Shown: piece by piece, positions 1-64,000 of the stretch
Layout: each line of letters begins with the position of its first letter
Position numbering within the stretch: the stretch's first letter is position 1
NCBI RefSeq assembly: GCF_013179285.1
Contig: NZ_WVNW01000001.1
Coordinates: 1-64,000 of the forward strand
Source of the DNA: Roseobacter sp. HKCCD6576-2
Lineage (GTDB): Bacteria; Pseudomonadota; Alphaproteobacteria; Rhodobacterales; Rhodobacteraceae
DNA: 64,000 bases
Direction: 5' to 3'
Notes under the pieces: model-generated
Told to the model about the DNA's origin: nothing
Seen by the model: the letters and a program-made list of their open reading frames with translations, nothing else
Databases searched by the model: none
Made by a program: the position numbers and the translations under genes

Positions 1-20
1 CTCCCCCCAAATGCCCAAAC

Positions 21-56
21 AAAAGCCCCCCTTGCAAATCAGCAAGGGGGGCTTTT
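21..56 (-). terminator. Rho-independent terminator of the thiolase operon
   Basis: A perfect 15-bp stem (21-35 with 42-56) closes a 6-nt loop and has an AAAA/TTTT base, so it could work in both directions. It lies just beyond the thiolase stop at 76; read on the minus strand a T-rich run follows. It therefore most likely ends the marR-metallophosphoesterase-thiolase transcript, and perhaps also a plus-strand gene outside the window. Confidence 0.85.
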
Positions 57-75
57 TTACTTTCGCAATCGACGC

Positions 76-1251
76 TTAGAGACGCTCGATGGCCAGTGCG
101 ATGCCTTGACCGCCGCCGATGCACATGGTGATCAACGCCTTCGAGCCGCCAATGCGCTCCAGTTCATAAAGCGCCTTTATGGTGATAATCGCACCCGTTG
201 CCCCAACCGGATGGCCCAAAGCAATTGCACCGCCATTTGGGTTCACCTTGGCCGGATCCAGACCGAGACCCTTGTTCACCGCCAAAGCCTGGGCGGCGAA
301 CGCCTCGTTCGACTCGATCACATCGAAATCAGTGATCGACAGGCCCGTCTTCGCAAGAAGGTTCTCAACCGCCGGCACCGGGCCGATGCCCATCACCTCG
401 GGCCGCACGCCCGCATGGGCATACCCGAGAATGCGGGCGCGGGGTTTCAGGCCCGCCGTCTCCGCAGCCTCCGCCCGCGCCATAACGAGCGCCGCCGCGC
501 CATCGTTGATGCCGCTGGCATTGCCCGCCGTCACCGTGCCGTCTTTCTTGAACACGGTGCGCAGCCCGCCAAGCGCATCAAGGGTGGTCGCCTTGGGGTG
601 CTCGTCGGTGTCGAAATCCACCATATCGCGTTTCACCCGGACCTGAACCGGCACGATCTGCTCTTTGAAATAACCCGCCTCTATGGCTTTCGCCGCGCGC
701 GTCTGGCTTTCCATGGCAAAATCATCCTGCGCATCTCGGGTGATCTCATGCTCGGAGGCGACGTTTTCGGCCGTCACACCCATATGACCGGTGCCAAAGG
801 GGCAGTTCAGGGCGCCCAGCATCATGTCTTGCGCGCCGGTATCGCCCATCTTCTGACCCCAACGCGCGGCGGGTAGGATATGCGGCCCGCGGCTCATGCT
901 CTCGGCCCCTCCTGCGAGACCGAAATCCGCATCGCCCAACATCAGAGATTGCACGACCGACACAATCGCCTGCGCGCCAGAGCCACACAGCCGGTTCACA
1001 TTCATCGCGGGCGTTGTATCGGGAATGCCCGCGCCCATCGCCGCGACGCGAGAGAGATACATATCGCGCGGCTCGGTATTGATCACATGACCATAAGCCA
1101 CATGGCCGATTTGGCCGCCTTCCACTCCCGCCCGCTCGAGCGCGGCTTTGGCCACCGTCGCACCCAAGTCGATCGGCGTGGTGCCCGCAAGCGACCCACC
1201 GAATGTGCCGATCGCGGTGCGTGCTCCTGACAAGATCACAATATCGGTCAT
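76..1251 (-). CDS. bktB: acetyl-CoA C-acyltransferase (beta-ketothiolase, BktB-like)
   Basis: This 391-aa cytosolic thiolase condenses or cleaves acyl-CoAs, for example acetyl-CoA to acetoacetyl-CoA in polyhydroxyalkanoate or fatty-acid metabolism. The N-terminal nucleophile is Cys89 in NRLCGSG. The C-terminal catalytic His lies in GGAIALGHPVGATG and the second Cys in CIGGGQG. Length is normal for the family. The phrase TEPRDMYLSRVAA and the N-terminus resemble BktB more than PhaA or AtoB as I remember them, so the symbol is tentative. It is the last gene of a minus-strand trio; its ATG overlaps the stop of the metallophosphoesterase by 4 nt, suggesting translational coupling. Confidence 0.9.
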   Translation of the reverse strand: MTDIVILSGARTAIGTFGGSLAGTTPIDLGATVAKAALERAGVEGGQIGHVAYGHVINTEPRDMYLSRVAAMGAGIPDTTPAMNVNRLCGSGAQAIVSVVQSLMLGDADFGLAGGAESMSRGPHILPAARWGQKMGDTGAQDMMLGALNCPFGTGHMGVTAENVASEHEITRDAQDDFAMESQTRAAKAIEAGYFKEQIVPVQVRVKRDMVDFDTDEHPKATTLDALGGLRTVFKKDGTVTAGNASGINDGAAALVMARAEAAETAGLKPRARILGYAHAGVRPEVMGIGPVPAVENLLAKTGLSITDFDVIESNEAFAAQALAVNKGLGLDPAKVNPNGGAIALGHPVGATGAIITIKALYELERIGGSKALITMCIGGGQGIALAIERL

Positions 1252-2117
1252 ACGTTCTCTCCTCCATCTCCGGTTTGACCGGATAAATACACCAGCGTGA
1301 CCTCCGGCGGTGCCCCAATTCTAAGCGGTGCGCCACTATAGCCCAGGCCAGCCGAGACGATGAGGCGGCCATCTCCTCGGGCATGAGCGCCATAGGCCAA
1401 ACGCCCGCCATAGCGAGACGGCGTAAGGGGCCGCCAGCCAAAGAGATTCATCTGACCAGCATGGGTATGGCCGCTGACCTGGAGGGCGACGCGCGGGTCA
1501 TCTTCCATGAAATAGTCCGGCTCATGCGCCATCAAGACCACAGACGCACCCTCGGGCACCGCGTCAAAGGCGCGGTCTGGATCATGGCGCGGGTGCGGAC
1601 GGTGCGTTGAGCCATGACCTTGCTGACTGTCGAACCCGACAAGCCAGAAGGCCTCGGATCGGCTCCGGATCTGCACAGCCTGATTGCTCAGAACCGGAAT
1701 GCCAGCCGCTTCGAGAGCTGGGGTAACAGACCCATGCGCATAGTCATTGCGCCGCGCCTGACGGCAATCCTTCCAATCGTGATTGCCAAGGCTCGCAAAC
1801 ACGCCCAGCGGCGCGGCGAGTGCTGCGAGCGTTTGAGCGATTGTCTCCGCATCGGTCGGCAAAGAGGGCAGTTTGCGGCCAATCAGAAAATCACCGGGTA
1901 GCAAGATCAGATCAGGTTCCAGCGCATTCACGCCCGCCACAACCCGCGCCAACGCATCGGGAGTGACCCAAGGCCAACAGATATGCAGATCGGAAATCAA
2001 TGCGATCCGGAGCGGCGGCCCGGTCCAACGCGAGGTCTCGACGTTGTGCCGTGTGAGGATGGGCCTGCATCCGATACTGAAGATGGGCCCGCGTCCAGAT
2101 CGCTCTTGAAACACCAA
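1248..2117 (-). CDS. metallophosphoesterase (calcineurin-like)
   Basis: A dinuclear-metal phosphoesterase of about 289 aa. The full set of family motifs is present in order: SDLH, PGDF, GNHD, AHEPD and GHTHAGQ. The arrangement resembles YaeI/YkuE-type enzymes, some of which act on lipid-linked phosphoesters; the real substrate is unknown. The start is uncertain: the frame opens with TTG at 2117 followed directly by GTG, and no ATG precedes the catalytic core. It lies directly after the marR stop and overlaps the thiolase start by 4 nt, so the three genes are probably co-transcribed. No signal peptide is obvious. Confidence 0.85.
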   Translation of the reverse strand: MVFQERSGRGPIFSIGCRPILTRHNVETSRWTGPPLRIALISDLHICWPWVTPDALARVVAGVNALEPDLILLPGDFLIGRKLPSLPTDAETIAQTLAALAAPLGVFASLGNHDWKDCRQARRNDYAHGSVTPALEAAGIPVLSNQAVQIRSRSEAFWLVGFDSQQGHGSTHRPHPRHDPDRAFDAVPEGASVVLMAHEPDYFMEDDPRVALQVSGHTHAGQMNLFGWRPLTPSRYGGRLAYGAHARGDGRLIVSAGLGYSGAPLRIGAPPEVTLVYLSGQTGDGGENV

Positions 2118-2119
2118 AC

Positions 2120-2554
2120 CTACCCGCCCGATTTCTCCAAAAGCGCCTCGACGCCTGCCAGAAAGCCGTCTGCATCTGCGCCAAGCCGCGCCATCAACTC
2201 GGCCTGATACGCATGCGCGAGCGGCGTCAGCTCCGCCATCATCGCGCGACCTTTCTCTGTCAAAGCAAGCTCGACCAAGCGCCGGTCAGAGGTGCTGGTC
2301 TGTTTGGTGATGTAGCCCGCCTCTTCCAGCCGGGTCGCCGCGCGGCTAACCTTGGATTTGTCCATGTCCACGCGGGCATGGATCTCTCGCACGGAGACTG
2401 CACTTTCTTGGCTGAGATGCGCCACAACCCGCCATTCGGCCCGAGAAAGGCCAAACCGGTCGTGATAAATCTGCGAGTATTCCCGGCTCAGGCGGCCAGC
2501 CAATACCATCATCCGATAGGGCAGGAATGAATCGAGGTGGAAGGGCTCGGCCAT
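2120..2554 (-). CDS. MarR family transcriptional regulator
   Basis: A 144-aa winged-helix regulator. The central part shows the MarR pattern: LSRAEWRVVAHL, then an HTH with VDMDKSKVSRAATRLEEAGYI, then the wing STSDRRLVELALTEKGR. Flanking helices would form the dimer interface. It is first in an operon with the metallophosphoesterase and thiolase (2-nt gap to the next frame), so autoregulation and control of those genes is the simplest inference. No ligand can be read from the sequence. It is a distant paralog of the MarR protein at 5760-6194; both open with an xFLPFxM or xFLPYxM helix. Confidence 0.9.
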   Translation of the reverse strand: MAEPFHLDSFLPYRMMVLAGRLSREYSQIYHDRFGLSRAEWRVVAHLSQESAVSVREIHARVDMDKSKVSRAATRLEEAGYITKQTSTSDRRLVELALTEKGRAMMAELTPLAHAYQAELMARLGADADGFLAGVEALLEKSGG

Positions 2555-2621
2555 GGGTAATCCGTTGCAGATGCGACGAGACCCAGAGTGGCGCGAAAGT
2601 TGCGCCTGTTCAAGCCGAACA

Positions 2622-2655
2622 CGGCCCGCCTTAACGGTTTGTCCAAGGCGGGCCG
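2622..2655 (-). terminator. hairpin downstream of serA
   Basis: An 11-bp perfect stem (2622-2632 with 2645-2655) around a 12-nt loop begins 7 nt past the serA stop on the minus strand. The T tract is poor, so this is either a weak terminator or a 3'-end stabilising structure of the serC-serA mRNA. Confidence 0.6.
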
Positions 2656-2662
2656 CAGGTAT

Positions 2663-4258
2663 CTATGCCGCCGAGAACCGCAATGGGCGGACCTGTTGGA
2701 ACAGGCCTGTGGCACGCAACGTCTCCAGCACTTCGGCAGGCGGTTGATCGTCGAGATAGAGCAGGGCAATCGCATCCTGTCCGGCCCCAGACCGGCCCAG
2801 GGTAAAGTTCGCTATGTTCACCCCATGCTCGCCCATCGTATGGCCAAGCGTGCCGATGATGCCCGGAACATCGTCATTGGTGGTATAGAGCATATGTTCC
2901 CCCACCTCGGCGTCGATATTGATCCCCTTGATCTGGATGAAGCGCGGTTTGCCGTCGGAGAAGACGGTGCCCGCAATCGACCGTTGCCGTTCCGGCGTCT
3001 TCACTTGCAGACGGATATAGCCTTCGAACACACCGGTTTTGTCCTGGGTGGTGGTGGAGATTTCCACGCCCCGCTCCTTCGCGATCACCGGGGCGGAGAC
3101 CATGTTCACATCCGGGTTGGTCGCTTTCATCAGCCCGGCAATGGCCGCGCAATTCAGCGCCTCAAGGTTCATATCTTTGACCAGACCGTTATAGGTGATC
3201 GAAATCTCTTCAATCGCTTCCTCGGTCAGTTGGCCAACAAACTCGCCCAAATGCTCGGCCAGTTTCACCCACGGCCCCATGACAGCGGCCTCTTCGGCGG
3301 TGACGGATGGCATGTTGAGCGCATTGGAGACAGCGCCGGTCAACAGATAGTCCGACATCTGCTCGGCCACTTGCAGGGCCACGTTTTCCTGCGCCTCGGT
3401 GGTGGCGGCCCCCAGATGCGGGGTCACAACCACATTGGGCAGGTTGAAAAGTGGGCTTTCGGTGGCGGGCTCGACGGCGAAGACGTCAAAGGCGGCCCCC
3501 GCGACGTGGCCATTTTTCAAAGCCTCGGCCAAAGCATCCTCATCGACCAAGCCACCGCGGGCGCAGTTGACGATGCGAACGCCTGGCTTCAATTGCGCAA
3601 TGTTCTCGGCGCTGAGGACGTTCCGGGTCTTGTCCGTCAAGGGCACATGTAGGGTTATGAAATCGGCGCGCGGCAGAAGCTCTTCCAGTTCGACCTTCTC
3701 GACACCCATTTTCATCGCACGCTCTTCGCTGAGGAACGGGTCATAGGCGACAACCTTCATCTTCAGCCCCAAGGCGCGATCGCACACAATAGAGCCGATA
3801 TTCCCGGCGCCAATCACGCCCAGGGTCTTGTTGGTCAACTCGACGCCCATGAAACGCGACTTTTCCCATTTGCCCGCATGGGTGGAGGCGTTCGCCTCTG
3901 GGATTTGCCGCGCCACGGCCATCATCATCGAGATCGCGTGCTCCGCCGTGGTGATCGAGTTCCCGAAGGGCGTGTTCATCACAATGATCCCCTTCTTCGA
4001 GGCCACGGGGATGTCCACATTGTCAACGCCGATCCCGGCGCGGCCGACAACTTTCAGATTGCTGGCCGCAGCGATGACTTTCTCGGTCACCTTGGTCGCG
4101 GATCGGATGGCGAGACCGTCATATTGGCCAATTACTTCCAGCAGGCGGTCTTTGTCTTTGCCAAGACCGGGTTCGAAATCCACATCGATTCCACGGTCGC
4201 GGAAGATTTGCACGGCGGTTTCGCTCAGCTTGTCGGAAACCAGAACTTTGGGGGCCAT
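2663..4258 (-). CDS. serA: D-3-phosphoglycerate dehydrogenase
   Basis: The 531-aa long form of SerA oxidises 3-phosphoglycerate to 3-phosphohydroxypyruvate with NAD+, the committed step of serine synthesis. The Rossmann motif GVIGAGNIGSIV, the NCARGGLVDEDAL segment and the TPHLGAAT segment with the catalytic His are all visible. The intervening ASB-type domain and a C-terminal ACT domain (from about residue 455, PGIIGTLGHTMGEHGVNIANFTLGR) complete the family architecture. The start is the ATG opening MAPKVLVSDKL; the frame continues further upstream but would run into the serC C-terminus and lacks homology. serC lies 44 nt upstream on the same strand, so both probably share the serC leader. 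Confidence 0.97.
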   Translation of the reverse strand: MAPKVLVSDKLSETAVQIFRDRGIDVDFEPGLGKDKDRLLEVIGQYDGLAIRSATKVTEKVIAAASNLKVVGRAGIGVDNVDIPVASKKGIIVMNTPFGNSITTAEHAISMMMAVARQIPEANASTHAGKWEKSRFMGVELTNKTLGVIGAGNIGSIVCDRALGLKMKVVAYDPFLSEERAMKMGVEKVELEELLPRADFITLHVPLTDKTRNVLSAENIAQLKPGVRIVNCARGGLVDEDALAEALKNGHVAGAAFDVFAVEPATESPLFNLPNVVVTPHLGAATTEAQENVALQVAEQMSDYLLTGAVSNALNMPSVTAEEAAVMGPWVKLAEHLGEFVGQLTEEAIEEISITYNGLVKDMNLEALNCAAIAGLMKATNPDVNMVSAPVIAKERGVEISTTTQDKTGVFEGYIRLQVKTPERQRSIAGTVFSDGKPRFIQIKGINIDAEVGEHMLYTTNDDVPGIIGTLGHTMGEHGVNIANFTLGRSGAGQDAIALLYLDDQPPAEVLETLRATGLFQQVRPLRFSAA

Positions 4259-4302
4259 CTCAGGCGCTCCTTCTGTCAGAGAATAGGGTCTAATAAGGGA
4301 TG

Positions 4303-5457
4303 TCAGGCCGCTTCGGACTGGGCGTCGATCTCGGCGTCGAAGGCCCAGGACAGCCAAGGCAGCATCGCTTCGATGTCCGAGGTCTCCACCGTCGCACCGC
4401 ACCAGATCCGCAGACCGGGAGGCGCATCACGGTAGGCTCCGATATCAAGCGCAATCCCTTCAGCCTCCAACCGCTTGGCGACAGCTTTGGCAAAACCGGC
4501 ACCATCCGAAATGCGCGGGTCGACGAACTTCAGACAGACCGAGGTGTTGGACCGAGTCGCGGGGTCATTGGCCAGGTTCTCGATCCAGGGCTTGGTGGCG
4601 ACAAAGTCGAAAATCGCCTGCGCATTGGTGTCGGCCCGCGCCATCAAAGCCGGTAGTCCACCAATCTCGCGCCCCCAGTCGAGCGCAACCAGATAGTCTT
4701 CCACGGCCAGCATCGAGGGCGTGTTAATCGTCGCCCCGGTGAAGATACCGTCGATCAACTTGCCGCCTTTGGTCAGACGGAAGATTTTCGGCAGCGGCCA
4801 TGCGGGCACGTAGTTTTCGAGCCGTTCGACGGCCCGGGGGCTCAGGATCAACATCCCATGCGCCGCCTCGCCGCCCATGACTTTCTGCCAAGAGAAGGTG
4901 GTCACATCGAGCTTGTCCCAAGGCAAATCCTGCGCGAAGGCCGCGCTGGTTGCATCGCAGAGCGTCAGCCCAGCCCGGTCCGCGGGGATCACATCGCCCG
5001 ACGGCACTCGCACGCCCGAGGTGGTGCCGTTCCAGGTGAAACACACGTCACGATCATAGTCTAACACGGCCATATCGACGATGCCGCCATACTCGGCCGT
5101 ATGCACTTCGGCCTCGATCTTCAGCTGTTTGACCACGTCGGTCACCCAACCCGCGCCGAAGCTTTCCCAGGCCACCATCTCAACCGGGCGGGCGCCCAAG
5201 AGGTTCCACATCGCCATCTCAAATGCACCGGTGTCCGAGGCGGGTACGATGCCGATTTTATACTCCGCCGGAATGCCCAGCAGCTCTCGCGTGCCTTCGA
5301 TTGCGGCCTTGAGCCTGTCTTTGCCAACAGCGGCGCGATGCGACCGACCCAAAGAGGCGTCGGCAAGCTTGTCCAATGTCCATGTCGGGGGTTTGGCACA
5401 GGGGCCAGATGAAAAACGCGGATTGACCGGCCGCGCGGCCGGGGTGTTCGTAACCAT
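4303..5457 (-). CDS. serC: phosphoserine aminotransferase
   Basis: A 384-aa PLP-dependent class V aminotransferase converting 3-phosphohydroxypyruvate and glutamate to phosphoserine and 2-oxoglutarate. It is the alphaproteobacterial long form with [13 protein letters not shown] at the N-terminus. The PLP lysine lies in [17 protein letters not shown], and the C-terminus retains LRIWCGATV. The start was set at the ATG of [15 protein letters not shown] because the conserved leader RNA ends just before it. serA follows 44 nt downstream and serB lies elsewhere in the window (26200), so all three steps of serine synthesis are present here. Confidence 0.97.
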
Positions 5458-5465
5458 CGGTAGTA

Positions 5466-5530
5466 TCCTCACAGATATGCGCCCCTCGTTGGGGAGGGGT
5501 GTCCCACCTTTGGGGATACGCGGGCGGCTT
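5466..5530 (-). ncRNA. serC leader RNA (candidate cis-regulatory motif)
   Basis: Read on the minus strand, the serC 5' UTR has two adjacent hairpins. The first is TCCCC/GGGGA-like (5502-5516) and the second is a perfect 6-bp CCCCTC/GAGGGG stem (5482-5499). They are followed by a short run to the start codon with a GTGAGGA ribosome-binding site. From memory, arrangement and wording match the serC RNA motif described upstream of serC-serA operons in Alphaproteobacteria (Rfam). I could not run a covariance search, so the assignment rests on position and visible stems. Its ligand and mechanism are not known to me. Confidence 0.7.
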
Positions 5531-5689
5531 CGATGACACAAGTCAGAAAACCGCACAAAATGCCGCAAACCGCACCCGCAACCTGGACGCGACTGCCCTT
5601 ATGGGAGAAAATCATATTTTACAGTATTTTAGGCTGATTTCGCACAACCAGTGGAAGATCACGTAGCGGCAAGTTCGTACAATTTTTAG

Positions 5690-5718
5690 TTGCACCCTAT
5701 CGAAATCTAACATTAAAC
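5690..5718 (+). promoter_or_regulatory. possible sigma70 promoter of the second marR gene
   Basis: TTGCAC (5690-5695) and TTAAAC are separated by 17 nt in an AT-rich stretch upstream of the marR start at 5760. The 5458-5759 interval holds only this AT-rich region and the serC leader; I see no gene in it. Confidence 0.35.
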
Positions 5719-5759
5719 CTTAAAATATTACCGTATGAGTGCATAGAAAGAGTCCAGCC

Positions 5760-6194
5760 ATGAGAGACTCGTCACAGAGCAAAACGTTTGAACTAAGTGA
5801 TTTTCTTCCATTCCAAATGGCGGTTGTGTCGTCACGTTTGTTTCAGACCATTATGTCTGACAGCGGGCTGCAACTGCCCGAATGGCGGATCATGATGGCG
5901 TTGCCGACCAATCAACCCTGCTCCTCCAATGACCTGTGTATCCTGACCGCAATGGATGCGGCACGGGTCAGCCGGGCGCAGCGGCGGCTGGAAGATCTGG
6001 ACCTGATCGATGTGAAACAAGATCGGCAGGACCGACGCCGTTTGATCGTCCAGCTCAGCGACACCGGTCAGCGAGAGTTCGACCGGTTGCAGACGGCCGC
6101 GCGCACAGTCGAGGCGAATATGCTCGACACAATGACCCCATCGGAACGCGCGAGTCTTCAAGTGACGATGTCGTCACTCTTCTCTAAACTCTAG
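5760..6194 (+). CDS. MarR family transcriptional regulator
   Basis: A 144-aa winged-helix regulator. LQLPEWRIMMAL, the HTH helix TAMDAARVSRAQRRLEDLDLI and the wing QDRQDRRRLIVQLSDTGQ place it in MarR. The ATG at 5760 was preferred over an in-frame GTG at 5739 because it gives the same length and N-terminal layout as the paralog at 2120-2554. It lies between divergent serC and co-oriented sitABCD. Its neighbourhood recalls AdcR-type metal regulators next to metal importers, but the protein has no histidines, so AdcR-like zinc sensing is unlikely. Its target could be sit, serC or itself; the sequence does not decide. Confidence 0.88.
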   Translation: MRDSSQSKTFELSDFLPFQMAVVSSRLFQTIMSDSGLQLPEWRIMMALPTNQPCSSNDLCILTAMDAARVSRAQRRLEDLDLIDVKQDRQDRRRLIVQLSDTGQREFDRLQTAARTVEANMLDTMTPSERASLQVTMSSLFSKL

Positions 6195-6221
6195 CGTCAA
6201 CCAACACAGTTTCACAGAAAG

Positions 6222-6241
6222 CGAAGGCTCCAGAGCCTTCG
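6222..6241 (+). terminator. perfect palindromic hairpin after marR
   Basis: CGAAGGCTC and GAGCCTTCG form a 9-bp perfect inverted repeat around 2 nt, starting 27 nt after the marR stop. No T tract follows, so termination is not certain; it may instead be a stabilising hairpin or a protein-binding palindrome ahead of the sit promoter. Confidence 0.45.
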
Positions 6242-6266
6242 AAAGTCGTGTCTGGCGCAGTTACAG

Positions 6267-6314
6267 TTTGCGACTGACTCGCAAAAGCATTGACTTTCTG
6301 CGAGTCAGTCGCAA
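6267..6314 (+). promoter_or_regulatory. paired palindromic operators at the sit promoter
   Basis: Two related palindromes occur here. Site 1 is TTTGCGACTGACTCGCAAA (6267-6285). Site 2 is TGCGAGTCAGTCGCA (6299-6313). Each is TGCGA-N5-TCGCA, and the asymmetric centres (CTGAC, GTCAG) are reverse complements, so 16 bp at 6268-6283 are perfectly inverted at 6299-6314. Centres are 30 bp apart, about three helical turns, and site 2 fills the spacer between -35 and -10. This is the classical layout of a repressor-controlled promoter. The regulator is not identified. Confidence 0.7.
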
Positions 6315-6317
6315 TAT
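6290..6317 (+). promoter_or_regulatory. sit operon promoter
   Basis: TTGACT (6290-6295) and CAATAT (6312-6317) are spaced by 16 bp, a good sigma70 match. Transcription would start near 6324, leaving a short 5' UTR before sitA. This also argues against the in-frame ATG at 6290 being a translation start. Confidence 0.65.
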
Positions 6318-6355
6318 CAATTGAGACGGCGTTCAAAGGAACGGATTCTGTGACG

Positions 6356-7306
6356 ATGATGAAATCTCTGTTGACGGCTGCGGCCACTGTTTTGGCGCTC
6401 TCGGGCGCGGCCATGGCCCAAGATCGGATGACGATTGTGGCCACCACAGGCATGGTTGCCGATGCCGCGCGTGTGGTTGGCGGCGATCTGGTCGAGGTGC
6501 AGGCCCTGATGGGGCCGGGTGTCGACCCACATGCGTATCGTCAAACCCGCAGCGATATCGTCGCCATGACACGCGCCGATCTGGTGCTGTGGCATGGGCT
6601 GTTCCTGGAAGCGCAGATGGAAGACTTCTTTGCCGATCTGGGTCAAAACCGGCCAGTTGTCGCGGTAGCCGAAGAAATGCCGCGCGACGTTCTCTTGGCG
6701 CATGACGATTACGACGGTCGGTTTGACCCACATGTGTGGATGGACCCGGAGCTTTGGGCGCTTGTCGTGGCCGAAGTCGAAGAAGCGCTGAGCGATGTGC
6801 AGCCCGACAATGCAGAGATTTTTGCGGCGAACGCCGCCGCCCATACCGAGCATCTGACCCAACTGGCCGCTTATGCCGACGAAGTTTTGGGCACCGTCCC
6901 TGAGACGGCGCGCGTGCTTTTGACCGCCCATGATGCATTCAACTATTTTGGCAATGCGCATGGGTTTGAGGTCATGGGAATCCAGGGGATTTCGACTGAA
7001 TCCGAGGCCGGGCTGGCGCGGATTGCCGAATTGGTCGATCTGCTTGTCGAGCGACAAGTGGGCGCGGTTTTCGTCGAAAGCTCCGTCTCTGATCGCAATA
7101 TCCGCGCTCTGATCGAAGGGGCCGCAGCGGAAGGCCATGAGGTGATCGTCGGTGGCGAGCTCTATTCCGACGCGATGGGCGCCGATGGCAGCTATGAAGG
7201 CACGTATCTCGGCATGATCGATCACAATGTGACGGTGATCACCCGCGCGCTCGGCGGCACCGCGCCGGAACGCGGCATGAATGGTCTGCTCTCGGCAGGC
7301 ATGTAA
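6356..7306 (+). CDS. sitA: manganese/iron ABC transporter, substrate-binding protein
   Basis: A 316-aa periplasmic cluster A-I metal-binding protein (TroA/PsaA/MntC/SitA family). The signal peptide MMKSLLTAAATVLALSGAAMA precedes the mature start QDRM. Likely metal ligands are His59 (VDPHAYR), His126 (DPHVWMDP), a Glu near 215-217 (GISTESEAG) and the Asp of SDAMG near the C-terminus. The His-His-Glu-Asp set and the lack of a His-rich loop favour Mn2+ or Fe2+ over zinc. The start could also be a GTG at 6350, 9 nt after AAAGGA. It heads the sitABCD operon, 9 nt before sitB. Confidence 0.92.
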   Translation: MMKSLLTAAATVLALSGAAMAQDRMTIVATTGMVADAARVVGGDLVEVQALMGPGVDPHAYRQTRSDIVAMTRADLVLWHGLFLEAQMEDFFADLGQNRPVVAVAEEMPRDVLLAHDDYDGRFDPHVWMDPELWALVVAEVEEALSDVQPDNAEIFAANAAAHTEHLTQLAAYADEVLGTVPETARVLLTAHDAFNYFGNAHGFEVMGIQGISTESEAGLARIAELVDLLVERQVGAVFVESSVSDRNIRALIEGAAAEGHEVIVGGELYSDAMGADGSYEGTYLGMIDHNVTVITRALGGTAPERGMNGLLSAGM

Positions 7307-7315
7307 GAGGCTCTT

Positions 7316-8122
7316 ATGACGGCACTAAATCTGGCAACCCAAAACGGCCATCGCGCCCAGGCAGCCAATATCGCTCTCAGCCCCCTGGCGATCCGGGGGC
7401 TGACGGTGTCTTACGGTGAGAAACCGGCGATCTTCTCGGTCGATATGACCGTCCAGCCGGGATCGATGACCGCCATCATCGGGCCGAACGGCGCCGGGAA
7501 ATCGACCCTCTTAAAGGCCGCATTGGGCATTATTCGTCCCCTGTCGGGCCATGTGACGGTTTTTGGCCAACCGCTGGATAGTCAACGCGGGCGCATCGCT
7601 TATGTGCCGCAGCGTGCCAGCGTGGACTGGGATTTCCCGACCACGGTTTTGGACGTGGTGTTGATGGGGCTCTATCGTGAGCTGGGCCTCTTGCGCCTGG
7701 TGCGCGGGGAGCACCGCCAGACCGCCGCCGAAGCTCTGGAGCGGGTTGGCATGAGTGATTTCGCGAACCGGCAAATTGGCCAGCTCTCCGGCGGGCAGCA
7801 GCAAAGGGTGTTTCTGGCCCGGGCGCTGGCACAGAAGGCCGATCTCTATTTGCTGGACGAGCCGTTTGCCGGTGTCGATGCCGCCACCGAAAAGGCAATC
7901 ATTGCGGTTCTGAAAAGCCTCAGAGCCGAGGGTAAAACCGTTATCGCCGTGCATCATGACCTCGCCACGGTCGAGCAGTATTTCGACCACGCATTCCTGA
8001 TCAACACGCGGCCCATTGCCGAAGGCACGGTGGCCGAGGCCTTCACTGCCGAGACCTTGCAAGCGGCCTATGGCGGGCGGCTGGCCACGGCGCAGATCGA
8101 CCGGCTGAGCCAAGCGGGCTAG
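7316..8122 (+). CDS. sitB: manganese/iron ABC transporter, ATP-binding protein
   Basis: A 268-aa ABC ATPase that would drive the SitC/SitD permease on the cytoplasmic face. Walker A GPNGAGKST, signature LSGGQQQRV, Walker B LYLLDEPFAGVD and the switch His in AVHHDL are intact. Length and context match the metal-chelate (ABC-3) importer ATPases. Its stop is 4 nt before sitC, so it is co-transcribed with the permeases. Confidence 0.95.
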   Translation: MTALNLATQNGHRAQAANIALSPLAIRGLTVSYGEKPAIFSVDMTVQPGSMTAIIGPNGAGKSTLLKAALGIIRPLSGHVTVFGQPLDSQRGRIAYVPQRASVDWDFPTTVLDVVLMGLYRELGLLRLVRGEHRQTAAEALERVGMSDFANRQIGQLSGGQQQRVFLARALAQKADLYLLDEPFAGVDAATEKAIIAVLKSLRAEGKTVIAVHHDLATVEQYFDHAFLINTRPIAEGTVAEAFTAETLQAAYGGRLATAQIDRLSQAG

Positions 8123-8126
8123 GCCC

Positions 8127-9332
8127 ATGCTGCTTGAGGCGCTCACCCTCCAGCTTGGCTATAACGCCACGTTGGTTGCCATCGGCGCGATGCTGCTCGG
8201 CATCGCGGCGGGGGTGACGGGCACCTTCCTTTTCCTCCGCAAACGCGCCCTGGTCTCCGACGCGATCAGCCATGCGACACTGCCCGGTGTCGGGTTGGCC
8301 TTTATCGTTATGGTCTGGTTCGGCATGGACGGGCGAAGCCTGATCGGGCTGCTCATCGGCTCGGCGCTGTCGGCCTGGGTTGGGCTGCTTTGCGTTCAAT
8401 GGCTGAGCAATCGCACACGGCTCAGCGAGGATTCGGCCATCGGAGCCGTGCTCTCGGTGTTTTTCGGTGCCGGTGTGGTCTTGCTGACTGTAATCCAAGG
8501 GATGAGCGCCGGGCGGCAAGCTGGGCTCGACTCGCTCCTTTTGGGTTCTACGGCGGGGATGCTGTTATCCGATGCGATACTGATTGCGGTGGGCGGGGCG
8601 CTGGTTCTGGCGCTGACTCTGCTCCTCAGACGGCCGATGTCACTTGTGGCCTTTGACAGTGACTATGCAGCCGCATCGGGTCTGAACGTCGCGCGGATCG
8701 ACCTGACCACGATGGGGCTGGTTCTGGCCGTTACGGTGGTTGGACTCAAGATTGTCGGGCTGATCCTGATTGTCGCTCTGTTGATCATTCCGCCGGTGAC
8801 AGCCCGGTTCTGGACCGAACGGACCGAGCGGGTCTGGCTGATTGCGGGCGGCTTGGGTGGTCTCTCTGGTTATGTCGGTGCAGCGATCTCTGCTTCGGCC
8901 CCGGCCTTACCCACCGGGCCGATCATCGTGCTGGTGGCGTTTGGACTCTTCGTGCTCTCGCTTCTGTTCTCGCCCGCGCGCGGCGTGTTGTCCTCGGTCT
9001 TGACGCATTTGCAATACCGCCGCCGTGTTCATCGCCGTCAAGGGCTTCTGGCATTGGCGCAAGGCCAGCCGATCTACGAAGGGTACACACTCCGCCTGCT
9101 GCAACGGGAGGGGTTGGCCCGCGCCGATGGCGTCGCGACCGAAGAGGGGCAGGCCCGAGCGGCAAAAGCTCTGCTGGATGAAAAACGCTGGGAGATCTTG
9201 CGCGGGTTACAAGCCCATGAAGCGACCGCTGCGCGCTATGACGGGCTGACCCATCTGGAAACGATCCTGACCAAGGATCAGCTCCGCGATCTCGACACAC
9301 GGATTGCCGCCCCGCGCGAGGTGACCCCATGA
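8127..9332 (+). CDS. sitC: manganese/iron ABC transporter permease with a C-terminal DtxR-like extension
   Basis: Residues 1-283 form an ABC-3 family integral membrane permease with about eight hydrophobic segments and conserved SDAISHATLPG. Family permeases usually end near 290 aa, but this one continues to 401 aa. The tail (about 300-395) reads like a DtxR/MntR repressor: LLQREGLARADG, then TEEGQARAAKALLDEKRWEILRGL, then a YDGLTHLETILTKDQLRDLDTRI stretch aligning with the HEACRLEHVMSDEVEERL region of DtxR. The helix-turn-helix part looks shortened, so DNA binding is doubtful. Chlamydial YtgCR is a known permease-repressor fusion. Its last codons overlap sitD by 4 nt. Confidence 0.9.
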   Translation: MLLEALTLQLGYNATLVAIGAMLLGIAAGVTGTFLFLRKRALVSDAISHATLPGVGLAFIVMVWFGMDGRSLIGLLIGSALSAWVGLLCVQWLSNRTRLSEDSAIGAVLSVFFGAGVVLLTVIQGMSAGRQAGLDSLLLGSTAGMLLSDAILIAVGGALVLALTLLLRRPMSLVAFDSDYAAASGLNVARIDLTTMGLVLAVTVVGLKIVGLILIVALLIIPPVTARFWTERTERVWLIAGGLGGLSGYVGAAISASAPALPTGPIIVLVAFGLFVLSLLFSPARGVLSSVLTHLQYRRRVHRRQGLLALAQGQPIYEGYTLRLLQREGLARADGVATEEGQARAAKALLDEKRWEILRGLQAHEATAARYDGLTHLETILTKDQLRDLDTRIAAPREVTP

Positions 9333-10246
9333 GCGGCGCCGAATTCGTCCCCCTCTCGCTCACGCCGCTCTTGATCGGCATCTTCGCGGCGATCGCATGC
9401 GCCCTGCCTGGCAACTTCCTGGTGCTGCGCCGTCAGGCTCTGATTGGCGATGCGATCTCTCATGTGGTCCTCCCCGGGATCGTCGTAGCCTTCTTGCTGA
9501 CCGGCGCAGTCACCGCTTGGCCAATGATGCTGGGCGCCGCGGGCGCCGCGCTGATCTCCGTTGTCTTGATCGAAGCGATCCGCCGTCTGGGCCGGATCGA
9601 AACCGGCGCGGCCATGGGGGTGGTCTTTACCGCGATGTTTGCGGGTGGTGTATTGCTCCTCGAGCGCTCCGACACCTCCTCAGTGCATTTGGATGTCGAA
9701 CACGCGCTGATGGGCAACCTGGAAAGCCTGATCTGGCTGGAAGCCACCGGCTGGCACTCGCTCCTTGACACACAGGCGCTCGCTGGGTTGCCACATGAAC
9801 TCTCTCGGTTGGCCGTGGTTTTGGCCCTGGTTGTCCTTTTCACCCTGGTCTTCTGGCGGCCTCTGAAAATCTCCACTTTCGATGAAGGCTTCGCGCAGGT
9901 CATGGGCATGCGGACCGGCTTTCTAAGTATCGCCCTGGTGATGATCGCCGCTATCGCGGCCGTGGCGGCCTTCGATGCGGTCGGGTCGATCATCGTGATC
10001 GCCATGTTCATCTGCCCCCCCGCCGCCGCGCGTCTGATGACCGACAGTTTGAGTCGCCAAGTGACCTGGAGCGTGGTGTTTGCAACGCTCTCGGCGACGC
10101 TTGGGTATGTCTTCGCAGGCTATGGCCCACTTTGGCTCGGCGGGGACGATTCGGTGAGCGCCGCGGGTATGATCGCATCCGTCTCTGGGGTGATCTTGGC
10201 TCTGGCGGCACTCTTCGGGCCGCGACGACGCGGCCTGATGGTCTGA
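9329..10246 (+). CDS. sitD: manganese/iron ABC transporter permease
   Basis: A 305-aa ABC-3 family permease, second membrane subunit of the importer. It has the conserved GDAISHVVLPGIVVAF segment after the first two helices and about eight hydrophobic segments; unlike SitC it has no cytoplasmic extension. The ATG overlaps the sitC stop (ATGA). It is the last gene of the operon; the next 60 nt lack a convincing terminator before the cobalamin riboswitch region begins. Confidence 0.93.
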   Translation: MSGAEFVPLSLTPLLIGIFAAIACALPGNFLVLRRQALIGDAISHVVLPGIVVAFLLTGAVTAWPMMLGAAGAALISVVLIEAIRRLGRIETGAAMGVVFTAMFAGGVLLLERSDTSSVHLDVEHALMGNLESLIWLEATGWHSLLDTQALAGLPHELSRLAVVLALVVLFTLVFWRPLKISTFDEGFAQVMGMRTGFLSIALVMIAAIAAVAAFDAVGSIIVIAMFICPPAAARLMTDSLSRQVTWSVVFATLSATLGYVFAGYGPLWLGGDDSVSAAGMIASVSGVILALAALFGPRRRGLMV

Positions 10247-10289
10247 GCCGTCGCGCCGCATTCCCGCAATCAAACCGTCGCATTCGGAC

Positions 10290-10318
10290 TTGAGCCAGAG
10301 GCCCGCGCGGCGTAAGCA
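10290..10318 (+). promoter_or_regulatory. possible promoter of the cobalamin operon
   Basis: TTGAGC (10290-10295) and TAAGCA (10313-10318) are separated by 17 bp just upstream of the riboswitch. The -10 is weak. Location is the main support. Confidence 0.35.
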
Positions 10319-10321
10319 CAT

Positions 10322-10500
10322 CCTACTTCGGTCCGGGCGGCGTGAGTCGTCTGGGTAAAAGGGAACACGGTGAAACTCCGTGGCTGCCCCCGCAACTGTA
10401 AGCGGCGAGCGAGACTGGACTATGCCACTGCGGCCCCACATGGGCCACGGGAAGGCCCAGCCAAGCGTCGACCCGCGAGTCAGGAGACCTGCCGAGGTGA
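10322..10500 (+). ncRNA. cobalamin (AdoCbl) riboswitch
   Basis: A class I cobalamin riboswitch aptamer. It contains the conserved AAAAGGGAACACGGTGAAA core (10357-10375), the GCTGCCCCCGCAACTGTAA element (10383-10401) and the B12 box AGTCAGGAGACCTGCC (10478-10493). It precedes btuB and nine further cobalamin genes, so high B12 should shut the operon down. The 153 nt between the B12 box and the btuB start is the expression platform. Confidence 0.97.
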
Positions 10501-10581
10501 TCACCCTGTTCGGACGCGGGAGGCGTCATGGGCAACGGTCTTTCCGTCGTGGTGGCACTCTCACCGTCTGCGGCGGGGCCA

Positions 10582-10642
10582 TCCCCCTTCCAAAGACAAA
10601 TCGTTGCACCACGCAGCCCCGGGGACGGGCTGACAAGGGGGA
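10582..10642 (+). promoter_or_regulatory. candidate RBS-sequestering expression platform
   Basis: TCCCCCTT (10582-10589) is exactly complementary to AAGGGGGA (10635-10642), the btuB Shine-Dalgarno region. A small hairpin (CAGCCC 10614-10619 with GGGCTG 10627-10632) lies between them. No terminator with a T tract is seen after the aptamer. This suggests translational control: the ligand-bound aptamer would favour occlusion of the RBS. It is inferred from complementarity only. Confidence 0.5.
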
Positions 10643-10646
10643 CATT

Positions 10647-12503
10647 ATGAATAAGACACTGGGCGCCGTTGCTGCGACCCTTCTGACAACCACATCCGCT
10701 CTGGCGCAGGAGCCAGTGTTCCAACTGCCTGAAATCATCTTCTCGGCTGGCCTGACCGCGATCGAGGCAAATCGCACCGGCGTCAGTGTCGAAGTCGTGG
10801 ATGAGGACGACCTCGACGCCGCCGGGGATGTCCAACTGTCGGACTACCTCGAAACCCTGCCGGGCATTTCCGTCACACAAAACGGCCCGGTTGGTACGAA
10901 CACAACGCTTCGGATCCGCGGGCTCAACGGCAACTACATCCCCGTTCTGATCAACGGGATCGACGTGACAGATCCGTCCAGCACGCAAACAAACTTCAAC
11001 TTCGGCACATTGACCACCGGCGGCATCAGCCGGATTGAGGTCTTGTATGGCTCGCAGAGCGCCATCTACGGGTCCGAGGCCATTGGCGGCGTGATCAACA
11101 TCACCACCCTGCAAGCGCCTGACGAGAACGGGACAGACATTATCGTGAATGCCGAGGGCGGAACCTATGACTCCTACCTCGGCGAAGTCGGCATCGCGAC
11201 CCGTTTTGACCGCGGCACACTGGCCTTCAGCGCCACTCGCGTCGTGACTGACGGGTTCTCGGCCGCCGATGAAAACCTCGGCAACACCGAAGCGGATGGG
11301 TACGAATCCACGACGCTGAGCTTTACCGGCACCTATGAGTTGTCGGAAACAGTCACGATCGGCGGCAGTGTCATCTACCTGGATTCGCGGTCCGACTTCG
11401 ATTCAGGCGGCGGGGCGGGCCGAGATTCCGACCGCTTCCTGACCTCAGAACAGTTGGGTGCACGGATCTTCGCGCAATTCGACGGCGTCCATATCGATCA
11501 TGAAATCGCGGTTCAGGCCTTCCGCATTGATCGGTCCGATCCGAATTCCACATCATCGGTGACCAATTTCGAAGGCGACCGGCTCGGGTTCTCCTATCGC
11601 GGGACAATCGATCTGGCGGGCGAACAGGGCCTTGTGATCGGGGCGGATTATACCCGTGAGGATTACCTGTCCTTTGGCACAGGCGGACGCACCGAGGCGG
11701 ATTACTCCGTCGCCACACTTCTGGGAGAGTATACCACCCGCCTTGGCAACGACGTCGATCTGGCATTGGCAGTGCGATACGACGAGCATTCGGTTTTTGG
11801 TGGCGCCACAACAGGCCGCGCCGCGCTGGCGTGGCGACCTGACGCCAACACCACGATCCGCGCATCTATTGCAACCGGCTTCCGCGCGCCCTCGCTCAAT
11901 GAGCTTTATGGTCCCTTTGGCGCGCCCAACCCGAATCTGCAGCCCGAAGAAAGCCGCAGTGCCGAGTTGGCCATCGAGCGCGAATTTGCGAATGGCAGGG
12001 TCGGGGCGGCTTTATTCTATACCGAGATTGATGATCTGATAGACTTCCGAGGCGGCGGTTACGTACAGGTGCCTGGCAAAACAGTGTCGCGGGGGATCGA
12101 GCTGACCGGGGAACTTGCGCTGAACGACAACTATTCGCTCTTCGGCAACTATACCTACACCGACAGTGAAGAAATCAGCGGCAATCGCCTGGCCCGCGTC
12201 CCACTACATGATCTTACTCTTGGACTACGCGCAGAGTTCAATGACCTCTGGAGCGGAACAGTCACAGTGCAGCATGTCGCCGGACGTCAAGATCGCGTGT
12301 TCGGCCCGCCACCGACCTTTGCCAGCACCCCGTTCGATATGCCCGACTATACCGTTGCGAACATGTCTCTTGGCTATGCCGTGAACGATGCGACCGAGGT
12401 ATATCTGCGCGTTGAGAACATCTTCGATGAGGAGTATCAGACCACGCTTGGCTACGGCACCAGCGACAGGGCGTTTTACCTTGGCGTCCGTGCGTCCTTC
12501 TAG
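10647..12503 (+). CDS. btuB: TonB-dependent vitamin B12 outer-membrane receptor
   Basis: A 618-aa outer-membrane receptor. The signal peptide MNKTLGAVAATLLTTTSALA is followed by a plug domain (about 35-140; LSDYLETLPGISVTQNG, LRIRGLNGNYIPVLINGID, YGSEAIGGVINITT). A 22-strand-type barrel follows and ends in the terminal Phe of LGVRASF. The start was chosen at the ATG preceded by AAGGGGG and by the signal peptide; the frame remains open upstream through the riboswitch but is non-coding there. Substrate is inferred from the riboswitch and the cobalamin genes downstream. The stop overlaps the btuF start. Confidence 0.95.
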   Translation: MNKTLGAVAATLLTTTSALAQEPVFQLPEIIFSAGLTAIEANRTGVSVEVVDEDDLDAAGDVQLSDYLETLPGISVTQNGPVGTNTTLRIRGLNGNYIPVLINGIDVTDPSSTQTNFNFGTLTTGGISRIEVLYGSQSAIYGSEAIGGVINITTLQAPDENGTDIIVNAEGGTYDSYLGEVGIATRFDRGTLAFSATRVVTDGFSAADENLGNTEADGYESTTLSFTGTYELSETVTIGGSVIYLDSRSDFDSGGGAGRDSDRFLTSEQLGARIFAQFDGVHIDHEIAVQAFRIDRSDPNSTSSVTNFEGDRLGFSYRGTIDLAGEQGLVIGADYTREDYLSFGTGGRTEADYSVATLLGEYTTRLGNDVDLALAVRYDEHSVFGGATTGRAALAWRPDANTTIRASIATGFRAPSLNELYGPFGAPNPNLQPEESRSAELAIEREFANGRVGAALFYTEIDDLIDFRGGGYVQVPGKTVSRGIELTGELALNDNYSLFGNYTYTDSEEISGNRLARVPLHDLTLGLRAEFNDLWSGTVTVQHVAGRQDRVFGPPPTFASTPFDMPDYTVANMSLGYAVNDATEVYLRVENIFDEEYQTTLGYGTSDRAFYLGVRASF

Positions 12504-13326
12504 CCGCGTCATAAGGCTTGGTGCGGCGGTGGCCTTTGTGGCTGCCGCCGCGCCCAGTTGGGCCGACATGCCCGAGCGTGTCGTCTCGATGAATCTCTGC
12601 ACCGACCAGCTCGCGATGATGCTGGCCGCGCCGGGGCAGTTGATCTCGGTCAGCGATATTGCCACCGATCCGCTGATCTCTCCTATGCATTTGGAGGCCG
12701 CGGCCTATCCTGCGAATTTTGGCGGTGCCGAAGAGATTTATCTGCTCCGCCCCGATTTGGTCTTGGCCGGCGTCTATTCCGACCCCGCCGTTGTCTCGAT
12801 GCTGCGCCGTTTGCGGGTTGAGGTGGCGCAGATCGACATTGTCACCGGGCTTGATCAAGTCACGGACCGCCTGGCCGAAGTCGGTGCGCTTCTCCATCGG
12901 GAAGAGGAGGCCGCCGCGCGCGCCGAAGCCTTTGAGACTGATCTGGATGCGCTGACCCGCCCTGAAACCGGGCCGCGGGCGGCGTTCTATTACCCAAACG
13001 GCTATTCTCTGGGCACTGGCACCCTGTCTCATGAGATCCTAACCACCGCCGGGTTCCGCCATATCGCCGACGAACTGGGGCGGGACAGCAGCGGTCGCTT
13101 GGCGCTAGAGCTTCTGGCCGTGGCTGCGCCAGATGTGGTGATCAGCACCGGAACATACCCCGGCAACTCCCGATCCGAGGATATTCTGCATCATCCCGCT
13201 CTTGAGGCGCTCATTGCGGCGGGGCAGGGGCATGTCAGCGGACCCGACTGGGTCTGCGGGACGCCGCAGGTTTTGACCGCGCTCTCAGATTTGACAACCC
13301 TGCGGGACGGGATGGAGGCGGAATGA
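12490..13326 (+). CDS. btuF: periplasmic cobalamin-binding protein
   Basis: A 278-aa helical-backbone (cluster A-II) binding protein that would pass B12 from the periplasm to BtuCD. A GTG start at 12490, overlapping the end of btuB by 14 nt, gives a clear signal peptide ending WA|DMPERVVSMN; no better in-frame start was seen. The family phrases VSMNLCTDQLAMML, EEIYLLRPDLVLAG and the C-terminal GPDWVCGTPQVL are present. It overlaps btuC by 4 nt. Confidence 0.9.
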   Translation: MRPSSRVIRLGAAVAFVAAAAPSWADMPERVVSMNLCTDQLAMMLAAPGQLISVSDIATDPLISPMHLEAAAYPANFGGAEEIYLLRPDLVLAGVYSDPAVVSMLRRLRVEVAQIDIVTGLDQVTDRLAEVGALLHREEEAAARAEAFETDLDALTRPETGPRAAFYYPNGYSLGTGTLSHEILTTAGFRHIADELGRDSSGRLALELLAVAAPDVVISTGTYPGNSRSEDILHHPALEALIAAGQGHVSGPDWVCGTPQVLTALSDLTTLRDGMEAE

Positions 13327-14312
13327 GACTGTCGCTGCTCCTCTCCGGTTTGACGGCTCTGGTCGTGGTGCTGTTCGGCCTCTCGCTCTTGGTTGGGCCG
13401 GCGGGGTTTGGCATCGGCCAAAGCCTCTCCGCCCTGCTCGGCGGGGAAGGTGAGGCGGTGACCCTTGTGATGCGCGAGATTCGCCTGCCCCGCGCCATTC
13501 TGGCCGTCATGGTGGGGGTTAGCTTGGGACTCTCCGGCGCGGCACTGCAAGGGTTCTTGCGGAACCCCCTGGCCGAACCCGGATTGATCGGTGTCTCTTC
13601 CTCCGCAGCCTTGGGCGCGGTGCTTGCCCTGCAAACGGGATTTGCCACGAGCTTTGCGTTGGCACTGCCTGTTTCGGCTCTAACCGGCGCATTGATCTCT
13701 GTTCTACTCCTCCTCGTTCTGGCCGGCCGCCGAGGCGGATCGCTCACATTGATCCTCGCAGGCATCGCGATCAGCGCACTGGCCGGGGCCTTCCTCTCCT
13801 TGGTTCTCAACCTCTCGCCCAACCCTTTCGCGGTGAGTGAAATCGTGTTCTGGATGCTTGGGTCTCTTTCGGATCGGTCCTTTGATCATGTGACCGTCGC
13901 CCTACCAGTCATGCTGCTCGGGTGGGTCCTTTTGGCGAGCCTCGGGCGCGGCCTTGATGCCCTGACGCTGGGCCAAGATGCGGCGGAATCCATGGGCATC
14001 AACCTTAGTCAATTGCGCCTTAGATTGGTTGCCGGTGTCGCCGCGTCGGTCGGCGCGGCGACGGCGGTGGCGGGGGCTATCGGGTTCGTCGGCCTTGTGG
14101 TGCCGCATATTCTACGCCCGTTTGTCGGCGCACGCCCGGGCGCCCTTTTGCCTGCCTCCGCGCTTGGCGGTGCGGCGATGGTTCTTGCGGCCGACATCGC
14201 CGTCCGCCTGGTGCTCCCCGATCGGGATCTGAAACTCGGCGTCCTCATGGCGATCGTCGGCGCACCGCTTTTCCTTCATCTGATCTATAAGACGCGGAAG
14301 CAGATGATATGA
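13323..14312 (+). CDS. btuC: cobalamin ABC transporter permease (FecCD family)
   Basis: A 329-aa integral membrane protein with about ten hydrophobic helices. FecCD hallmarks are visible: REIRLPRAILAVMVGVSLGLSGAALQGFLRNPLAEPGLIGVSS near the N-terminus and GAIGFVGLVVPHILRPFVG near residue 255. It would form a homodimeric channel with BtuD. It is bracketed by 4-nt overlaps with btuF and btuD. Confidence 0.95.
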   Translation: MRLSLLLSGLTALVVVLFGLSLLVGPAGFGIGQSLSALLGGEGEAVTLVMREIRLPRAILAVMVGVSLGLSGAALQGFLRNPLAEPGLIGVSSSAALGAVLALQTGFATSFALALPVSALTGALISVLLLLVLAGRRGGSLTLILAGIAISALAGAFLSLVLNLSPNPFAVSEIVFWMLGSLSDRSFDHVTVALPVMLLGWVLLASLGRGLDALTLGQDAAESMGINLSQLRLRLVAGVAASVGAATAVAGAIGFVGLVVPHILRPFVGARPGALLPASALGGAAMVLAADIAVRLVLPDRDLKLGVLMAIVGAPLFLHLIYKTRKQMI

Positions 14313-15067
14313 GCGCGCTGACCGTCACCAACCTGACCGTTCATCGGGGCGAATGCCCGGTCGTCGACCGTGTCAGCCTGTCACTCACCTCTGGTGAGGT
14401 TGTCGGCTTGATTGGGCCCAACGGTGCCGGAAAAACGACCCTATTACGGGCGATTCTCGGGCTTCAGCCTCATACTGGCCGATCCGATCTGGCCCAGATG
14501 CCGCGCCGCGAACGCGCCAAAACCGTCGCTTGGATGCCGCAAACCCGCGAAATCGCCTGGCCTGTTGCTGTGGAGACCCTGGTGCTTCTGGGTCGGGTGC
14601 CGCATCTGGCTGGCGGTGCACAACCCAAGCCAGACGACCATAAGGCAACTGCGCAAGCGCTGGACGATATGGGTCTCACTGGGTTCGAAACACGGCCCGC
14701 GACGGAGCTCTCCGGCGGCGAACAGGCACGCGTCTTAATCGCGCGCGTTTTGGCGCAGGATACGCCGCTTATTCTGGCGGACGAACCGATTGCCGGGCTC
14801 GATCCCGCCCACCAGATCACCACGATGCAGATTTTTGCCCGGCTGGCTGCACAAGGCAAAACCGTCTTGGCGGCCTTGCATGATTTGGGATTGGCCGCGC
14901 GGCATTGCACGCGGCTGCTGCTCCTCGACAAAGGTCGCCTTGTGGCAGACGGTGCACCGAAGGATGTCCTGACGCCTGAGCATCTGCACTGCGTCTTTGG
15001 CATTGCCGCCCATCTTGTTGAAACCGATCACGGGCTGATCTTCCAACCACTGGAGTCGACCCGATGA
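14309..15067 (+). CDS. btuD: cobalamin ABC transporter ATP-binding protein
   Basis: A 252-aa ABC ATPase energising BtuC. Walker A GPNGAGKTT, signature LSGGEQARV, Walker B LILADEPIAGLDP and switch ALHDL are intact. It is related to FecE/FhuC-type ATPases; B12 specificity comes from the operon. It starts inside the btuC stop (ATGA) and its own stop overlaps cbiZ by 4 nt. Confidence 0.94.
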   Translation: MSALTVTNLTVHRGECPVVDRVSLSLTSGEVVGLIGPNGAGKTTLLRAILGLQPHTGRSDLAQMPRRERAKTVAWMPQTREIAWPVAVETLVLLGRVPHLAGGAQPKPDDHKATAQALDDMGLTGFETRPATELSGGEQARVLIARVLAQDTPLILADEPIAGLDPAHQITTMQIFARLAAQGKTVLAALHDLGLAARHCTRLLLLDKGRLVADGAPKDVLTPEHLHCVFGIAAHLVETDHGLIFQPLESTR

Positions 15068-15711
15068 TCCGCGCCACGCTCGACAGGCCTTGGCTGATGG
15101 CCGATTTGGGCCAACCAATGCGCGTGATCAGCTGGGCGCCCTTCCGGCCAGGGCTCGTCCTGGCGCAACACGTATTGTGGCGCGAGGTGCGGGACGCGGA
15201 CCTGCCGAAAGACCTCGACGCCATCGCTTGGCTAAATCAAGAAATGACGCGGCGGGGGCCGTCAGACGCCGTGACCATGCTAACCTCGCGCAATGTCGAG
15301 AAATATACTCTAACACGGGCGAAAACTGGCAATGTAGCCGCTGACTGTCTTGCGACAGTTGGCCTCTCGAACGCTGAACGGGTGGGATATCGGCAGCCTG
15401 TCTTGGCGGAACAGTATGGCACGGTCAATTTGCTGGTGGCGCTCTCTCACGGGGTGAGCAATGCCGCGATGACCGAAGCGCTCAGCATCGCGACGCAAGC
15501 CCGCACCGCCGCCATCATCGCCAATGGCCCGGCTCTGCCGGAAGGTGCCGCGACCGGCACCGGCACCGATTGTATCGCGCTGGCCTGTCCACCGGGCGAT
15601 ATTGCCTATGCCGGGCTTCACACGGATATCGGCGAAGCGATCGGCCGTGCCGTCTATGACGCCGTTGCCGAAGGCGTCACCGAGTGGATGAAGACGGAGG
15701 CAAAGCGATGA
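15064..15711 (+). CDS. cbiZ: adenosylcobinamide amidohydrolase
   Basis: A 215-aa CbiZ family enzyme that hydrolyses adenosylcobinamide (or pseudo-B12) to adenosylcobyric acid, letting the cell rebuild its preferred lower ligand. Conserved stretches TMLTSRNVEKYT, GTVNLLVALSHGVSNAAMTEA and ATGTGTDCIALACPPG match the family. Its place between the importer ATPase and a BtuF-like gene indicates salvage of imported corrinoids rather than de novo synthesis. It overlaps its neighbours on both sides by 4 nt. Confidence 0.93.
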   Translation: MIRATLDRPWLMADLGQPMRVISWAPFRPGLVLAQHVLWREVRDADLPKDLDAIAWLNQEMTRRGPSDAVTMLTSRNVEKYTLTRAKTGNVAADCLATVGLSNAERVGYRQPVLAEQYGTVNLLVALSHGVSNAAMTEALSIATQARTAAIIANGPALPEGAATGTGTDCIALACPPGDIAYAGLHTDIGEAIGRAVYDAVAEGVTEWMKTEAKR

Positions 15712-16511
15712 AAGCATTCCCGCCCAGCCGGATCATCTGCCTGACCGAAGAGACGGTCGAAACGCTCTACCTGTTGGGCGAAGAGCATAGGATTGTCGGT
15801 GTGACCGGCTATGCCGTGCGCCCGCCACAGGTCCGCCAAGAAAAGCCGCGTGTCGGAGCTTTTACCTCTGCCGATATCGCCAAAATCCATGCGTTAGAGC
15901 CTGATTTGGTCCTGACCTTCTCTGATCTGCAGGCTGATATCGTCGCGCAACTGATCCGTGAGGGCATTTCGGTGCATGCGTTTAACCAGCGCGACATCAG
16001 CGGCATTCTTGCGATGATCCGCACTGTCGGCGCACTGGTTGGCGCCGGCGCGAAAGCGAAGGCGTTGGCCGCGAAATTCGAGGCCAGGCTGCAGCGTTTA
16101 CGGGATATGCCGAGGCCAACCCGGCCCCGGGTTTATTTCGAAGAATGGGACGAGCCGCCGATCTCCGGCATCGCCTGGGTCAGTGAATTGATCGAACTGG
16201 CCGGTGGGGAGGATGTGTTCGCTCATCTCCGCCAGGAGCAAGCCGCCAAGAACCGAATTATCGATCCTTGCGATGTGATCGCCGCAGCGCCCGACGTGAT
16301 CATCGCCAGTTGGTGCGGCAAGAAGGTGCGCCCAGAGAAGATCGCAAACCGCTCTGGGTGGCATACGATTCCAGCGGTGAAACATGGGCGGATTGCCGAG
16401 ATAAAGTCGCCGCTCATCCTGCAGCCTGGGCCTGCAGCGCTCGGCGACGGGCTTGATGCGATCCTGGATATCCTTTGGGATGACGCCGCAGAAAAGAGGG
16501 CACGTGCATGA
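15708..16511 (+). CDS. BtuF-like corrinoid-binding protein without a signal peptide
   Basis: A 267-aa protein with the two-lobe helical-backbone layout of BtuF/FhuD (ALEPDLVLTFSDLQADIVAQLI; PRVYFEEWDEPPISGIAWVSELIELAGG; AAPDVIIASWCGKKV). The ATG at 15708 overlaps the cbiZ stop. From that start there is no export signal: it opens MKAFPPSRIICLTEET, directly at the first beta strand. It is therefore predicted to be cytosolic, which is unusual for a binding protein, and could hand corrinoids to CbiZ or act as a corrinoid buffer. This is inference. An in-frame start at 15684 adds only eight polar residues. Confidence 0.85.
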   Translation: MKAFPPSRIICLTEETVETLYLLGEEHRIVGVTGYAVRPPQVRQEKPRVGAFTSADIAKIHALEPDLVLTFSDLQADIVAQLIREGISVHAFNQRDISGILAMIRTVGALVGAGAKAKALAAKFEARLQRLRDMPRPTRPRVYFEEWDEPPISGIAWVSELIELAGGEDVFAHLRQEQAAKNRIIDPCDVIAAAPDVIIASWCGKKVRPEKIANRSGWHTIPAVKHGRIAEIKSPLILQPGPAALGDGLDAILDILWDDAAEKRARA

Positions 16512-17131
16512 CGGAGATGATGGAGTTCCTCGCGCAGGGTGGTCCAGCGATTTGGGCGATTGCCACGCTGTCGGTGATCACTTTGGCGCTCATCCTGTGG
16601 AAAACCTGGCAACTGGCGCAGATGGGCGCTTGGTCGGGCGGCGCGGTGACAGATGAGGCCGTCAGACGATGGCAAGCCGGAGAAGCGGCGGCGGGTGAGG
16701 ACCTGACCGGACGGCGGTCGTTGCGCGCCCAGCTGGCGTTGGTTGCTATGGGCGCCCGCCGCGACACCACCCTGAACAATGACAGCGCCCGAGAAGAAAC
16801 CACCCGGGTCGCGAAATCCTTGCTGTCCGATGCGCGCGGCGGCCTCCGCGCCTTGGAGTTGATCGCGACGATTGCGCCGCTTTTGGGCTTGTTAGGGACT
16901 GTTTTGGGGATGATTGCCGCATTCCAGGCCCTGCAAGTCGCGGGCACCCGCGCCGACCCCGCCACATTGGCCGGCGGCATCTGGGAGGCGCTCTTGACCA
17001 CGGCCGCCGGGATGGCCGTGGCAATCCCCGCCTCAATGGCGCTGACCTGGTTCGAGAGCGTCGTGGACCGTGTCCAAGCGGATATGGAAGACGCCGCAAC
17101 CCGAATCTTCACGCGCGGGCCCACCGCATGA
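16508..17131 (+). CDS. exbB: MotA/TolQ/ExbB proton channel family protein
   Basis: A 207-aa inner-membrane protein with three predicted helices (near 13-35, 117-140 and 158-180) and the family phrase IATIAPLLGLLGTVLGMIAAFQAL. It would form the ExbB pentamer that uses proton-motive force to energise TonB. It overlaps the BtuF-like gene and the first exbD by 4 nt each, tying it to B12 uptake rather than to Tol-Pal. Confidence 0.93.
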   Translation: MTEMMEFLAQGGPAIWAIATLSVITLALILWKTWQLAQMGAWSGGAVTDEAVRRWQAGEAAAGEDLTGRRSLRAQLALVAMGARRDTTLNNDSAREETTRVAKSLLSDARGGLRALELIATIAPLLGLLGTVLGMIAAFQALQVAGTRADPATLAGGIWEALLTTAAGMAVAIPASMALTWFESVVDRVQADMEDAATRIFTRGPTA

Positions 17132-17508
17132 GCTTCCACTTCGCCATAGGTCGGCCCAGACGCCGCCCGAGCCTGACGCCGATGATCGATGTGGTGTTTT
17201 TGCTTCTGGTGTTCTTCATGCTCGCGGCGCGCTTTGGCCAAGACGGCGCCTTGCCGCTGGCCGTCGCCGGGCAGGGTGCCACCTATTCCGGCCCGCCACG
17301 GCTGGTCGATGTATTGCCGGACGGTCAGCGACTCAACGGGCGCGTCACAGAGATCGACGGGCTTGCCGCAGCACTTACTCCACTGACCGATACGCCGGGT
17401 GACACGATCATTCTGCGCGCGGTCGATGGCGCGAGTTTACAGCGCTTGGTGACGGTGATGTCGGTTCTGGAGCAGGCTGGCTTTACGCGATTGGTGCTGG
17501 TCGAATGA
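17128..17508 (+). CDS. exbD: biopolymer transport protein ExbD
   Basis: A 126-aa protein with a single N-terminal membrane helix. The segment LTPMIDVVFLLLVFFMLAA carries the proton-coupling Asp at residue 21, equivalent to Asp25 of E. coli ExbD. The rest is a periplasmic domain of the usual size. It is followed by a second exbD that overlaps by 4 nt. Confidence 0.92.
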   Translation: MSFHFAIGRPRRRPSLTPMIDVVFLLLVFFMLAARFGQDGALPLAVAGQGATYSGPPRLVDVLPDGQRLNGRVTEIDGLAAALTPLTDTPGDTIILRAVDGASLQRLVTVMSVLEQAGFTRLVLVE

Positions 17509-17891
17509 TGGATTTTGGCCCGATACCCCGCCGCAAACGCGGCGAAAGCATCGTACCGATGATCAATGTCGTCTTCTTGCTGCTGATCTTCTTTCTGATG
17601 ACGGCCCAGATCACTCCGCCGGAACCCTTTCCGATCACCCCGCCCGAGGCAGAGCCGGAACCGACCGAGGCCATGCCAGATACACTTTATATCGCCGCCG
17701 ATGGCAGCTTTGCCTACGAAACGGCCCGAAATAGAGCCGTTTTCGAGGCCCTTCGCGGCCGCGCGCCCGATGCGGGGCCGCTGACGATTCGCGCCGATGC
17801 CGACTTGCCCGCCAGTGTATTGGCCACGCTTCTGCCCGAACTGGCCTCTGTCGGGATTACGGATATCGCGCTGATTGCGGGGGCGCCATGA
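17505..17891 (+). CDS. exbD: ExbD-like protein with Asn in place of the proton-coupling Asp
   Basis: A 128-aa second ExbD. The membrane segment reads IVPMINVVFLLLIFFLMTAQ: the residue aligned with Asp21 of the preceding gene is Asn21 (codon AAT). A proline/acidic linker (about 40-58) leads to the periplasmic domain. Because the Asp is essential in characterised ExbD proteins, this copy may be a structural partner in a mixed ExbD dimer. The start overlaps the first exbD stop; its own stop overlaps tonB. Confidence 0.9.
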   Translation: MMDFGPIPRRKRGESIVPMINVVFLLLIFFLMTAQITPPEPFPITPPEAEPEPTEAMPDTLYIAADGSFAYETARNRAVFEALRGRAPDAGPLTIRADADLPASVLATLLPELASVGITDIALIAGAP

Positions 17892-18865
17892 GGACATCCT
17901 GGCAGGTCCCAGCGTTTCTGACGCTTTCGGTGGCGGTGCATGCGGCGGCCTTCGTGCAACTCCCAGATGGCAGCGCGTCCGGGGCCGGACAGGGCGGCAA
18001 TGATCGTGCGACACTCGAAGCGGCATCGGGCAACATTGCCGAGATGGTCGCTTTGTGGACCCGACCGCCGGAGGTTGTGGAACCCGATACCCTCTCGCCG
18101 CCGCCAATGGCCCAGGAGATTATCGCGCCAACAGCGCCAGAGCCGGTTCACACGCAGCCAGCGGCCACGTCCTTGGCGATGGAGCTGGTCATCCCAGAAC
18201 GCCTGCCGCTCCGCCCTCAGGCGCCCGCACCGGCAGTCGCGCCGATGAACCAAATGATGGCTCTACCGAGCCCCGACATGTTCGACGCAATAACCAGGCC
18301 GCAGCCTCTGGTCACGGAGAACCGGCATCAAACGCCACCGCCGGGCCTGGAACAGCCCTTCACGCCAGATGTGCCGCCCGATGCGATGCGCGAGGTTGTC
18401 TCCCCGCTGGCCGTCGCCCGCTCGCAGCGGCCAGACCTGCGGCCAGAGCGACCGCAAAGGGTCCAACAAACCGCGCCGCAGACATCGCCGCCGCGTGCGG
18501 CGCAGCCGCAGCAAATCGCCGCCGGTTCTGGCGGCGCAGAAGCTCAAGGCCAGGCGGAAACAGCGACAGCCGCGACGCTTTCGGCCTCTGAACGGCAGAG
18601 TTTGATGGCTCGTTGGGGCGCGCAGATCCATGCGCGGATCGAGCGGCGCAAGCCGCGTGTTTCAGGGCAGGGGGTCGTCACTCTGCAACTGAGCATCGGA
18701 CGGGACGGGCGGCTGCAAAGCGTTGCGGTTGCGGCCTCGTCAGGCAATGCTCAGATTGACCAGGCTGGCATCAGCGCCGTGCAGCGGGCGGGGCGTTTCC
18801 CGACCGCGCCCGACGGACTTGCTGAACCGAGCTATCGATTCAATCTGCCGATCCGGTTTCTTTGA
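17888..18865 (+). CDS. tonB: TonB energy-transducing protein
   Basis: A 325-aa TonB. It has an N-terminal membrane anchor (FLTLSVAVHAAAFVQL), a long proline- and glutamine-rich periplasmic linker (about 55-230) and a C-terminal TonB domain (about 245-325; RWGAQIHARIERRKPR, GVVTLQLSIGRDGRLQSVAVAASSG, AVQRAGRFPTAP). It links the ExbB/ExbD motor to the BtuB receptor. As the tenth and last gene of the riboswitch operon it makes B12 uptake independent of a general TonB system. The start overlaps the second exbD by 4 nt. Confidence 0.92.
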   Translation: MRTSWQVPAFLTLSVAVHAAAFVQLPDGSASGAGQGGNDRATLEAASGNIAEMVALWTRPPEVVEPDTLSPPPMAQEIIAPTAPEPVHTQPAATSLAMELVIPERLPLRPQAPAPAVAPMNQMMALPSPDMFDAITRPQPLVTENRHQTPPPGLEQPFTPDVPPDAMREVVSPLAVARSQRPDLRPERPQRVQQTAPQTSPPRAAQPQQIAAGSGGAEAQGQAETATAATLSASERQSLMARWGAQIHARIERRKPRVSGQGVVTLQLSIGRDGRLQSVAVAASSGNAQIDQAGISAVQRAGRFPTAPDGLAEPSYRFNLPIRFL

Positions 18866-18875
18866 TCCAAAAAAG

Positions 18876-18905
18876 AACGGGGCGAAGCATTGGCTTCGCC
18901 CCGTT
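18876..18905 (-). terminator. terminator between tonB and the small secreted protein gene
   Basis: A 13-bp perfect stem (18876-18888 with 18893-18905) closes a 4-nt loop. On the minus strand it is followed by CTTTTTT, a proper T tract, so it terminates the gene at 18932-19258. On the plus strand it may also block read-through from tonB, though without a T tract. Confidence 0.85.
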
Positions 18906-18931
18906 GCAATCCGCCTTCAAAAACGGACATC

Positions 18932-19258
18932 TTAGTCAGTCGCGTCGATATACATCGCAGCCAGTTCGCTGGTGGTGTAGTCGTTGACATTCACACCCAG
19001 GAAATCAGCAAGTTGCTGGTTGCCCTGGTTGGCAGCGGCGCTCTGAGTCGAGATCGTTTCGGGCCCATCGCGCAGGATGTGGTTCATCATGATGCTGTTG
19101 TCATCAGCCATCGCAGTCGACAATTGGATCAGTTCAGCGGTCGTATAGACGCCGGGCTCAACGCCAACGGATGCGGCCAATTGTGCATCGTTTGCAAACG
19201 CTGGAACAGCCAAGGAAACGGCCAGAGCAGCACCGAGGGGAAGGATCATGCGTGTCAT
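18932..19258 (-). CDS. small secreted protein with two internal repeats, unknown function
   Basis: A 108-aa protein with a clear signal peptide (MTRMILPLGAALAVSLAVPAFA, then NDAQ). The mature part is about 86 aa and contains a duplicated motif: QLAASVGVEPGVYTTAELIQL (26-46) and QLADFLGVNVNDYTTSELAAM (82-102), consensus QLAxxxGVxxxxYTTxEL. No cysteines or membrane anchors follow the signal. The ATG at 19258 was preferred to a TTG immediately before it. It stands alone, with its own terminator, divergent from nothing obvious. I do not recognise a named family. Confidence 0.8.
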   Translation of the reverse strand: MTRMILPLGAALAVSLAVPAFANDAQLAASVGVEPGVYTTAELIQLSTAMADDNSIMMNHILRDGPETISTQSAAANQGNQQLADFLGVNVNDYTTSELAAMYIDATD

Positions 19259-19375
19259 CAAATCATCTCCGATGTAATGGGTCAGGCCGGGTTGGCCTGC
19301 GCTTCATGATTTGAATATGACCATCGCGATCAGCCGAAACTTGAACTTGTCCGGCAAGTTTTTGAACCAAACCGT

Positions 19376-20263
19376 TTAGTTTGTTTTTGCCTTGCGAAAT
19401 GCCGAGGGCGTCATCCCCATCGCCGCCTTGAAACTCCGCGACAAATGCGCTTGATCCGCGAAGCCGGACGTCATTGCGATCGTCCCGAGGCTCAAATCGG
19501 GCTTCTGCAACAAGGTCTTGGCCGCATCAATCCGGCGGAGCATCACCACCGCTTGCGGCGTCATCCCGGCGCTATGTTTCAAAGCGCGGGTCAGGGCGGA
19601 GTCCGACATACCCAGATGATGGGCCAAATCCGGTGTCCGCAGCGGGCCACCGATATGGTCGTCGATATAATCCAAAAGTTGCGCGTATCGCGTGGCGCTC
19701 AGCCCGCCATCCTCACCATATGGGGCCGTATCGGCCGCCACGTAGCGCCGAACCAAAGTCACCAAAAACACCCGCGCCAAGGCCTCAAACAGCACTGGCT
19801 GGCCCGGCCCGGGCACCTCAAGCGCGTCTTTCATCCGACCGGCCCAGTCGCTCAACTCTTCATCTTCGATCACCACCCGACCATCCAACTGAGACTCGGT
19901 CGCCATCACGCGCAGATCACCGCGGACGAAATGGCGAATCCGATCAGGATGCACCCGGATCAGCAGAAATTTGACGGGCCCGTGCCATTCCCAGCTGGAA
20001 ATCTCTCCGGCCGGCGTCACAATCATGGAGCCCGGCCAAAGGTCGAGATCGACCCGCTGCCCCTGTCGGCGATACACGCCCGTCACATGACCCGCCCCCG
20101 TCGGGACAAGCAGGCTATGCTCCAACATGGCCGTCGGTTCCAAATGGCCTGGCCCCATCTCAAAGTAATCCGCACGGATCACCGGATCGGGCCCGCCGCC
20201 AGGTAACTGGGCCGAACTGAACACCGCATCCGCGAACCAGGCCGTTGGTCGATGGACTCCCAT
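19376..20263 (-). CDS. AraC family transcriptional regulator with a cupin-like N-terminus
   Basis: A 295-aa regulator. Residues about 15-190 look like a cupin-type sensor (GTGHVTGVYRRQGQRVDLDLWPGSMIVTPAGEISSW). The C-terminal 95 residues carry two HTH motifs (LAHHLGMSDSALTRALKHSAGMTPQ and IAMTSGFADQAHLSRSFKAAMGMTPSAFRK), typical of AraC/XylS. It is divergent from the AttE-like ABC gene (195 nt between starts), so it may control that cluster. The inducer is unknown. Confidence 0.9.
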   Translation of the reverse strand: MGVHRPTAWFADAVFSSAQLPGGGPDPVIRADYFEMGPGHLEPTAMLEHSLLVPTGAGHVTGVYRRQGQRVDLDLWPGSMIVTPAGEISSWEWHGPVKFLLIRVHPDRIRHFVRGDLRVMATESQLDGRVVIEDEELSDWAGRMKDALEVPGPGQPVLFEALARVFLVTLVRRYVAADTAPYGEDGGLSATRYAQLLDYIDDHIGGPLRTPDLAHHLGMSDSALTRALKHSAGMTPQAVVMLRRIDAAKTLLQKPDLSLGTIAMTSGFADQAHLSRSFKAAMGMTPSAFRKAKTN

Positions 20264-20457
20264 ATTCCCCTCGATAAGACCGAACCGTTCAGTTTAAATA
20301 GGTGTAATTCGGCGGCTCGCAAGCCGAAATTTCCACCCCTTGGCAAGCTCTTGCCACTCCCTGACGCCACGGCTCAGACGTCACGTGGCATCGTGACCCT
20401 TTCACCCGCGCCGATGGCTGCTAGCTTAGCGGGAGACCCCTTTCAAAGGATGCCTAG

Positions 20458-21138
20458 GTGCTGCGTGTAACCGACCTTCACAAAGCTTACGAAACAGAGG
20501 ACGGTGCGCTGCCGGTGTTGCGGGGTGTATCTCTGGCGATGGAAGGTGGGGAAACCCTGGCGCTCACAGGCGAGAGCGGCTCGGGCAAAAGCACGATGCT
20601 GCATCTGATTGGCGGGCTCGACGCCGCGGATCAAGGAGAGATCGTGGTGGATGGCGTCGATCTCGGCACGCTCGACGATGTTGGACGGGCCAAGCTGCGC
20701 CGCGACACGGTCGGCCTGATTTTCCAGCAATTCAACCTGATCCCGTCGCTCAACGTCACGCAGAATCTGACCTTTCAAGCGCGTTTGGCCGGTCGTCATG
20801 ACGTGTCTTGGACCGACAGCTTGGCCCAACGCCTTGGCCTGGCCGATCATCTAGATCGCTACCCCGAACAACTCTCGGGCGGCCAGCAACAGCGCGTCGC
20901 CATTGGTCGAACGCTTGCCGCGCGCCCGCGCCTGGTGCTGGCCGATGAACCAACCGGGAATTTGGACGAGACAACCGGCGATACCGTTCTGGATCTCCTC
21001 TTGGAGCTGGCCCGCGAAACCAATACCGCCGTCTTGATGGTGACACACTCGCAGAGGTTGGCGGCGCGCATGGCGCGGCAGGTGCATCTTACACAAGGGC
21101 AACTGACACGCCCTGATTTGGGGCAGGCCGCCCAATGA
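20458..21138 (+). CDS. ABC transporter ATP-binding protein (MacB/LolD-type, AttE-like)
   Basis: A 226-aa ATPase of the LolD/MacB/YbbA class. Walker A GESGSGKST, signature LSGGQQQRV, Walker B LVLADEPTGNLD and switch VTHS are intact. The start is GTG, 7 nt after AAAGGA. It overlaps the permease by 4 nt, and an AttH-like lipocalin follows. The trio resembles Agrobacterium AttEFGH by gene order, with the two permeases merged into one. The transported substrate is unknown. Confidence 0.9.
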   Translation: MLRVTDLHKAYETEDGALPVLRGVSLAMEGGETLALTGESGSGKSTMLHLIGGLDAADQGEIVVDGVDLGTLDDVGRAKLRRDTVGLIFQQFNLIPSLNVTQNLTFQARLAGRHDVSWTDSLAQRLGLADHLDRYPEQLSGGQQQRVAIGRTLAARPRLVLADEPTGNLDETTGDTVLDLLLELARETNTAVLMVTHSQRLAARMARQVHLTQGQLTRPDLGQAAQ

Positions 21139-23543
21139 CCCGCGCGGCACTCTCGGCTTTGGTGTCGCATTGGCGACGGCATCCCGGGCAATGCCTCACA
21201 TTGATTCTTGGATTGGCGTTGGCCACTGCACTTTGGTCCGGTGTGCAGGCGATCAATGCGGAGGCGCGCGCCTCTTATGACCGCGCTGCGGCGGTTCTGG
21301 GCCAGGATCAGCTGGCCCGTCTCAGCCGCGCCGATGGTCAGCCGATCCCGATTGCCGATTACGTGGAGTTGCGCCGGGCGGGCTATCTCGTCTCACCGGT
21401 GATCGAGACGGAGTTGCGCGGACCCGGTGCCCGATTGCGACTGTTGGGCATTGATCCGCTGACCGCGCCGCCGCAAGCGCAAGCGCCGGATTTCACCGAT
21501 GATGACATCGCGTTTGACAGCTTTCTCGCCGCGCCTGGCCGCTTGATCGTCTCCGCCGAGACCGCCAGCCAATCTTTGCCGCCGGATCTGCCCCCCTTAA
21601 TCATCTCCGCCGACCTCGCCCCCAACACCGCGCTCACCGATATCGGAACCGCCGCGCGGCTCAGCGGTCAGTCGGACCCGTCTTATCTCTTGGTCGCGCC
21701 AGCGCAGCCTCAGGGCCTCGCCTCCCTCGCCGAAGCCGCGCCCAACTTGATCCTGACGGCGCCGCGCTCTGGCGACGATTTGGGGCGGCTGACCGATAGC
21801 TTTCATCTCAACCTCACCGCCTTCGGCCTTCTGGCCTTCGCCGTTGGACTCTTCATCGTGCATGCCGCTATCGGCCTCGCTTTCGAACAACGCCGCGCCA
21901 GTTTCCGGACGTTGCGCGCGCTTGGCCTGCCGCTCAGGCGTCTGATCAGCCTGCTGGCATTGGAGCTCACCGGATTTGCCGTGGTTTCAGGCCTCATCGG
22001 CATCACCCTTGGCTATGCGATCGCGGCGGCGCTCTTGCCGGGTGTGTCCGGCACGTTGCGCGGCCTATACGGCGCAGACATCTCCGGCCAACTCAGTTTT
22101 CAACCGCTTTGGGCCGTCGCTGGCATGGGGATCGCCCTGCTCGGGACCGCAATTGCTTCGATCCAAGCCCTGTCGCGTGTCGCGCGGTTGCCACTTCTTG
22201 CCCCGGCCCAGCCCCGCGCTTGGGCGCTGGCCTCAAACCGAACGACCCGGCGCCAATTGGCGACTGCCTGTCTGCTCTTCCTCGTCGCAGCCAGCCTTGC
22301 GCTGTTCGGCCAAAGCCTGATCGCTGGCTTCGCCTGTCTCGCCGCCCTTCTGATCGGCGCGGCCCTGGCCCTGCCCGCGTTGCTTGCCGGTTTGCTCCGC
22401 CTCACCAACGGCCTCGCGACCACACCCTTTCGCGAATGGCTCCTGGCCGACACACGGCAACAGCTCCCTGGCCTCTCCTTGGCGCTGATGGCGCTGCTTC
22501 TGGCGCTCGCGGCCAATATCGGCGTCTCCACCATGGTCGGCTCCTTCCGTGGCACCTTCACCGGCTGGCTGGATCAGCGTCTCGCGTCAGAACTCTACAT
22601 CACCGCCCGCAGCCCAAGCGAAGCGCAGGACATAACCACCTGGGTCACGCCGCAGGTCGACGCGGTCTTGCCGATCATCTCCGCGCCCGTCTCTCTCTAT
22701 CAGAGGCCCGGAGAGCTTTACGGCATCGCCGATCACGCCACCTATCGCGATCATTGGCCACTGCTCGCTGCCGCACCAGATGTCTGGGATCAAATCGCAA
22801 CCGGCCAAGCCGTTCTGATCAATGAACAGCTTGCCCGGCGCGAGGGGTTAACCCCCGGCGATGTCGTGGCGCTGACCCCGGGCTGGTCTCTGCCGATCGC
22901 GGGCGTCTATTCGGACTATGGCAACCCCGAGGGCCAAGCGATCATTGGCCTTGATCTCTTCAACGCCCGATTCCCCGATCTGGCCCATCGTCGGCTGGCC
23001 CTGCGTCTGGCACCAGAGGATGTCCCCGCCTTGGCGGAGGCGCTTCGGGCCGCGTTCAACCTGCCGGGTGCCAATGTGGTGAACCAAGATCAGATCAAGC
23101 GCTTCTCGCTCAGGGTCTTTGAACAAACCTTCCTCATCACCGGGGCGCTCAACATTCTCACGCTCGGCGTGGCCAGTTTCGCCCTCCTGACCAGTCTTTT
23201 GACCCTCGCGGGCCTTCGTCTGCCGCAATTGGCCCCGATCTGGGCGCTTGGCCAAACCCGCCGTACATTGGCGCAAGCAGAGCTGATCCGAACGGCGCTT
23301 TTGACCTGCTTGACCTTCATCTTGGCGATCCCCGTGGGCCTCGCCCTGGCGTGGGTGCTGCTCGCGGTCGTGAATGTCGAGGCCTTTGGTTGGCGTCTCC
23401 CCATGCAAGTCTTCCCAGCCGATTGGGCCCGCCTAGGTCTCTATGCGCTCCTCGCCGCGCTCTTGGCCGCCGCTTGGCCCGCCTGGCGTCTTGCTCGGAT
23501 CGCGCCAGCAACGCTTTTGAAGGTTTTTGCCCATGAACGTTAA
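21135..23543 (+). CDS. FtsX-like ABC transporter permease (double MacB/FtsX unit)
   Basis: An 802-aa permease. One membrane helix near 15-33 and a large extracytoplasmic domain (about 35-220) precede three helices ending near 345. Then comes a second membrane block (about 375-430) and a second large periplasmic domain (about 460-650). The last three helices (about 660-795) include LNILTLGVASFALLTSLLTLAGLRLPQLAPIWALGQTRRTLAQAELIRT. This is the duplicated FtsX architecture of YbbP/AttFG-type permeases. It overlaps the ATPase (ATGA) and its end overlaps attH. Confidence 0.88.
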   Translation: MTRAALSALVSHWRRHPGQCLTLILGLALATALWSGVQAINAEARASYDRAAAVLGQDQLARLSRADGQPIPIADYVELRRAGYLVSPVIETELRGPGARLRLLGIDPLTAPPQAQAPDFTDDDIAFDSFLAAPGRLIVSAETASQSLPPDLPPLIISADLAPNTALTDIGTAARLSGQSDPSYLLVAPAQPQGLASLAEAAPNLILTAPRSGDDLGRLTDSFHLNLTAFGLLAFAVGLFIVHAAIGLAFEQRRASFRTLRALGLPLRRLISLLALELTGFAVVSGLIGITLGYAIAAALLPGVSGTLRGLYGADISGQLSFQPLWAVAGMGIALLGTAIASIQALSRVARLPLLAPAQPRAWALASNRTTRRQLATACLLFLVAASLALFGQSLIAGFACLAALLIGAALALPALLAGLLRLTNGLATTPFREWLLADTRQQLPGLSLALMALLLALAANIGVSTMVGSFRGTFTGWLDQRLASELYITARSPSEAQDITTWVTPQVDAVLPIISAPVSLYQRPGELYGIADHATYRDHWPLLAAAPDVWDQIATGQAVLINEQLARREGLTPGDVVALTPGWSLPIAGVYSDYGNPEGQAIIGLDLFNARFPDLAHRRLALRLAPEDVPALAEALRAAFNLPGANVVNQDQIKRFSLRVFEQTFLITGALNILTLGVASFALLTSLLTLAGLRLPQLAPIWALGQTRRTLAQAELIRTALLTCLTFILAIPVGLALAWVLLAVVNVEAFGWRLPMQVFPADWARLGLYALLAALLAAAWPAWRLARIAPATLLKVFAHER

Positions 23544-24594
23544 AGCCGTCCTTGCAGCACTCATCTTGACCGCACATCATGCTCTATCGCAGGGCTTCGC
23601 CGGGCTCGGCACCGAAGCAGACGGCTTCGCGGTGCCCGCCCCAAATCCAGAATTCTCTTTCCCGGCCGATCACGGGCCGCATCCTGAGTATCGGATTGAA
23701 TGGTGGTACCTGACCGCGACGCTGTCCGGTGCAGATGGTCAGGATTACGGCGTGCAATGGACCCTGTTTCGGTCCGCGCTCCGGCCCGAGTCGGCGCAAA
23801 ACTGGGACGCGGCGCAACTTTGGATGGGTCATGCGGGGCTCACCACATCCGATGCCCATTATCATGCGGAGCGTCTGGCACGCGGCGGCATCGGGCAAGC
23901 TGGTGTAACATCCGAACCGTTTGAAGCCTGGATCGATGACTGGAGCATGATCTCCACGGCATCGGCAGGGAACGATGCGCTCTCTGCGCTGAGCCTGACC
24001 GCCCGCGGGGCGGATTTCGCCTATGATCTCTCCCTCACCGCAACCGGCCCACTGATCTTTCAGGGCGACGGCGGCTATTCCGTCAAATCCGCCGATGGAC
24101 AGGCCAGCTATTACTATTCGCAACCCTTCTACGAGGCGTCCGGCGAGTTAACCCTGCCGGGTGGCCCTGTCGCTGTGACAGGAACCGCCTGGCTCGACCG
24201 CGAATGGTCATCGCAGCCGCTCTCCGAAGATCAGAACGGGTGGGATTGGTTCTCGCTGCAATTCGCCGATGGCGCACGGCTGATGGGGTTCGGCCTCCGC
24301 TCAGCGACGCGGCCGGTTTACACATCGGCCACTTGGATCACACCCGATGGCAGAGCAACGCCGTATCCCGATGGTGCCCTGCGCCTTACCTCGCTTAACA
24401 CCACATCTGTGGCGGGCCGGGAGGTGCCGACGGAATGGCGCGTCGAGTTACCGGCGCGGGGCGTCGACATCGAGACACAACCGGTGAACGCCCAAAGCTG
24501 GATGGCGACAAGCTTTCCCTACTGGGAGGGACCGATCCGATTCAGCGGCAGCCATCAGGGGATCGGCTATTTGGAAATGACGGGCTATGAATAG
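23533..24594 (+). CDS. AttH/CrtC-like lipocalin domain protein, secreted
   Basis: A 353-aa protein with an N-terminal signal peptide (MNVKAVLAALILTAHHALSQ). The conserved HPEYRIEWWYLTATLSGADG motif, a GxAWLDREWSSQPL stretch and YWEGPIRFSG near the end identify the AttH/carotenoid-hydratase-like twin lipocalin family. The ATG at 23533 lies inside the permease end; a TTG two codons earlier is a weaker option. By analogy with AttH it is a periplasmic partner of the ABC transporter, not a carotenoid enzyme: no other carotenoid genes are nearby. Confidence 0.85.
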   Translation: MNVKAVLAALILTAHHALSQGFAGLGTEADGFAVPAPNPEFSFPADHGPHPEYRIEWWYLTATLSGADGQDYGVQWTLFRSALRPESAQNWDAAQLWMGHAGLTTSDAHYHAERLARGGIGQAGVTSEPFEAWIDDWSMISTASAGNDALSALSLTARGADFAYDLSLTATGPLIFQGDGGYSVKSADGQASYYYSQPFYEASGELTLPGGPVAVTGTAWLDREWSSQPLSEDQNGWDWFSLQFADGARLMGFGLRSATRPVYTSATWITPDGRATPYPDGALRLTSLNTTSVAGREVPTEWRVELPARGVDIETQPVNAQSWMATSFPYWEGPIRFSGSHQGIGYLEMTGYE

Positions 24595-24600
24595 ACCCTG

Positions 24601-24623
24601 AAAAGCGGTTTAGAGCCGTTTTT
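24601..24623. terminator. weak bidirectional terminator between convergent genes
   Basis: AAAA-G-CGG and CCG-TTTT pair as a 7-bp stem with one bulged G around TTTAGAG, between the convergent attH-like gene and the membrane hydrolase-like gene. A-rich on the left and T-rich on the right, it could serve both transcripts. The stem is short. Confidence 0.4.
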
Positions 24624-26094
24624 AGGGCAAGATCGGCCCCAAAGGTAGTCGCACCGCAAGCAGCCAGGCCAAGGCGATGCCCAGCCCAAGCCCCATCGCG
24701 AATGCCGATCCGGTGCGTCGCCCGACCCACCCGCCGACCACCCCGAAGCTGAGATAGAAGAACACCATCACCGGCAGAAGCGCGAAGAGGAAGAACAACT
24801 CTTCCCCGCCCAATACTGCGGTTATGGCCAAGGACGCGAGAAACGCCAAACGCACCGCCCAGCGCCGCCAGGCGTGTGCCCGACCCGCCTGGCTGAGCGC
24901 TGCGTCGGCCACCATCGTCAGCACCGCACCCGGCAAGAGCGCCGCCATGACCAGCCAATGCCCGCCTTGCGGCAAAAACCCGGTGACATAACGGTCCAAA
25001 ACGATGCCAATCGTGAGGAGCCCATATCCCGCCACCGCCAGGCCGGGCCACACGCCCCGCAGTTGTGGCATGTCACCTTCCACGGCCAAGCCGACCAGAA
25101 CCAACGCACCGAACAACGCCAGATGCAGCGCCAAATAATCCGCAGCCACAGCGGATAACAGGCTCGTTTCGACCCAGAACAAGCTCAAAGGCGTCAAAAT
25201 CATCGGTGCAAGCGTCAAGCTCCAGAACGCGCCGGATGGCACCTCGGGCAAGACCCGCCCGGCAGGCAACAGATCGGCCAGGGGCAAACCGAGCACGATA
25301 ATACCCAGCACGATCAAGACAACCGACGCTGCGATCGAAGCAATCCCGTTGCGATAGGGCCGCCCAAAACGGGTGTTCAACCAATCCCGCGTCTCGCGCA
25401 ATGTCACCGGAGCATAGAGTAGACCGGCCCCCGCCATCAGCGGGACTGAAATGACTCGGCCCGAGATGACATCGTCGTCTGCTGCTGTCTCATCTGTGAT
25501 CCAGCCGCTGAGCAGCGGCCACACATCTCCCTGAAATCCATTAACCAGGAGGAGATTGTCAGACACCCCGGATGGCACCTGCACATCACTTGGTAGAGAC
25601 AGGGCAATCACCGCGTCAACGCGGTCATCCACCTCCGCTTGGTGCACCGCGACCTCTGCACCTAAGCGATAGCCAAGAAGCGCGAGACGCCCGTCGGCAC
25701 CTGGCTGTGCCAGTGCAGCGGTACTCACCGCAGCCAGTTCGGTCCGCAATTCTTGTAGGCCCGGCACACCAGAGTTTCGCCCATGTCCGAGGGCATCATA
25801 ACTGACGGTGATGTATCCGGCCCGGGCAAGGGTAAGTTGCAGCGGCTGCATCGCCTGACGCGTCATGCCGAACCCATGCGCCAAAACGACGACGGGTCCG
25901 ACTGCTTGTGGCACGCGCATAATGGTCGCTGGCGTGTCGCCAACCATCAGCGGCATGATTTCGAGCCCCGCGCGGGGCCTTTCTGCCAGAAACAGGCCCA
26001 GCCCGATCGAGAGCAGGGCCACCAAGACAGCCAGGAGATTTCGCAATAGCACGCGGCGCCCTCGCAAACGGACTAACCATCGATCACCAAGCAT
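24622..26094 (-). CDS. alpha/beta-hydrolase-like protein fused to a multi-helix membrane domain
   Basis: A 490-aa protein. An N-terminal membrane helix (about 18-38) is followed by an alpha/beta-hydrolase-like domain (about 60-250: VVVLAHGFGMTRQAM with the oxyanion HG, then VSYDALGHGRNSG). From about residue 275 there are some eight hydrophobic helices. The nucleophile elbow reads LALLGYRLGAEVAV: Arg143 replaces the usual Ser of GxSxG (codon CGC). The domain may therefore be non-catalytic. The start at 26094 follows AGGGGT; a longer open frame upstream is not supported. No family-specific function is recognised. Confidence 0.8.
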   Translation of the reverse strand: MLGDRWLVRLRGRRVLLRNLLAVLVALLSIGLGLFLAERPRAGLEIMPLMVGDTPATIMRVPQAVGPVVVLAHGFGMTRQAMQPLQLTLARAGYITVSYDALGHGRNSGVPGLQELRTELAAVSTAALAQPGADGRLALLGYRLGAEVAVHQAEVDDRVDAVIALSLPSDVQVPSGVSDNLLLVNGFQGDVWPLLSGWITDETAADDDVISGRVISVPLMAGAGLLYAPVTLRETRDWLNTRFGRPYRNGIASIAASVVLIVLGIIVLGLPLADLLPAGRVLPEVPSGAFWSLTLAPMILTPLSLFWVETSLLSAVAADYLALHLALFGALVLVGLAVEGDMPQLRGVWPGLAVAGYGLLTIGIVLDRYVTGFLPQGGHWLVMAALLPGAVLTMVADAALSQAGRAHAWRRWAVRLAFLASLAITAVLGGEELFFLFALLPVMVFFYLSFGVVGGWVGRRTGSAFAMGLGLGIALAWLLAVRLPLGPILP

Positions 26095-26199
26095 AAATAC
26101 CCCTGCCGCAAAGCCAATTGGGAATTTGCAGCATTTCTGGCCCTCTGGCCCTGAACATGGTTTATGCGACCTTAGATACCGTGCCTGTCGGAGAGACCT

Positions 26200-27078
26200 A
26201 TGTTCACCGCGACTTTGACTACGAACCCCGCGATGTATCTCGAACCCGCGCTGGTCGATAGCCTGCGCAACGCGTTTGGCGGCGGTGATATCCTTTGGTT
26301 GGCCCCTGATAAGGCGGCGGAGTTCACTCTCCCCAAACGGCCAAGAAACGAGGATCAGATCTGGAGCAGCCTGCAAGCCGAAGGGGTCGATCTGGTGATC
26401 CAGTCCAGCAATGGGCGGCGGAAAAAGCTGCTTCTGGCGGATATGGATTCCACGATGATCCAGCAGGAATGCGTTGACGAGTTGGCCGCCGAGGCTGGTG
26501 TCGGTGAGCGCGTCGCGGCGATCACAGCACGCGCGATGAATGGTGAGCTCGATTTCGAAGCGGCGTTGAAGGAACGCGTTGGCCTACTAAAGGGCCTCAA
26601 TACCTCCGTGATAGACACTGTTTTAGCCAAACGGATCACCCATATGCCGGGCGGCGCGGCCCTTGTCGCAACGATGAAGAAACATGGGGGCCATGCCTCG
26701 CTGGTCTCTGGCGGCTTCACCGATTTCACAGCCAGGATCTGCGCCGATCTAGGCTTCGACGATCACCGCGCCAATACGCTCCTGTCTGAAAATGGCGTGC
26801 TGACCGGAGAGGTGGCAAACCCCATCCTAGGCCGCGACGCGAAGGTTCGGGCCCTCCAAGAGATCACTGCGCAACTTGGAATTACGCCAGCCGAGGTCAT
26901 CGCCGTCGGCGATGGGGCAAATGACCTCGGCATGCTGCAATTGGCGGGAACCGGTGTTGCGCTTCACGCCAAACCAGCCGTGCAGGAGCAAGCCAAGATC
27001 CGCGTCAATCACAGCGACCTGACGGCGCTGCTCTACATCCAAGGCTATAGCGCCGACGAAATCGTCGCGCCTGATTGA
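26200..27078 (+). CDS. serB: phosphoserine phosphatase
   Basis: A 292-aa HAD-superfamily phosphatase completing serine synthesis. Motif I is LLADMDSTMIQQEC with the nucleophilic Asp, motif II SLVSGGFTDFT, and motif III/IV VIAVGDGANDLGML. The N-terminal ~85 residues are the variable ACT-like extension seen in longer SerB proteins. GGAGAGACCT precedes the ATG. It is divergent from the hydrolase-like gene and not linked to serA-serC. Confidence 0.96.
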   Translation: MFTATLTTNPAMYLEPALVDSLRNAFGGGDILWLAPDKAAEFTLPKRPRNEDQIWSSLQAEGVDLVIQSSNGRRKKLLLADMDSTMIQQECVDELAAEAGVGERVAAITARAMNGELDFEAALKERVGLLKGLNTSVIDTVLAKRITHMPGGAALVATMKKHGGHASLVSGGFTDFTARICADLGFDDHRANTLLSENGVLTGEVANPILGRDAKVRALQEITAQLGITPAEVIAVGDGANDLGMLQLAGTGVALHAKPAVQEQAKIRVNHSDLTALLYIQGYSADEIVAPD

Positions 27079-27141
27079 CCTCGTTTAAGGCGGGATCGTT
27101 GCGACCATGGCATCATGGCCTCTCTAGACCAGGAGCTTGCC

Positions 27142-27657
27142 ATGAAGACCAACGCCGTGCCGCATTATGATGACAGCATCAACACCACCGGCTGCTGCCC
27201 AAAATTCAACCCAGATGGCTGGGACGGGCAAGAGCTACATTTCACTGACAAACCGTTCGTTCGCGCCACCACGCGCAGCCTCATGCATATACCGCTCAAT
27301 GTGGGTCGGGTTTTCACCCGGGTGCAGACTCATATCGGCGGAAGCGGTGTGATCGACCCCGACAATTTCTTGATTCTGAGCCGCGACCTGTCGCCTTGGC
27401 AGGTTGAGCACCTATTCGCCACTGACAACAACGTGCCGGACGAAGAAATGACCACGCTGTCCGGCGATTTCATCACAAAGGTCTTCGAAGGGCCTTACAA
27501 AGAGGCGAAAGAGTGGCACCGGCAGATGCAGGATCTGGTCCGCGCCAGTGGCAGGGAGCCGGGGCGGATTTTCTTCTTTTACACAACCTGTCCGCGCTGC
27601 GCGAAAGCCTATGGGAAGAACTACACTATCGGTGTTGCGGAGACATTGGCCGCCTGA
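27142..27657 (+). CDS. conserved protein with a C-terminal CxxC motif, unknown function
   Basis: A 171-aa soluble protein. It has a CC pair at 18-19 (NTTGCCPKFNPDGWDG) and a CxxC at 150-153 (TTCPRCAKAYGKNYT), which together could bind a metal or form disulfides. The middle contains FVRATTRSLMHIPLNVG and ILSRDLSPWQVEHLFAT. AGGAG precedes the ATG at 27142; an in-frame upstream ATG adds nine residues without support. It resembles conserved proteins sometimes labelled hydrolase in related genomes, but I see no catalytic motif and do not assign a reaction. It follows serB by 63 nt. Confidence 0.75.
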   Translation: MKTNAVPHYDDSINTTGCCPKFNPDGWDGQELHFTDKPFVRATTRSLMHIPLNVGRVFTRVQTHIGGSGVIDPDNFLILSRDLSPWQVEHLFATDNNVPDEEMTTLSGDFITKVFEGPYKEAKEWHRQMQDLVRASGREPGRIFFFYTTCPRCAKAYGKNYTIGVAETLAA

Positions 27658-27790
27658 CCATCGGCGTCATTGCCGATGACGCGCCCTGGGCCAATCGCGA
27701 TGCCGTCAGCCAGAGTTCGCATCAACGCTCGGCACGACCTCGAAACGGAGGATCGGCCTAAGGCTGTTTCGTCCAATTTTTTGGCATGTT

Positions 27791-27822
27791 GGCGAGCCGT
27801 CATCACTGCGGTGCGGCTCGCC
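27791..27822 (-). terminator. hairpin downstream of gltB
   Basis: GGCGAGCCG (27791-27799) and CGGCTCGCC (27814-27822) form a 9-bp perfect stem in the gap between the convergent CxxC gene and gltB. Neither side has a strong T tract, so it is a candidate terminator or 3'-stabilising structure. Confidence 0.5.
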
Positions 27823-27839
27823 ATAATGGGTTTGTGAGG

Positions 27840-30800
27840 TCACTCTGCCGGCACGGCAGCCTCTTCGATCCCCAAGGGGTGGATCAGCTTATCCAGCATC
27901 TCTTTCGGGCAGACTTGCAGGAAGTTCCCTTTCTCATGATCCCAGTGCTGCAGAATATCGGCCGCTTTGCGGCTGCCAGTTTCCGTCGCATGGGCCTGGA
28001 CCAAGCCCTTGAGCTGCGCTTCCCAATGATCCACCGTCACCGGGCAAGTCACCAGCGTCTCGAGGTTCATATTCACCAGCGCGGACCCGTCAGGATCATA
28101 AAGATAGGCCATCCCGCCGGTCATCCCAGCCCCGAAATTGGCGCCAATCGAGCCCAAAATCACCGCGACGCCACCGGTCATGTATTCGCAGCCGTTCGAA
28201 CCGCAGCCCTCGATCACGACTTTCGCGCCCGAGTTCCGCACCCCAAACCGCTCACCAGCCCGACCCGCGGCAAAGAGATAGCCATCGGTCGCGCCGTAGA
28301 GCACGGTATTGCCGATAATCGTGTTCTCATCGGCTTTCAGCGGGCTGACCTGCGGCGGCTTCACCACCACGGTCCCGCCGCTCAGCCCCTTGGCCACATA
28401 ATCATTCGCATCACCGGACACTTCTAGCTTCAGACCCGGTGCCGCAAAGGCGCCAAGCGATTGCCCGGCGGAGCCTTCCAGCTTTACCGTCAGGTGATCC
28501 GGCTGGAGCGCATTGCGCATCCCAAAGGCTTGCACGATATGGCTTGAGGTCCGGGTTCCGATGGTGCGAAGCGTGTTCTGCACCGCATAAGACAGCTGCA
28601 TCTTCTCGCCATCTTTCAGGAACCGCGCCGCATCTTTCACAATCTGCGCGTCCAGCGTATCGGGCACCGTGTTCCGCTCTTTGTTGCGGTCATAGACGAT
28701 CTCATCGGCGCCATCGACGGTGATCAAAAGCGGGTTCAGGTCCAGATCGTCCAGATGCGCCGACCCACGGCTGACCTGCGTCAGCAAATCGGCCCGTCCG
28801 ATCACATCGTCCAAGGAGCGCGCGCCGATCGAGGCCAACAACTCGCGCACTTCCTGCGCATAGAAGGTGATCAGGTTCACGACCTTATCGGCATTGCCGG
28901 TGAACTTCGCGCGCAAGCTCTCATCCTGCGTGCAGACGCCCACCGGGCAGGTGTTCGACTGGCACTGCCGCACCATGATGCAGCCCATGGAGATCAGCGC
29001 CGCGGTGCCGATCCCGTATTCTTCGGCCCCCATCATCGCCGCCATGACAATGTCGCGCCCGGTGCGAAGCCCGCCATCTGTCCGAAGCGTGATCCGATCA
29101 CGCAGCTTGTTCATCGCCAGAACCTGATGCGCCTCGGTCAGGCCCATTTCCCAGGGCAGCCCGGCATATTTGATTGAGGTCGCTGGGCTTGCACCAGTCC
29201 CGCCATTGTGACCCGAAATCAGGATCACATCGGCCTTCGCCTTGGCCACGCCGGCGGCAATTGTGCCAACCCCAGAGGAGGCCACGAGCTTCACCGTGAC
29301 TTTGGCGCGCGGATTGATCTGTTTCAGATCATAGATCAGCTGCGCCAGGTCTTCGATCGAGTAGATATCGTGATGCGGCGGCGGCGAGATCAGCGTGACC
29401 CCTTGGGTCGAGTGCCGGAGCCGCGCGATCAGCTCGGTCACCTTCATGCCTGGCAATTGACCGCCTTCGCCGGGTTTCGCACCCTGAGCGACCTTGATCT
29501 CAAGCTCTTCACAATGGTTCAGATATTCGGCGGTCACGCCAAACCGACCAGACGCCACCTGCTTGATCTTCGCAGATGGGTTGTCGCCATTCGGCTCCGG
29601 CACGAAATGCGCCGGGTCTTCGCCGCCTTCGCCACTGTCCGATTTCGCGCCGATCCGGTTCATCGCGACGTTCAGCGTCTTATGCGCCTCGGGGCTCAGC
29701 GCGCCGAGGGACATGCCCGGCGTCACAAACCGTTTACGGATCGAGGTGATGCTCTCGACCTCTTCGATTGGCACCGGTTTGCCCAACGGCTTAATGTCCA
29801 GCAAATCCCGCAGATGGATCGGCGGATTGTTCCGCATCGTTGCGGAATACTGCTTCCACATCTCATAGCTCGCGCGGTCACAGGCCGATTGCAGCATATG
29901 CATCGTCTGCGCTTCCCACGCGTGTTTCTCGCCCGAGCGCCGCGCCTTATAGAACCCGCCGATGGGCAACACATCCTGCCCGCCGCACCAGCCGCGCTTG
30001 TGAACCTCTTCCACCTTCTTTTGCAGACCAGAGACGCCGATCCCCGAGATCCGCGAGATCATACCGGGGAAATACTCCGCCACCATCGCGCGCGAGAGGC
30101 CTACGGCTTCGAAGTTCAAACCGCCGCGGTAAGACGAGATGACAGAAATCCCCATCTTCGCCATGATCTTCAACAGACCCTGGTCAATCGCGTTGCGATA
30201 GCGCGCGACAGCTTCGGTCAACGTGCAATCCAGCAAGCCCCGATCGATCCGATCCGCCAGCGAATCCTGCGCCAGATAGGCATTTACAGTCGTCGCGCCG
30301 CAGCCGACCAACACCGCAAAATAATGCGGGTCGATACATTCCGCCGAACGCACGTTCAGTGAGCAGAAGGTGCGTAAGCCCTTCTGAGTCAGCCAGCTAT
30401 GCACAGCAGATGTCGCGAGGATCATCGGCATCGGCACCTTGCCTTCGTTCTGGAACCGATCGGACAGAACGATATGCCCCGCACCTGAGCGCACGGCATC
30501 CTCCGCTTCTGCCCGAATCCGCTCCAAACCGGCCCGCAGCCCGCCCTGGCCAGATCCGACCGGGAAACTGCAATCGATGGCAACGACGCTATCGCCGAAA
30601 TGCTCCATCATCGTCTCGAATTGCGCATTGCCCATGAACGGGCTGTCGAGCACCAGGATCTCCGTCTGAGACGAATCCTCGTCCAGCACATTCTTGAGAT
30701 TCCCGAAGCGCGTCTTCAGGCTCATCACCCGGTATTCGCGAAGCGAGTCGATTGGCGGGTTGGTCACCTGGCTGAAATTCTGACGGAAGAAGTGACTCAG

Positions 30801-32378
30801 TGGCCGGTACTGCGCAGACAGCACAGCCGACGGCGTATCGTCGCCCATACTGGCCAGCGCCTCTTTCGCATCCTCGGCCATCGGCGCAAGAATGCTCTCA
30901 AGCTCTTCGATCGAATAGCCCGCCGCAATCTGCCGTTTGCGCAGCTCGGCACCGCCGAACAGGGCCTTTTCGGTCACGCCCTCCGTCTCTTTCGCAAGGT
31001 CGGTAATCTTCCCGACCCACTCGCCAAAGGGCCGTGCCGATGCCAGCGCGTCTTTGATTTCGGTGTCGTGAAACAGTCTCTGTTCGGCCATATCGACAGC
31101 AATCATCTGCCCCGGGCCGAGCGCACCCTTCTCAACAACACTGGCCTCGTCAATCGGCACCATCCCGGCTTCGGACCCGGCAATCATCAGCCCATCGCCC
31201 GTCACCACATAACGCATCGGGCGCAAGCCGTTTCGGTCGAGCCCAGCACAGACCCAGCGCCCATCGGTCATCGCCAAGGCGGCTGGCCCATCCCAAGGTT
31301 CCATCACCGAATTGCAGTAGGAATACATATCTTGCCACGCCTGGGGCAGTTCCGTCGCGGTCTGCGACCAAGCTTCCGGGACCAGCATGGTCTTCGCCAT
31401 CGGTGCGTTCCGCCCGGCGCGCACCAAAACCTCAAATACCGCGTCCAGCGCGGCACTATCCGACGACCCACCCGGCACGATCGGCTTAATGTCCTCGGCC
31501 ATATCGCCGAAATAGCTGGAAGAGAGCCGGATTTCGTGGCTCTTCATCCAATTCACATTGCCTTTGAGCGTGTTGATCTCGCCATTATGCGCCAGCATGC
31601 GGAACGGCTGCGCCAGCCACCATTGTGGGAAGGTGTTGGTGGAATACCGCTGGTGATAGATGGCAAAGGCGCTCTCGAACCGTTCATCTTTCAGATCGGG
31701 GTAAAATTCGGCCACATCCTGGGCCAACATCATACCCTTGTAGATGATCGATCGGCAGCTCAGCGAGCAAATGTAGAGCTGACCGACGCCAGCGGCCGCC
31801 GCGGCTTTCTCGATACGGCGGCGGATTACATAGAGTTCGCGCTCAAACGTCTCTTCGTCGACGCCTTTGACGTTGGAGATGATGATCTGCTCAATCTCAG
31901 GGCGCGTCGCATTGGCCTTTTCGCCCAATACAGACACATCAACCGGCACATGACGCCAGCCATAGATGTAATAGCCCATCCGCAGTACTTCGGATTCCAC
32001 GATGGTCCGGCAGGTCTCTTGCGCGCCAAAATCATTGCGCGGCAGAAACACCTGCCCCACGGCCATCAGCTTCTCCATATCCGGCTCATGCCCGGTGCGC
32101 CGGACTTGGTCATAGAAGAACTGAACCGGAATCTGCACATGGATGCCGGCGCCATCGCCGGTCTTGCCATCGGCATCGACAGCCCCCCGGTGCCAGACGG
32201 CCTTTAGCGCATTGATACCGTTTTCCACCACCTTGCGCGACGGCTTACCGTCGACGGAGACGACCAGGCCCACCCCGCAAGAGGAGTGTTCATCCGCCTC
32301 CGAGAACATGCCGTTCTCGTCCATCCACTTGCGCTTCGCCTCTTCGGCGGCCGCCCAATTGGCATCGAACTTGGTCAT
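27840..32378 (-). CDS. gltB: glutamate synthase (NADPH) large subunit
   Basis: The 1512-aa GOGAT alpha subunit makes two glutamates from glutamine and 2-oxoglutarate. The N-terminal class II glutaminase domain has its catalytic Cys at residue 34 (HSSCGVGLVVS) after a short propeptide. The central domain, the FMN-binding synthase domain (about 860-1200; MSLGALSPEAHKTLNVAMNRIGAKSDSGEGGED, LISGHNGGTGASP) and the C-terminal gltB beta-helix (GNTVLYGATDGYLFAAGRAGERFGVRNSGA) follow in order. CMVRQCQSNTCPVGVCTQ supplies the 3Fe-4S cysteines. Its ATG overlaps the stop of an upstream GFA gene, so expression is linked to it. gltD is 1.8 kb away. Confidence 0.98.
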   Translation of the reverse strand: MTKFDANWAAAEEAKRKWMDENGMFSEADEHSSCGVGLVVSVDGKPSRKVVENGINALKAVWHRGAVDADGKTGDGAGIHVQIPVQFFYDQVRRTGHEPDMEKLMAVGQVFLPRNDFGAQETCRTIVESEVLRMGYYIYGWRHVPVDVSVLGEKANATRPEIEQIIISNVKGVDEETFERELYVIRRRIEKAAAAAGVGQLYICSLSCRSIIYKGMMLAQDVAEFYPDLKDERFESAFAIYHQRYSTNTFPQWWLAQPFRMLAHNGEINTLKGNVNWMKSHEIRLSSSYFGDMAEDIKPIVPGGSSDSAALDAVFEVLVRAGRNAPMAKTMLVPEAWSQTATELPQAWQDMYSYCNSVMEPWDGPAALAMTDGRWVCAGLDRNGLRPMRYVVTGDGLMIAGSEAGMVPIDEASVVEKGALGPGQMIAVDMAEQRLFHDTEIKDALASARPFGEWVGKITDLAKETEGVTEKALFGGAELRKRQIAAGYSIEELESILAPMAEDAKEALASMGDDTPSAVLSAQYRPLSHFFRQNFSQVTNPPIDSLREYRVMSLKTRFGNLKNVLDEDSSQTEILVLDSPFMGNAQFETMMEHFGDSVVAIDCSFPVGSGQGGLRAGLERIRAEAEDAVRSGAGHIVLSDRFQNEGKVPMPMILATSAVHSWLTQKGLRTFCSLNVRSAECIDPHYFAVLVGCGATTVNAYLAQDSLADRIDRGLLDCTLTEAVARYRNAIDQGLLKIMAKMGISVISSYRGGLNFEAVGLSRAMVAEYFPGMISRISGIGVSGLQKKVEEVHKRGWCGGQDVLPIGGFYKARRSGEKHAWEAQTMHMLQSACDRASYEMWKQYSATMRNNPPIHLRDLLDIKPLGKPVPIEEVESITSIRKRFVTPGMSLGALSPEAHKTLNVAMNRIGAKSDSGEGGEDPAHFVPEPNGDNPSAKIKQVASGRFGVTAEYLNHCEELEIKVAQGAKPGEGGQLPGMKVTELIARLRHSTQGVTLISPPPHHDIYSIEDLAQLIYDLKQINPRAKVTVKLVASSGVGTIAAGVAKAKADVILISGHNGGTGASPATSIKYAGLPWEMGLTEAHQVLAMNKLRDRITLRTDGGLRTGRDIVMAAMMGAEEYGIGTAALISMGCIMVRQCQSNTCPVGVCTQDESLRAKFTGNADKVVNLITFYAQEVRELLASIGARSLDDVIGRADLLTQVSRGSAHLDDLDLNPLLITVDGADEIVYDRNKERNTVPDTLDAQIVKDAARFLKDGEKMQLSYAVQNTLRTIGTRTSSHIVQAFGMRNALQPDHLTVKLEGSAGQSLGAFAAPGLKLEVSGDANDYVAKGLSGGTVVVKPPQVSPLKADENTIIGNTVLYGATDGYLFAAGRAGERFGVRNSGAKVVIEGCGSNGCEYMTGGVAVILGSIGANFGAGMTGGMAYLYDPDGSALVNMNLETLVTCPVTVDHWEAQLKGLVQAHATETGSRKAADILQHWDHEKGNFLQVCPKEMLDKLIHPLGIEEAAVPAE

Positions 32379-32839
32379 GGCATATCTCCTTCGACATGGC
32401 GGTTATCCGCCTCCCACTCAGCGCGGGTCTTTGTGGCATGGGACCCCGACAGCGGCACATAGGCCGGTCGGCAATCCGTGTAGATTTCTGAGATCAGCGG
32501 AAACGCCGCCGCCTCCGGAAACAGCGCGGGCATGAACCCGTAGTCGGCCGCATCATTGTCGCTGTCGCGCAGCCAAAGATTGCTGCCGCAGACCGGGCAA
32601 AACGCCCGCTCGGAAAACTCGGTCGAGGCATAGCGCGCAACCTCGCCCGTGACCGTCACCGCAGGTGCCGAGCCGACAAACGCGCCCCACAACACGCCCG
32701 CCGATCTCTGACAGCGACTGCAATGGCAGGCGCCGACGGCGGCCACATAGTCCCCATCGATGGAGATCTGCACCGCGCCGCACAGGCAGGCGCCCTGCAA
32801 CTGGCCGCGCCGCCGATACTGATCCGCCAGGCTGCTCAT
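32375..32839 (-). CDS. GFA family protein (glutathione-dependent formaldehyde-activating-like)
   Basis: A 154-aa zinc-binding GFA domain protein. Zinc ligands are visible in CLCGAV, CHCSRC and CPVCGS. The GFA family includes the glutathione-dependent formaldehyde-activating enzyme, but most members, including short tandem copies like this, have unknown activity. The start at 32839 opens MSSLADQYRRRG; the frame extends upstream into the palindromic spacer but is unlikely to be translated there. It overlaps the gltB start by 4 nt. Confidence 0.85.
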   Translation of the reverse strand: MSSLADQYRRRGQLQGACLCGAVQISIDGDYVAAVGACHCSRCQRSAGVLWGAFVGSAPAVTVTGEVARYASTEFSERAFCPVCGSNLWLRDSDNDAADYGFMPALFPEAAAFPLISEIYTDCRPAYVPLSGSHATKTRAEWEADNRHVEGDMP

Positions 32840-32860
32840 CGCACGCCCTCCGCAACGGGA

Positions 32861-32905
32861 GCCGTTTTTCGCGCGAAAAACGGCCCGGAAAACGCGCGTT
32901 TTCCG
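32861..32905. repeat. two adjacent perfect palindromes
   Basis: A 24-nt perfect palindrome (32861-32884, centre CGCG flanked by A/T runs) is followed after one base by a 20-nt perfect palindrome (32886-32905, centre CGCGCG-like with AAAA/TTTT arms). They sit in the spacer between the two GFA genes. They may be hairpin-forming mRNA elements, a repetitive extragenic type or protein-binding sites. Confidence 0.8.
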
Positions 32906-32927
32906 CGCCCTTTTGCAAGTGACAAGG

Positions 32928-33374
32928 TCACGCCTGACCCTCCGGCCCGGCATTGACCATCTCCATCACCTCGGCTTCGGTCATGCGCTTGCGGTTCCCC
33001 GCGAAGGCATGGCTCGCCGGTTTCATGTCGATATAAACTTCGGTAGCAAATTCGAGGCCGTCGAAGCTGTCCAATGCGCCAGCTGAGAGGCTGAACATCC
33101 CCTGCATCGGCCCCGGCGCGGTCAAATGCCAAAACAGGCTCGAGCCACAAGTTTTGCAGAACCCGCGTTCGGCCCATTCAGACGACTGATATCGCCCGAT
33201 ATTATCCTCACCGGTCCAGGTCACGCCGCCCGGCGGCACATGCAGCCCGAGTTCGATCCCGCCGCTGAATTTCCGGCACATGGTACAGTGACAGGCACCA
33301 TACTCCGTCGGGGCCTCGGCCAGTTCAAAGCGTACCGCGCCGCAAAGGCATCCGCCCGTCTGAGATGCGCTCAT
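32928..33374 (-). CDS. GFA family protein
   Basis: A 148-aa second GFA protein, tandem paralog of the one at 32375-32839. The zinc-ligand clusters CLCGAV, CHCTMC and CKTCGS are present, with GGIELGLHVPPGGVTWTGEDNI between. The start MSASQTGGCLCGAV is preferred to a longer frame starting at 33437. It lies 4 nt after the stop of the secreted unknown gene, in one orientation with gltB and gltD. Enzymatic role is unknown. Confidence 0.85.
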   Translation of the reverse strand: MSASQTGGCLCGAVRFELAEAPTEYGACHCTMCRKFSGGIELGLHVPPGGVTWTGEDNIGRYQSSEWAERGFCKTCGSSLFWHLTAPGPMQGMFSLSAGALDSFDGLEFATEVYIDMKPASHAFAGNRKRMTEAEVMEMVNAGPEGQA

Positions 33375-33378
33375 CTCG

Positions 33379-34140
33379 TTAGCCTCCGTGAACGTGGTTA
33401 AAATCAAACAGCCCAGACATCGTGTTGCCGCAGTCATAGAGCGGGGTCATGGTCAGAAACCCGTTCTCGCCCGGCTCGGCAAATTCCATCGGGGAATAGT
33501 TGCCTTCGAATGTGCCGCCATCGGGCGTCGTGACAGTCTCTGTTCCGCCGAAAAACAACCGCCAGTCTTCGCTCACAAACTGATTGCCATTCACCCGGCG
33601 AGGGCCGAACCCGGTCTCGTATTCATAAGAAAACGATGTGATCAGAAGGGTATGCCCATCAACCACCACACGCTCACCGGTCAGCGCATCGAAGCCGACA
33701 TAATCCCGCTGCTCGGTTCCGTTCGGGCCTTCTTCGACGATGCTGTAGACCATCGAGTCGGTGCCGGTCTCGAACAGATCGGTCAGACTGGCCGGATCTT
33801 CCTCCGGTTCGACCAGGGTCGACTGCCCGCCATTGCGCAGGTCGTAGTTCCTCAACCAGCGAAACTCGCTATCGGTGTATGACAGGTAGAATGGCCCATC
33901 CTCGCCGATCGCGATGCGCCAGCTGTGCCCTGCGGGATCGGCCTCGCATGTCCAATGATGCGAGACGATGCAGCTCCGCGATTGCACCGTTAGAAAAGCG
34001 GTGCAGCCCGATGGGGGCGTAAACAGATTGCCTTGCTGCGCCGAAACAGGGACCGGCATGCCGCTTAACGGCAACAGCAAAAGCGCGGCTACGAGCGCCG
34101 CAGATGTTTTCTCTCTGGATCTGTCTTGGTCAGCAGTCAT
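33379..34140 (-). CDS. secreted protein of unknown function
   Basis: A 253-aa protein with an N-terminal hydrophobic segment and an Ala-x-Ala-like site (SGMPVPVSAQQ), so probably exported. The mature part has several conserved-looking Cys and Trp positions (SGCTAFLTVQSRSCIVSHHWTCEADPAG; LYDCGNTMSGLFDFNH) and no membrane helix. I recognise no domain. It is immediately upstream of the two GFA genes and downstream of gltD on the same strand, which suggests co-transcription within the split glt locus. Confidence 0.75.
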   Translation of the reverse strand: MTADQDRSREKTSAALVAALLLLPLSGMPVPVSAQQGNLFTPPSGCTAFLTVQSRSCIVSHHWTCEADPAGHSWRIAIGEDGPFYLSYTDSEFRWLRNYDLRNGGQSTLVEPEEDPASLTDLFETGTDSMVYSIVEEGPNGTEQRDYVGFDALTGERVVVDGHTLLITSFSYEYETGFGPRRVNGNQFVSEDWRLFFGGTETVTTPDGGTFEGNYSPMEFAEPGENGFLTMTPLYDCGNTMSGLFDFNHVHGG

Positions 34141-34239
34141 GACCTTTACCTCTCCTCAAGCGACCTCGACGTGGCGGTAGATATGCGAGATCTATATCGG
34201 GTCTATATCACGGGATTAGGACCGTTTTCCGATTGCGCG

Positions 34240-35673
34240 TCACTCCGCCGCCACCGTTGCCGGAGTTGCCAGCTTAGCCAAAATCGCCTCCGCCGCCTCG
34301 CGTCCATCACGGATGGCCCAGACGACAAGCGAGGCACCCCGAACGATGTCACCCACCGCATAAACGCCCTCAATCGCGGTCTCATGAGTCTGGAAATTGG
34401 CTTTCACCGTGCCCCAGCGCGTGACTTCCAACTCGGGCATATCCCAAAGCGTGGGCAGATCTTCGGGCTCGAACCCAAGCGCCATGATCACCAGATCGGC
34501 GTCCTCGACATAATCCGCGCCTTCGATGACTTCGGGGCTCTGCCGCCCCGTCGCATCCGGCTGACCCAGGCGCATTTTCTGCACCATGACGCCTTCGATG
34601 GTCTCACCTTTGAAACCCTTCGGCGCCGAGAGCCAGACAAACTCGACGCCCTCCTCTTCGGCATTGGCCACTTCTCGCTGCGAGCCCGGCATATTCGCCC
34701 GGTCGCGACGATAGAGGCATTTCACGCTGGTCGCGCCTTGCCGCACGGCGGTCCGAACGCAATCCATCGCGGTATCGCCGCCGCCAATCACAACCACACG
34801 CTTGCCTTCGGCGTTCAACTCACCGCTGTCGAATTCCGGCACATCATCGCCGAAACTCTTGCGGTTCGAGGCCGTCAGGTAATCGAGCGCGCGCACCACT
34901 CCATCGGCCCCAACACCAGGCGCTTGCAAGTCGCGCGACTTGTAAACCCCTGTGGCAATGACAAGAAAATCATGTTTGGCCTGTAGATCGGCAAAGCTGG
35001 TCGTCTCACCGACATTACAGTTCTGCACGAATTGAACGCCGCCTTGTTCCAATTGCTCGATCCGCTGCATGACCACCGGCTTCTCCAGCTTGAAGCCAGG
35101 GATGCCATAGGTCATCAAGCCGCCCGCACGATCATAGCGATCATAGACCGTGACCTGCACGCCCGCGCGGCGCAGGAAGTCTGCAGCAGCCAATCCACCT
35201 GGGCCCGCGCCGATGACGCCGACACTCTCGGGGCGTTCGGTGGTGGGCGAAATCGGCTTCACCCAACCCATCTCAAACGCCGTGTCGGTGATGTATTTCT
35301 CGACCGATCCGATGGTGACTGTGCCGTGGCCAGATTTCTCGATGACGCAATTGCCTTCGCACAAGCGATCCTGCGGGCAAATCCGGCCGCAAATCTCGGG
35401 GAAAGTGTTCGTCGCTTGGCTCAGCTCATAGGCTTCCTCGAGCCGCCCTTCGGCGGTCAGGCGGAGCCAATCGGGGATGTTATTGTGCAGCGGGCAATGC
35501 GACTGGCAATAGGGCACACCACACTGGCTACAGCGCCCGGCTTGCTCGGCCGCCTTGTCGCGCGCATATTCGCCATAAATCTCTTGGAAATCCTCTTTCC
35601 GTAGATTTGGAGGCCGCTTTTCTGGCATCTCTTTATCTAGGGTGACGAATTTCAACATAGGTTGCTTGGCCAC
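34240..35673 (-). CDS. gltD: glutamate synthase (NADPH) small subunit
   Basis: The 477-aa GOGAT beta subunit passes electrons from NADPH to GltB. N-terminal 4Fe-4S ligands are in CSQCGVPYCQSHCP and CGRICPQDRLCEGNC. The FAD site is VGVIGAGPGGLAAADFLRRAG and the NADPH site VVVIGGGDTAMDCVRTA. The start was set at GTG 35673 (VAKQPMLKFVTL), because GGAGGG lies 4 nt upstream and GltD homologs start at the same place; the frame opens slightly earlier at 35694. It is separated from gltB by three genes. Confidence 0.96.
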   Translation of the reverse strand: MAKQPMLKFVTLDKEMPEKRPPNLRKEDFQEIYGEYARDKAAEQAGRCSQCGVPYCQSHCPLHNNIPDWLRLTAEGRLEEAYELSQATNTFPEICGRICPQDRLCEGNCVIEKSGHGTVTIGSVEKYITDTAFEMGWVKPISPTTERPESVGVIGAGPGGLAAADFLRRAGVQVTVYDRYDRAGGLMTYGIPGFKLEKPVVMQRIEQLEQGGVQFVQNCNVGETTSFADLQAKHDFLVIATGVYKSRDLQAPGVGADGVVRALDYLTASNRKSFGDDVPEFDSGELNAEGKRVVVIGGGDTAMDCVRTAVRQGATSVKCLYRRDRANMPGSQREVANAEEEGVEFVWLSAPKGFKGETIEGVMVQKMRLGQPDATGRQSPEVIEGADYVEDADLVIMALGFEPEDLPTLWDMPELEVTRWGTVKANFQTHETAIEGVYAVGDIVRGASLVVWAIRDGREAAEAILAKLATPATVAAE

Positions 35674-35784
35674 AGGTCCCTCCGCTTCCAACACCGCTCC
35701 TATATCGCCAGCGCGGATGGCATAAAAGACAGCACTACTTACCTATTAAAGGGTTTCTTGTAAAAATGTGGAGCTTTTCAACCT

Positions 35785-35812
35785 TTTGGCTGGAAAAATA
35801 AGACAGTATAGA
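35785..35812 (+). promoter_or_regulatory. possible uppP promoter
   Basis: TTTGGC (35785-35790) and TATAGA (35807-35812) with a 16-bp spacer lie in the AT-rich region between divergent gltD and uppP. The -10 is good, the -35 moderate. Confidence 0.4.
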
Positions 35813-35886
35813 TTACCTATTTGCAGGTTTTCCCCACGACTCCAAGGCTTTAGATTGAGATAACTGATTCGCCTCGTGGAGGGCTG

Positions 35887-36690
35887 ATGAGCCTCTTTCA
35901 CCTTTTCCTCATCGCCCTGATCCAGGGGGTCACCGAATTTCTTCCGGTTTCCTCCTCTGGTCATCTGATTCTTCTGCCGAATCTGACGGGGTTGGACGAC
36001 CAAGGCCAAGTAATCGACGTCGCCGTCCATGTCGGCACACTCGGCGCGGTCGTTCTCTATTTCTGGTCCGATGTGCGCGAGGCCGCCATCGGGTCATTGC
36101 GCCTTCTACGGGGAAGGATCGACACCCGCGGCGCGTTTTTGGCCCTGTGTCTGCTCATCGCGACCATCCCAGTGGTGATTTTCGGCCTGATCCTCAAACT
36201 GATGGGATGGGATGATCTGCTCCGTTCCACGGCTGTGATCGGCTGGACCATGGTGATCTTTGGCGTCGTGCTCTACGCCGCCGATCAATCCGGCAGCGAA
36301 GCACGCGAAGCGAAAGACTGGACGCTAAAACACGCGTTGATCATGGGGCTTTGGCAGGCCGTCGCGCTGATCCCCGGCACATCGCGGTCTGGCATCACGA
36401 TCACGGCGGCGCGGTTTTTGGGCTATGGCCGGGAGGGGGCCGCGCGATTGGCGATGCTGATGTCGATCCCGACCATCATCGCCTCCGGCGTCTTGCTTGG
36501 CGGAGAGGTCATCACGACTGCAGATGCGCAAGCCGCGCGGGACGGGGCCATCGCTGCGGTCTTTGCGTTCTTGGCCGCGCTCGCGGCGCTGTTTTTCATG
36601 ATGCGCCTACTGCGCAGTGTCAGCTTTACGCCCTATGTGATCTATCGCTTGATCCTCGGCGTGGTGTTGCTGGTCATCGCCTATAGCTAG
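35887..36690 (+). CDS. uppP: undecaprenyl-diphosphatase
   Basis: A 267-aa polytopic membrane enzyme that dephosphorylates undecaprenyl diphosphate to recycle the lipid carrier for peptidoglycan and other envelope polymers. The BacA/UppP motifs QGVTEFLPVSSSGHLIL at the N-terminus and the PGTSRSGITITAARFLGYGREGAARLAMLMSIP segment are complete. Length is standard. It is convergent with the NDUFA9-like gene; the two stop codons share the four bases CTAG. Confidence 0.96.
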   Translation: MSLFHLFLIALIQGVTEFLPVSSSGHLILLPNLTGLDDQGQVIDVAVHVGTLGAVVLYFWSDVREAAIGSLRLLRGRIDTRGAFLALCLLIATIPVVIFGLILKLMGWDDLLRSTAVIGWTMVIFGVVLYAADQSGSEAREAKDWTLKHALIMGLWQAVALIPGTSRSGITITAARFLGYGREGAARLAMLMSIPTIIASGVLLGGEVITTADAQAARDGAIAAVFAFLAALAALFFMMRLLRSVSFTPYVIYRLILGVVLLVIAYS

Positions 36691-37670
36691 GGTCTGAGCT
36701 TCTCGGCGCTTTCTTTGATCTCGGCATATTGCCCGCCAGACCGATAGGGCCAAAGATATTCGTCCAAGACCGCCTCCATCGCGACCGGCGCAATGCCGAG
36801 AGCCTCAAATCCCGGCATGTCTGGGTCCGCCACATTGTCCCGGCGCAACTGCCGCGCCTGATCGCGGGTCAGCATACTATTGTGGATCAGGCCCAGCGAA
36901 AGCGTTTGGATCAGGTCAAAGCCCCATCCCATCAACCCAGCAAGCCAGAACGGCATATTCAAAATCAATCGACGCCGCCGGATCACGCCCAACATCTTCC
37001 GCATCAAATCGCGGAAGCTCTCCACATCGGGGCCACCCAGCTCGTAAATCCCCGGTGCGGCTTGACCTAGGACCGCCATTTCAGCCGCTTTAGCAACATC
37101 ATCAACATAGACCGGCTGAAACTTGGTATCGGCCCCGACCACCGGCAGGATCGGCCCAAGTCGGCTCATCCCAGCGAACCGGTTAAAGAAGTCGTCTTCC
37201 GGCCCGAAGATCACCGAGGGGCGCAAAATCACCGCGTTTGGCATGTGTTCCAGCACGCCCGCCTCGCCTTCGGCTTTCGAGCGGGCATAGGCGCTGTCGC
37301 TCTCGGCATCCGCGCCAATCGCCGAGATATGCACCATCGTCGTGATGCCCTCAGCCGCCGCCAAACGAGCGACCCGCGCTGCGCCTTCGGCCTGCACGCT
37401 TGCGAATTTGTTCCGGCCGCGCTCCGACAAAAGCCCGACGCAGTTCACCACCGCATCCGCCCCTTTCAGCGCTTGAGCGACCGACGTATCATCTCGCAGA
37501 TTGGCCAAGATCGGCTCGACTTGACCGACCACACCATAAGGACGCACGAAGAGCGCTTCATTGGGACGCCGCACCGCCACCCGCACACGCCAGCCTTCCT
37601 TCGCCATGCGGCGCGCCACATAGCGGCCCACAAATCCCGAACCGCCAAAGATGGTGACGAGTTTCGACAT
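36687..37670 (-). CDS. complex I NDUFA9 subunit family protein (atypical SDR)
   Basis: A 327-aa NAD(P)-binding protein. The Rossmann motif IFGGSGFVGRYVARRMAKEGW is at the N-terminus; VNCVGLLSERG, HISAIGA and the YARSKAEGEA catalytic-type stretch follow. The C-terminal region (RRRRLILNMPFWLAGLMGWGFDLIQTLS) is typical of the NDUFA9-like/alphaproteobacterial complex I accessory group. The start MSKLVTIFGG at 37670 was chosen over a long upstream extension of low-complexity frame. uppP next door is a common arrangement in this group of bacteria. Confidence 0.9.
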   Translation of the reverse strand: MSKLVTIFGGSGFVGRYVARRMAKEGWRVRVAVRRPNEALFVRPYGVVGQVEPILANLRDDTSVAQALKGADAVVNCVGLLSERGRNKFASVQAEGAARVARLAAAEGITTMVHISAIGADAESDSAYARSKAEGEAGVLEHMPNAVILRPSVIFGPEDDFFNRFAGMSRLGPILPVVGADTKFQPVYVDDVAKAAEMAVLGQAAPGIYELGGPDVESFRDLMRKMLGVIRRRRLILNMPFWLAGLMGWGFDLIQTLSLGLIHNSMLTRDQARQLRRDNVADPDMPGFEALGIAPVAMEAVLDEYLWPYRSGGQYAEIKESAEKLRP

Positions 37671-37845
37671 GGCTTTCATCCTTCTGGTCCAACTTGCATG
37701 GGTTGATACGCGCCTGCCCCCTCTGGAACAAGGCGCAAATCGTCCCAAGCGGGGTTCACAATTCCACCGAACCGCACCGCGCAGGTGGCAATAGGCGCAT
37801 TGCAGGGCTACAGGTGGATCAGACGATTTTGAGGGGATCTTGGGC

Positions 37846-39630
37846 GTGGCCCGGTTTGGTGCATTTTTCCTGTCGATCGCATTGCTCTGCCCCGCTGCCG
37901 CGAGCGCCGAGGTCCGCATTGACGTGCCCGGTGCCGCCGATGAGGTGACTGACGCGGTTCGTGCTGCATCGCTGCTTGTGAGCACGGAGGCTGAAGACGC
38001 CGAAACCGTGCAAGATCTGGTCGCCGCCGCCCGTGCCGATTATGGGCGGTTGGTCGCCGTGATGTATGAGCGCGGGTTTTTCGGGCCAGAGATCAGCATT
38101 CGGCTGAACAGGCAAGAAGCCGCGACCCTGTCCCCCTTCTCCCCACCCGCGCAGATAACCTCTATGGAAATCCGCGTGAATCCTGGGCGCGCATTCCGGC
38201 TTGGCAGTGCAGAAATCGCGCCGTTGGCTCCTGACACCGATCTACCAGAAGGGTTTCGGAGCGGCGCGCCCGCAAGCACCCCAATTCTGCGCGAAGCCAC
38301 CGAAGCCGCCATCGCCGGATGGCGCGACGATGGTCACGCTATTGCTGGCATCGCCCGGCAATCCATCACCGCCCGACAGCGTGAGGGCGTATTGGATGCG
38401 CAAATTACGGTCGCGCCCGGCCCACTGATCCGCTTCGGCGATCTGATCCCGGAGGGGCAAGACCGGATGCGCCCCGAGCGTATTCGCGAGATTGCCGGGT
38501 TGCCGCGCGGTGAGGTGTTCAGCCCCGCCGCAGTCGAAACCTCGGAAACGCGGCTGCGGCGCACGGGCGTGTTTCGATCCGTGGCATTGGAGGAGCGCCC
38601 TCCAAGCGCCGACGACACCATGGATATCGGCGCCACTTTGGTCGAGGCTCCGCTTCGACGGTTCGGGTTCGGTGCCGAAGTGTCCTCCACCGATGGCGCG
38701 GCGCTCAGCACGTATTGGCTGCATCGCAATCTCTTTGGCGGTGCGGAACGGCTCCGCTTCGACGCCGAAATCAGTGGGATCAGTGGCGACAGCGGTGGTG
38801 CGGATTGGGAACTGGGCGGCGCCTTCTCACGCCCCGCGACGATCAACGCTGATACAACCCTCGTCTTCGACGTCACGCTGGCTGGCCTGGATGAGCCAAA
38901 TTTCGAAGAAACGCTGTTTGAGATCACAGGCGGGTTCGAGCGGATTTACTCGGATACGTTGACCGGTGAGATCGGTCTGGGCCTCCGTTATTCGGATATT
39001 ACCGATGCGTTCGGCTCTCGCGATGTGACGCTCCTGACCCTGCCGCTCGGCCTAACATTCGACAATCGCGACGATCCGCTTGATGCCCGGGAAGGGTATT
39101 TTGCCGAACTGGCGCTGACACCTTTTGCTGTTCTCGACGGCAGCGGTGATGGCGGCGGGCTTCGCGCCACTCTGGACGCGCGCGGGTATCTGGCTCTTGG
39201 GCAAAGCGACCGGCACCGATTGGCCGGGCGGCTGCAATTGGGCACCGTTGAGGGCGGCGATTTCACCGATCTCCCGCCTGAGTTTCTGTTTTTCTCCGGT
39301 GGCGGCGACACTGTGCGCGGGCAGCCGTATCAGTCATTGGGTGCTTTGCAGGGTGGACAGGTCGCAGGTGGGCGTGGGTTTTTGGGCCTGTCGGCCGAAT
39401 ATCGGGCCGATATCACCGACACCTACGGGCTCGTCGCCTTTGTCGATGGTGGATATATCTCGGGGGAGGCCCTTTGGGACGATAGCGGCGATTGGCAGAC
39501 GGGCGCGGGCCTTGGCCTTCGTTACAACACGGCGCTGGGACCGATCCGGGTTGATCTCGCCACACCAGTTAGCGGCGATGATGCGGGTCAAAGTGTGCAA
39601 CTTTATATCGGCATCGGACACGCGTTTTGA
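37846..39630 (+). CDS. tamA: translocation and assembly module outer-membrane protein TamA
   Basis: A 594-aa Omp85-family protein. The signal peptide (MARFGAFFLSIALLCPAAASA) is followed by POTRA domains (about 20-260; LVAVMYERGFFGPEISIRLN, AIAGWRDDGHAIAGIARQSI, RLRRTGVFRSVALEER). A C-terminal barrel has the family RGQPYQSLG and GRGFLGLSAEYR segments. GTG at 37846 is favoured because GAGGGG lies 9 nt upstream; TTG at 37840 is too close. It works with TamB, whose start overlaps its stop, to insert outer-membrane proteins. Confidence 0.92.
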   Translation: MARFGAFFLSIALLCPAAASAEVRIDVPGAADEVTDAVRAASLLVSTEAEDAETVQDLVAAARADYGRLVAVMYERGFFGPEISIRLNRQEAATLSPFSPPAQITSMEIRVNPGRAFRLGSAEIAPLAPDTDLPEGFRSGAPASTPILREATEAAIAGWRDDGHAIAGIARQSITARQREGVLDAQITVAPGPLIRFGDLIPEGQDRMRPERIREIAGLPRGEVFSPAAVETSETRLRRTGVFRSVALEERPPSADDTMDIGATLVEAPLRRFGFGAEVSSTDGAALSTYWLHRNLFGGAERLRFDAEISGISGDSGGADWELGGAFSRPATINADTTLVFDVTLAGLDEPNFEETLFEITGGFERIYSDTLTGEIGLGLRYSDITDAFGSRDVTLLTLPLGLTFDNRDDPLDAREGYFAELALTPFAVLDGSGDGGGLRATLDARGYLALGQSDRHRLAGRLQLGTVEGGDFTDLPPEFLFFSGGGDTVRGQPYQSLGALQGGQVAGGRGFLGLSAEYRADITDTYGLVAFVDGGYISGEALWDDSGDWQTGAGLGLRYNTALGPIRVDLATPVSGDDAGQSVQLYIGIGHAF

Positions 39631-42600
39631 GATGGCTTTGCCTCATAACCTGTCTGCTGCTTACCCCTCTGATGGCAGCGGCCCAAGAGGACGACCGGGG
39701 CCGATTGGTCCAGCTTCTGGAAGACGCTCTCTCAGATGAGGCCGCGCGACAGGTTCGCATTGACGGGTTTCGCGGTGCGCTGAGTGCGCAAGCCTCCCTC
39801 GACCGGCTGACCATTGCCGATGAAGAGGGGGTCTGGCTGACGCTCGAAGACGTCACACTTGATTGGAACCGCCGCGCGCTGTTTTCCCGCGCGCTGGAGG
39901 TCACGGCGTTGACGGCCAGGCGATTGGAGCTTGCGCGTCTGCCGCAGACCGAAAACGGATTGCCCGCCGCCGAAGCGCAACCCTTCAGCTTACCGGAATT
40001 GCCGCTCAGCATCCGCATCGACCAGACCGCGATTGATCGGGTTGAGATCGGCGAGCCTGTTTTTGGCCAAGCCCTCGCCTTTTCCATCATTGGCGCGGCG
40101 GAACTCGCCGGTGGCGAAGGGAATGCTGAGTTGCAGCTTGACCGACTTGACGGACCGCAGGGGCAGTTCCGCCTGATCGGCAGCTTCGAAAACCAGAGCC
40201 GGGTCGCGGCGATTGATCTTCTCTTTGAGGAAGAGGCCAGGGGGCTGGCCGCGACTCTCCTTGGCATTCCGGGCGAGCCTTCTGTTCGGCTGACCGTCGA
40301 CGGGCAAGGGCCGCTAACTGCGTTTGCGGCTGATTTCGCCTTGGAAACCGATGCCACGCCACGTCTAATCGGCGGATTGCAAATCTCTCAATCCGAAGAG
40401 GGTGACCAAACCGTCGCGCTGGATATGTCCGGCGATGTGACGGCGATTGTCCTGCCCGAATATCGCGAGTTCTTCGGCCCCGATATCTCCCTGGTGGCCA
40501 ATGTGACCCAAGATGCCTCAGGCATTCTGACCGCTGATCCGATGCGGCTCACCGCAGCGGCGATGAACCTTGAGGGCCGTTTGGTTCTGAATGCAGAGCG
40601 CCAACCGGAGAGTTTCGCGCTAACCGGCGCGATTGATCCGACCGGCGAAGAGGAGGATCGCGTTGTTCTACCAATCTCGGGCGGCGATCTCTCCGTGGCC
40701 ACAGCCGCGCTCGACATCGGTTATGATCGGACTGCCGGAAACACATGGCGTGGCGAATTTGAGCTTCGCGATCTGATTTCCGGTGATTTTTCCGCGTCAG
40801 ACACGGTTTTGAACCTAACCGGTGAAATCACCGAGGCTGCGCAAGGGCTGGCCGCGATCACCGCAGAGGTCGCGGCAACGACGACGGGGCTCTCCCATAC
40901 CGACCCAGACCTGGCGACAGCTTTGGGAGACAGTGTGGCGCTGGACACCCAGATCAGATGGGAAAATACGCGCGGGCTGACCTTGTCCGATCTGCGTCTG
41001 ACGGCGGGGGACGTGGCCTTGGAGGGCGAGATGACGGCCGACTTGGCCGATGCGCGACTTGGCCTCGACTATGCATTGCAAGCCGAAATCGGCGATCTCA
41101 CCCGGTTCGCGCCGCTGGCCGGGGATGGGCTGGCAGGCGCTGCGAGTCTCTCTGTTGATGGCACGGCAGAGGCTCTATCCGGCAGTTTCGACACCAGTTT
41201 GGCGGGGCAAACCCGCGACCTGCGGCTGACCCCCGACCTGCCGCCGCAGCTTTTTGCTGGGGCCACGGATCTGACAGCGCGGTTGCGGCGGGACGAAACC
41301 GGCGTGACCCTCGAGGATGTTTCCTTGACTGGTCAGGAAGTGACCCTGGAGGGCAGCGGGCGGCTGAGCAGCACGGAAAGTGAATTGCTCTATCGGGCGC
41401 GCCTTCGGAATATCAACCTCTTCACCTCCGCCCTTTCTGGCCAAGTCGATTTACGCGGGGGCCTGATCCGGACGGGCGACGGACCTTGGACCACCCAAAC
41501 CCGGTTGGATGGCCCGGGCGGCACCACCTTGGTTTTGCTGGGAGAGGTTGGATTGCCGGACGGAGCCGTCGATCTCGGCCTGACAGGGCGGGCGCCGCTC
41601 CCTTTGGCGGATCGCTTTATCGCGCCGCGCACAGTGCGCGGCGATTTGGCGATGAACCTGCGGCTGAGCGGGGCGCCGGACTTACGGAACCTCTCAGGCG
41701 AGTTGACAACGGCGGGTGCCCGGGTTGCCGCGCCAACGATTGGTGTCAGCCTCACGGATGTGACCACAAATGCAGCGATTTCTGGCGGCAGTGTTCGGCT
41801 GACCACAACGGCGGCGCTCTCCACCGGCGGACAAATCTCGGCCAACGGATCCGCCGCCTTCACCGGTCGCACCCTGCCGGCGCAGTTTGACATCGCACTG
41901 GATGATCTCCGGCTAATCGACCCGGAGCTCTTTGAGGCAAGTGTGCCCCAAGCGCGCCTCACCTATTCCGGCAACCTGACCGGGGCGGGGCGGCTCTCTG
42001 GCGAAGTGTTGATTGGGGAGACGGAGATTCGGGTGCCTGAGTCGTCACTTGGCACGACCGAACCGATCCCAGAGATCACGCATATTGGAGAATCGGCGGC
42101 CCAGCGTCGGACCCGCGCCTTTGCCGGGTTGCTCAGGGACACATCGGGCGACGGTAATGCGAATATCGCGCTTAACCTGACCATCTCCGCACCGGGCCGC
42201 ATCTTCCTTCGAGGGCGCGGCTTGGACGCCGAACTGGGCGGGACTCTGCGCGTGCGCGGGACCGCCGCCAACGCGCAGCCGGCGGGTCAGTTTGACCTGA
42301 TCCGCGGGCGGCTTGGCATTTTGGGCCAGCGGCTTGATTTGGTCGAAGGCAGCGCCACCCTGAGCGGCAGTTTCGATCCGTTCATCCGGCTCGTCGCGCA
42401 AAGCCGGTCTGGCCAATACCTGATCCGGATCATCTTGGAGGGTTTGGCATCCGCCCCAGAGGTGCGTTTCACCTCTGAGCCGGAACTGCCGGAGGATGAG
42501 GTTCTTGCGCAGTTCTTCTTTGGCCGCAGTGTCTCGAGCCTGTCCGCGGTGCAAGCCCTGCAACTCGCCGATGCCGTCTCGGGCCTCGCGGGCGGAGGTA

Positions 42601-42860
42601 GTGGCGGCGGCATCTTTGCCAGCCTGCGCGAAAATCTGGGCCTCGACGATCTGGACATTCAAACCACCGAAGATGGGAATGCCGCGCTGAGGGCCGGGCG
42701 CTATATCTCTGACAATATCTACACCGATGTGACGGTTGGATCTGATGATGGTGCGACGGTGAACCTGAATATCGATCTGACACCCAACGTCACCGCGCGC
42801 GGGAGTTTCGGTGCCGATGGCGATAGCAGCCTCGGCGTGTTTTTCGAGCGGGATTACTGA
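39627..42860 (+). CDS. tamB: translocation and assembly module inner-membrane protein TamB
   Basis: A 1077-aa AsmA/YhdP-like protein. The N-terminal hydrophobic segment (LITCLLLTPLMAAAQ) anchors or exports it. The long middle is repetitive beta-strand sequence with recurring LxGxxxxxL patterns. The C-terminal DUF490 domain carries IRGRLGILGQRLDLVEGSATLSGSFDPFIRL and PEDEVLAQFFFGRSVSSLSAVQALQLADAVSGL. The TTG start overlaps the tamA stop by 4 nt, which implies translational coupling. Length is slightly below the E. coli protein. Confidence 0.92.
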   Translation: MRWLCLITCLLLTPLMAAAQEDDRGRLVQLLEDALSDEAARQVRIDGFRGALSAQASLDRLTIADEEGVWLTLEDVTLDWNRRALFSRALEVTALTARRLELARLPQTENGLPAAEAQPFSLPELPLSIRIDQTAIDRVEIGEPVFGQALAFSIIGAAELAGGEGNAELQLDRLDGPQGQFRLIGSFENQSRVAAIDLLFEEEARGLAATLLGIPGEPSVRLTVDGQGPLTAFAADFALETDATPRLIGGLQISQSEEGDQTVALDMSGDVTAIVLPEYREFFGPDISLVANVTQDASGILTADPMRLTAAAMNLEGRLVLNAERQPESFALTGAIDPTGEEEDRVVLPISGGDLSVATAALDIGYDRTAGNTWRGEFELRDLISGDFSASDTVLNLTGEITEAAQGLAAITAEVAATTTGLSHTDPDLATALGDSVALDTQIRWENTRGLTLSDLRLTAGDVALEGEMTADLADARLGLDYALQAEIGDLTRFAPLAGDGLAGAASLSVDGTAEALSGSFDTSLAGQTRDLRLTPDLPPQLFAGATDLTARLRRDETGVTLEDVSLTGQEVTLEGSGRLSSTESELLYRARLRNINLFTSALSGQVDLRGGLIRTGDGPWTTQTRLDGPGGTTLVLLGEVGLPDGAVDLGLTGRAPLPLADRFIAPRTVRGDLAMNLRLSGAPDLRNLSGELTTAGARVAAPTIGVSLTDVTTNAAISGGSVRLTTTAALSTGGQISANGSAAFTGRTLPAQFDIALDDLRLIDPELFEASVPQARLTYSGNLTGAGRLSGEVLIGETEIRVPESSLGTTEPIPEITHIGESAAQRRTRAFAGLLRDTSGDGNANIALNLTISAPGRIFLRGRGLDAELGGTLRVRGTAANAQPAGQFDLIRGRLGILGQRLDLVEGSATLSGSFDPFIRLVAQSRSGQYLIRIILEGLASAPEVRFTSEPELPEDEVLAQFFFGRSVSSLSAVQALQLADAVSGLAGGGSGGGIFASLRENLGLDDLDIQTTEDGNAALRAGRYISDNIYTDVTVGSDDGATVNLNIDLTPNVTARGSFGADGDSSLGVFFERDY

Positions 42861-42943
42861 ACCCGACAGCACATTCGGGAATTCCCGCGAAGCCCCGTTG
42901 ACAGCGCCCTGACCCCGCTATATCAGCCGCTTTCACGACACCT

Positions 42944-43030
42944 GCCCAGGTGGCGGAATTGGTAGACGCGCCAGCTTCAGGTGCTGGTGTCTGTATGGAC
43001 GTGGAGGTTCGAGTCCTCTCCTGGGCACCA
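42944..43030 (+). tRNA. tRNA-Leu (anticodon CAG)
   Basis: An 87-nt class II tRNA. The acceptor stem GCCCAGG (42944-42950) pairs with CCTGGGC before an encoded CCA. The anticodon stem CCAGC/GCTGG closes the loop TTCAGGT, anticodon CAG at 42978-42980, which reads CTG. The long variable arm (TGTCTGTATGGACG) and the T arm GAGGTTCGAGTCCTC are present. It stands alone between tamB and rnd. Confidence 0.98.
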
Positions 43031-43068
43031 CCCCTTTCTGACCAGGGGTCATGGACAAGGGGCAGAGC

Positions 43069-43680
43069 GTGGCAATCCATACCTATCAAAACGACCTGCC
43101 TGATGGACTCGACCTTGGCCCGGTGGTCGCGATTGATTGTGAAACGATGGGTCTGAACCCACATCGCGATCGGCTATGTCTGATCCAGCTGTCTGGCGGG
43201 GATGGCGAGGCCCATCTGGTCCAAGTGGCAAAGGGCCAGACCGAAGCGCCTAATCTTGCCGCCCTGCTGACCAATCCCGATGTGCTGAAATTGTTTCATT
43301 TCGGACGGTTCGACATCGCCGCGATGTATCATGCCTTCGGAGCTCTCACCGCGCCGGTGTATTGCACCAAAATCGCTTCAAAACTGGTGCGGACCTATAC
43401 GGATCGGCATGGGCTGAAATATCTCTGCCAGGAGCTTCTCGGCATCGACATCTCGAAGCAGCAGCAAAGCTCGGATTGGGGCGCTGAGACCCTTAGCGAG
43501 GCACAGAAATCCTATGCCGCGTCCGATGTCTTGTATCTGCATCAACTACGCGATGAGTTGAATCGCCGCTTGGCTCGCGAGGGGCGCGAAGAGGTTGCGC
43601 AATCCTGCTTCGATTTCCTTCCGACCCGTGCGCAGCTCGATCTGGCGGGATGGCCCGAGATCGACATCTTCTCTCATTAG
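43069..43680 (+). CDS. rnd: ribonuclease D
   Basis: A 203-aa 3'-to-5' exonuclease for tRNA maturation. DEDD-y catalytic residues are visible in AIDCETMGL, FHFGRFDIAAMYH and the YAASDVLYL motif. It is the short form that lacks HRDC domains, as is usual in Alphaproteobacteria. GTG at 43069 is preceded by AAGGGG, favoured over an in-frame ATG at 43051. It lies 38 nt after tRNA-Leu and heads a row leading to lptC (8-nt gap). Confidence 0.92.
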   Translation: MAIHTYQNDLPDGLDLGPVVAIDCETMGLNPHRDRLCLIQLSGGDGEAHLVQVAKGQTEAPNLAALLTNPDVLKLFHFGRFDIAAMYHAFGALTAPVYCTKIASKLVRTYTDRHGLKYLCQELLGIDISKQQQSSDWGAETLSEAQKSYAASDVLYLHQLRDELNRRLAREGREEVAQSCFDFLPTRAQLDLAGWPEIDIFSH

Positions 43681-43688
43681 GCCGTGCG

Positions 43689-44285
43689 ATGGCCGCCGAG
43701 AATAGATATTCGCAAATCGTCTCTTGGGTGAAAATCATCCTGCCGCTTCTGGCTCTCGGACTGCTTTCGACGCTCTTTCTCTTCTCGAATTCGCCGGACC
43801 CAGAGCAGGCAATTCCCTTCGCCGAAGTTGATGTGGAAGAACTCGCCCGCGAGCAACGTTTGGGGCAGCCGCGATTCGCTGGCACGCTGGAAGACGGGCG
43901 CGAAGTGCTGTTCATCGCGGAGCAAGCCGCCCCCGTACCCAACGCACCAAATCAGATGCGCGCAGATGTGGTTCAAGCCCGCGTCGATCTATCCGAGACC
44001 AGCTATATCCTCTTGGCCAGCGCCGGATCGTTGGTTGATCTGTCCGCACGGACGGCTCAATTGGAAGGAAACGTCCGCATCACAAGCTCTTCTGGGTACC
44101 GCTTGGCCAGCGAGGAAATGGTGCTGTCGCTGGATATTCTGAGCGTAATTTCGCCCGGTCCGGTGCATGTCAACGGCCCGTCTATGACTCTCTCCGCCGA
44201 TCGTATGGAGCTCACAGAAACCGATGGCGCGCAGGTTCTGATGTTCAATGGGGGCGTGAGGATGCTATATGATCCGAACAGTTGA
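43689..44285 (+). CDS. lptC: lipopolysaccharide export protein LptC
   Basis: A 198-aa bitopic inner-membrane protein. A single helix (about 15-35; VKIILPLLALGLLSTLFLF) precedes a periplasmic beta-jellyroll domain (TAQLEGNVRITSSSGYRLASEEM; FNGGVRMLYD). It bridges LptB2FG to LptA in LPS transport. The ATG at 43689 begins MAAENRYSQ. lptA follows 9 nt later. Confidence 0.9.
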   Translation: MAAENRYSQIVSWVKIILPLLALGLLSTLFLFSNSPDPEQAIPFAEVDVEELAREQRLGQPRFAGTLEDGREVLFIAEQAAPVPNAPNQMRADVVQARVDLSETSYILLASAGSLVDLSARTAQLEGNVRITSSSGYRLASEEMVLSLDILSVISPGPVHVNGPSMTLSADRMELTETDGAQVLMFNGGVRMLYDPNS

Positions 44286-44294
44286 GGATTTTTA

Positions 44295-44789
44295 ATGCGC
44301 TCTCTCGTTCTGGCCGTTTTGGCCCTTTGCTTTTCTGCGATCACCGCCGCCGCCCAAGTCAATATCGGCTTTGGCGGCGTCGCTCATGACGCGACCCAAG
44401 CCCTCGAGGTGACCTCGGACAATCTCACCTTGAACCAAGAAACCGGTAACGCCGTCTTCTCCGGGAATGTGATTATCGTTCAGGGTGACCTGCGGATTGC
44501 AGCCGGGGAGGTCATCGTCTTTTACGGCACCGAGAACGGCGCGCAGGATGTGACGCGGGTTGAGGCGACCGGCGGCGTCTTGGTGACGCGCGGCACCGAT
44601 GCGGCCGAGGGGCAATCCGCCGCTTATGAAGTTGTCACCTCGCTCATGACCCTGACCGGAGATGTGTTGGTCACCCAAGGCGCGACCGCGATCTCTGGTG
44701 ATCGGATGGTTGTGAACATGGCCACCGGCGACGGCACTGTTGAAGGCCGGGTGCGCACCATTCTGCAATCTGAAGAGACCGATCAATGA
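44295..44789 (+). CDS. lptA: lipopolysaccharide transport periplasmic protein LptA
   Basis: A 164-aa protein with a signal peptide (MRSLVLAVLALCFSAITAAAQ) and an OstA-like beta-jellyroll (LEVTSDNLTLNQETGNAVFSGNVIIVQGDLRIAAGEV; AISGDRMVVNMATG). It forms the periplasmic bridge that carries LPS to LptDE. Its stop overlaps the lptB ATG (ATGA). Confidence 0.93.
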   Translation: MRSLVLAVLALCFSAITAAAQVNIGFGGVAHDATQALEVTSDNLTLNQETGNAVFSGNVIIVQGDLRIAAGEVIVFYGTENGAQDVTRVEATGGVLVTRGTDAAEGQSAAYEVVTSLMTLTGDVLVTQGATAISGDRMVVNMATGDGTVEGRVRTILQSEETDQ

Positions 44790-45547
44790 CCCCGCGCCCG
44801 GCATTGACCGTCACCGACGGACAGCAGGGGCTGCATATCAGCAAGCTGCGCAAAAGTTATCGCCGCCGCCCAGTGATCCGAGATGTGACGATGTCGCTGA
44901 ACCAAGGTGAAGTGGTCGCGCTACTTGGCCCGAACGGCTCCGGCAAGACGACGTGTTTTTACTCCATCGCCGGGTTGATCGCACCCGATGGCGGCACCGT
45001 TACGCTCGATGGCCGCGATGTGACGCAATTGCCGATGTATCGCCGCGCCAAGGCTGGGATCGGCTACTTGCCGCAGGAGATGTCGATCTTTCGAGGGTTG
45101 TCGGTTGAAGACAATATCATGGCGATTCTCGAGGTGGCCGAATCCGACCGAAGCAAGCGCTTGGATCGTCTAGAAGAACTTCTCTCGGAGTTTTCCGTCG
45201 GCCATCTGCGCCGTGCGCCGGCACTGTCGCTGTCCGGCGGTGAGCGGCGGCGTGTGGAGATCGCCCGTTGCCTCGCATCCAATCCGCGATACGTGCTGTT
45301 GGACGAACCTTTTGCGGGGGTTGATCCGATTGCGGTGAGCGAGATTCGTGCGTTGGTCTCCGACCTGAAGACGCGCGGGCTGGGTGTTTTGATCACCGAC
45401 CACAACGTGCGGGAAACCCTGCAAATCGTCGATCGCGCCTACATTCTTCATGATGGGACGATTCTGATGAGCGGCAGTGCGGATGAGGTGGTGCAAGACG
45501 AAAATGTGCGCCGGGTCTATCTGGGACAAAGCTTCCGCATCAGCTGA
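44786..45547 (+). CDS. lptB: LPS export ABC transporter ATP-binding protein LptB
   Basis: A 253-aa ATPase powering LPS extraction by LptFG. Walker A GPNGSGKTT, signature LSGGERRRVEIARCLA, Walker B YVLLDEPFAGVDPIAV and switch ITDHNVRETL match LptB closely. It is coupled to lptA by overlap. The usual next gene rpoN is absent; 282 nt separate it from hpf. Confidence 0.95.
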   Translation: MTPRPALTVTDGQQGLHISKLRKSYRRRPVIRDVTMSLNQGEVVALLGPNGSGKTTCFYSIAGLIAPDGGTVTLDGRDVTQLPMYRRAKAGIGYLPQEMSIFRGLSVEDNIMAILEVAESDRSKRLDRLEELLSEFSVGHLRRAPALSLSGGERRRVEIARCLASNPRYVLLDEPFAGVDPIAVSEIRALVSDLKTRGLGVLITDHNVRETLQIVDRAYILHDGTILMSGSADEVVQDENVRRVYLGQSFRIS

Positions 45548-45829
45548 GAAAGTCATCGCGCAATCAGCGGCGATGCGCTCAGCGCAAACACGCAAGTGCC
45601 ACGATATGCCGCCCCTCTTCCCGTCGGGTTCCGATTGACGCCACCCGCAAAATATCGCCAAATACGTCCGATGTTCGCAACCGCCGATCCACTCAAAGCA
45701 CTTGGTTTGGGCTCGATACGCCCGGATCGCACGCAAGAGCACGGCAGAGCAGTTTCCGACATCGTAAACACTTGGTTAAGGCCTCGCAGCTAAAGTCGTG
45801 TGCGGCCTTTTGCGCTATGCGGAGGATAT
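45548..45829. other. lptB-hpf intergenic region without a recognised gene
   Basis: In many Proteobacteria rpoN occupies this position. Here I see only a non-coding spacer with a GGAGG ribosome-binding site for hpf at 45821-45825. A 65-codon frame at 45596-45793 has no ribosome-binding site and no recognisable product. A promoter for hpf is likely inside but was not located with confidence. Confidence 0.5.
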
Positions 45830-46405
45830 ATGCGGTACCAAATCAGCGGAAAACAGATCGACATTGGTGACGCGCTTCAGACCCATGTGAAGGATAGTCT
45901 GAGCAGTGTGATGTCGAAATATGCCGAACGGCCCACGGATGCCTCGGTGGTTTTCTCGCGCAGCGGGCATGAACATGTCTGCGAGACCACTGTTCACCTC
46001 TCCACCGGGCTGACGGCTTCTGCCAAAGCGTCGGAGCACGAGATTTACGCAGCCTTTGATTCGTGCTGCGACAAGATGGAGACGCAGTTGCGCCGCTATA
46101 AACGGCGCCTGAAAGACCATCACAAAGAACGTGTGCAGCCCGTTGAACTTTTCGGTGCGTCGTCCTATATCCTCGCCGCATCGGAAGATAGCGACGCTGC
46201 GGAACCCGAAACGCTGCAACCCATCATCGTGGCCGAGATGGAAACCAAAATCCCCTCACTTTCGGTTGGGGAAGCGGTCATGCAGATGGAAATCGCAGGT
46301 GCACCGCTTTTGGTTTTCCGAAATGAGGGACATGACGAGGTGAATGTGGTCTACCGCCGCGACGACGGAAATGTCGGGTGGATCGACCCGCGCCGCGAAA
46401 CATAA
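45830..46405 (+). CDS. hpf: long-form ribosome hibernation promoting factor
   Basis: A 191-aa HPF (RaiA/YfiA family). The N-terminal domain (MRYQISGKQIDIGDALQTHV ... CCDKMETQLRRYKRRLKDHH) binds the 30S subunit. The C-terminal extension (about 135-190; PLLVFRNEGHDEVNVVYRRDDGNVGWIDP) is the dimerising tail that forms 100S ribosomes. The ATG at 45830 follows GGAGG directly. Upstream of ptsN, as in the canonical cluster. Confidence 0.95.
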   Translation: MRYQISGKQIDIGDALQTHVKDSLSSVMSKYAERPTDASVVFSRSGHEHVCETTVHLSTGLTASAKASEHEIYAAFDSCCDKMETQLRRYKRRLKDHHKERVQPVELFGASSYILAASEDSDAAEPETLQPIIVAEMETKIPSLSVGEAVMQMEIAGAPLLVFRNEGHDEVNVVYRRDDGNVGWIDPRRET

Positions 46406-46444
46406 CGGAGCACGCGCCGCACGCGCGCGAGGATAGGATCAGAC

Positions 46445-46909
46445 ATGGATTTGGCGACGCTGCTCAAACCGCAGAGCATTAAGGTTGTTTCTGATGTCAC
46501 GAGCAAGAAACGTTTGATGCAAACCATCTCTGATGTGGCGGAAGGCCTTGTGGGCTTACCCGCTGGCCGTATTTTCGATGCCCTGCAGGATCGGGAGAGC
46601 TTGGGACCAACGGGTGTCGGCCATGGCGTTGCCTTGCCGCATGCGCGTCTGACCGATCTCAAAGAGGTCTGCGGCGCATTTTTGAAACTCGACAAGCCGA
46701 TCGACTTTGATTCAGTCGATCGGCAGCCAGTCGATCTTGTCTTTGCGCTATTTGCGCCCGCGAATACCGGTGTGGATCACCTCAAAGCGTTAGCGCTTGT
46801 GTCTCGCACATTGCGAAATCCGGCCCTTTGCGCAAAGCTGCGGGCCAACTCCGATCCAGCCACGCTGCACACGCTGATTACGGGTGATATGGCGACGCAA
46901 GCGGCCTGA
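46445..46909 (+). CDS. ptsN: nitrogen regulatory PTS protein IIA
   Basis: A 154-aa EIIA-Ntr protein. The phosphorylated His is in TGVGHGVALPHARL (near residue 67); FDALQDRESLGPTG and the C-terminal helices are conserved. It regulates metabolism and potassium or nitrogen responses by its phosphorylation state. The ATG lies 39 nt after hpf, so both are probably on one transcript, ended by the hairpin at 46950-46979. Confidence 0.93.
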   Translation: MDLATLLKPQSIKVVSDVTSKKRLMQTISDVAEGLVGLPAGRIFDALQDRESLGPTGVGHGVALPHARLTDLKEVCGAFLKLDKPIDFDSVDRQPVDLVFALFAPANTGVDHLKALALVSRTLRNPALCAKLRANSDPATLHTLITGDMATQAA

Positions 46910-46949
46910 TCTAAGGCTGATCCCAGTAGCGATAGCCGAAATTGCGACA

Positions 46950-46979
46950 GACGCGGCGATCAACTTCTATCGCCGCGTC
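46950..46979 (+). terminator. terminator after ptsN
   Basis: GACGCGGCGAT (46950-46960) and ATCGCCGCGTC (46969-46979) form an 11-bp perfect stem with an 8-nt loop followed by TTT. It lies 41 nt after ptsN and before the convergent glycosyltransferase operon. Confidence 0.75.
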
Positions 46980-47061
46980 TTTGCATAGAAGCGTGATCGC
47001 TTCGTTTTCAGTGTGCAAAACGTGTCGTTTTCGACCGCCGATATCTTCTTAGCGAAAGCGG

Positions 47062-48765
47062 TTACTTCTTCACCAGATACGGGCGCGGGCCCCCAGTCGG
47101 TTGGTGCATTTCGACATTCGTCGCCGGGAAATCTCCCATCACAAACGGTTTCATACCCTGGTTTTTGAGATTCTGTAGGAACTGCCCGAACCCGTCCAGA
47201 TTGGCCATGCGCGGTGCTTCGGTCAGACGCGGGGCAGAGGGGCCATCCATCGCATCAAGAATGCTTTGGAGATTCTCCATCGGCTCTTCGATAAACTCCG
47301 CCAAGCTCCAAACCCGCACGTCGGCGCGGGTTCCGATGTTCCGCAACCGGTTCACGAACTCAACTTCGCGCTTCTGCATCAACGCCGCTTCTTTTCGAAT
47401 ATCGGAGAAATCTCGATTCGAGAGATAAAGCGGAACGGCCCAGGCCCCCGTGATCACGGAGATCTGTGCGTTGCTGTCGGTCGAGAGAAACCAGCAGATT
47501 CTCTGATTGTCCCGGGGGCTAAACTGAAAAACCTGCCGTTCGCCACGTGTGTTCCAGATCAAACTGGTCAGGAACATCTCAGGGTTGTCATCGCGAAGCG
47601 CCGCGGTCGCCGGAAGGCAGCCAGCATAGATATCGGCGTCGCCAGCAAATCGGGCACGGGCCGGATCAAACAGGCTGCCATGAACGCGAGTGCCGAGACG
47701 GCGCGAGAGCCAGGGCTCAAAATCCTCGAAAAGATCATTGAACCCCTGAAAGACGGAATATCGGGCGCAGGTTTTACCGTTCTCCAAATCCAGGCGTGGA
47801 AACCGGCTGTGCATATAGAGCCCCGCGCGTCCGCGCGTGCGCCGCTCAAGCGCTTTTGCAAACACACGGTCGATCTTGCCAGGCGCTGGCTCAGCCATTT
47901 GCGACTCGCGGTGGTTCGGCCCAAGGAAGGTCTCGTATAGCCGATCTGCCTGCGGCCAAGCCTTGCGGGCGACGAAACAGTCGGATCGCCGAAGAAGATG
48001 CAAGTGATCGTCATAGAACACATGCGGTTTACCCTGGAAATCAAACTTTGAGAGCGTCAGAGACCGGCTTTCAATCCGCGTCGAATATAGCCGGGCAATC
48101 GTCTGATAGTAGCTTTCATCCGGGATCCAGACCCGCTTGAAATAGGCGTCGTGGATCTTCCGTGCCGGATCTTGCAAAATCGCTGAGAGGGTTTGTCGGG
48201 TCAGGCACCACCATTGGGAGCCCAGATGCGGCACCAAGTTTTCGGGTATTTTGCGGGTGAAACCGACCCGCCGCTGAAGCTCCACATACCGATCGAACAG
48301 AAGCCGGTTCCGCTTCCAAGAAAATGGAAAACGGAGCTGAAACCGCTCCGCATTGAGGCCTCCAACCGTCCAGTCGACGTCTTGGGTTGTCACGCTTTCG
48401 ATGAAATCTGTCCGGGGGCGCGCTTTCAGATACTCGCGCAACTCATCAACCGGGCGCAGCGGCAAGCAAGAGCCGCTGGCCAGATAGATATGTCTGACGT
48501 CCGGAAACTCGGCCAGCATGACTTCGGAGGCGGTTTGCGACGCCGCAACAAGAGACCACGTGCCCCATTCGCATCTGTGACGTTTGGAGAACCGGATATT
48601 GCCGCAGTCTTTCAGATCCGACCGCAATTTCTCAGAAGACGCCTTATCAACGCGCCGATCCAGATGAATCACCACCGGGCAATCTTGCTCGGCCCAATGG
48701 CGCGCCACCTGCGCCGCCCGATCCAGCGCGGTATGGCAGAGCATGACAAAGCCGACGGTGCTCAT
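47062..48765 (-). CDS. GT14-like (core-2/I-branching) glycosyltransferase with a long C-terminal domain
   Basis: A 567-aa protein. The first ~280 residues match the beta-1,6-N-acetylglucosaminyltransferase fold: GFVMLCHTALDRAAQVARHW, VVIHLDRRVD, HRCEWGTWSLVAAS, HIYLASGSCLPLRP, GSQWWCLTR and WIPDESYYQTIAR. Residues about 300-567 form a second domain that I cannot name; it has WFLSTDSNAQISVITGAW and a basic/Arg-rich middle. In bacteria such enzymes act on surface glycans; donor and acceptor are not known. The ATG overlaps the upstream glycosyltransferase gene by 4 nt. Confidence 0.85.
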   Translation of the reverse strand: MSTVGFVMLCHTALDRAAQVARHWAEQDCPVVIHLDRRVDKASSEKLRSDLKDCGNIRFSKRHRCEWGTWSLVAASQTASEVMLAEFPDVRHIYLASGSCLPLRPVDELREYLKARPRTDFIESVTTQDVDWTVGGLNAERFQLRFPFSWKRNRLLFDRYVELQRRVGFTRKIPENLVPHLGSQWWCLTRQTLSAILQDPARKIHDAYFKRVWIPDESYYQTIARLYSTRIESRSLTLSKFDFQGKPHVFYDDHLHLLRRSDCFVARKAWPQADRLYETFLGPNHRESQMAEPAPGKIDRVFAKALERRTRGRAGLYMHSRFPRLDLENGKTCARYSVFQGFNDLFEDFEPWLSRRLGTRVHGSLFDPARARFAGDADIYAGCLPATAALRDDNPEMFLTSLIWNTRGERQVFQFSPRDNQRICWFLSTDSNAQISVITGAWAVPLYLSNRDFSDIRKEAALMQKREVEFVNRLRNIGTRADVRVWSLAEFIEEPMENLQSILDAMDGPSAPRLTEAPRMANLDGFGQFLQNLKNQGMKPFVMGDFPATNVEMHQPTGGPRPYLVKK

Positions 48766-49772
48766 GCCCAGTTTCCTTTGGACATCAGGCCCAGAATCTC
48801 AAGCTGCCGCCAGTTGATGTAGCGTTCTGACCACTTGCACCAGAAGGCGAGATCTTCCTGAAGACCGTCGTGATACGCTTTGTATTCGACGCCATCGGCA
48901 TAATGCTGACCGCGTTTGATCTCTTCATTGGTCTTGGCCGAAAACGTGTCGATAAACTTGGCGTGCATCAGTACACCCGACGTCTTCTCGCCGCCCGACT
49001 CATCGAAGACGAGGTTCAAACCTCGGGGCAGCAGCATATGAGTCGAACTGGCATAAGCGTATCTCTTCTGCCACCGCACTAGGGGAATCTTGTTCAGCGC
49101 TGGCGCCTTCTTAGGCTGATCCGCAAAGAAGACCCGGCGGCGCGGCCCGCCTTGAATCCAGAGATTGCGGAACTCCCAGTTCCGAGAAATCGCGTAGTTT
49201 CCGGGGTCAAACCAGCACGCAATCTCGAATGGATTCTGCCCCTCCCGATAGGGTTGCGCAGATAGGTTTCCCTTCGGATACATATCCAAAATCATGGTGC
49301 CGAAAGACTTCACCGACGAGGCATCCAACCAGTCGGTCAGGGCAGGGATCGGCCGGGTGTCACAAAACGGATAGACCAGGAACTCGTCCACATCGACTGT
49401 CAGCGCCCAATGACCATCGGCATAGGTCATCAGCAAACTGTTGATCCAATCCACGCCGAAGCGGGAGGCTTTATAGCTCCCATCGGTGGTCCAGACAGAG
49501 CAATCTGGCTGACCCATCACATATTCGCGGCTGCCATCCTCACTGTCATTGTCGACAAACAGAAAATGCCCAACCCCACGGTCCCGATAGTAGTCGAGAA
49601 AGTAGGGCAACCTTGGGCGTTCGTTCCGAAACGTCGCAAAGCATAGCAGGTCTGCGGGTTTGATCCTGTCCGTTCGATCCGCGACAAGTTCCAACTCCCT
49701 CCGTTTCAGAAGGGCGCGGAGCACCAGCCGCTTACGACGCAGGCGCATTTTGTAGGAGTTCAGTATGCTCAA
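48762..49772 (-). CDS. glycosyltransferase family 2-like protein
   Basis: A 336-aa GT-A-fold-like protein of the Glyco_tranf_2_4 type. FATFRNERPRLPYFLDYYRDRGVGHFLFVDNDSEDGS is the nucleotide-sugar region and ALTVDVDEFLVYP the DxD-like motif. C-terminal KASRFGVDWINSLL and KYAYASSTHMLLP blocks are shared with the paralog at 49951-50973. A basic N-terminal stretch (MRLRRKRLVLRALLKRRE) may associate with the membrane. The start is a TTG at 49772 or an ATG at 49748. It is co-transcribed with the GT14-like gene. Confidence 0.85.
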   Translation of the reverse strand: MSILNSYKMRLRRKRLVLRALLKRRELELVADRTDRIKPADLLCFATFRNERPRLPYFLDYYRDRGVGHFLFVDNDSEDGSREYVMGQPDCSVWTTDGSYKASRFGVDWINSLLMTYADGHWALTVDVDEFLVYPFCDTRPIPALTDWLDASSVKSFGTMILDMYPKGNLSAQPYREGQNPFEIACWFDPGNYAISRNWEFRNLWIQGGPRRRVFFADQPKKAPALNKIPLVRWQKRYAYASSTHMLLPRGLNLVFDESGGEKTSGVLMHAKFIDTFSAKTNEEIKRGQHYADGVEYKAYHDGLQEDLAFWCKWSERYINWRQLEILGLMSKGNWA

Positions 49773-49950
49773 CCTGTATCCACCTACCAGGAAGCCTCAG
49801 ATCGTCATCATTTTCTTTGCTTAGAGACTTATGCAACAGGGAAAGACTTTTATCTATCCTTCATCTGTCGATCCGAAACAGAGGCAACCCCAGCGGGCCA
49901 ACAAGATCAGTCATAGCGTGACAAGATAAATGAAAAGTTAGTTTGGCCCT

Positions 49951-50973
49951 CTACCGCCATCCACCATCAGACATAAGCCCCAGGTCGACCAACTGCCGCC
50001 AGTTGTCATAACGACAGGATGTCGGTGCCCAAAGATCGGGGTTTGCCACCAAGGCTTCGTAATAGTCGGTATGCGCTTCGCTGCGGGCAAAATGCTGTTT
50101 CCGCGCGCGTTCCTCAACCGATCTTTCGACAATCGAAGGCAGGAACTTTGTATGAAGCAACGCCCCTGACAGCCGATCAAATCCTGGTTCGGAAAAGACC
50201 CGATTGAGCCGTGGCGGCAGAAGAGTATGGGTTGAGTTCATATATGCGTAGCGCCAGTGCCATTTGACCAAAGGCGTCTTGTTCATCGTCGGCGCACGTC
50301 TCGGGGTTGCCTCAAAAAACAGGCGGTCGCGGGCACCACCTTGAATGAGATTGTTGTGCAGATGCGGCTGCGCCGTGCGGCGGTAGTTGTCGGCATCAAA
50401 CCATGCGATGCAGTCTAATGGGTCGCTTCCCGCCTCGAAGCTTTGGTCGCCCACAGGGCCCTTTGGATACAGATCGATCATCAGTGCGCCGAATGACGGC
50501 TGGCCACGCATCGCCAGTTCGGCCACAAGCGCGCTCAAGTCGCGACTGTCGCAATGCGGATAGACCAATAATTCATCGGCATCCAACGTCAGACACCAAC
50601 GCCCCTGCCCGAAACGGATCAAAAGCCAGGTCAACCAATCCATGCCAAATCGAGACGCTTTGTAGCTATGGTCGGTTGTCCAAAACGATACATCGCTCTG
50701 CTCGTTCAAGAACGGAATTGTCTGATCGGTAGAGTCATTGGCGACGATAAAGAAATGGCCCACACCAAGCGCGCGATGATGCGCCAGGAAATGAGGCAAG
50801 CGCTCATATTCATTGCGGACGGTGGAGAAGCCCAAGACCATGTCGGGCTTGATCTGATCTGTACGGTCCTTCTGGCAGGTGATCTCACCCCGCAGACGAT
50901 AGGCCCGATAGAGCAACTCGCGCCGCTTCCATCTCAGACGATAGGCGGCGCGCATGTTGGCAAGACGGTTCAT
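49951..50973 (-). CDS. glycosyltransferase family 2-like protein
   Basis: A 340-aa paralog of the preceding protein: FSTVRNEYERLPHFLAHHRALGVGHFFIVANDS, CLTLDADELLVYPHCDSRD and KWHWRYAYMNSTHTLLPPRLN. The two differ throughout, so they probably have different acceptors. It lies 46 nt downstream of galU on the same strand, suggesting one transcript. The 178 nt to the next glycosyltransferase gene is AT-rich and likely contains that gene's promoter. Confidence 0.87.
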   Translation of the reverse strand: MNRLANMRAAYRLRWKRRELLYRAYRLRGEITCQKDRTDQIKPDMVLGFSTVRNEYERLPHFLAHHRALGVGHFFIVANDSTDQTIPFLNEQSDVSFWTTDHSYKASRFGMDWLTWLLIRFGQGRWCLTLDADELLVYPHCDSRDLSALVAELAMRGQPSFGALMIDLYPKGPVGDQSFEAGSDPLDCIAWFDADNYRRTAQPHLHNNLIQGGARDRLFFEATPRRAPTMNKTPLVKWHWRYAYMNSTHTLLPPRLNRVFSEPGFDRLSGALLHTKFLPSIVERSVEERARKQHFARSEAHTDYYEALVANPDLWAPTSCRYDNWRQLVDLGLMSDGGWR

Positions 50974-51019
50974 TTTGGCTGGATCAGGTTTGCGAACAAA
51001 TGGCGCCCAACATGGTCGC

Positions 51020-51913
51020 CTATTGTGCGGCGTCTTGTGACGCCATCAGTTCGCCAAGATACTGCGAGAACTCATCGCGCAACTCTTCACGCGCCAGGCC
51101 GAATGCCACCGTCGCTTGAAGGAACCCGGCCTTGGAGCCACAATCAAACCGTTGACCTCGGAACCGGTATCCATAGACATTGCCAGAGATGTCAATCTCT
51201 TGTGCGATCGCATCGGTCAACTGAACCTCACCGCCGGAGCCGGATTTGATCTTGTTGAGATTGCTCATGATGTTCGGCGTCAGGATATACCGCCCGATCA
51301 CGGCCAAGTTCGACGGCGCCTCACCCATGGGCGGCTTTTCCACCATGCCTTGCACCGACACGACCGAGCCCATGTCTTCTTTGATGTCCAGAACCCCATA
51401 GGCGGAGGCTTTCTCCGCCGGAACCTCCATGGCCGCGACCATATTGCCGCCGGTCTCAGCATGGACTTCGACCATCTGCTGCAGGCAGGGTTTCTCAGCC
51501 GCAATGACGTCATCCGGCAAGATCACCGCGAAGGGTTCATCTGCCAAAAGGCGGCGCGCGCACCAAACCGCGTGGCCCAATCCAAGCGCTCTATGCTGCC
51601 GCAAATAAGCGATCGCGCCGCTCTCCATATTGGTCGATTTCAGTGTTTCGAGCAGATCGGTCTTACCCTTCTTGCGCAGGGAGCTTTCGAGCTCGGGTGA
51701 GTGATCAAAATAGTCTTCGAGCGCACTCTTGCCGCGCGACGTGACAAAGATGAATTCCTTGATCCCGGCTGCGCGCGCCTCATCAATCGCATATTGGATC
51801 AACGGGCGGTCGACCAAGGTCATGATCTCTTTCGGGATCGATTTGGTCGCTGGCAAGAAACGTGTGCCAAGCCCCGCCACAGGAAAGATCGCTTTTGTTA
51901 CGCGCTTTTTCAT
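51020..51913 (-). CDS. galU: UTP-glucose-1-phosphate uridylyltransferase
   Basis: A 297-aa nucleotidyltransferase making UDP-glucose for surface polysaccharides. FPVAGLGTRFLPATKSIPKEIMTLVDRPLIQYAIDEA at the N-terminus and QRFDCGSKAGFLQA near the C-terminus are diagnostic. It precedes a glycosyltransferase gene. The 248-nt region up to kdsB probably carries its promoter; I see nothing else there. Confidence 0.95.
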   Translation of the reverse strand: MKKRVTKAIFPVAGLGTRFLPATKSIPKEIMTLVDRPLIQYAIDEARAAGIKEFIFVTSRGKSALEDYFDHSPELESSLRKKGKTDLLETLKSTNMESGAIAYLRQHRALGLGHAVWCARRLLADEPFAVILPDDVIAAEKPCLQQMVEVHAETGGNMVAAMEVPAEKASAYGVLDIKEDMGSVVSVQGMVEKPPMGEAPSNLAVIGRYILTPNIMSNLNKIKSGSGGEVQLTDAIAQEIDISGNVYGYRFRGQRFDCGSKAGFLQATVAFGLAREELRDEFSQYLGELMASQDAAQ

Positions 51914-52161
51914 TATTCCACCGCTGACTGTTGGGCCGCGCCGATCGGTCGTCCGTCATTCGTGCGGAACCGGGCGCAGCATGCCTAAAAATGTTCCTCT
52001 AGATCGGTAATAGCTCAACCCGCGCAACAAAAGGTGAAATTTCTGCAATAGAGCTCAATTTCAGCATTCGCGGCAATCTGTCCCCGCGGTTCTATGGCGG
52101 CACGCCAGACCTCCGGCGTCACCTATTGCGCCGTCATGCAAGAGAGGTCCTCTTTATGAGA

Positions 52162-52962
52162 TCACGGCATATCCATCTCAGCCATCATCGCTTCGATCCG
52201 GGGCACGTCCTCAGGATTGTTGAGCTCCCAGAACTGACGGCCCTTTGCCGCAACTTCGACGCACAGAATATCATGGCCATGCTCCAGGAACCGGAGTTGT
52301 TCGAGACCTTCCATCTGCTCCAAAATACCCGGAGCGAGAGTCGGGTAATCTCTTAGCGCGTCCGGTCGATAGGCATAGACACCCACATGGTGAAAGACAG
52401 GCGTCTCTGCATCAGCCTCATAAGCCTCGGCTGTGAAGGGGATCACCTCTTTCGAGAAGTAAAGCGCATGGGACTTCTCATCGAAAACCGCTGTCGTGCC
52501 GCCGACCCGACCCGCCATCCGGTCTGCCTTTAAGGCCGTCAACGTCGTCCCATCGCACCGCAAGACCGGCGTCGCCACGACGGCCTGCGGCGCCGCCCGT
52601 AAACCGGCAACCAGATCTTCGAGAAACCAGGCCGGCGTCAGCGGCGCATCGCCTTGCAGGTTGACCACCATCTCGACATCATCGCTGAGCAGTCCCAAAG
52701 CCTCGGCACAGCGTTCGGTGCCGTTGGCGCAGGTTTCCGAGGTCATCAGAACATCAGCCCCAAATGCCTTCGACGCATCGGCAACCCGATCGTCATCCGT
52801 CGCCACATAAATCGCGTCAAACCCATTCACCTCTGTGGCAGCCCGCCAGCTCCGCTCAATCAGGCTCTGAGATTGGCCGGTCGCCCCGCGCAACATCGCA
52901 AGCGGTTTGCCCGGATATCGGGTCGACGCGTATCGCGCAGGAATGATGCATACCACACTCAT
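52162..52962 (-). CDS. kdsB: 3-deoxy-manno-octulosonate cytidylyltransferase
   Basis: A 266-aa CMP-Kdo synthetase activating Kdo for LPS or capsule. IIPARYASTRYPGKPLA, TDDDRVADA, VNLQGDAPL and HHVGVYAYRPDAL motifs are present. It is slightly longer than E. coli KdsB. Its ATG overlaps the cysQ stop by 4 nt. Confidence 0.92.
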   Translation of the reverse strand: MSVVCIIPARYASTRYPGKPLAMLRGATGQSQSLIERSWRAATEVNGFDAIYVATDDDRVADASKAFGADVLMTSETCANGTERCAEALGLLSDDVEMVVNLQGDAPLTPAWFLEDLVAGLRAAPQAVVATPVLRCDGTTLTALKADRMAGRVGGTTAVFDEKSHALYFSKEVIPFTAEAYEADAETPVFHHVGVYAYRPDALRDYPTLAPGILEQMEGLEQLRFLEHGHDILCVEVAAKGRQFWELNNPEDVPRIEAMMAEMDMP

Positions 52963-53756
52963 GCCGAGTGCAACGCAATGCCAGGGGCGAAGGCAATGAA
53001 GAACGAGTTCTCATAGCCGGGCTTGCCATAGGTGAAGGTTGCATGATCGTCGAAGCGAACCATTAACCCGCCAGAGCCACGCAGAACAGCATCCCCGGCG
53101 GCGGTATCCCACTCCATGGTCCGGCCAAGACGCGGGTATAAATCCGCCTCGCCCGTTGCAACCAAACAGAATTTCAGCGACGAGCCCGCGCTCTTCATAT
53201 CCGCGACGGCGTATTTCGCGATATAGGCGTCTGTCGTGGCATCGCGATGCGATTTCGACGCCACAACCATGAGCGCCGTTTCATCCGGGTCAGACACCGA
53301 AATCGGCACGCACGGCCCAGCGACATCAGGGTCAAACGCCCCGGTCTCCTCAACGCTTTGCCCATCCGCGCGAGTGTAGAACAAGCGTCCCTTCGCAGGC
53401 GCATAGACGACGCCGCGGACCGGTACGCCATCTTGAACCAGCGCGATGTTCACCGTGAAGTCTCCCCGGCGTTGAATGAATTCCTTGGTGCCATCCAGCG
53501 GGTCAACGATGATGAAATCACGTGCCGACTGGCTGTGGCTTGCGGCTTGCTCCTCGGTGACGAGCGTGATCTCGGGGAAGGCAGCTCTTAAACCTGCGGA
53601 AATCAACGCATCAGCCGCCTCATCCGCCTCCGTGACGGGGCTTGCGTCTGATTTGACCTTCACATCGAAATCAGCCGCCTCGTAAATCTCCATGATCCGG
53701 GTTCCGGCTTCGATGGCCAGCCTGCGAAAAACCTGCTCAATTTTCTCGAAATCCAC
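52959..53756 (-). CDS. cysQ: 3'(2'),5'-bisphosphate nucleotidase
   Basis: A 265-aa inositol-monophosphatase-fold enzyme that hydrolyses PAP and relieves its toxicity during sulfate assimilation or sulfation. Metal-binding motifs DPLDGTKEFIQRRGDF and EWDTAAGDAVL are intact. The GTG start at 53756 is supported by AAGGAG 8 nt upstream. Coupling to kdsB by overlap is a common alphaproteobacterial arrangement. It is divergent from the KpsM-like permease gene. Confidence 0.92.
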   Translation of the reverse strand: MDFEKIEQVFRRLAIEAGTRIMEIYEAADFDVKVKSDASPVTEADEAADALISAGLRAAFPEITLVTEEQAASHSQSARDFIIVDPLDGTKEFIQRRGDFTVNIALVQDGVPVRGVVYAPAKGRLFYTRADGQSVEETGAFDPDVAGPCVPISVSDPDETALMVVASKSHRDATTDAYIAKYAVADMKSAGSSLKFCLVATGEADLYPRLGRTMEWDTAAGDAVLRGSGGLMVRFDDHATFTYGKPGYENSFFIAFAPGIALHSA

Positions 53757-53881
53757 GCGAGACGCTCCTTGCGGTCAAGATTGATAGTTAAGGCCTTTGC
53801 CGTTATCGTTTGGCAAAGAACAAACGGCAAGACATCCCTGCACAAAGACGGGGTTCGCCCCGAGGCACGTTAGGCACCTGC

Positions 53882-54703
53882 ATGTTTGAAACCAAAAGAC
53901 AGAACTCCTCTTTCCGGATGATGTTCAATCTGGCCGAGATGACGTTCCACTCGGCGGCCCGGAAGGTTCGCCAAACGCATCGCAACGCGTTTATGGCAAT
54001 CATCGTCAGCGTGTTTCAGTCGGTTCTATTCATCGCCGCCTTCTATCTGATGTTTAACGTCTTAGGCACGCGCGGCATCGCGATCCGTGGCGATTTCATG
54101 ATCTATCTGTTGACCGGCATCTTTCTGTATCTCACCCACATTAAGGCCTTGGGCGCCGTCATGGGTTCCGAGGGGGCGGCCAGCCCTATGATGATGCATG
54201 CACAGATGAACACAATCGTAGCCATCCTCTCCTCGGCTCTCTCGGCGCTGTACCTTCAGACGATATCGCTATTTGTAATCCTGTTTGTCATCCATGTTGC
54301 GATCAATCCGGTCGAGATCCTACATTGGGATTTGGCCTTCATGATGTATCTCTTGGCGTGGTTTTCCGGCTGCGCGATCGGTGTGATCCTCTTCGCTCTC
54401 AAACCCTGGGTGCCGGATTTGATCTCGATCATCCAGATGATCTATGTGCGCGCCAACATGATTGCCTCGGGCAAGATGTTCGTTGCCAACATGTTGCCGA
54501 GCGCAATGATCGGGCTGTTCGACTGGAACCCGCTTTTCCATATCATCGATCAAATGCGCGGCGTCGTTTTCGTCAACTACAACCCGCATCACAGCAACTG
54601 GGAATACCCGCTTTATTTCTCTCTCGCGATGTTGACGCTGGGCCTGATGGGTGAGTTCTACACCCGCAAACACGCCTCGCTCAGTTGGAGCGCGGGACGG
54701 TGA
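53882..54703 (+). CDS. KpsM-like ABC-2 type polysaccharide export permease
   Basis: A 273-aa integral membrane protein with six predicted helices (about 38-60, 70-90, 115-135, 150-165, 175-195, 245-260). RANMIASGKMFVANMLP and LFDWNPLFHIIDQMRGVVFVNYNPHHS are typical of ABC-2 capsule/LPS export permeases. The start MFETKRQ (53882) was preferred over a 24-residue upstream extension. No partner ATPase gene lies in the window. The next gene starts inside its stop (GTGA). Confidence 0.85.
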   Translation: MFETKRQNSSFRMMFNLAEMTFHSAARKVRQTHRNAFMAIIVSVFQSVLFIAAFYLMFNVLGTRGIAIRGDFMIYLLTGIFLYLTHIKALGAVMGSEGAASPMMMHAQMNTIVAILSSALSALYLQTISLFVILFVIHVAINPVEILHWDLAFMMYLLAWFSGCAIGVILFALKPWVPDLISIIQMIYVRANMIASGKMFVANMLPSAMIGLFDWNPLFHIIDQMRGVVFVNYNPHHSNWEYPLYFSLAMLTLGLMGEFYTRKHASLSWSAGR

Positions 54704-55308
54704 GGTGGGCCTGGGCCGTCCTCTTTTTTCTGATCGCTGGATGGGCACAGGCACAAGAGTATCCGGCTCTTTATGACGTCCGTGGCGTGGCGAGTGACGA
54801 TGTCTTGAACATCCGGTCTGGCCCTGGCGTCGGCCATGACATCATTGGTGGCCTCTCGCCAAACGCGCATAGCGTTGAAATCGTTGGCGTAAGCGCAAAT
54901 GGACGTTGGTTGCAGTTGAACTTCCAAGAGCAGTCGGGCTGGGCGTCGGCCTTCTATCTGCAGCGCACCGGCCCGATCTGGTCCTTTGGGCTTCCGACAC
55001 CGTTGTCTTGTTTCGGAACGGAACCCTTCTGGTCGCTGGAGCGCACCGGCGGCGACGCCGTGTTTAGCGATTTGGGGTTCTCGCAATCGACTTACACCGA
55101 GGTTTGGAGTGGCCCCGCGGCCGGGCGCGGCCCGGATCAGTTCGGTGCGATTTGGGATGGCGAGACCGGGCGGATCACAGCAACGCTGCGCCGGGAGAGC
55201 TGCAATGACGGGATGTCAGACCGGGCGTTTGGCATCTCGACTCTGCTTGTTCTGCAAGACGCTGAGGGCACGCAGATGCTTTCAGGCTGCTGCGCCTTGG
55301 CGCCTTAA
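54700..55308 (+). CDS. secreted SH3b-domain protein with a COG3650-like C-terminus
   Basis: A 202-aa exported protein. The signal peptide MRWAWAVLFFLIAGWAQAQ precedes a bacterial SH3 domain (YDVRGVASDDVLNIRSGPGVGHDIIGGL ... WLQLNFQEQSGWASAFYL, about 25-90). The C-terminal half (SCFGTEPFWSLERTGGDAVFSDLG; RESCNDGMSDRAF) resembles COG3650-type proteins of unknown function. The GTG start overlaps the permease stop. It could bind cell wall or glycan; this is inference. Its stop shares TTAA with that of alkB. Confidence 0.82.
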   Translation: MRWAWAVLFFLIAGWAQAQEYPALYDVRGVASDDVLNIRSGPGVGHDIIGGLSPNAHSVEIVGVSANGRWLQLNFQEQSGWASAFYLQRTGPIWSFGLPTPLSCFGTEPFWSLERTGGDAVFSDLGFSQSTYTEVWSGPAAGRGPDQFGAIWDGETGRITATLRRESCNDGMSDRAFGISTLLVLQDAEGTQMLSGCCALAP

Positions 55309-55910
55309 GTCACAACCCGCAAGGTCAGATTGATCCGCCCGCCTTTCGGCAACAAGGCCGATGACCCAGGTCGCAACCGATCCACACCGTGATACGCCAG
55401 ACGCGCGTCACCCCGCAAAACTGCCACATCACCCGATTGCAGCCAAATCGACTCCGTTTTTCCACCGCGCGTCAGATTTCCAACGCGAAACAAGGCGTCA
55501 TCCCCAAGCGAGATCGACACGACGGGCATCGACATATCGGCCTCGTCCTTGTCTTGATGCATACCCATCCGGGCCCCGTCTTCGTAGAAATTCACCAAGC
55601 AACACTCTGGCGCACGGGTGACATCGCCAACCTCCTCCCAAATCCGCAAGATCCTTGGCGGGATCGCCGGCCATGGCTTACCGGAGGGATGATGCTCCAA
55701 ATAGCGATAGCCGCTCTTGTCGGAGAACCAACCGAACTGCCCAGCCGATGTCATCCGCACCGACATTGGCTTGCCATACGGCGTCTGCGGCTGAAACAAC
55801 GGGGCCGCGCGAACAATGCCGCGAATGTCATCAAGCAGTGCCGTCTGCGCAGGCAAATCGATCAAGCCGGGATAGATATCCACGCCGCGGAGGTTCAGTT
55901 TGGGTGTCAT
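55305..55910 (-). CDS. alkB: alpha-ketoglutarate-dependent DNA repair dioxygenase AlkB
   Basis: A 201-aa Fe(II)/2-oxoglutarate dioxygenase that reverses N-alkyl base damage such as 1-methyladenine. Iron ligands are in [12 protein letters not shown] (His and Asp) and LAYHGVDRL (His); the oxoglutarate Arg lies in [10 protein letters not shown]. Length matches AlkB. It is convergent with the SH3 protein gene and stands alone, divergent from dnaK. Confidence 0.92.
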
Positions 55911-56027
55911 GCCAAAACCCTATCAAGGCCGCTGGCCCGTCGCGAGCCAAAGGTGGCGCTGCGTGGCCACAGACGGAGAAAATTCAAAGGCTATGCAAAA
56001 CAAGGCCGCAATCTGCGATTGAGTCCG

Positions 56028-56059
56028 CTTGCAGCCCCGAAAACCCCTTCTTATATACC
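56028..56059 (+). promoter_or_regulatory. RpoH (sigma32)-type promoter of dnaK
   Basis: CTTG (56028-56031) and CTTATATA (56050-56057) are separated by 18 nt. This fits the alphaproteobacterial RpoH pattern CTTG-N17/18-CYTATNT. It lies about 106 nt upstream of the dnaK ATG, which would give a heat-inducible dnaK-dnaJ transcript. Confidence 0.6.
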
Positions 56060-56164
56060 CTCCGAAACCGGCCAGGGCGGACCCCCTGGTTTTTGATATG
56101 GCGGATTGGGGGCCGAGACCGGACCCGACCCCGCCTGGATCGCCTGAGAAAGGGACTCGAAAAT

Positions 56165-58081
56165 ATGGCCAAAGTGATTGGTATCGACCTCGGCACCACA
56201 AACTCCTGCGTCGCGATCATGGATGGATCGCAGCCGCGCGTGATTGAAAACTCCGAAGGTGCGCGGACCACCCCGTCGATTGTCGGCTTTACCGACAATG
56301 AGCGTCTGGTCGGTCAGGCCGCGAAACGGCAGGCCGTCACGAACCCCGACAACACGATCTTTGCGGTCAAACGCTTGATCGGCCGTCGCGTGGATGACGC
56401 AGAAGTCGAGAAGGACAAAAAACTCGTCCCCTACGCGATTGTCGATGGCGGCAATGGGGACGCCTGGGTCGAGGTGAATGACGAGAAATACTCCCCCTCG
56501 CAGATCTCGGCTCTGATCCTCGGCAAAATGAAAGAGACCGCCGAAAGCTATCTCGGCGAAGATGTGACCCAAGCGGTCATCACCGTACCGGCCTATTTCA
56601 ACGACGCTCAGCGCCAAGCCACCAAAGATGCCGGCAAGATCGCCGGTCTGGAAGTGCTGCGCATCATTAACGAACCGACCGCGGCCGCGCTGGCCTATGG
56701 TCTGGATAAGAAAGAGACCCAAACCATCGCGGTTTACGACCTCGGCGGCGGGACATTCGACATCACCATTCTGGAAATCGACGACGGTCTCTTCGAGGTG
56801 AAGTCGACCAATGGTGACACATTCCTCGGCGGTGAAGACTTTGACATGCGCATCGTCGATTACCTGGCGGGCGAGTTCAAAAAGGAAAACGGCGTCGATC
56901 TGACCAAAGACAAGATGGCTCTGCAGCGCCTGAAAGAGGCCGCCGAGAAAGCCAAGATCGAACTGTCGAGCTCCAGCCAGACCGAGATCAACCAGCCGTT
57001 CATCTCGATGGACCCCAATGGCGGTCAGCCGCTGCACATGGTCATGAAGCTGACGCGCGCCAAGCTGGAAAGCCTTGTGAGCGACCTGATCAAGCAGTCA
57101 CTAAAACCTTGCCAAGCCGCGTTGAAAGACGCCGGCCTGTCGAAGGGCGACATTGACGAGGTGGTTCTGGTTGGCGGCATGACCCGGATGCCGAAGGTCA
57201 TCGAAGAGGTCACAAACTTCTTCGGTAAAGAGCCGAACAAAGGCGTGAACCCCGATGAAGTGGTCGCCATGGGTGCCGCCATTCAGGCCGGTGTTCTGCA
57301 GGGCGATGTCAAAGATGTCGTTCTGCTCGACGTGACGCCTCTGTCGCTCGGCATCGAAACGCTCGGCGGTGTCTTCACCCGCCTGATCGACCGCAACACC
57401 ACGATCCCGACCAAGAAGTCTCAGATCTTCTCGACCGCCGAGGACAACCAAAACGCGGTGACGATCCGTGTTTTCCAAGGTGAGCGGGAAATGGCGACGG
57501 ACAATAAGATGCTCGGCCAGTTCAACCTGGAAGACATCCCGCCCGCGCCGCGCGGCCTGCCACAGATCGAAGTGACCTTCGACATCGACGCCAATGGTAT
57601 TGTCTCGGTCAGCGCCAAAGACAAAGGCACCGGCAAAGAGCAAAACATCACGATCCAAGCCTCGGGTGGCCTCAGCGATGAGGACATCGAAAACATGGTT
57701 CGCGATGCCGAAGAGAATGCCGAAGCCGATAAAGAGCGCAAAGAGTTGGTCGAGGCCAAAAACCAGGCCGAGAGCCTGATCCACTCGACCCAGAAATCGC
57801 TGGAAGAACATTCCGACAAGGTCGACCCCACCACGGTCGAAGCCATCGAACTGGCCATCAAAAACCTCGAAGAGCAGATCGAGAGCGAAGATGCCAGCAA
57901 GATCAAAGTCGGCATTCAGAATGTGACCGAAGCGGCGATGAAGCTCGGCGAAGCGATCTATAAGGCACAGCAAGAAGAAGCTGGCGAAGAAGCACCCGAG
58001 GGTGCCGATGAGCCCGGCGGCGTTGACGAAGACATCGTCGATGCCGATTTCGAAGACCTGGACGATCGTAACCGTTCGTAA
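56165..58081 (+). CDS. dnaK: chaperone protein DnaK (Hsp70)
   Basis: A 638-aa Hsp70. The ATPase domain opens with [21 protein letters not shown] and contains [19 protein letters not shown] and [14 protein letters not shown]. The substrate domain starts near 390 ([15 protein letters not shown]) and the lid ends with an acidic C-terminus ([13 protein letters not shown]). The ATG follows AAAGGGA. It is 78 nt upstream of dnaJ and preceded by an RpoH-like promoter. Confidence 0.98.
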
Positions 58082-58100
58082 CCGCGTCCCTTAACCCCGC

Positions 58101-58133
58101 CCGACCGGCCTTGGGGGGACCATGGCCGGTCGG
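58101..58133 (+). other. intercistronic hairpin between dnaK and dnaJ
   Basis: CCGACCGGCC (58101-58110) and GGCCGGTCGG (58124-58133) form a 10-bp perfect stem around 13 nt. No T tract follows, so it is more likely an mRNA processing, stability or attenuation element lowering dnaJ relative to dnaK than a full terminator. Confidence 0.6.
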
Positions 58134-58159
58134 TGCGTTTCAGAAGGGTGAATCAATAG

Positions 58160-59305
58160 ATGTCAAAACGCGATTACTATGAAGTTCTGGGCGTCGAACG
58201 CGGCGCCTCAGAGCCCGAAATCAAAAAAGCCTTCCGCAAGAAGGCCAAGGAACTGCACCCGGATCGGAATTCCGACAATCCCGATGCTGAGGCGCAATTC
58301 AAAGAAGCAAATGAAGCGTATGACGTCCTGAAAGACGCTGACAAGAAGGCGGCCTATGATCGGTTTGGTCATGCGGCTTTCGACGGCGGTATGGCCGGTG
58401 GACCCCGTGCCGGTGGGGCCGGTCAGGGTGACTTCGCCAGCGCGTTTTCGGACGTGTTTGAAGACCTGTTTGGCGACTTCATGGGTGGCCAGCGCGGCGG
58501 TACACGCCAACGTTCGGCGCGCGGTTCAGACCTGCGGTATAATCTGCGGATCAGTCTCGAAGATGCCTATTCGGGACTGCAAGAGTCGATCACCGTCCCG
58601 ACCTCCGTGGCCTGTTCCAATTGCAATGGCACCGGTGCCGAAGGCGGTGCCGAGCCTGTCACCTGCCCGACCTGTTCCGGCATGGGCAAGGTCCGCGCGC
58701 AGCAGGGCTTCTTTACGGTTGAGCGCACCTGTCCAACCTGTTCCGGTATGGGCCAGATCGTCAAAAACCCTTGTACGGTTTGCGGTGGGGCTGGCCGAGA
58801 GCAGAAAGAAAAGGCGCTGTCGGTAAACATCCCGGCGGGCGTCGAAACTGGCACACGTATTCGTCTGTCTGGCGAGGGCGAAGCCGGGCTCCGCGGCGGG
58901 CCATCCGGCGATCTCTATATCTTCATCGAAGTGGCCGATCACGAGCTGTTCCAGCGCGATGGGTTGGATCTGTTCTGCCGCGTGCCCGTCTCGATGGTCA
59001 CAGCGGCGATGGGTGGCGAGATCGAAGTGCCGACCATTGATGGTGGGCGCTCTCGCGTGAAGGTGCCGGAAGGGTCACAATCGGGTCGTCAGATGCGTCT
59101 GCGCGGCAAGGGTATGCCCGCCCTTCGCGGGACGGGTCAAGGCGAGATGTATATCGAGTTGGCCGTCGAGACGCCGGTAAAGCTGACGGCGCGCCAAAAA
59201 GAGTTGCTTCGCGAGTTCGAGGAGTCCTGCGCCAAGTCGAACAACCCCAATGCCAGCGGGTTTTTCGATAAGGTCAAGACGTTCTGGGACGGGATGAAGA
59301 GCTAA
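58160..59305 (+). CDS. dnaJ: chaperone protein DnaJ
   Basis: A 381-aa type I Hsp40 co-chaperone. The J domain ([20 protein letters not shown] in [10 protein letters not shown]) is followed by a Gly/Phe-rich region (about 73-110). Four CxxCxGxG zinc repeats then occur between about 145 and 215 ([16 protein letters not shown] twice, CTVCGGAG), before the C-terminal substrate-binding domains. AGAAGGG precedes the ATG. Works with DnaK directly upstream. Confidence 0.98.
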
Positions 59306-59309
59306 GCGC

Positions 59310-60179
59310 TTATCCCGCTCGATCTGTCAGAAACTGCGTGACCTCCACGGCCTCGGGCATGGCATCCGCCGCGCCCGGTCGTGTGACTTGGATCGCTGCT
59401 GCAGCGCTGGCGCGATCCATCGCCTGCTCTCGCGTCAGACCCTGATCCAGACTAGCGACAATGAAACCTGCAAAACAATCTCCGGCGCCCGTCGTATCCA
59501 CAACCTCAGCGACCGGGTAGCCGGGCGTCACAATCTCTCCATCCGGATGGTGCCACCGCGCGCCCTTTGCACCCATCGTGATGATTTTCTCTGGCCCCAC
59601 CACGTCACCAAGCGCCTCGGCGAGCTGCGCGGCCTCGATCTCATTCATCAGAAGCAGATCGACAAACGGCAAAACAGCCTCAACTGCGGAGACATCAAAA
59701 GGTGCCGCTGAATAAGCGACTTTCATCCCGGCGGCCTTACCCAGACGGGCGGCTTGGGCGGTCAAGTTCACCTCGTTCTGAAGCATCAGCCAATCACCCG
59801 ATTGCATCGGGCCAAGCGCCTTGGCGATCAGATCATGTTTCAGAGCCCCGTTCGCGCCCTGAAAGATCGTGATCGCATTTTCGCCCGTCGGGTCGACTGA
59901 GATAATCGCATGACCTGTCGGCATTGGGCCTTCGGTGACGGCCCCGACATCAACCCCTGCACCGCGCATCTGCTGGAGCAGAAACTGGCCTTCATCACCG
60001 ATCAACCCACAATGGCTGACGGAGGCCCCGGCCTTGGCCGCCGCAATGGATTGGTTCGCACCCTTGCCGCCCAGGCCCTTGGCATAGCCAGTGGCCGCCA
60101 ATGTCTCACCCGGAGCGGGAATATGCGGCACGTGATAGACATGATCGATATTGATCGAGCCGATACAGAGGATCGCCAT
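59310..60179 (-). CDS. rbsK: ribokinase
   Basis: A 289-aa PfkB-family sugar kinase phosphorylating ribose at O5. GGKGANQSIAAAKAG is the substrate motif and DTTGAGDCFAGF carries the catalytic Asp and anion hole. A related PfkB substrate cannot be excluded because no ribose transporter is nearby. It is 3 nt downstream of the maeB stop, so the two are probably co-transcribed. Confidence 0.9.
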   Translation of the reverse strand: MAILCIGSINIDHVYHVPHIPAPGETLAATGYAKGLGGKGANQSIAAAKAGASVSHCGLIGDEGQFLLQQMRGAGVDVGAVTEGPMPTGHAIISVDPTGENAITIFQGANGALKHDLIAKALGPMQSGDWLMLQNEVNLTAQAARLGKAAGMKVAYSAAPFDVSAVEAVLPFVDLLLMNEIEAAQLAEALGDVVGPEKIITMGAKGARWHHPDGEIVTPGYPVAEVVDTTGAGDCFAGFIVASLDQGLTREQAMDRASAAAAIQVTRPGAADAMPEAVEVTQFLTDRAG

Positions 60180-60182
60180 GGC

Positions 60183-62444
60183 TCAGCGCCCAATCTCGCA
60201 GGCTGCCATCACCGCCATGTTCAGAATGTCATTGGTCGTGGATACCGTCGAACAAATCTGAACCGGCCGATCCAAACCGGTCAGGATCGGGCCGATCACC
60301 GTCGCCCCCGCCATTTCCTGCATCAGTTTCACAGAGATGGACGCCGAATGCCGGGCTGGCACAACAATCACATTGGCGGGCCCAGACAGGCGACAGAACG
60401 GGTACTGCGCCATGACCTCAGGGTTCAGGGCCACATCAATGGTCATCTCACCATCATATTCAAAATCAACGCCCTTTTCGTCCAGAACAAGCGGGGCTTG
60501 GTGCATCTTTTCGGCCCGTTCCGAGACCGGATAGCCGAAAGTCGAGAAGCTTACGAAGGCCACGCGCGGCTCAAGCCCCAAATGACGCGCCACCTGCGCG
60601 CCACGCTCCGCGATCAAGGCCAAATCCTCCGCTTCCGGCCATTCGTGAACCAAAGTATCGGCGACCAAGACGATCCGCCCATTATGGATCATCGCGGTCA
60701 CGCCAACCGCGCCATCCGCAGCGGTTGTGTCGAACACATGCCCCAGGAGGCCCAAGACATGCGCTGATTTCCGCGTCGCGCCGGTTACCAACCCATCGCC
60801 ATGTCCATGCGCCAACATCAGAGCCGAGAATACGTGCCGGTCCCGGGCTGCAAGGCGGTGAATGTCGTGATGGTCGAACCCCTTGCGCTGAAGCCGCTGA
60901 TAAAGAAAGGATTTGTAGCTCTCCAGATGGCTCGTATTGGCGGCATTCACCACCTCCAATTCGCGCACCGCATCGGCCAATCCCGCGCCTTCCAGCTTCT
61001 CCTTCACATCCGCTTCGCGCCCGACGACAAGCGCTTTGCCCATGCCGTTCCGCTGATACGCAACAGCCGCGCGGAGCACCCGCACATCATCACCCTCGGC
61101 AAAAATCATCCGCGCCTGCGCATTGCGCGCCCGGGCATTGATGCCTTGCAAAATCGACGAGGTTGGATCCATCCGCGCCCGCAACGTCGTCGCATAGGCG
61201 TCCAAATCGATGATCGGGCGGCGCGCCACGCCGGTGTCCATCCCGGCACGCGCCACCGCCGGCGGCACCACATAGATCAGACGCGGATCAAACGGCGTCG
61301 GGATGATGTAATCTCGACCAAAGGTTAGTTTCCGACCGTAAGCCATCGCGACTTCATCGGGCACATCGGCGCGGGCCAGTTTCGCAAGCGCCTCGGCACA
61401 GGCGATTTTCATCTCGTCATTGATGGCGCGCGCGTGGATATCCAGCGCACCGCGGAGGAGATAAGGAAACCCGAGCACGTTGTTCACTTGGTTCGGGTAA
61501 TCGCTCCGCCCTGTGGCCACGATCGCATCGACGCGCACCTCATGGGCTTGTTCGGGCGTGATCTCCGGATCCGGATTGGCCATGGCGAAAATCACCGGAT
61601 TGTCGGCCATGGATTTGACCATCTCCGGCGTGACAGCACCTTTGACAGACACGCCCAGGAAGACATCTGCCCCCTCCATCGCATCTTCCAGCGTTCGGAG
61701 ATCGGTCGACACGGCGTGGGCCGATTTCCACTGATTCATACCCTCGGTACGACCTTGGTAAATGACCCCTTTGGTGTCGCAGACGATGCAATTCTCGTGT
61801 TTTGCGCCCATCGCCTTGAGCAGTTCGATGCAGGCGATGCCCGCAGCCCCGGCACCATTCAAAACGATCTTACACTCTTCTATCTTTTTGCCGCTCAGGT
61901 GCAGCGCGTTGATCAGGCCCGCCGCGCAGATCACCGCCGTCCCATGCTGATCATCGTGGAAGACGGGGATATCCATCTCTTCCTTCAAGCGCTGCTCGAT
62001 CATGAAGCATTCGGGCGCTTTAATGTCTTCTAGATTGATCCCGCCGAATGTCGGGCCCATGAGCCGCACCGCGTTCACGAACTCATCCACGTCTTCGGTG
62101 TCGAGCTCGATATCGATGGAATTCACGTCGGCGAAGCGTTTGAAGAGAACCGATTTCCCCTCCATCACCGGCTTCGACGCCAAAGCGCCCAGATTGCCCA
62201 AGCCCAACACGGCCGTCCCGTTCGATATCACGGCAACCATATTGCCCTTGGTCGTATAGTCGTAGGCCAGTTCCGGGTTCTCGGCGATCACCTCGCAAGG
62301 CACCGCGACACCGGGGGAATAGGCCAAGCTCAGATCGCGTTGCGTTGCCATCGGTGTCGAGGCGTTGATGTCGATTTTCCCCGGGCGCGGCTCCAGATGA
62401 TAGGCCAATGCCTCTTCGCGGGTGATCTTGCTTTTGTTCGGCAT
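60183..62444 (-). CDS. maeB: NADP-dependent malic enzyme with a phosphotransacetylase-like domain
   Basis: A 753-aa MaeB-type enzyme decarboxylating malate to pyruvate. The malic enzyme domain (about 1-430) has SLAYSPGVAVPCEVI, DIPVFHDDQHGTAVICAAGLINAL and the NADP-binding VLNGAGAAGIACIELL. The C-terminal PTA-like domain (about 435-753; ARMIFAEGDDVRVLRAA, GATRKSAHVLGLLG, PANVIVVPARHSASISVKLMQEM) is typical of this class and is regulatory rather than a proven phosphotransacetylase. It is divergent from mutS. Confidence 0.95.
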   Translation of the reverse strand: MPNKSKITREEALAYHLEPRPGKIDINASTPMATQRDLSLAYSPGVAVPCEVIAENPELAYDYTTKGNMVAVISNGTAVLGLGNLGALASKPVMEGKSVLFKRFADVNSIDIELDTEDVDEFVNAVRLMGPTFGGINLEDIKAPECFMIEQRLKEEMDIPVFHDDQHGTAVICAAGLINALHLSGKKIEECKIVLNGAGAAGIACIELLKAMGAKHENCIVCDTKGVIYQGRTEGMNQWKSAHAVSTDLRTLEDAMEGADVFLGVSVKGAVTPEMVKSMADNPVIFAMANPDPEITPEQAHEVRVDAIVATGRSDYPNQVNNVLGFPYLLRGALDIHARAINDEMKIACAEALAKLARADVPDEVAMAYGRKLTFGRDYIIPTPFDPRLIYVVPPAVARAGMDTGVARRPIIDLDAYATTLRARMDPTSSILQGINARARNAQARMIFAEGDDVRVLRAAVAYQRNGMGKALVVGREADVKEKLEGAGLADAVRELEVVNAANTSHLESYKSFLYQRLQRKGFDHHDIHRLAARDRHVFSALMLAHGHGDGLVTGATRKSAHVLGLLGHVFDTTAADGAVGVTAMIHNGRIVLVADTLVHEWPEAEDLALIAERGAQVARHLGLEPRVAFVSFSTFGYPVSERAEKMHQAPLVLDEKGVDFEYDGEMTIDVALNPEVMAQYPFCRLSGPANVIVVPARHSASISVKLMQEMAGATVIGPILTGLDRPVQICSTVSTTNDILNMAVMAACEIGR

Positions 62445-62575
62445 TGTGGGCGGCCCTTTCTTGCGACGAGTCCCGTCTTAGCCGCGTTGCCCAAACCTCA
62501 CAACATGATGCTTTTGCGGGTTTCGCCTCAGCGCCACGGTTTGTAGGTTGAACGCCACCGGCCAGGGGGACGCAG

Positions 62576-64000
62576 ATGACCGCGCAAGTCACACCGATGA
62601 TGGCGCAATATATGGAGATCAAAGCGCAGCATCGCGATGCGCTGCTCTTCTATCGCATGGGCGATTTCTACGAGATGTTTTTCGACGACGCCGTGGCCGC
62701 CGCCGAGGCGCTCGATATCGCGCTGACGAAACGGGGAAAGCATAATGGCGATGATATCCCGATGTGTGGCGTCCCGGCCCATTCCGCCGAGGGGTATCTG
62801 CTGACGTTGATCCGCAAGGGCTTTCGCGTGGCCGTTTGCGAGCAGATGGAAAACCCTGCCGAGGCGAAGAAACGCGGCTCGAAATCGGTTGTGAAACGCG
62901 ATGTGGTGCGTTTGGTCACACCCGGAACGCTGACGGAAGACAGCTTGCTTGAGGCGCGGCGACACAATTTCCTCGCTGCTTATGCAGACGTTCGTGGCGA
63001 GGGGGCATTGGCCTGGGCCGACATTTCGACCGGCTCATTTCAAGTGATGGCCTGCCCGCTGGTGCAACTGGCACCGGAACTGGCGCGCCTTGCCCCGCGC
63101 GAAGTATTGGTCTCCGACGGGTTGGCGACGGAACAGCAAGATCTGATCGCTGAGAGCGGGGCCTCTGTCACGCCTTTGTCACCAGCGAGCTTTGACAGCA
63201 GCTCTGCGTCGGCTCGGATTCAGTCTCTATTTCAGGTGAAAACGCTCGATCCTTTCGGGTCTTTCACCCGGTCCGACCTCTCTGCCATGGGCGCGTTGAT
63301 CGACTATTTGGAGATCACGCAGAAGGGCAACCTGCCGCTCCTCCGCCCACCAGCGAAACAAAGCGCCGGGCGGATCATGCAGATCGATGCCGCAACTCGG
63401 CGCAATTTAGAGCTGACCACGAGCCTCGCCGGCGGGCGCACAGGAAGCCTAGCGGCTACAATTGACCGGACCGTCACGGCGGGCGGCGGGCGTTTGTTCG
63501 AGCGGCGCCTCTCCAGCCCATCCACCGATTTAGAGACGATCATCAATCGCCATGATGCGGTGAGCTTTGCTTTAGACCACGGCGCAAAATCGAGCGATAT
63601 CCGCACGGCGCTCCGCCAGGTGCCGGATTTGGACCGCGCGCTGTCCCGGCTTGCATTGGATCGGGGTGGACCCCGTGATTTGGCGGCGATCCGGAATGGG
63701 TTGGCCGCCGCCATGCAACTTGCCGAGCTGTTCGCAGGCATGGATCTGCCCGACATTCTCTCTTCTGCGGCGGCGGATCTGCGCGGCCATGAGGCTTTGG
63801 TCGAACATCTTGAGGCGGCTCTGGTGGCGGACCCCCCGCTTTTGGCGCGCGATGGCGGGTTTATCGCCACCGGCTACGATGATGACCTCGATGAGGCGCG
63901 CACTTTGCGCGATGAAGGCCGCGGTGTGATCGCCTCCATGCAAGCGGATTATGCCGAGGTGAGTGGCATTCCGTCTTTGAAGGTCAAGCATAACAACGTC
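62576..64000 (+). CDS. mutS: DNA mismatch repair protein MutS (partial, runs off the window)
   Basis: The first 475 codons of MutS are present and the frame is still open at the end of the window. The mismatch-recognition domain begins after MTAQVTPMMAQYMEIKAQHRDALLFYRMGDFYEMFFDDA with the Phe-x-Glu wedge (GDFYEMF). DIPMCGVPAHSAEGYL, RGSKSVVKRDVVRLVTPGT and the connector/core domains follow. The ATPase domain lies beyond the window. CAGGGGGA precedes the ATG. The 131-nt divergent gap to maeB should hold both promoters. Confidence 0.97.
   Translation, partial: MTAQVTPMMAQYMEIKAQHRDALLFYRMGDFYEMFFDDAVAAAEALDIALTKRGKHNGDDIPMCGVPAHSAEGYLLTLIRKGFRVAVCEQMENPAEAKKRGSKSVVKRDVVRLVTPGTLTEDSLLEARRHNFLAAYADVRGEGALAWADISTGSFQVMACPLVQLAPELARLAPREVLVSDGLATEQQDLIAESGASVTPLSPASFDSSSASARIQSLFQVKTLDPFGSFTRSDLSAMGALIDYLEITQKGNLPLLRPPAKQSAGRIMQIDAATRRNLELTTSLAGGRTGSLAATIDRTVTAGGGRLFERRLSSPSTDLETIINRHDAVSFALDHGAKSSDIRTALRQVPDLDRALSRLALDRGGPRDLAAIRNGLAAAMQLAELFAGMDLPDILSSAAADLRGHEALVEHLEAALVADPPLLARDGGFIATGYDDDLDEARTLRDEGRGVIASMQADYAEVSGIPSLKVKHNNV

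Follow-up and report, generated by a model that had tools for sequence, protein, structure and literature searches.

The manganese-importer operon sitABCD of Roseobacter sp. HKCCD6576-2, located in the 64,000-nucleotide stretch of DNA analyzed here (the window), is preceded by two palindromes that are very likely a pair of operators for Mur, the alphaproteobacterial Fur/Mur and a relative of Fur that senses manganese, as predicted from their sequence. Control of sitABCD by Mur is very probably of an ordinary, known and essentially understood Mn-Mur kind, the one mildly novel feature being the conserved two-box layout, with an exchange of Mur for MntR as a modest addition.

Two palindromes at the sitABCD promoter

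The features of the region are listed below, in window coordinates.

5760-6194, plus strand: MarR-family gene, upstream of the boxes, judged a bystander
6222-6241, no strand assigned: terminator-like hairpin CGAAGGCTCTGGAGCCTTCG, with its score from the minus strand, downstream of marR and ahead of the boxes
6267-6285: 19-bp palindrome TTTGCGACTGACTCGCAAA, the upstream box with its flanks, read from the sequence
6269-6283, no strand assigned: putative upstream Mur box TGCGACT-G-ACTCGCA, TGCGACTGACTCGCA, from sequence, profile score 25.4
6290-6295, plus strand: -35 element TTGACT, from sequence, between both boxes
6299-6313, no strand assigned: putative downstream Mur box TGCGAGTCAGTCGCA, inside the -35/-10 spacer, profile score 22.5
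6312-6317, plus strand: putative -10 element CAATAT, placed by eye, its first two bases shared with the end of the downstream box
6359-7306, plus strand: sitA, metal-binding protein (PF01297)
7316-8122, plus strand: sitB, ATPase
8127-9332, plus strand: sitC, permease (ABC-3) with a C-terminal tail of ~115 aa
9329-10246, plus strand: sitD, permease (ABC-3)

The bases at 6299-6313 are the exact reverse complement of those at 6269-6283, a match that reaches 16 nt with one flanking base, and the two palindromes that an initial annotation had placed on the sitABCD promoter are real. The promoter proposed in that annotation, TTGACT and CAATAT separated by 16 nt, is present by eye, with TTGAC beginning 9 nt before the downstream box, and its -35 part is widely kept in relatives (see below); however, a stricter sigma-70 scan of 5560-6400 listed no promoter. 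The motif as first written, TGCGA-N5-TCGCA, has only two exact matches in the window, both at the sitA promoter, and six when one mismatch is allowed, which is the chance level (mean 5.2). Across the 4.4-Mb genome we found seven exact sites versus three for the reversed control, and a single pair of boxes with a gap of 5-35 bp, that at the sitA promoter. The unit is better given as TGCGACT-G-ACTCGCA, a 7-1-7 arrangement in which six of the seven pairs match and one inner pair of the HKCCD6576-2 boxes departs from the symmetry. Looser box matches in this genome number five in all, versus one for the control, and no further manganese gene was found beside those located elsewhere (L287, L288 and L289; G and L numbers are our labels for genomes and loci), whose neighbors, named by eye from translations, are an isoprenylcysteine-methyltransferase-like gene and a gene for a TRAP-type binding protein, one of the three loci having no clear gene nearby. 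The region 3' of sitD (10380-14312) encodes a TonB-dependent receptor, a periplasmic binding protein and, by eye, a FecCD-like permease, a gene set for uptake of iron, heme or cobalamin.

The consensus from 124 box pairs at sitA promoters of the family, T-G-C/A-G-A-A-T-N-A-T-T-C-G/T-C-A (TGMGAAT-N-ATTCKCA), is a 7-1-7 inverted repeat and, as far as sequence can tell, has the shape of a Fur-type operator. The initial annotation had recognized no known regulator box in the motif, but with the inner T/A positions taken into account it matches a Fur/Mur box. Both marks of such a box are present, namely the 7-1-7 repeat and a site on the sitA promoter between -35 and -10, with the start placed by sequence, and the earlier suggestion of a metal-regulator operator on the sit promoter is supported as a predicted site.

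Conservation of the boxes and their association with Mur

A SitA match is found in 304 of 394 family genomes, and we took the best 150 matches, of which 148 loci were kept and two left out for having less than 400 nt upstream. These were scored with a 19-position profile built from 23 other double-box genomes, HKCCD6576-2 being left out. A box scoring at least 13 lies upstream of sitA in 145 of 147 relatives, 17 of which also trained the profile, and, once those are removed, in 128 of 130; at the same threshold, none of 145 control stretches taken ~1.1-1.4 kb upstream contained a site, and shuffling gave one in 3 of 441 cases. The motif search at orthologous sit promoters that had been suggested for the palindrome was thus run, and the absence that would have spoken against it was not seen. 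At a looser threshold of 8, where the controls are not empty (a site in 5 of 145 or 6 of 146 stretches, in two counts), 131 of the 148 sitA upstreams hold two or more boxes, 15 hold one and 2 hold none. A pair spaced 28-31 bp is found in 124 of the 148, and 112 of these 124 paired promoters have a TTGAC whose first base is 7-10 nt ahead of the downstream box. Of the 394 family genomes, 24 contain the double-box pattern and none its reversed control, and in all 24 the pair lies in front of SitA/SitB genes. Since the pair and the placement of TTGAC are common across relatives, the two-box arrangement is the rule for the sitA promoter in this family.

Three genes of the Fur family are present in HKCCD6576-2, encoding a Mur/Fur-like protein (802188-802598 of contig C12), an Irr and a Zur-like protein. 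The Irr exceeds both NCBIfam cut-offs, whereas the Zur-like protein has the Zur model as its best match but reaches only 132 of 167 bits. The Mur/Fur-like protein matches PF01475 with 141.6 bits, falls below the NCBIfam Fur cut-off (96.9 versus 146 bits), and none of its NCBIfam matches came from a model named Mur. Its best structural matches are PDB 4ray and its set (3e-59), followed by 5fd5/5fd6 (2.5e-52); we take the 4ray set (4ray-4rb3) to be MSR-1 Fur and 5fd5/5fd6 to be Rhizobium Fur. Residues E81, H87, D89 and E101, presumably metal sites, are kept. So are Y56, R57, H33, H90, E108 and H125 of the MSR-1 Fur paper, while K15 is replaced by R; the protein thus has the domain and the DNA and metal residues of the Fur family.

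A Mur match is present in 350 of the 394 family genomes, and boxes and Mur occur together. Among the 148 genomes, 126 are near-complete (≥95%), and in these the box is found in 124 of 124 with Mur and in neither of the two without (Fisher P 1.3e-4, a guide only, since related genomes are not independent). Altogether, 143 of the 148 genomes count as having Mur, six of them through a diverged best match (1e-33 to 1e-40) that is the sole Mur match in box-bearing genomes G001, G018, G074, G162, G220 and G364. A Fur-family gene lies divergently beside sitA in G001, G074, G162 and G328 (L197, L203, L217 and L232), where boxes are also present. The five loci in genomes without a Mur match belong to G004, G015, G119, G147 and G159. 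The near-complete, Mur-less G004 and G015 have exactly the two box-less sitA promoters of the 148; both carry a divergent mntR beside sitA (L211 and L241), over the NCBIfam cut-off, and another motif, TTAGYCTTGACTAA, was seen by eye in their upstream stretches, in which an inverted-repeat scan with the chosen settings returned nothing. In G119, G147 and G159, whose assemblies are 73-89% complete, boxes are present and no Mur was found.

The analysis covered every one of the 17 Mur-less genomes that have a SitA match, the five above and 12 others with 13 more distant loci. In G338 and G050, which lack both Mur and box, sitA adjoins a DtxR-type gene. A sitABCD operon with a neighboring mntR or DtxR-type gene instead of Mur boxes is seen in G004, G015, G338, G050 and an Azospirillum plasmid (L311). 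To judge by sequence, mntR or a DtxR-type gene beside a box-less sitABCD would represent a regulator swap at the same transporter. However, G030, G029 and G102 showed no box, no Mur and no DtxR-type gene, and thus not every loss of the box can be put down to an exchange for MntR; in G369 a box and Mur coexist with a DtxR-type gene elsewhere. The G085 locus has no box and seems to begin within an operon. Five ZnuA-type loci (L297-L301) lack the TGCGA box; three of them (G117, G069 and G392; L297, L299 and L300) have ATGTTATAACAT upstream, presumably a Zur box, and the other two only something similar. The box thus stands at orthologous promoters together with a Mur gene, the exception being G336, which is 97% complete and has a SitA of ~30% identity. 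It has two good boxes (23.2 and 19.8), with one weak site (8.4) further up at a second locus, and we found no Mur in it, its Fur-family matches being Irr, a Zur-like protein and a single weak hit; its two classified Fur-family genes are confirmed as non-Mur. This genome counts against the Mur reading, unless the assembly lacks a Mur gene that the organism has.

A double-box scan of wider genome contigs gave at least 118 loci, with SitA just downstream at 34 of those listed; of the other 84 listed, proteins were annotated at nine, two of which gave no match. Paired TGCGAN5TCGCA boxes with a 10-bp gap occur at L118 and other Sphingopyxis loci; at L118, the one such locus annotated, the pair lies between a bacterioferritin gene and purQ. 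Pairs precede TonB receptors at L067, L077, L112 and L127 (sphingomonads) and at L169. Repeated TGCGAGTCCCTCGCA or TGCGAGGGACTCGCA pairs at L101, L103, L123, L128, L139, L162, L175 and L182, five of them Xanthomonas, resemble an intergenic repeat more than they do Mur boxes, and pairs of TGCGATCCGGTCGCAT with 17-18 bp gaps at L091, L130, L142, L161 and L179 (the first three actinobacterial) likely belong to another regulator.

Other candidate ligands of the boxes

The initial annotation had named the neighboring MarR-family protein, chromosomal Mur or MntR, and a released SitC tail as candidate regulators, and only Mur is supported, as the boxes co-occur with Mur and fit the operators of a relative. 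MarR dimers bind palindromes of about this size, and marR adjoins sitABCD in the same direction. Control of sitABCD by this protein (5760-6194) through both palindromes is nevertheless very improbable: the box stands before sitA in 146 of 148 genomes, whereas a homologue of this MarR was found within 1.4 kb upstream of sitA only in HKCCD6576-2 and G289 among the best 150 loci (tblastn, E up to 1e-3), and the 360 bp upstream of marR itself contain no box (best score 0.2), so that the box does not accompany marR. Recognition by a DtxR-type regulator (MntR) or by the SitC tail deserves equally little credence. An MntR or DtxR-type gene does lie beside sitA in G004, G015, G338 and G050, but these are genomes in which the TGCGA box is missing, and HKCCD6576-2 has no PF02742 match, where 11 of 14 control genomes were positive; no MntR is therefore found encoded in the genome. 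The tail (window 8979-9329, ~115 aa) is conserved among 14 aligned sequences and was modeled with a pLDDT of 83.9; its likeness to MntR/DtxR (Z up to 6.6) is below the caution level, and the best Foldseek E is 0.43. The Azospirillum sit operon, with mntR and no box (best score 3.2), has a SitC with the same tail (54% identical), which argues against the tail as ligand of the boxes. To judge from the model, the tail is possibly a built-in metal-sensing domain of the transporter.

The other Fur-family proteins of the genome fare little better, and Irr or Zur as the main ligand is highly unlikely. Both genes are present in HKCCD6576-2, and G336 combines boxes with Irr and a Zur-like protein in the absence of a detected Mur. 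However, one or two Fur-family genes, classified no further than non-Mur, remain in seven box-less genomes (G004, G015, G338, G030, G029, G050 and G102), and none of the five ZnuA-type loci has the palindrome, three showing ATGTTATAACAT instead. Furthermore, in passages of a study that gives the sitA upstream region as a predicted Mur target, Rhodobacter sphaeroides Irr did not bind that region (PMC3413700). Least credible of all is that the inverted pair acts as a hairpin or cruciform and not as two protein sites. As a single strand the pair folds strongly (-22.2 kcal/mol, z -7.8), but over the 124 pairs complementarity of the central five bases does not exceed that seen with shuffled partners (475 of 2000 shuffles were as high), exact inverted copies occurring in five pairs and exact direct copies in two. 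Box-to-box complementarity is at the chance level, and therefore pairing between the boxes is not selected; moreover, with a predicted transcription start near 6324 the hairpin would lie outside the transcript. The mirrored centers that had been pointed out are thus exact in the window but at the chance level over the family, and a symmetric dimer would not care about them.

Proposed control by Mur and comparison with known systems

Binding by Mur, the metal sensed in HKCCD6576-2, repression and cooperation of two dimers are what we infer for this promoter. When Mn2+, and possibly also Fe2+, is plentiful, metal-loaded Mur dimers would occupy the two boxes, one on each, the downstream dimer covering the -35/-10 spacer and the upstream dimer a stretch immediately ahead of -35. 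With both bound, RNA polymerase would be kept off sitABCD, and the upstream box may strengthen or grade the control. When manganese is scarce, Mur would lose its metal and leave the promoter, and the importer would be made. That Mur probably acts as a repressor at sitABCD follows from the box position and from published relatives. The spacing is near three helical turns, in loose agreement with the earlier suggestion that a regulator binds both sites on one helix face; however, 28-31 bp spans ~100 degrees of rotation, and thus the data do not call for contact strictly on one face.

A more specific proposal, which we hold tentatively and a little short of even confidence, is that the sit promoter of the family is a two-operator clamp, in which two Mur dimers ~three helical turns apart hold the -35 element between them and both boxes are selected for a sharper or graded Mn switch than one box would give, some lineages having lost Mur and rebuilt the promoter for a neighboring MntR. 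A literature search, which missed most subscription papers, found no description of the paired-box layout. As a family-wide Mur operator, the previously unrecognized palindrome would provide a profile ready for use in searching these bacteria for manganese-regulated genes, and the tightly kept spacing of the boxes and the swap from Mur to MntR allow tests of how a promoter is retained by one metal regulator or passed to another.

Reportedly, a Mur box at the R. sphaeroides sitA promoter was predicted by Rodionov et al. in 2006. The classical Fur box of P. aeruginosa, GATAATGATAATCATTATC, is likewise a 7-1-7 inverted repeat, and TGAGAAT/ATTCTCA arms resembling it occur at many family sitA promoters, but it scores -3.0 on the sitA profile and the boxes described here have TGCGA arms instead. 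A Mn2+-responsive Fur-family protein also controls sitABCD in Rhizobium leguminosarum, where, in passages of one source, Mur has boxes at sitABCD and mntH (PMC5575495); the title of a paper calls the Mur operator unusual. For MSR-1 Fur, passages of PMC4506495 give a DNase footprint, TTAATCGCAACTCATTCGCAATTGC, at the feoAB1 operator, a co-crystal with Mn2+ on the close variant TGCAAATCATTTGCA, and abolition of binding on loss of R57. These operators, as given there, fit the sitA profile (16.0 for the footprint and 19.2 for the co-crystal operator), and Mn2+ in the complex and the shared R57 extend the likeness; however, in the same passages MSR-1 Fur controls an iron importer with one dimer per site, and it has K15 where the HKCCD6576-2 Mur has R (PMC4506495).

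The closest counterpart is sitA of R. sphaeroides, whose ~50-fold response to Mn2+ limitation needs Fur/Mur (RSP_2494) and whose -10 and -35 elements enclose a nearly perfect Mur box, direct binding not itself being shown in the passages concerned (PMC6956336). A further input there is OxyR, on which, in passages of another study, induction of sitABCD on iron limitation in air depended (PMC4176601). The two systems share the site of the box between -35 and -10, the operon, the regulator family and the bacterial order. However, whereas the passages on R. sphaeroides mention one box and give no sequence for it, the HKCCD6576-2 promoter has a second, exact inverted copy 5' of the -35 element.
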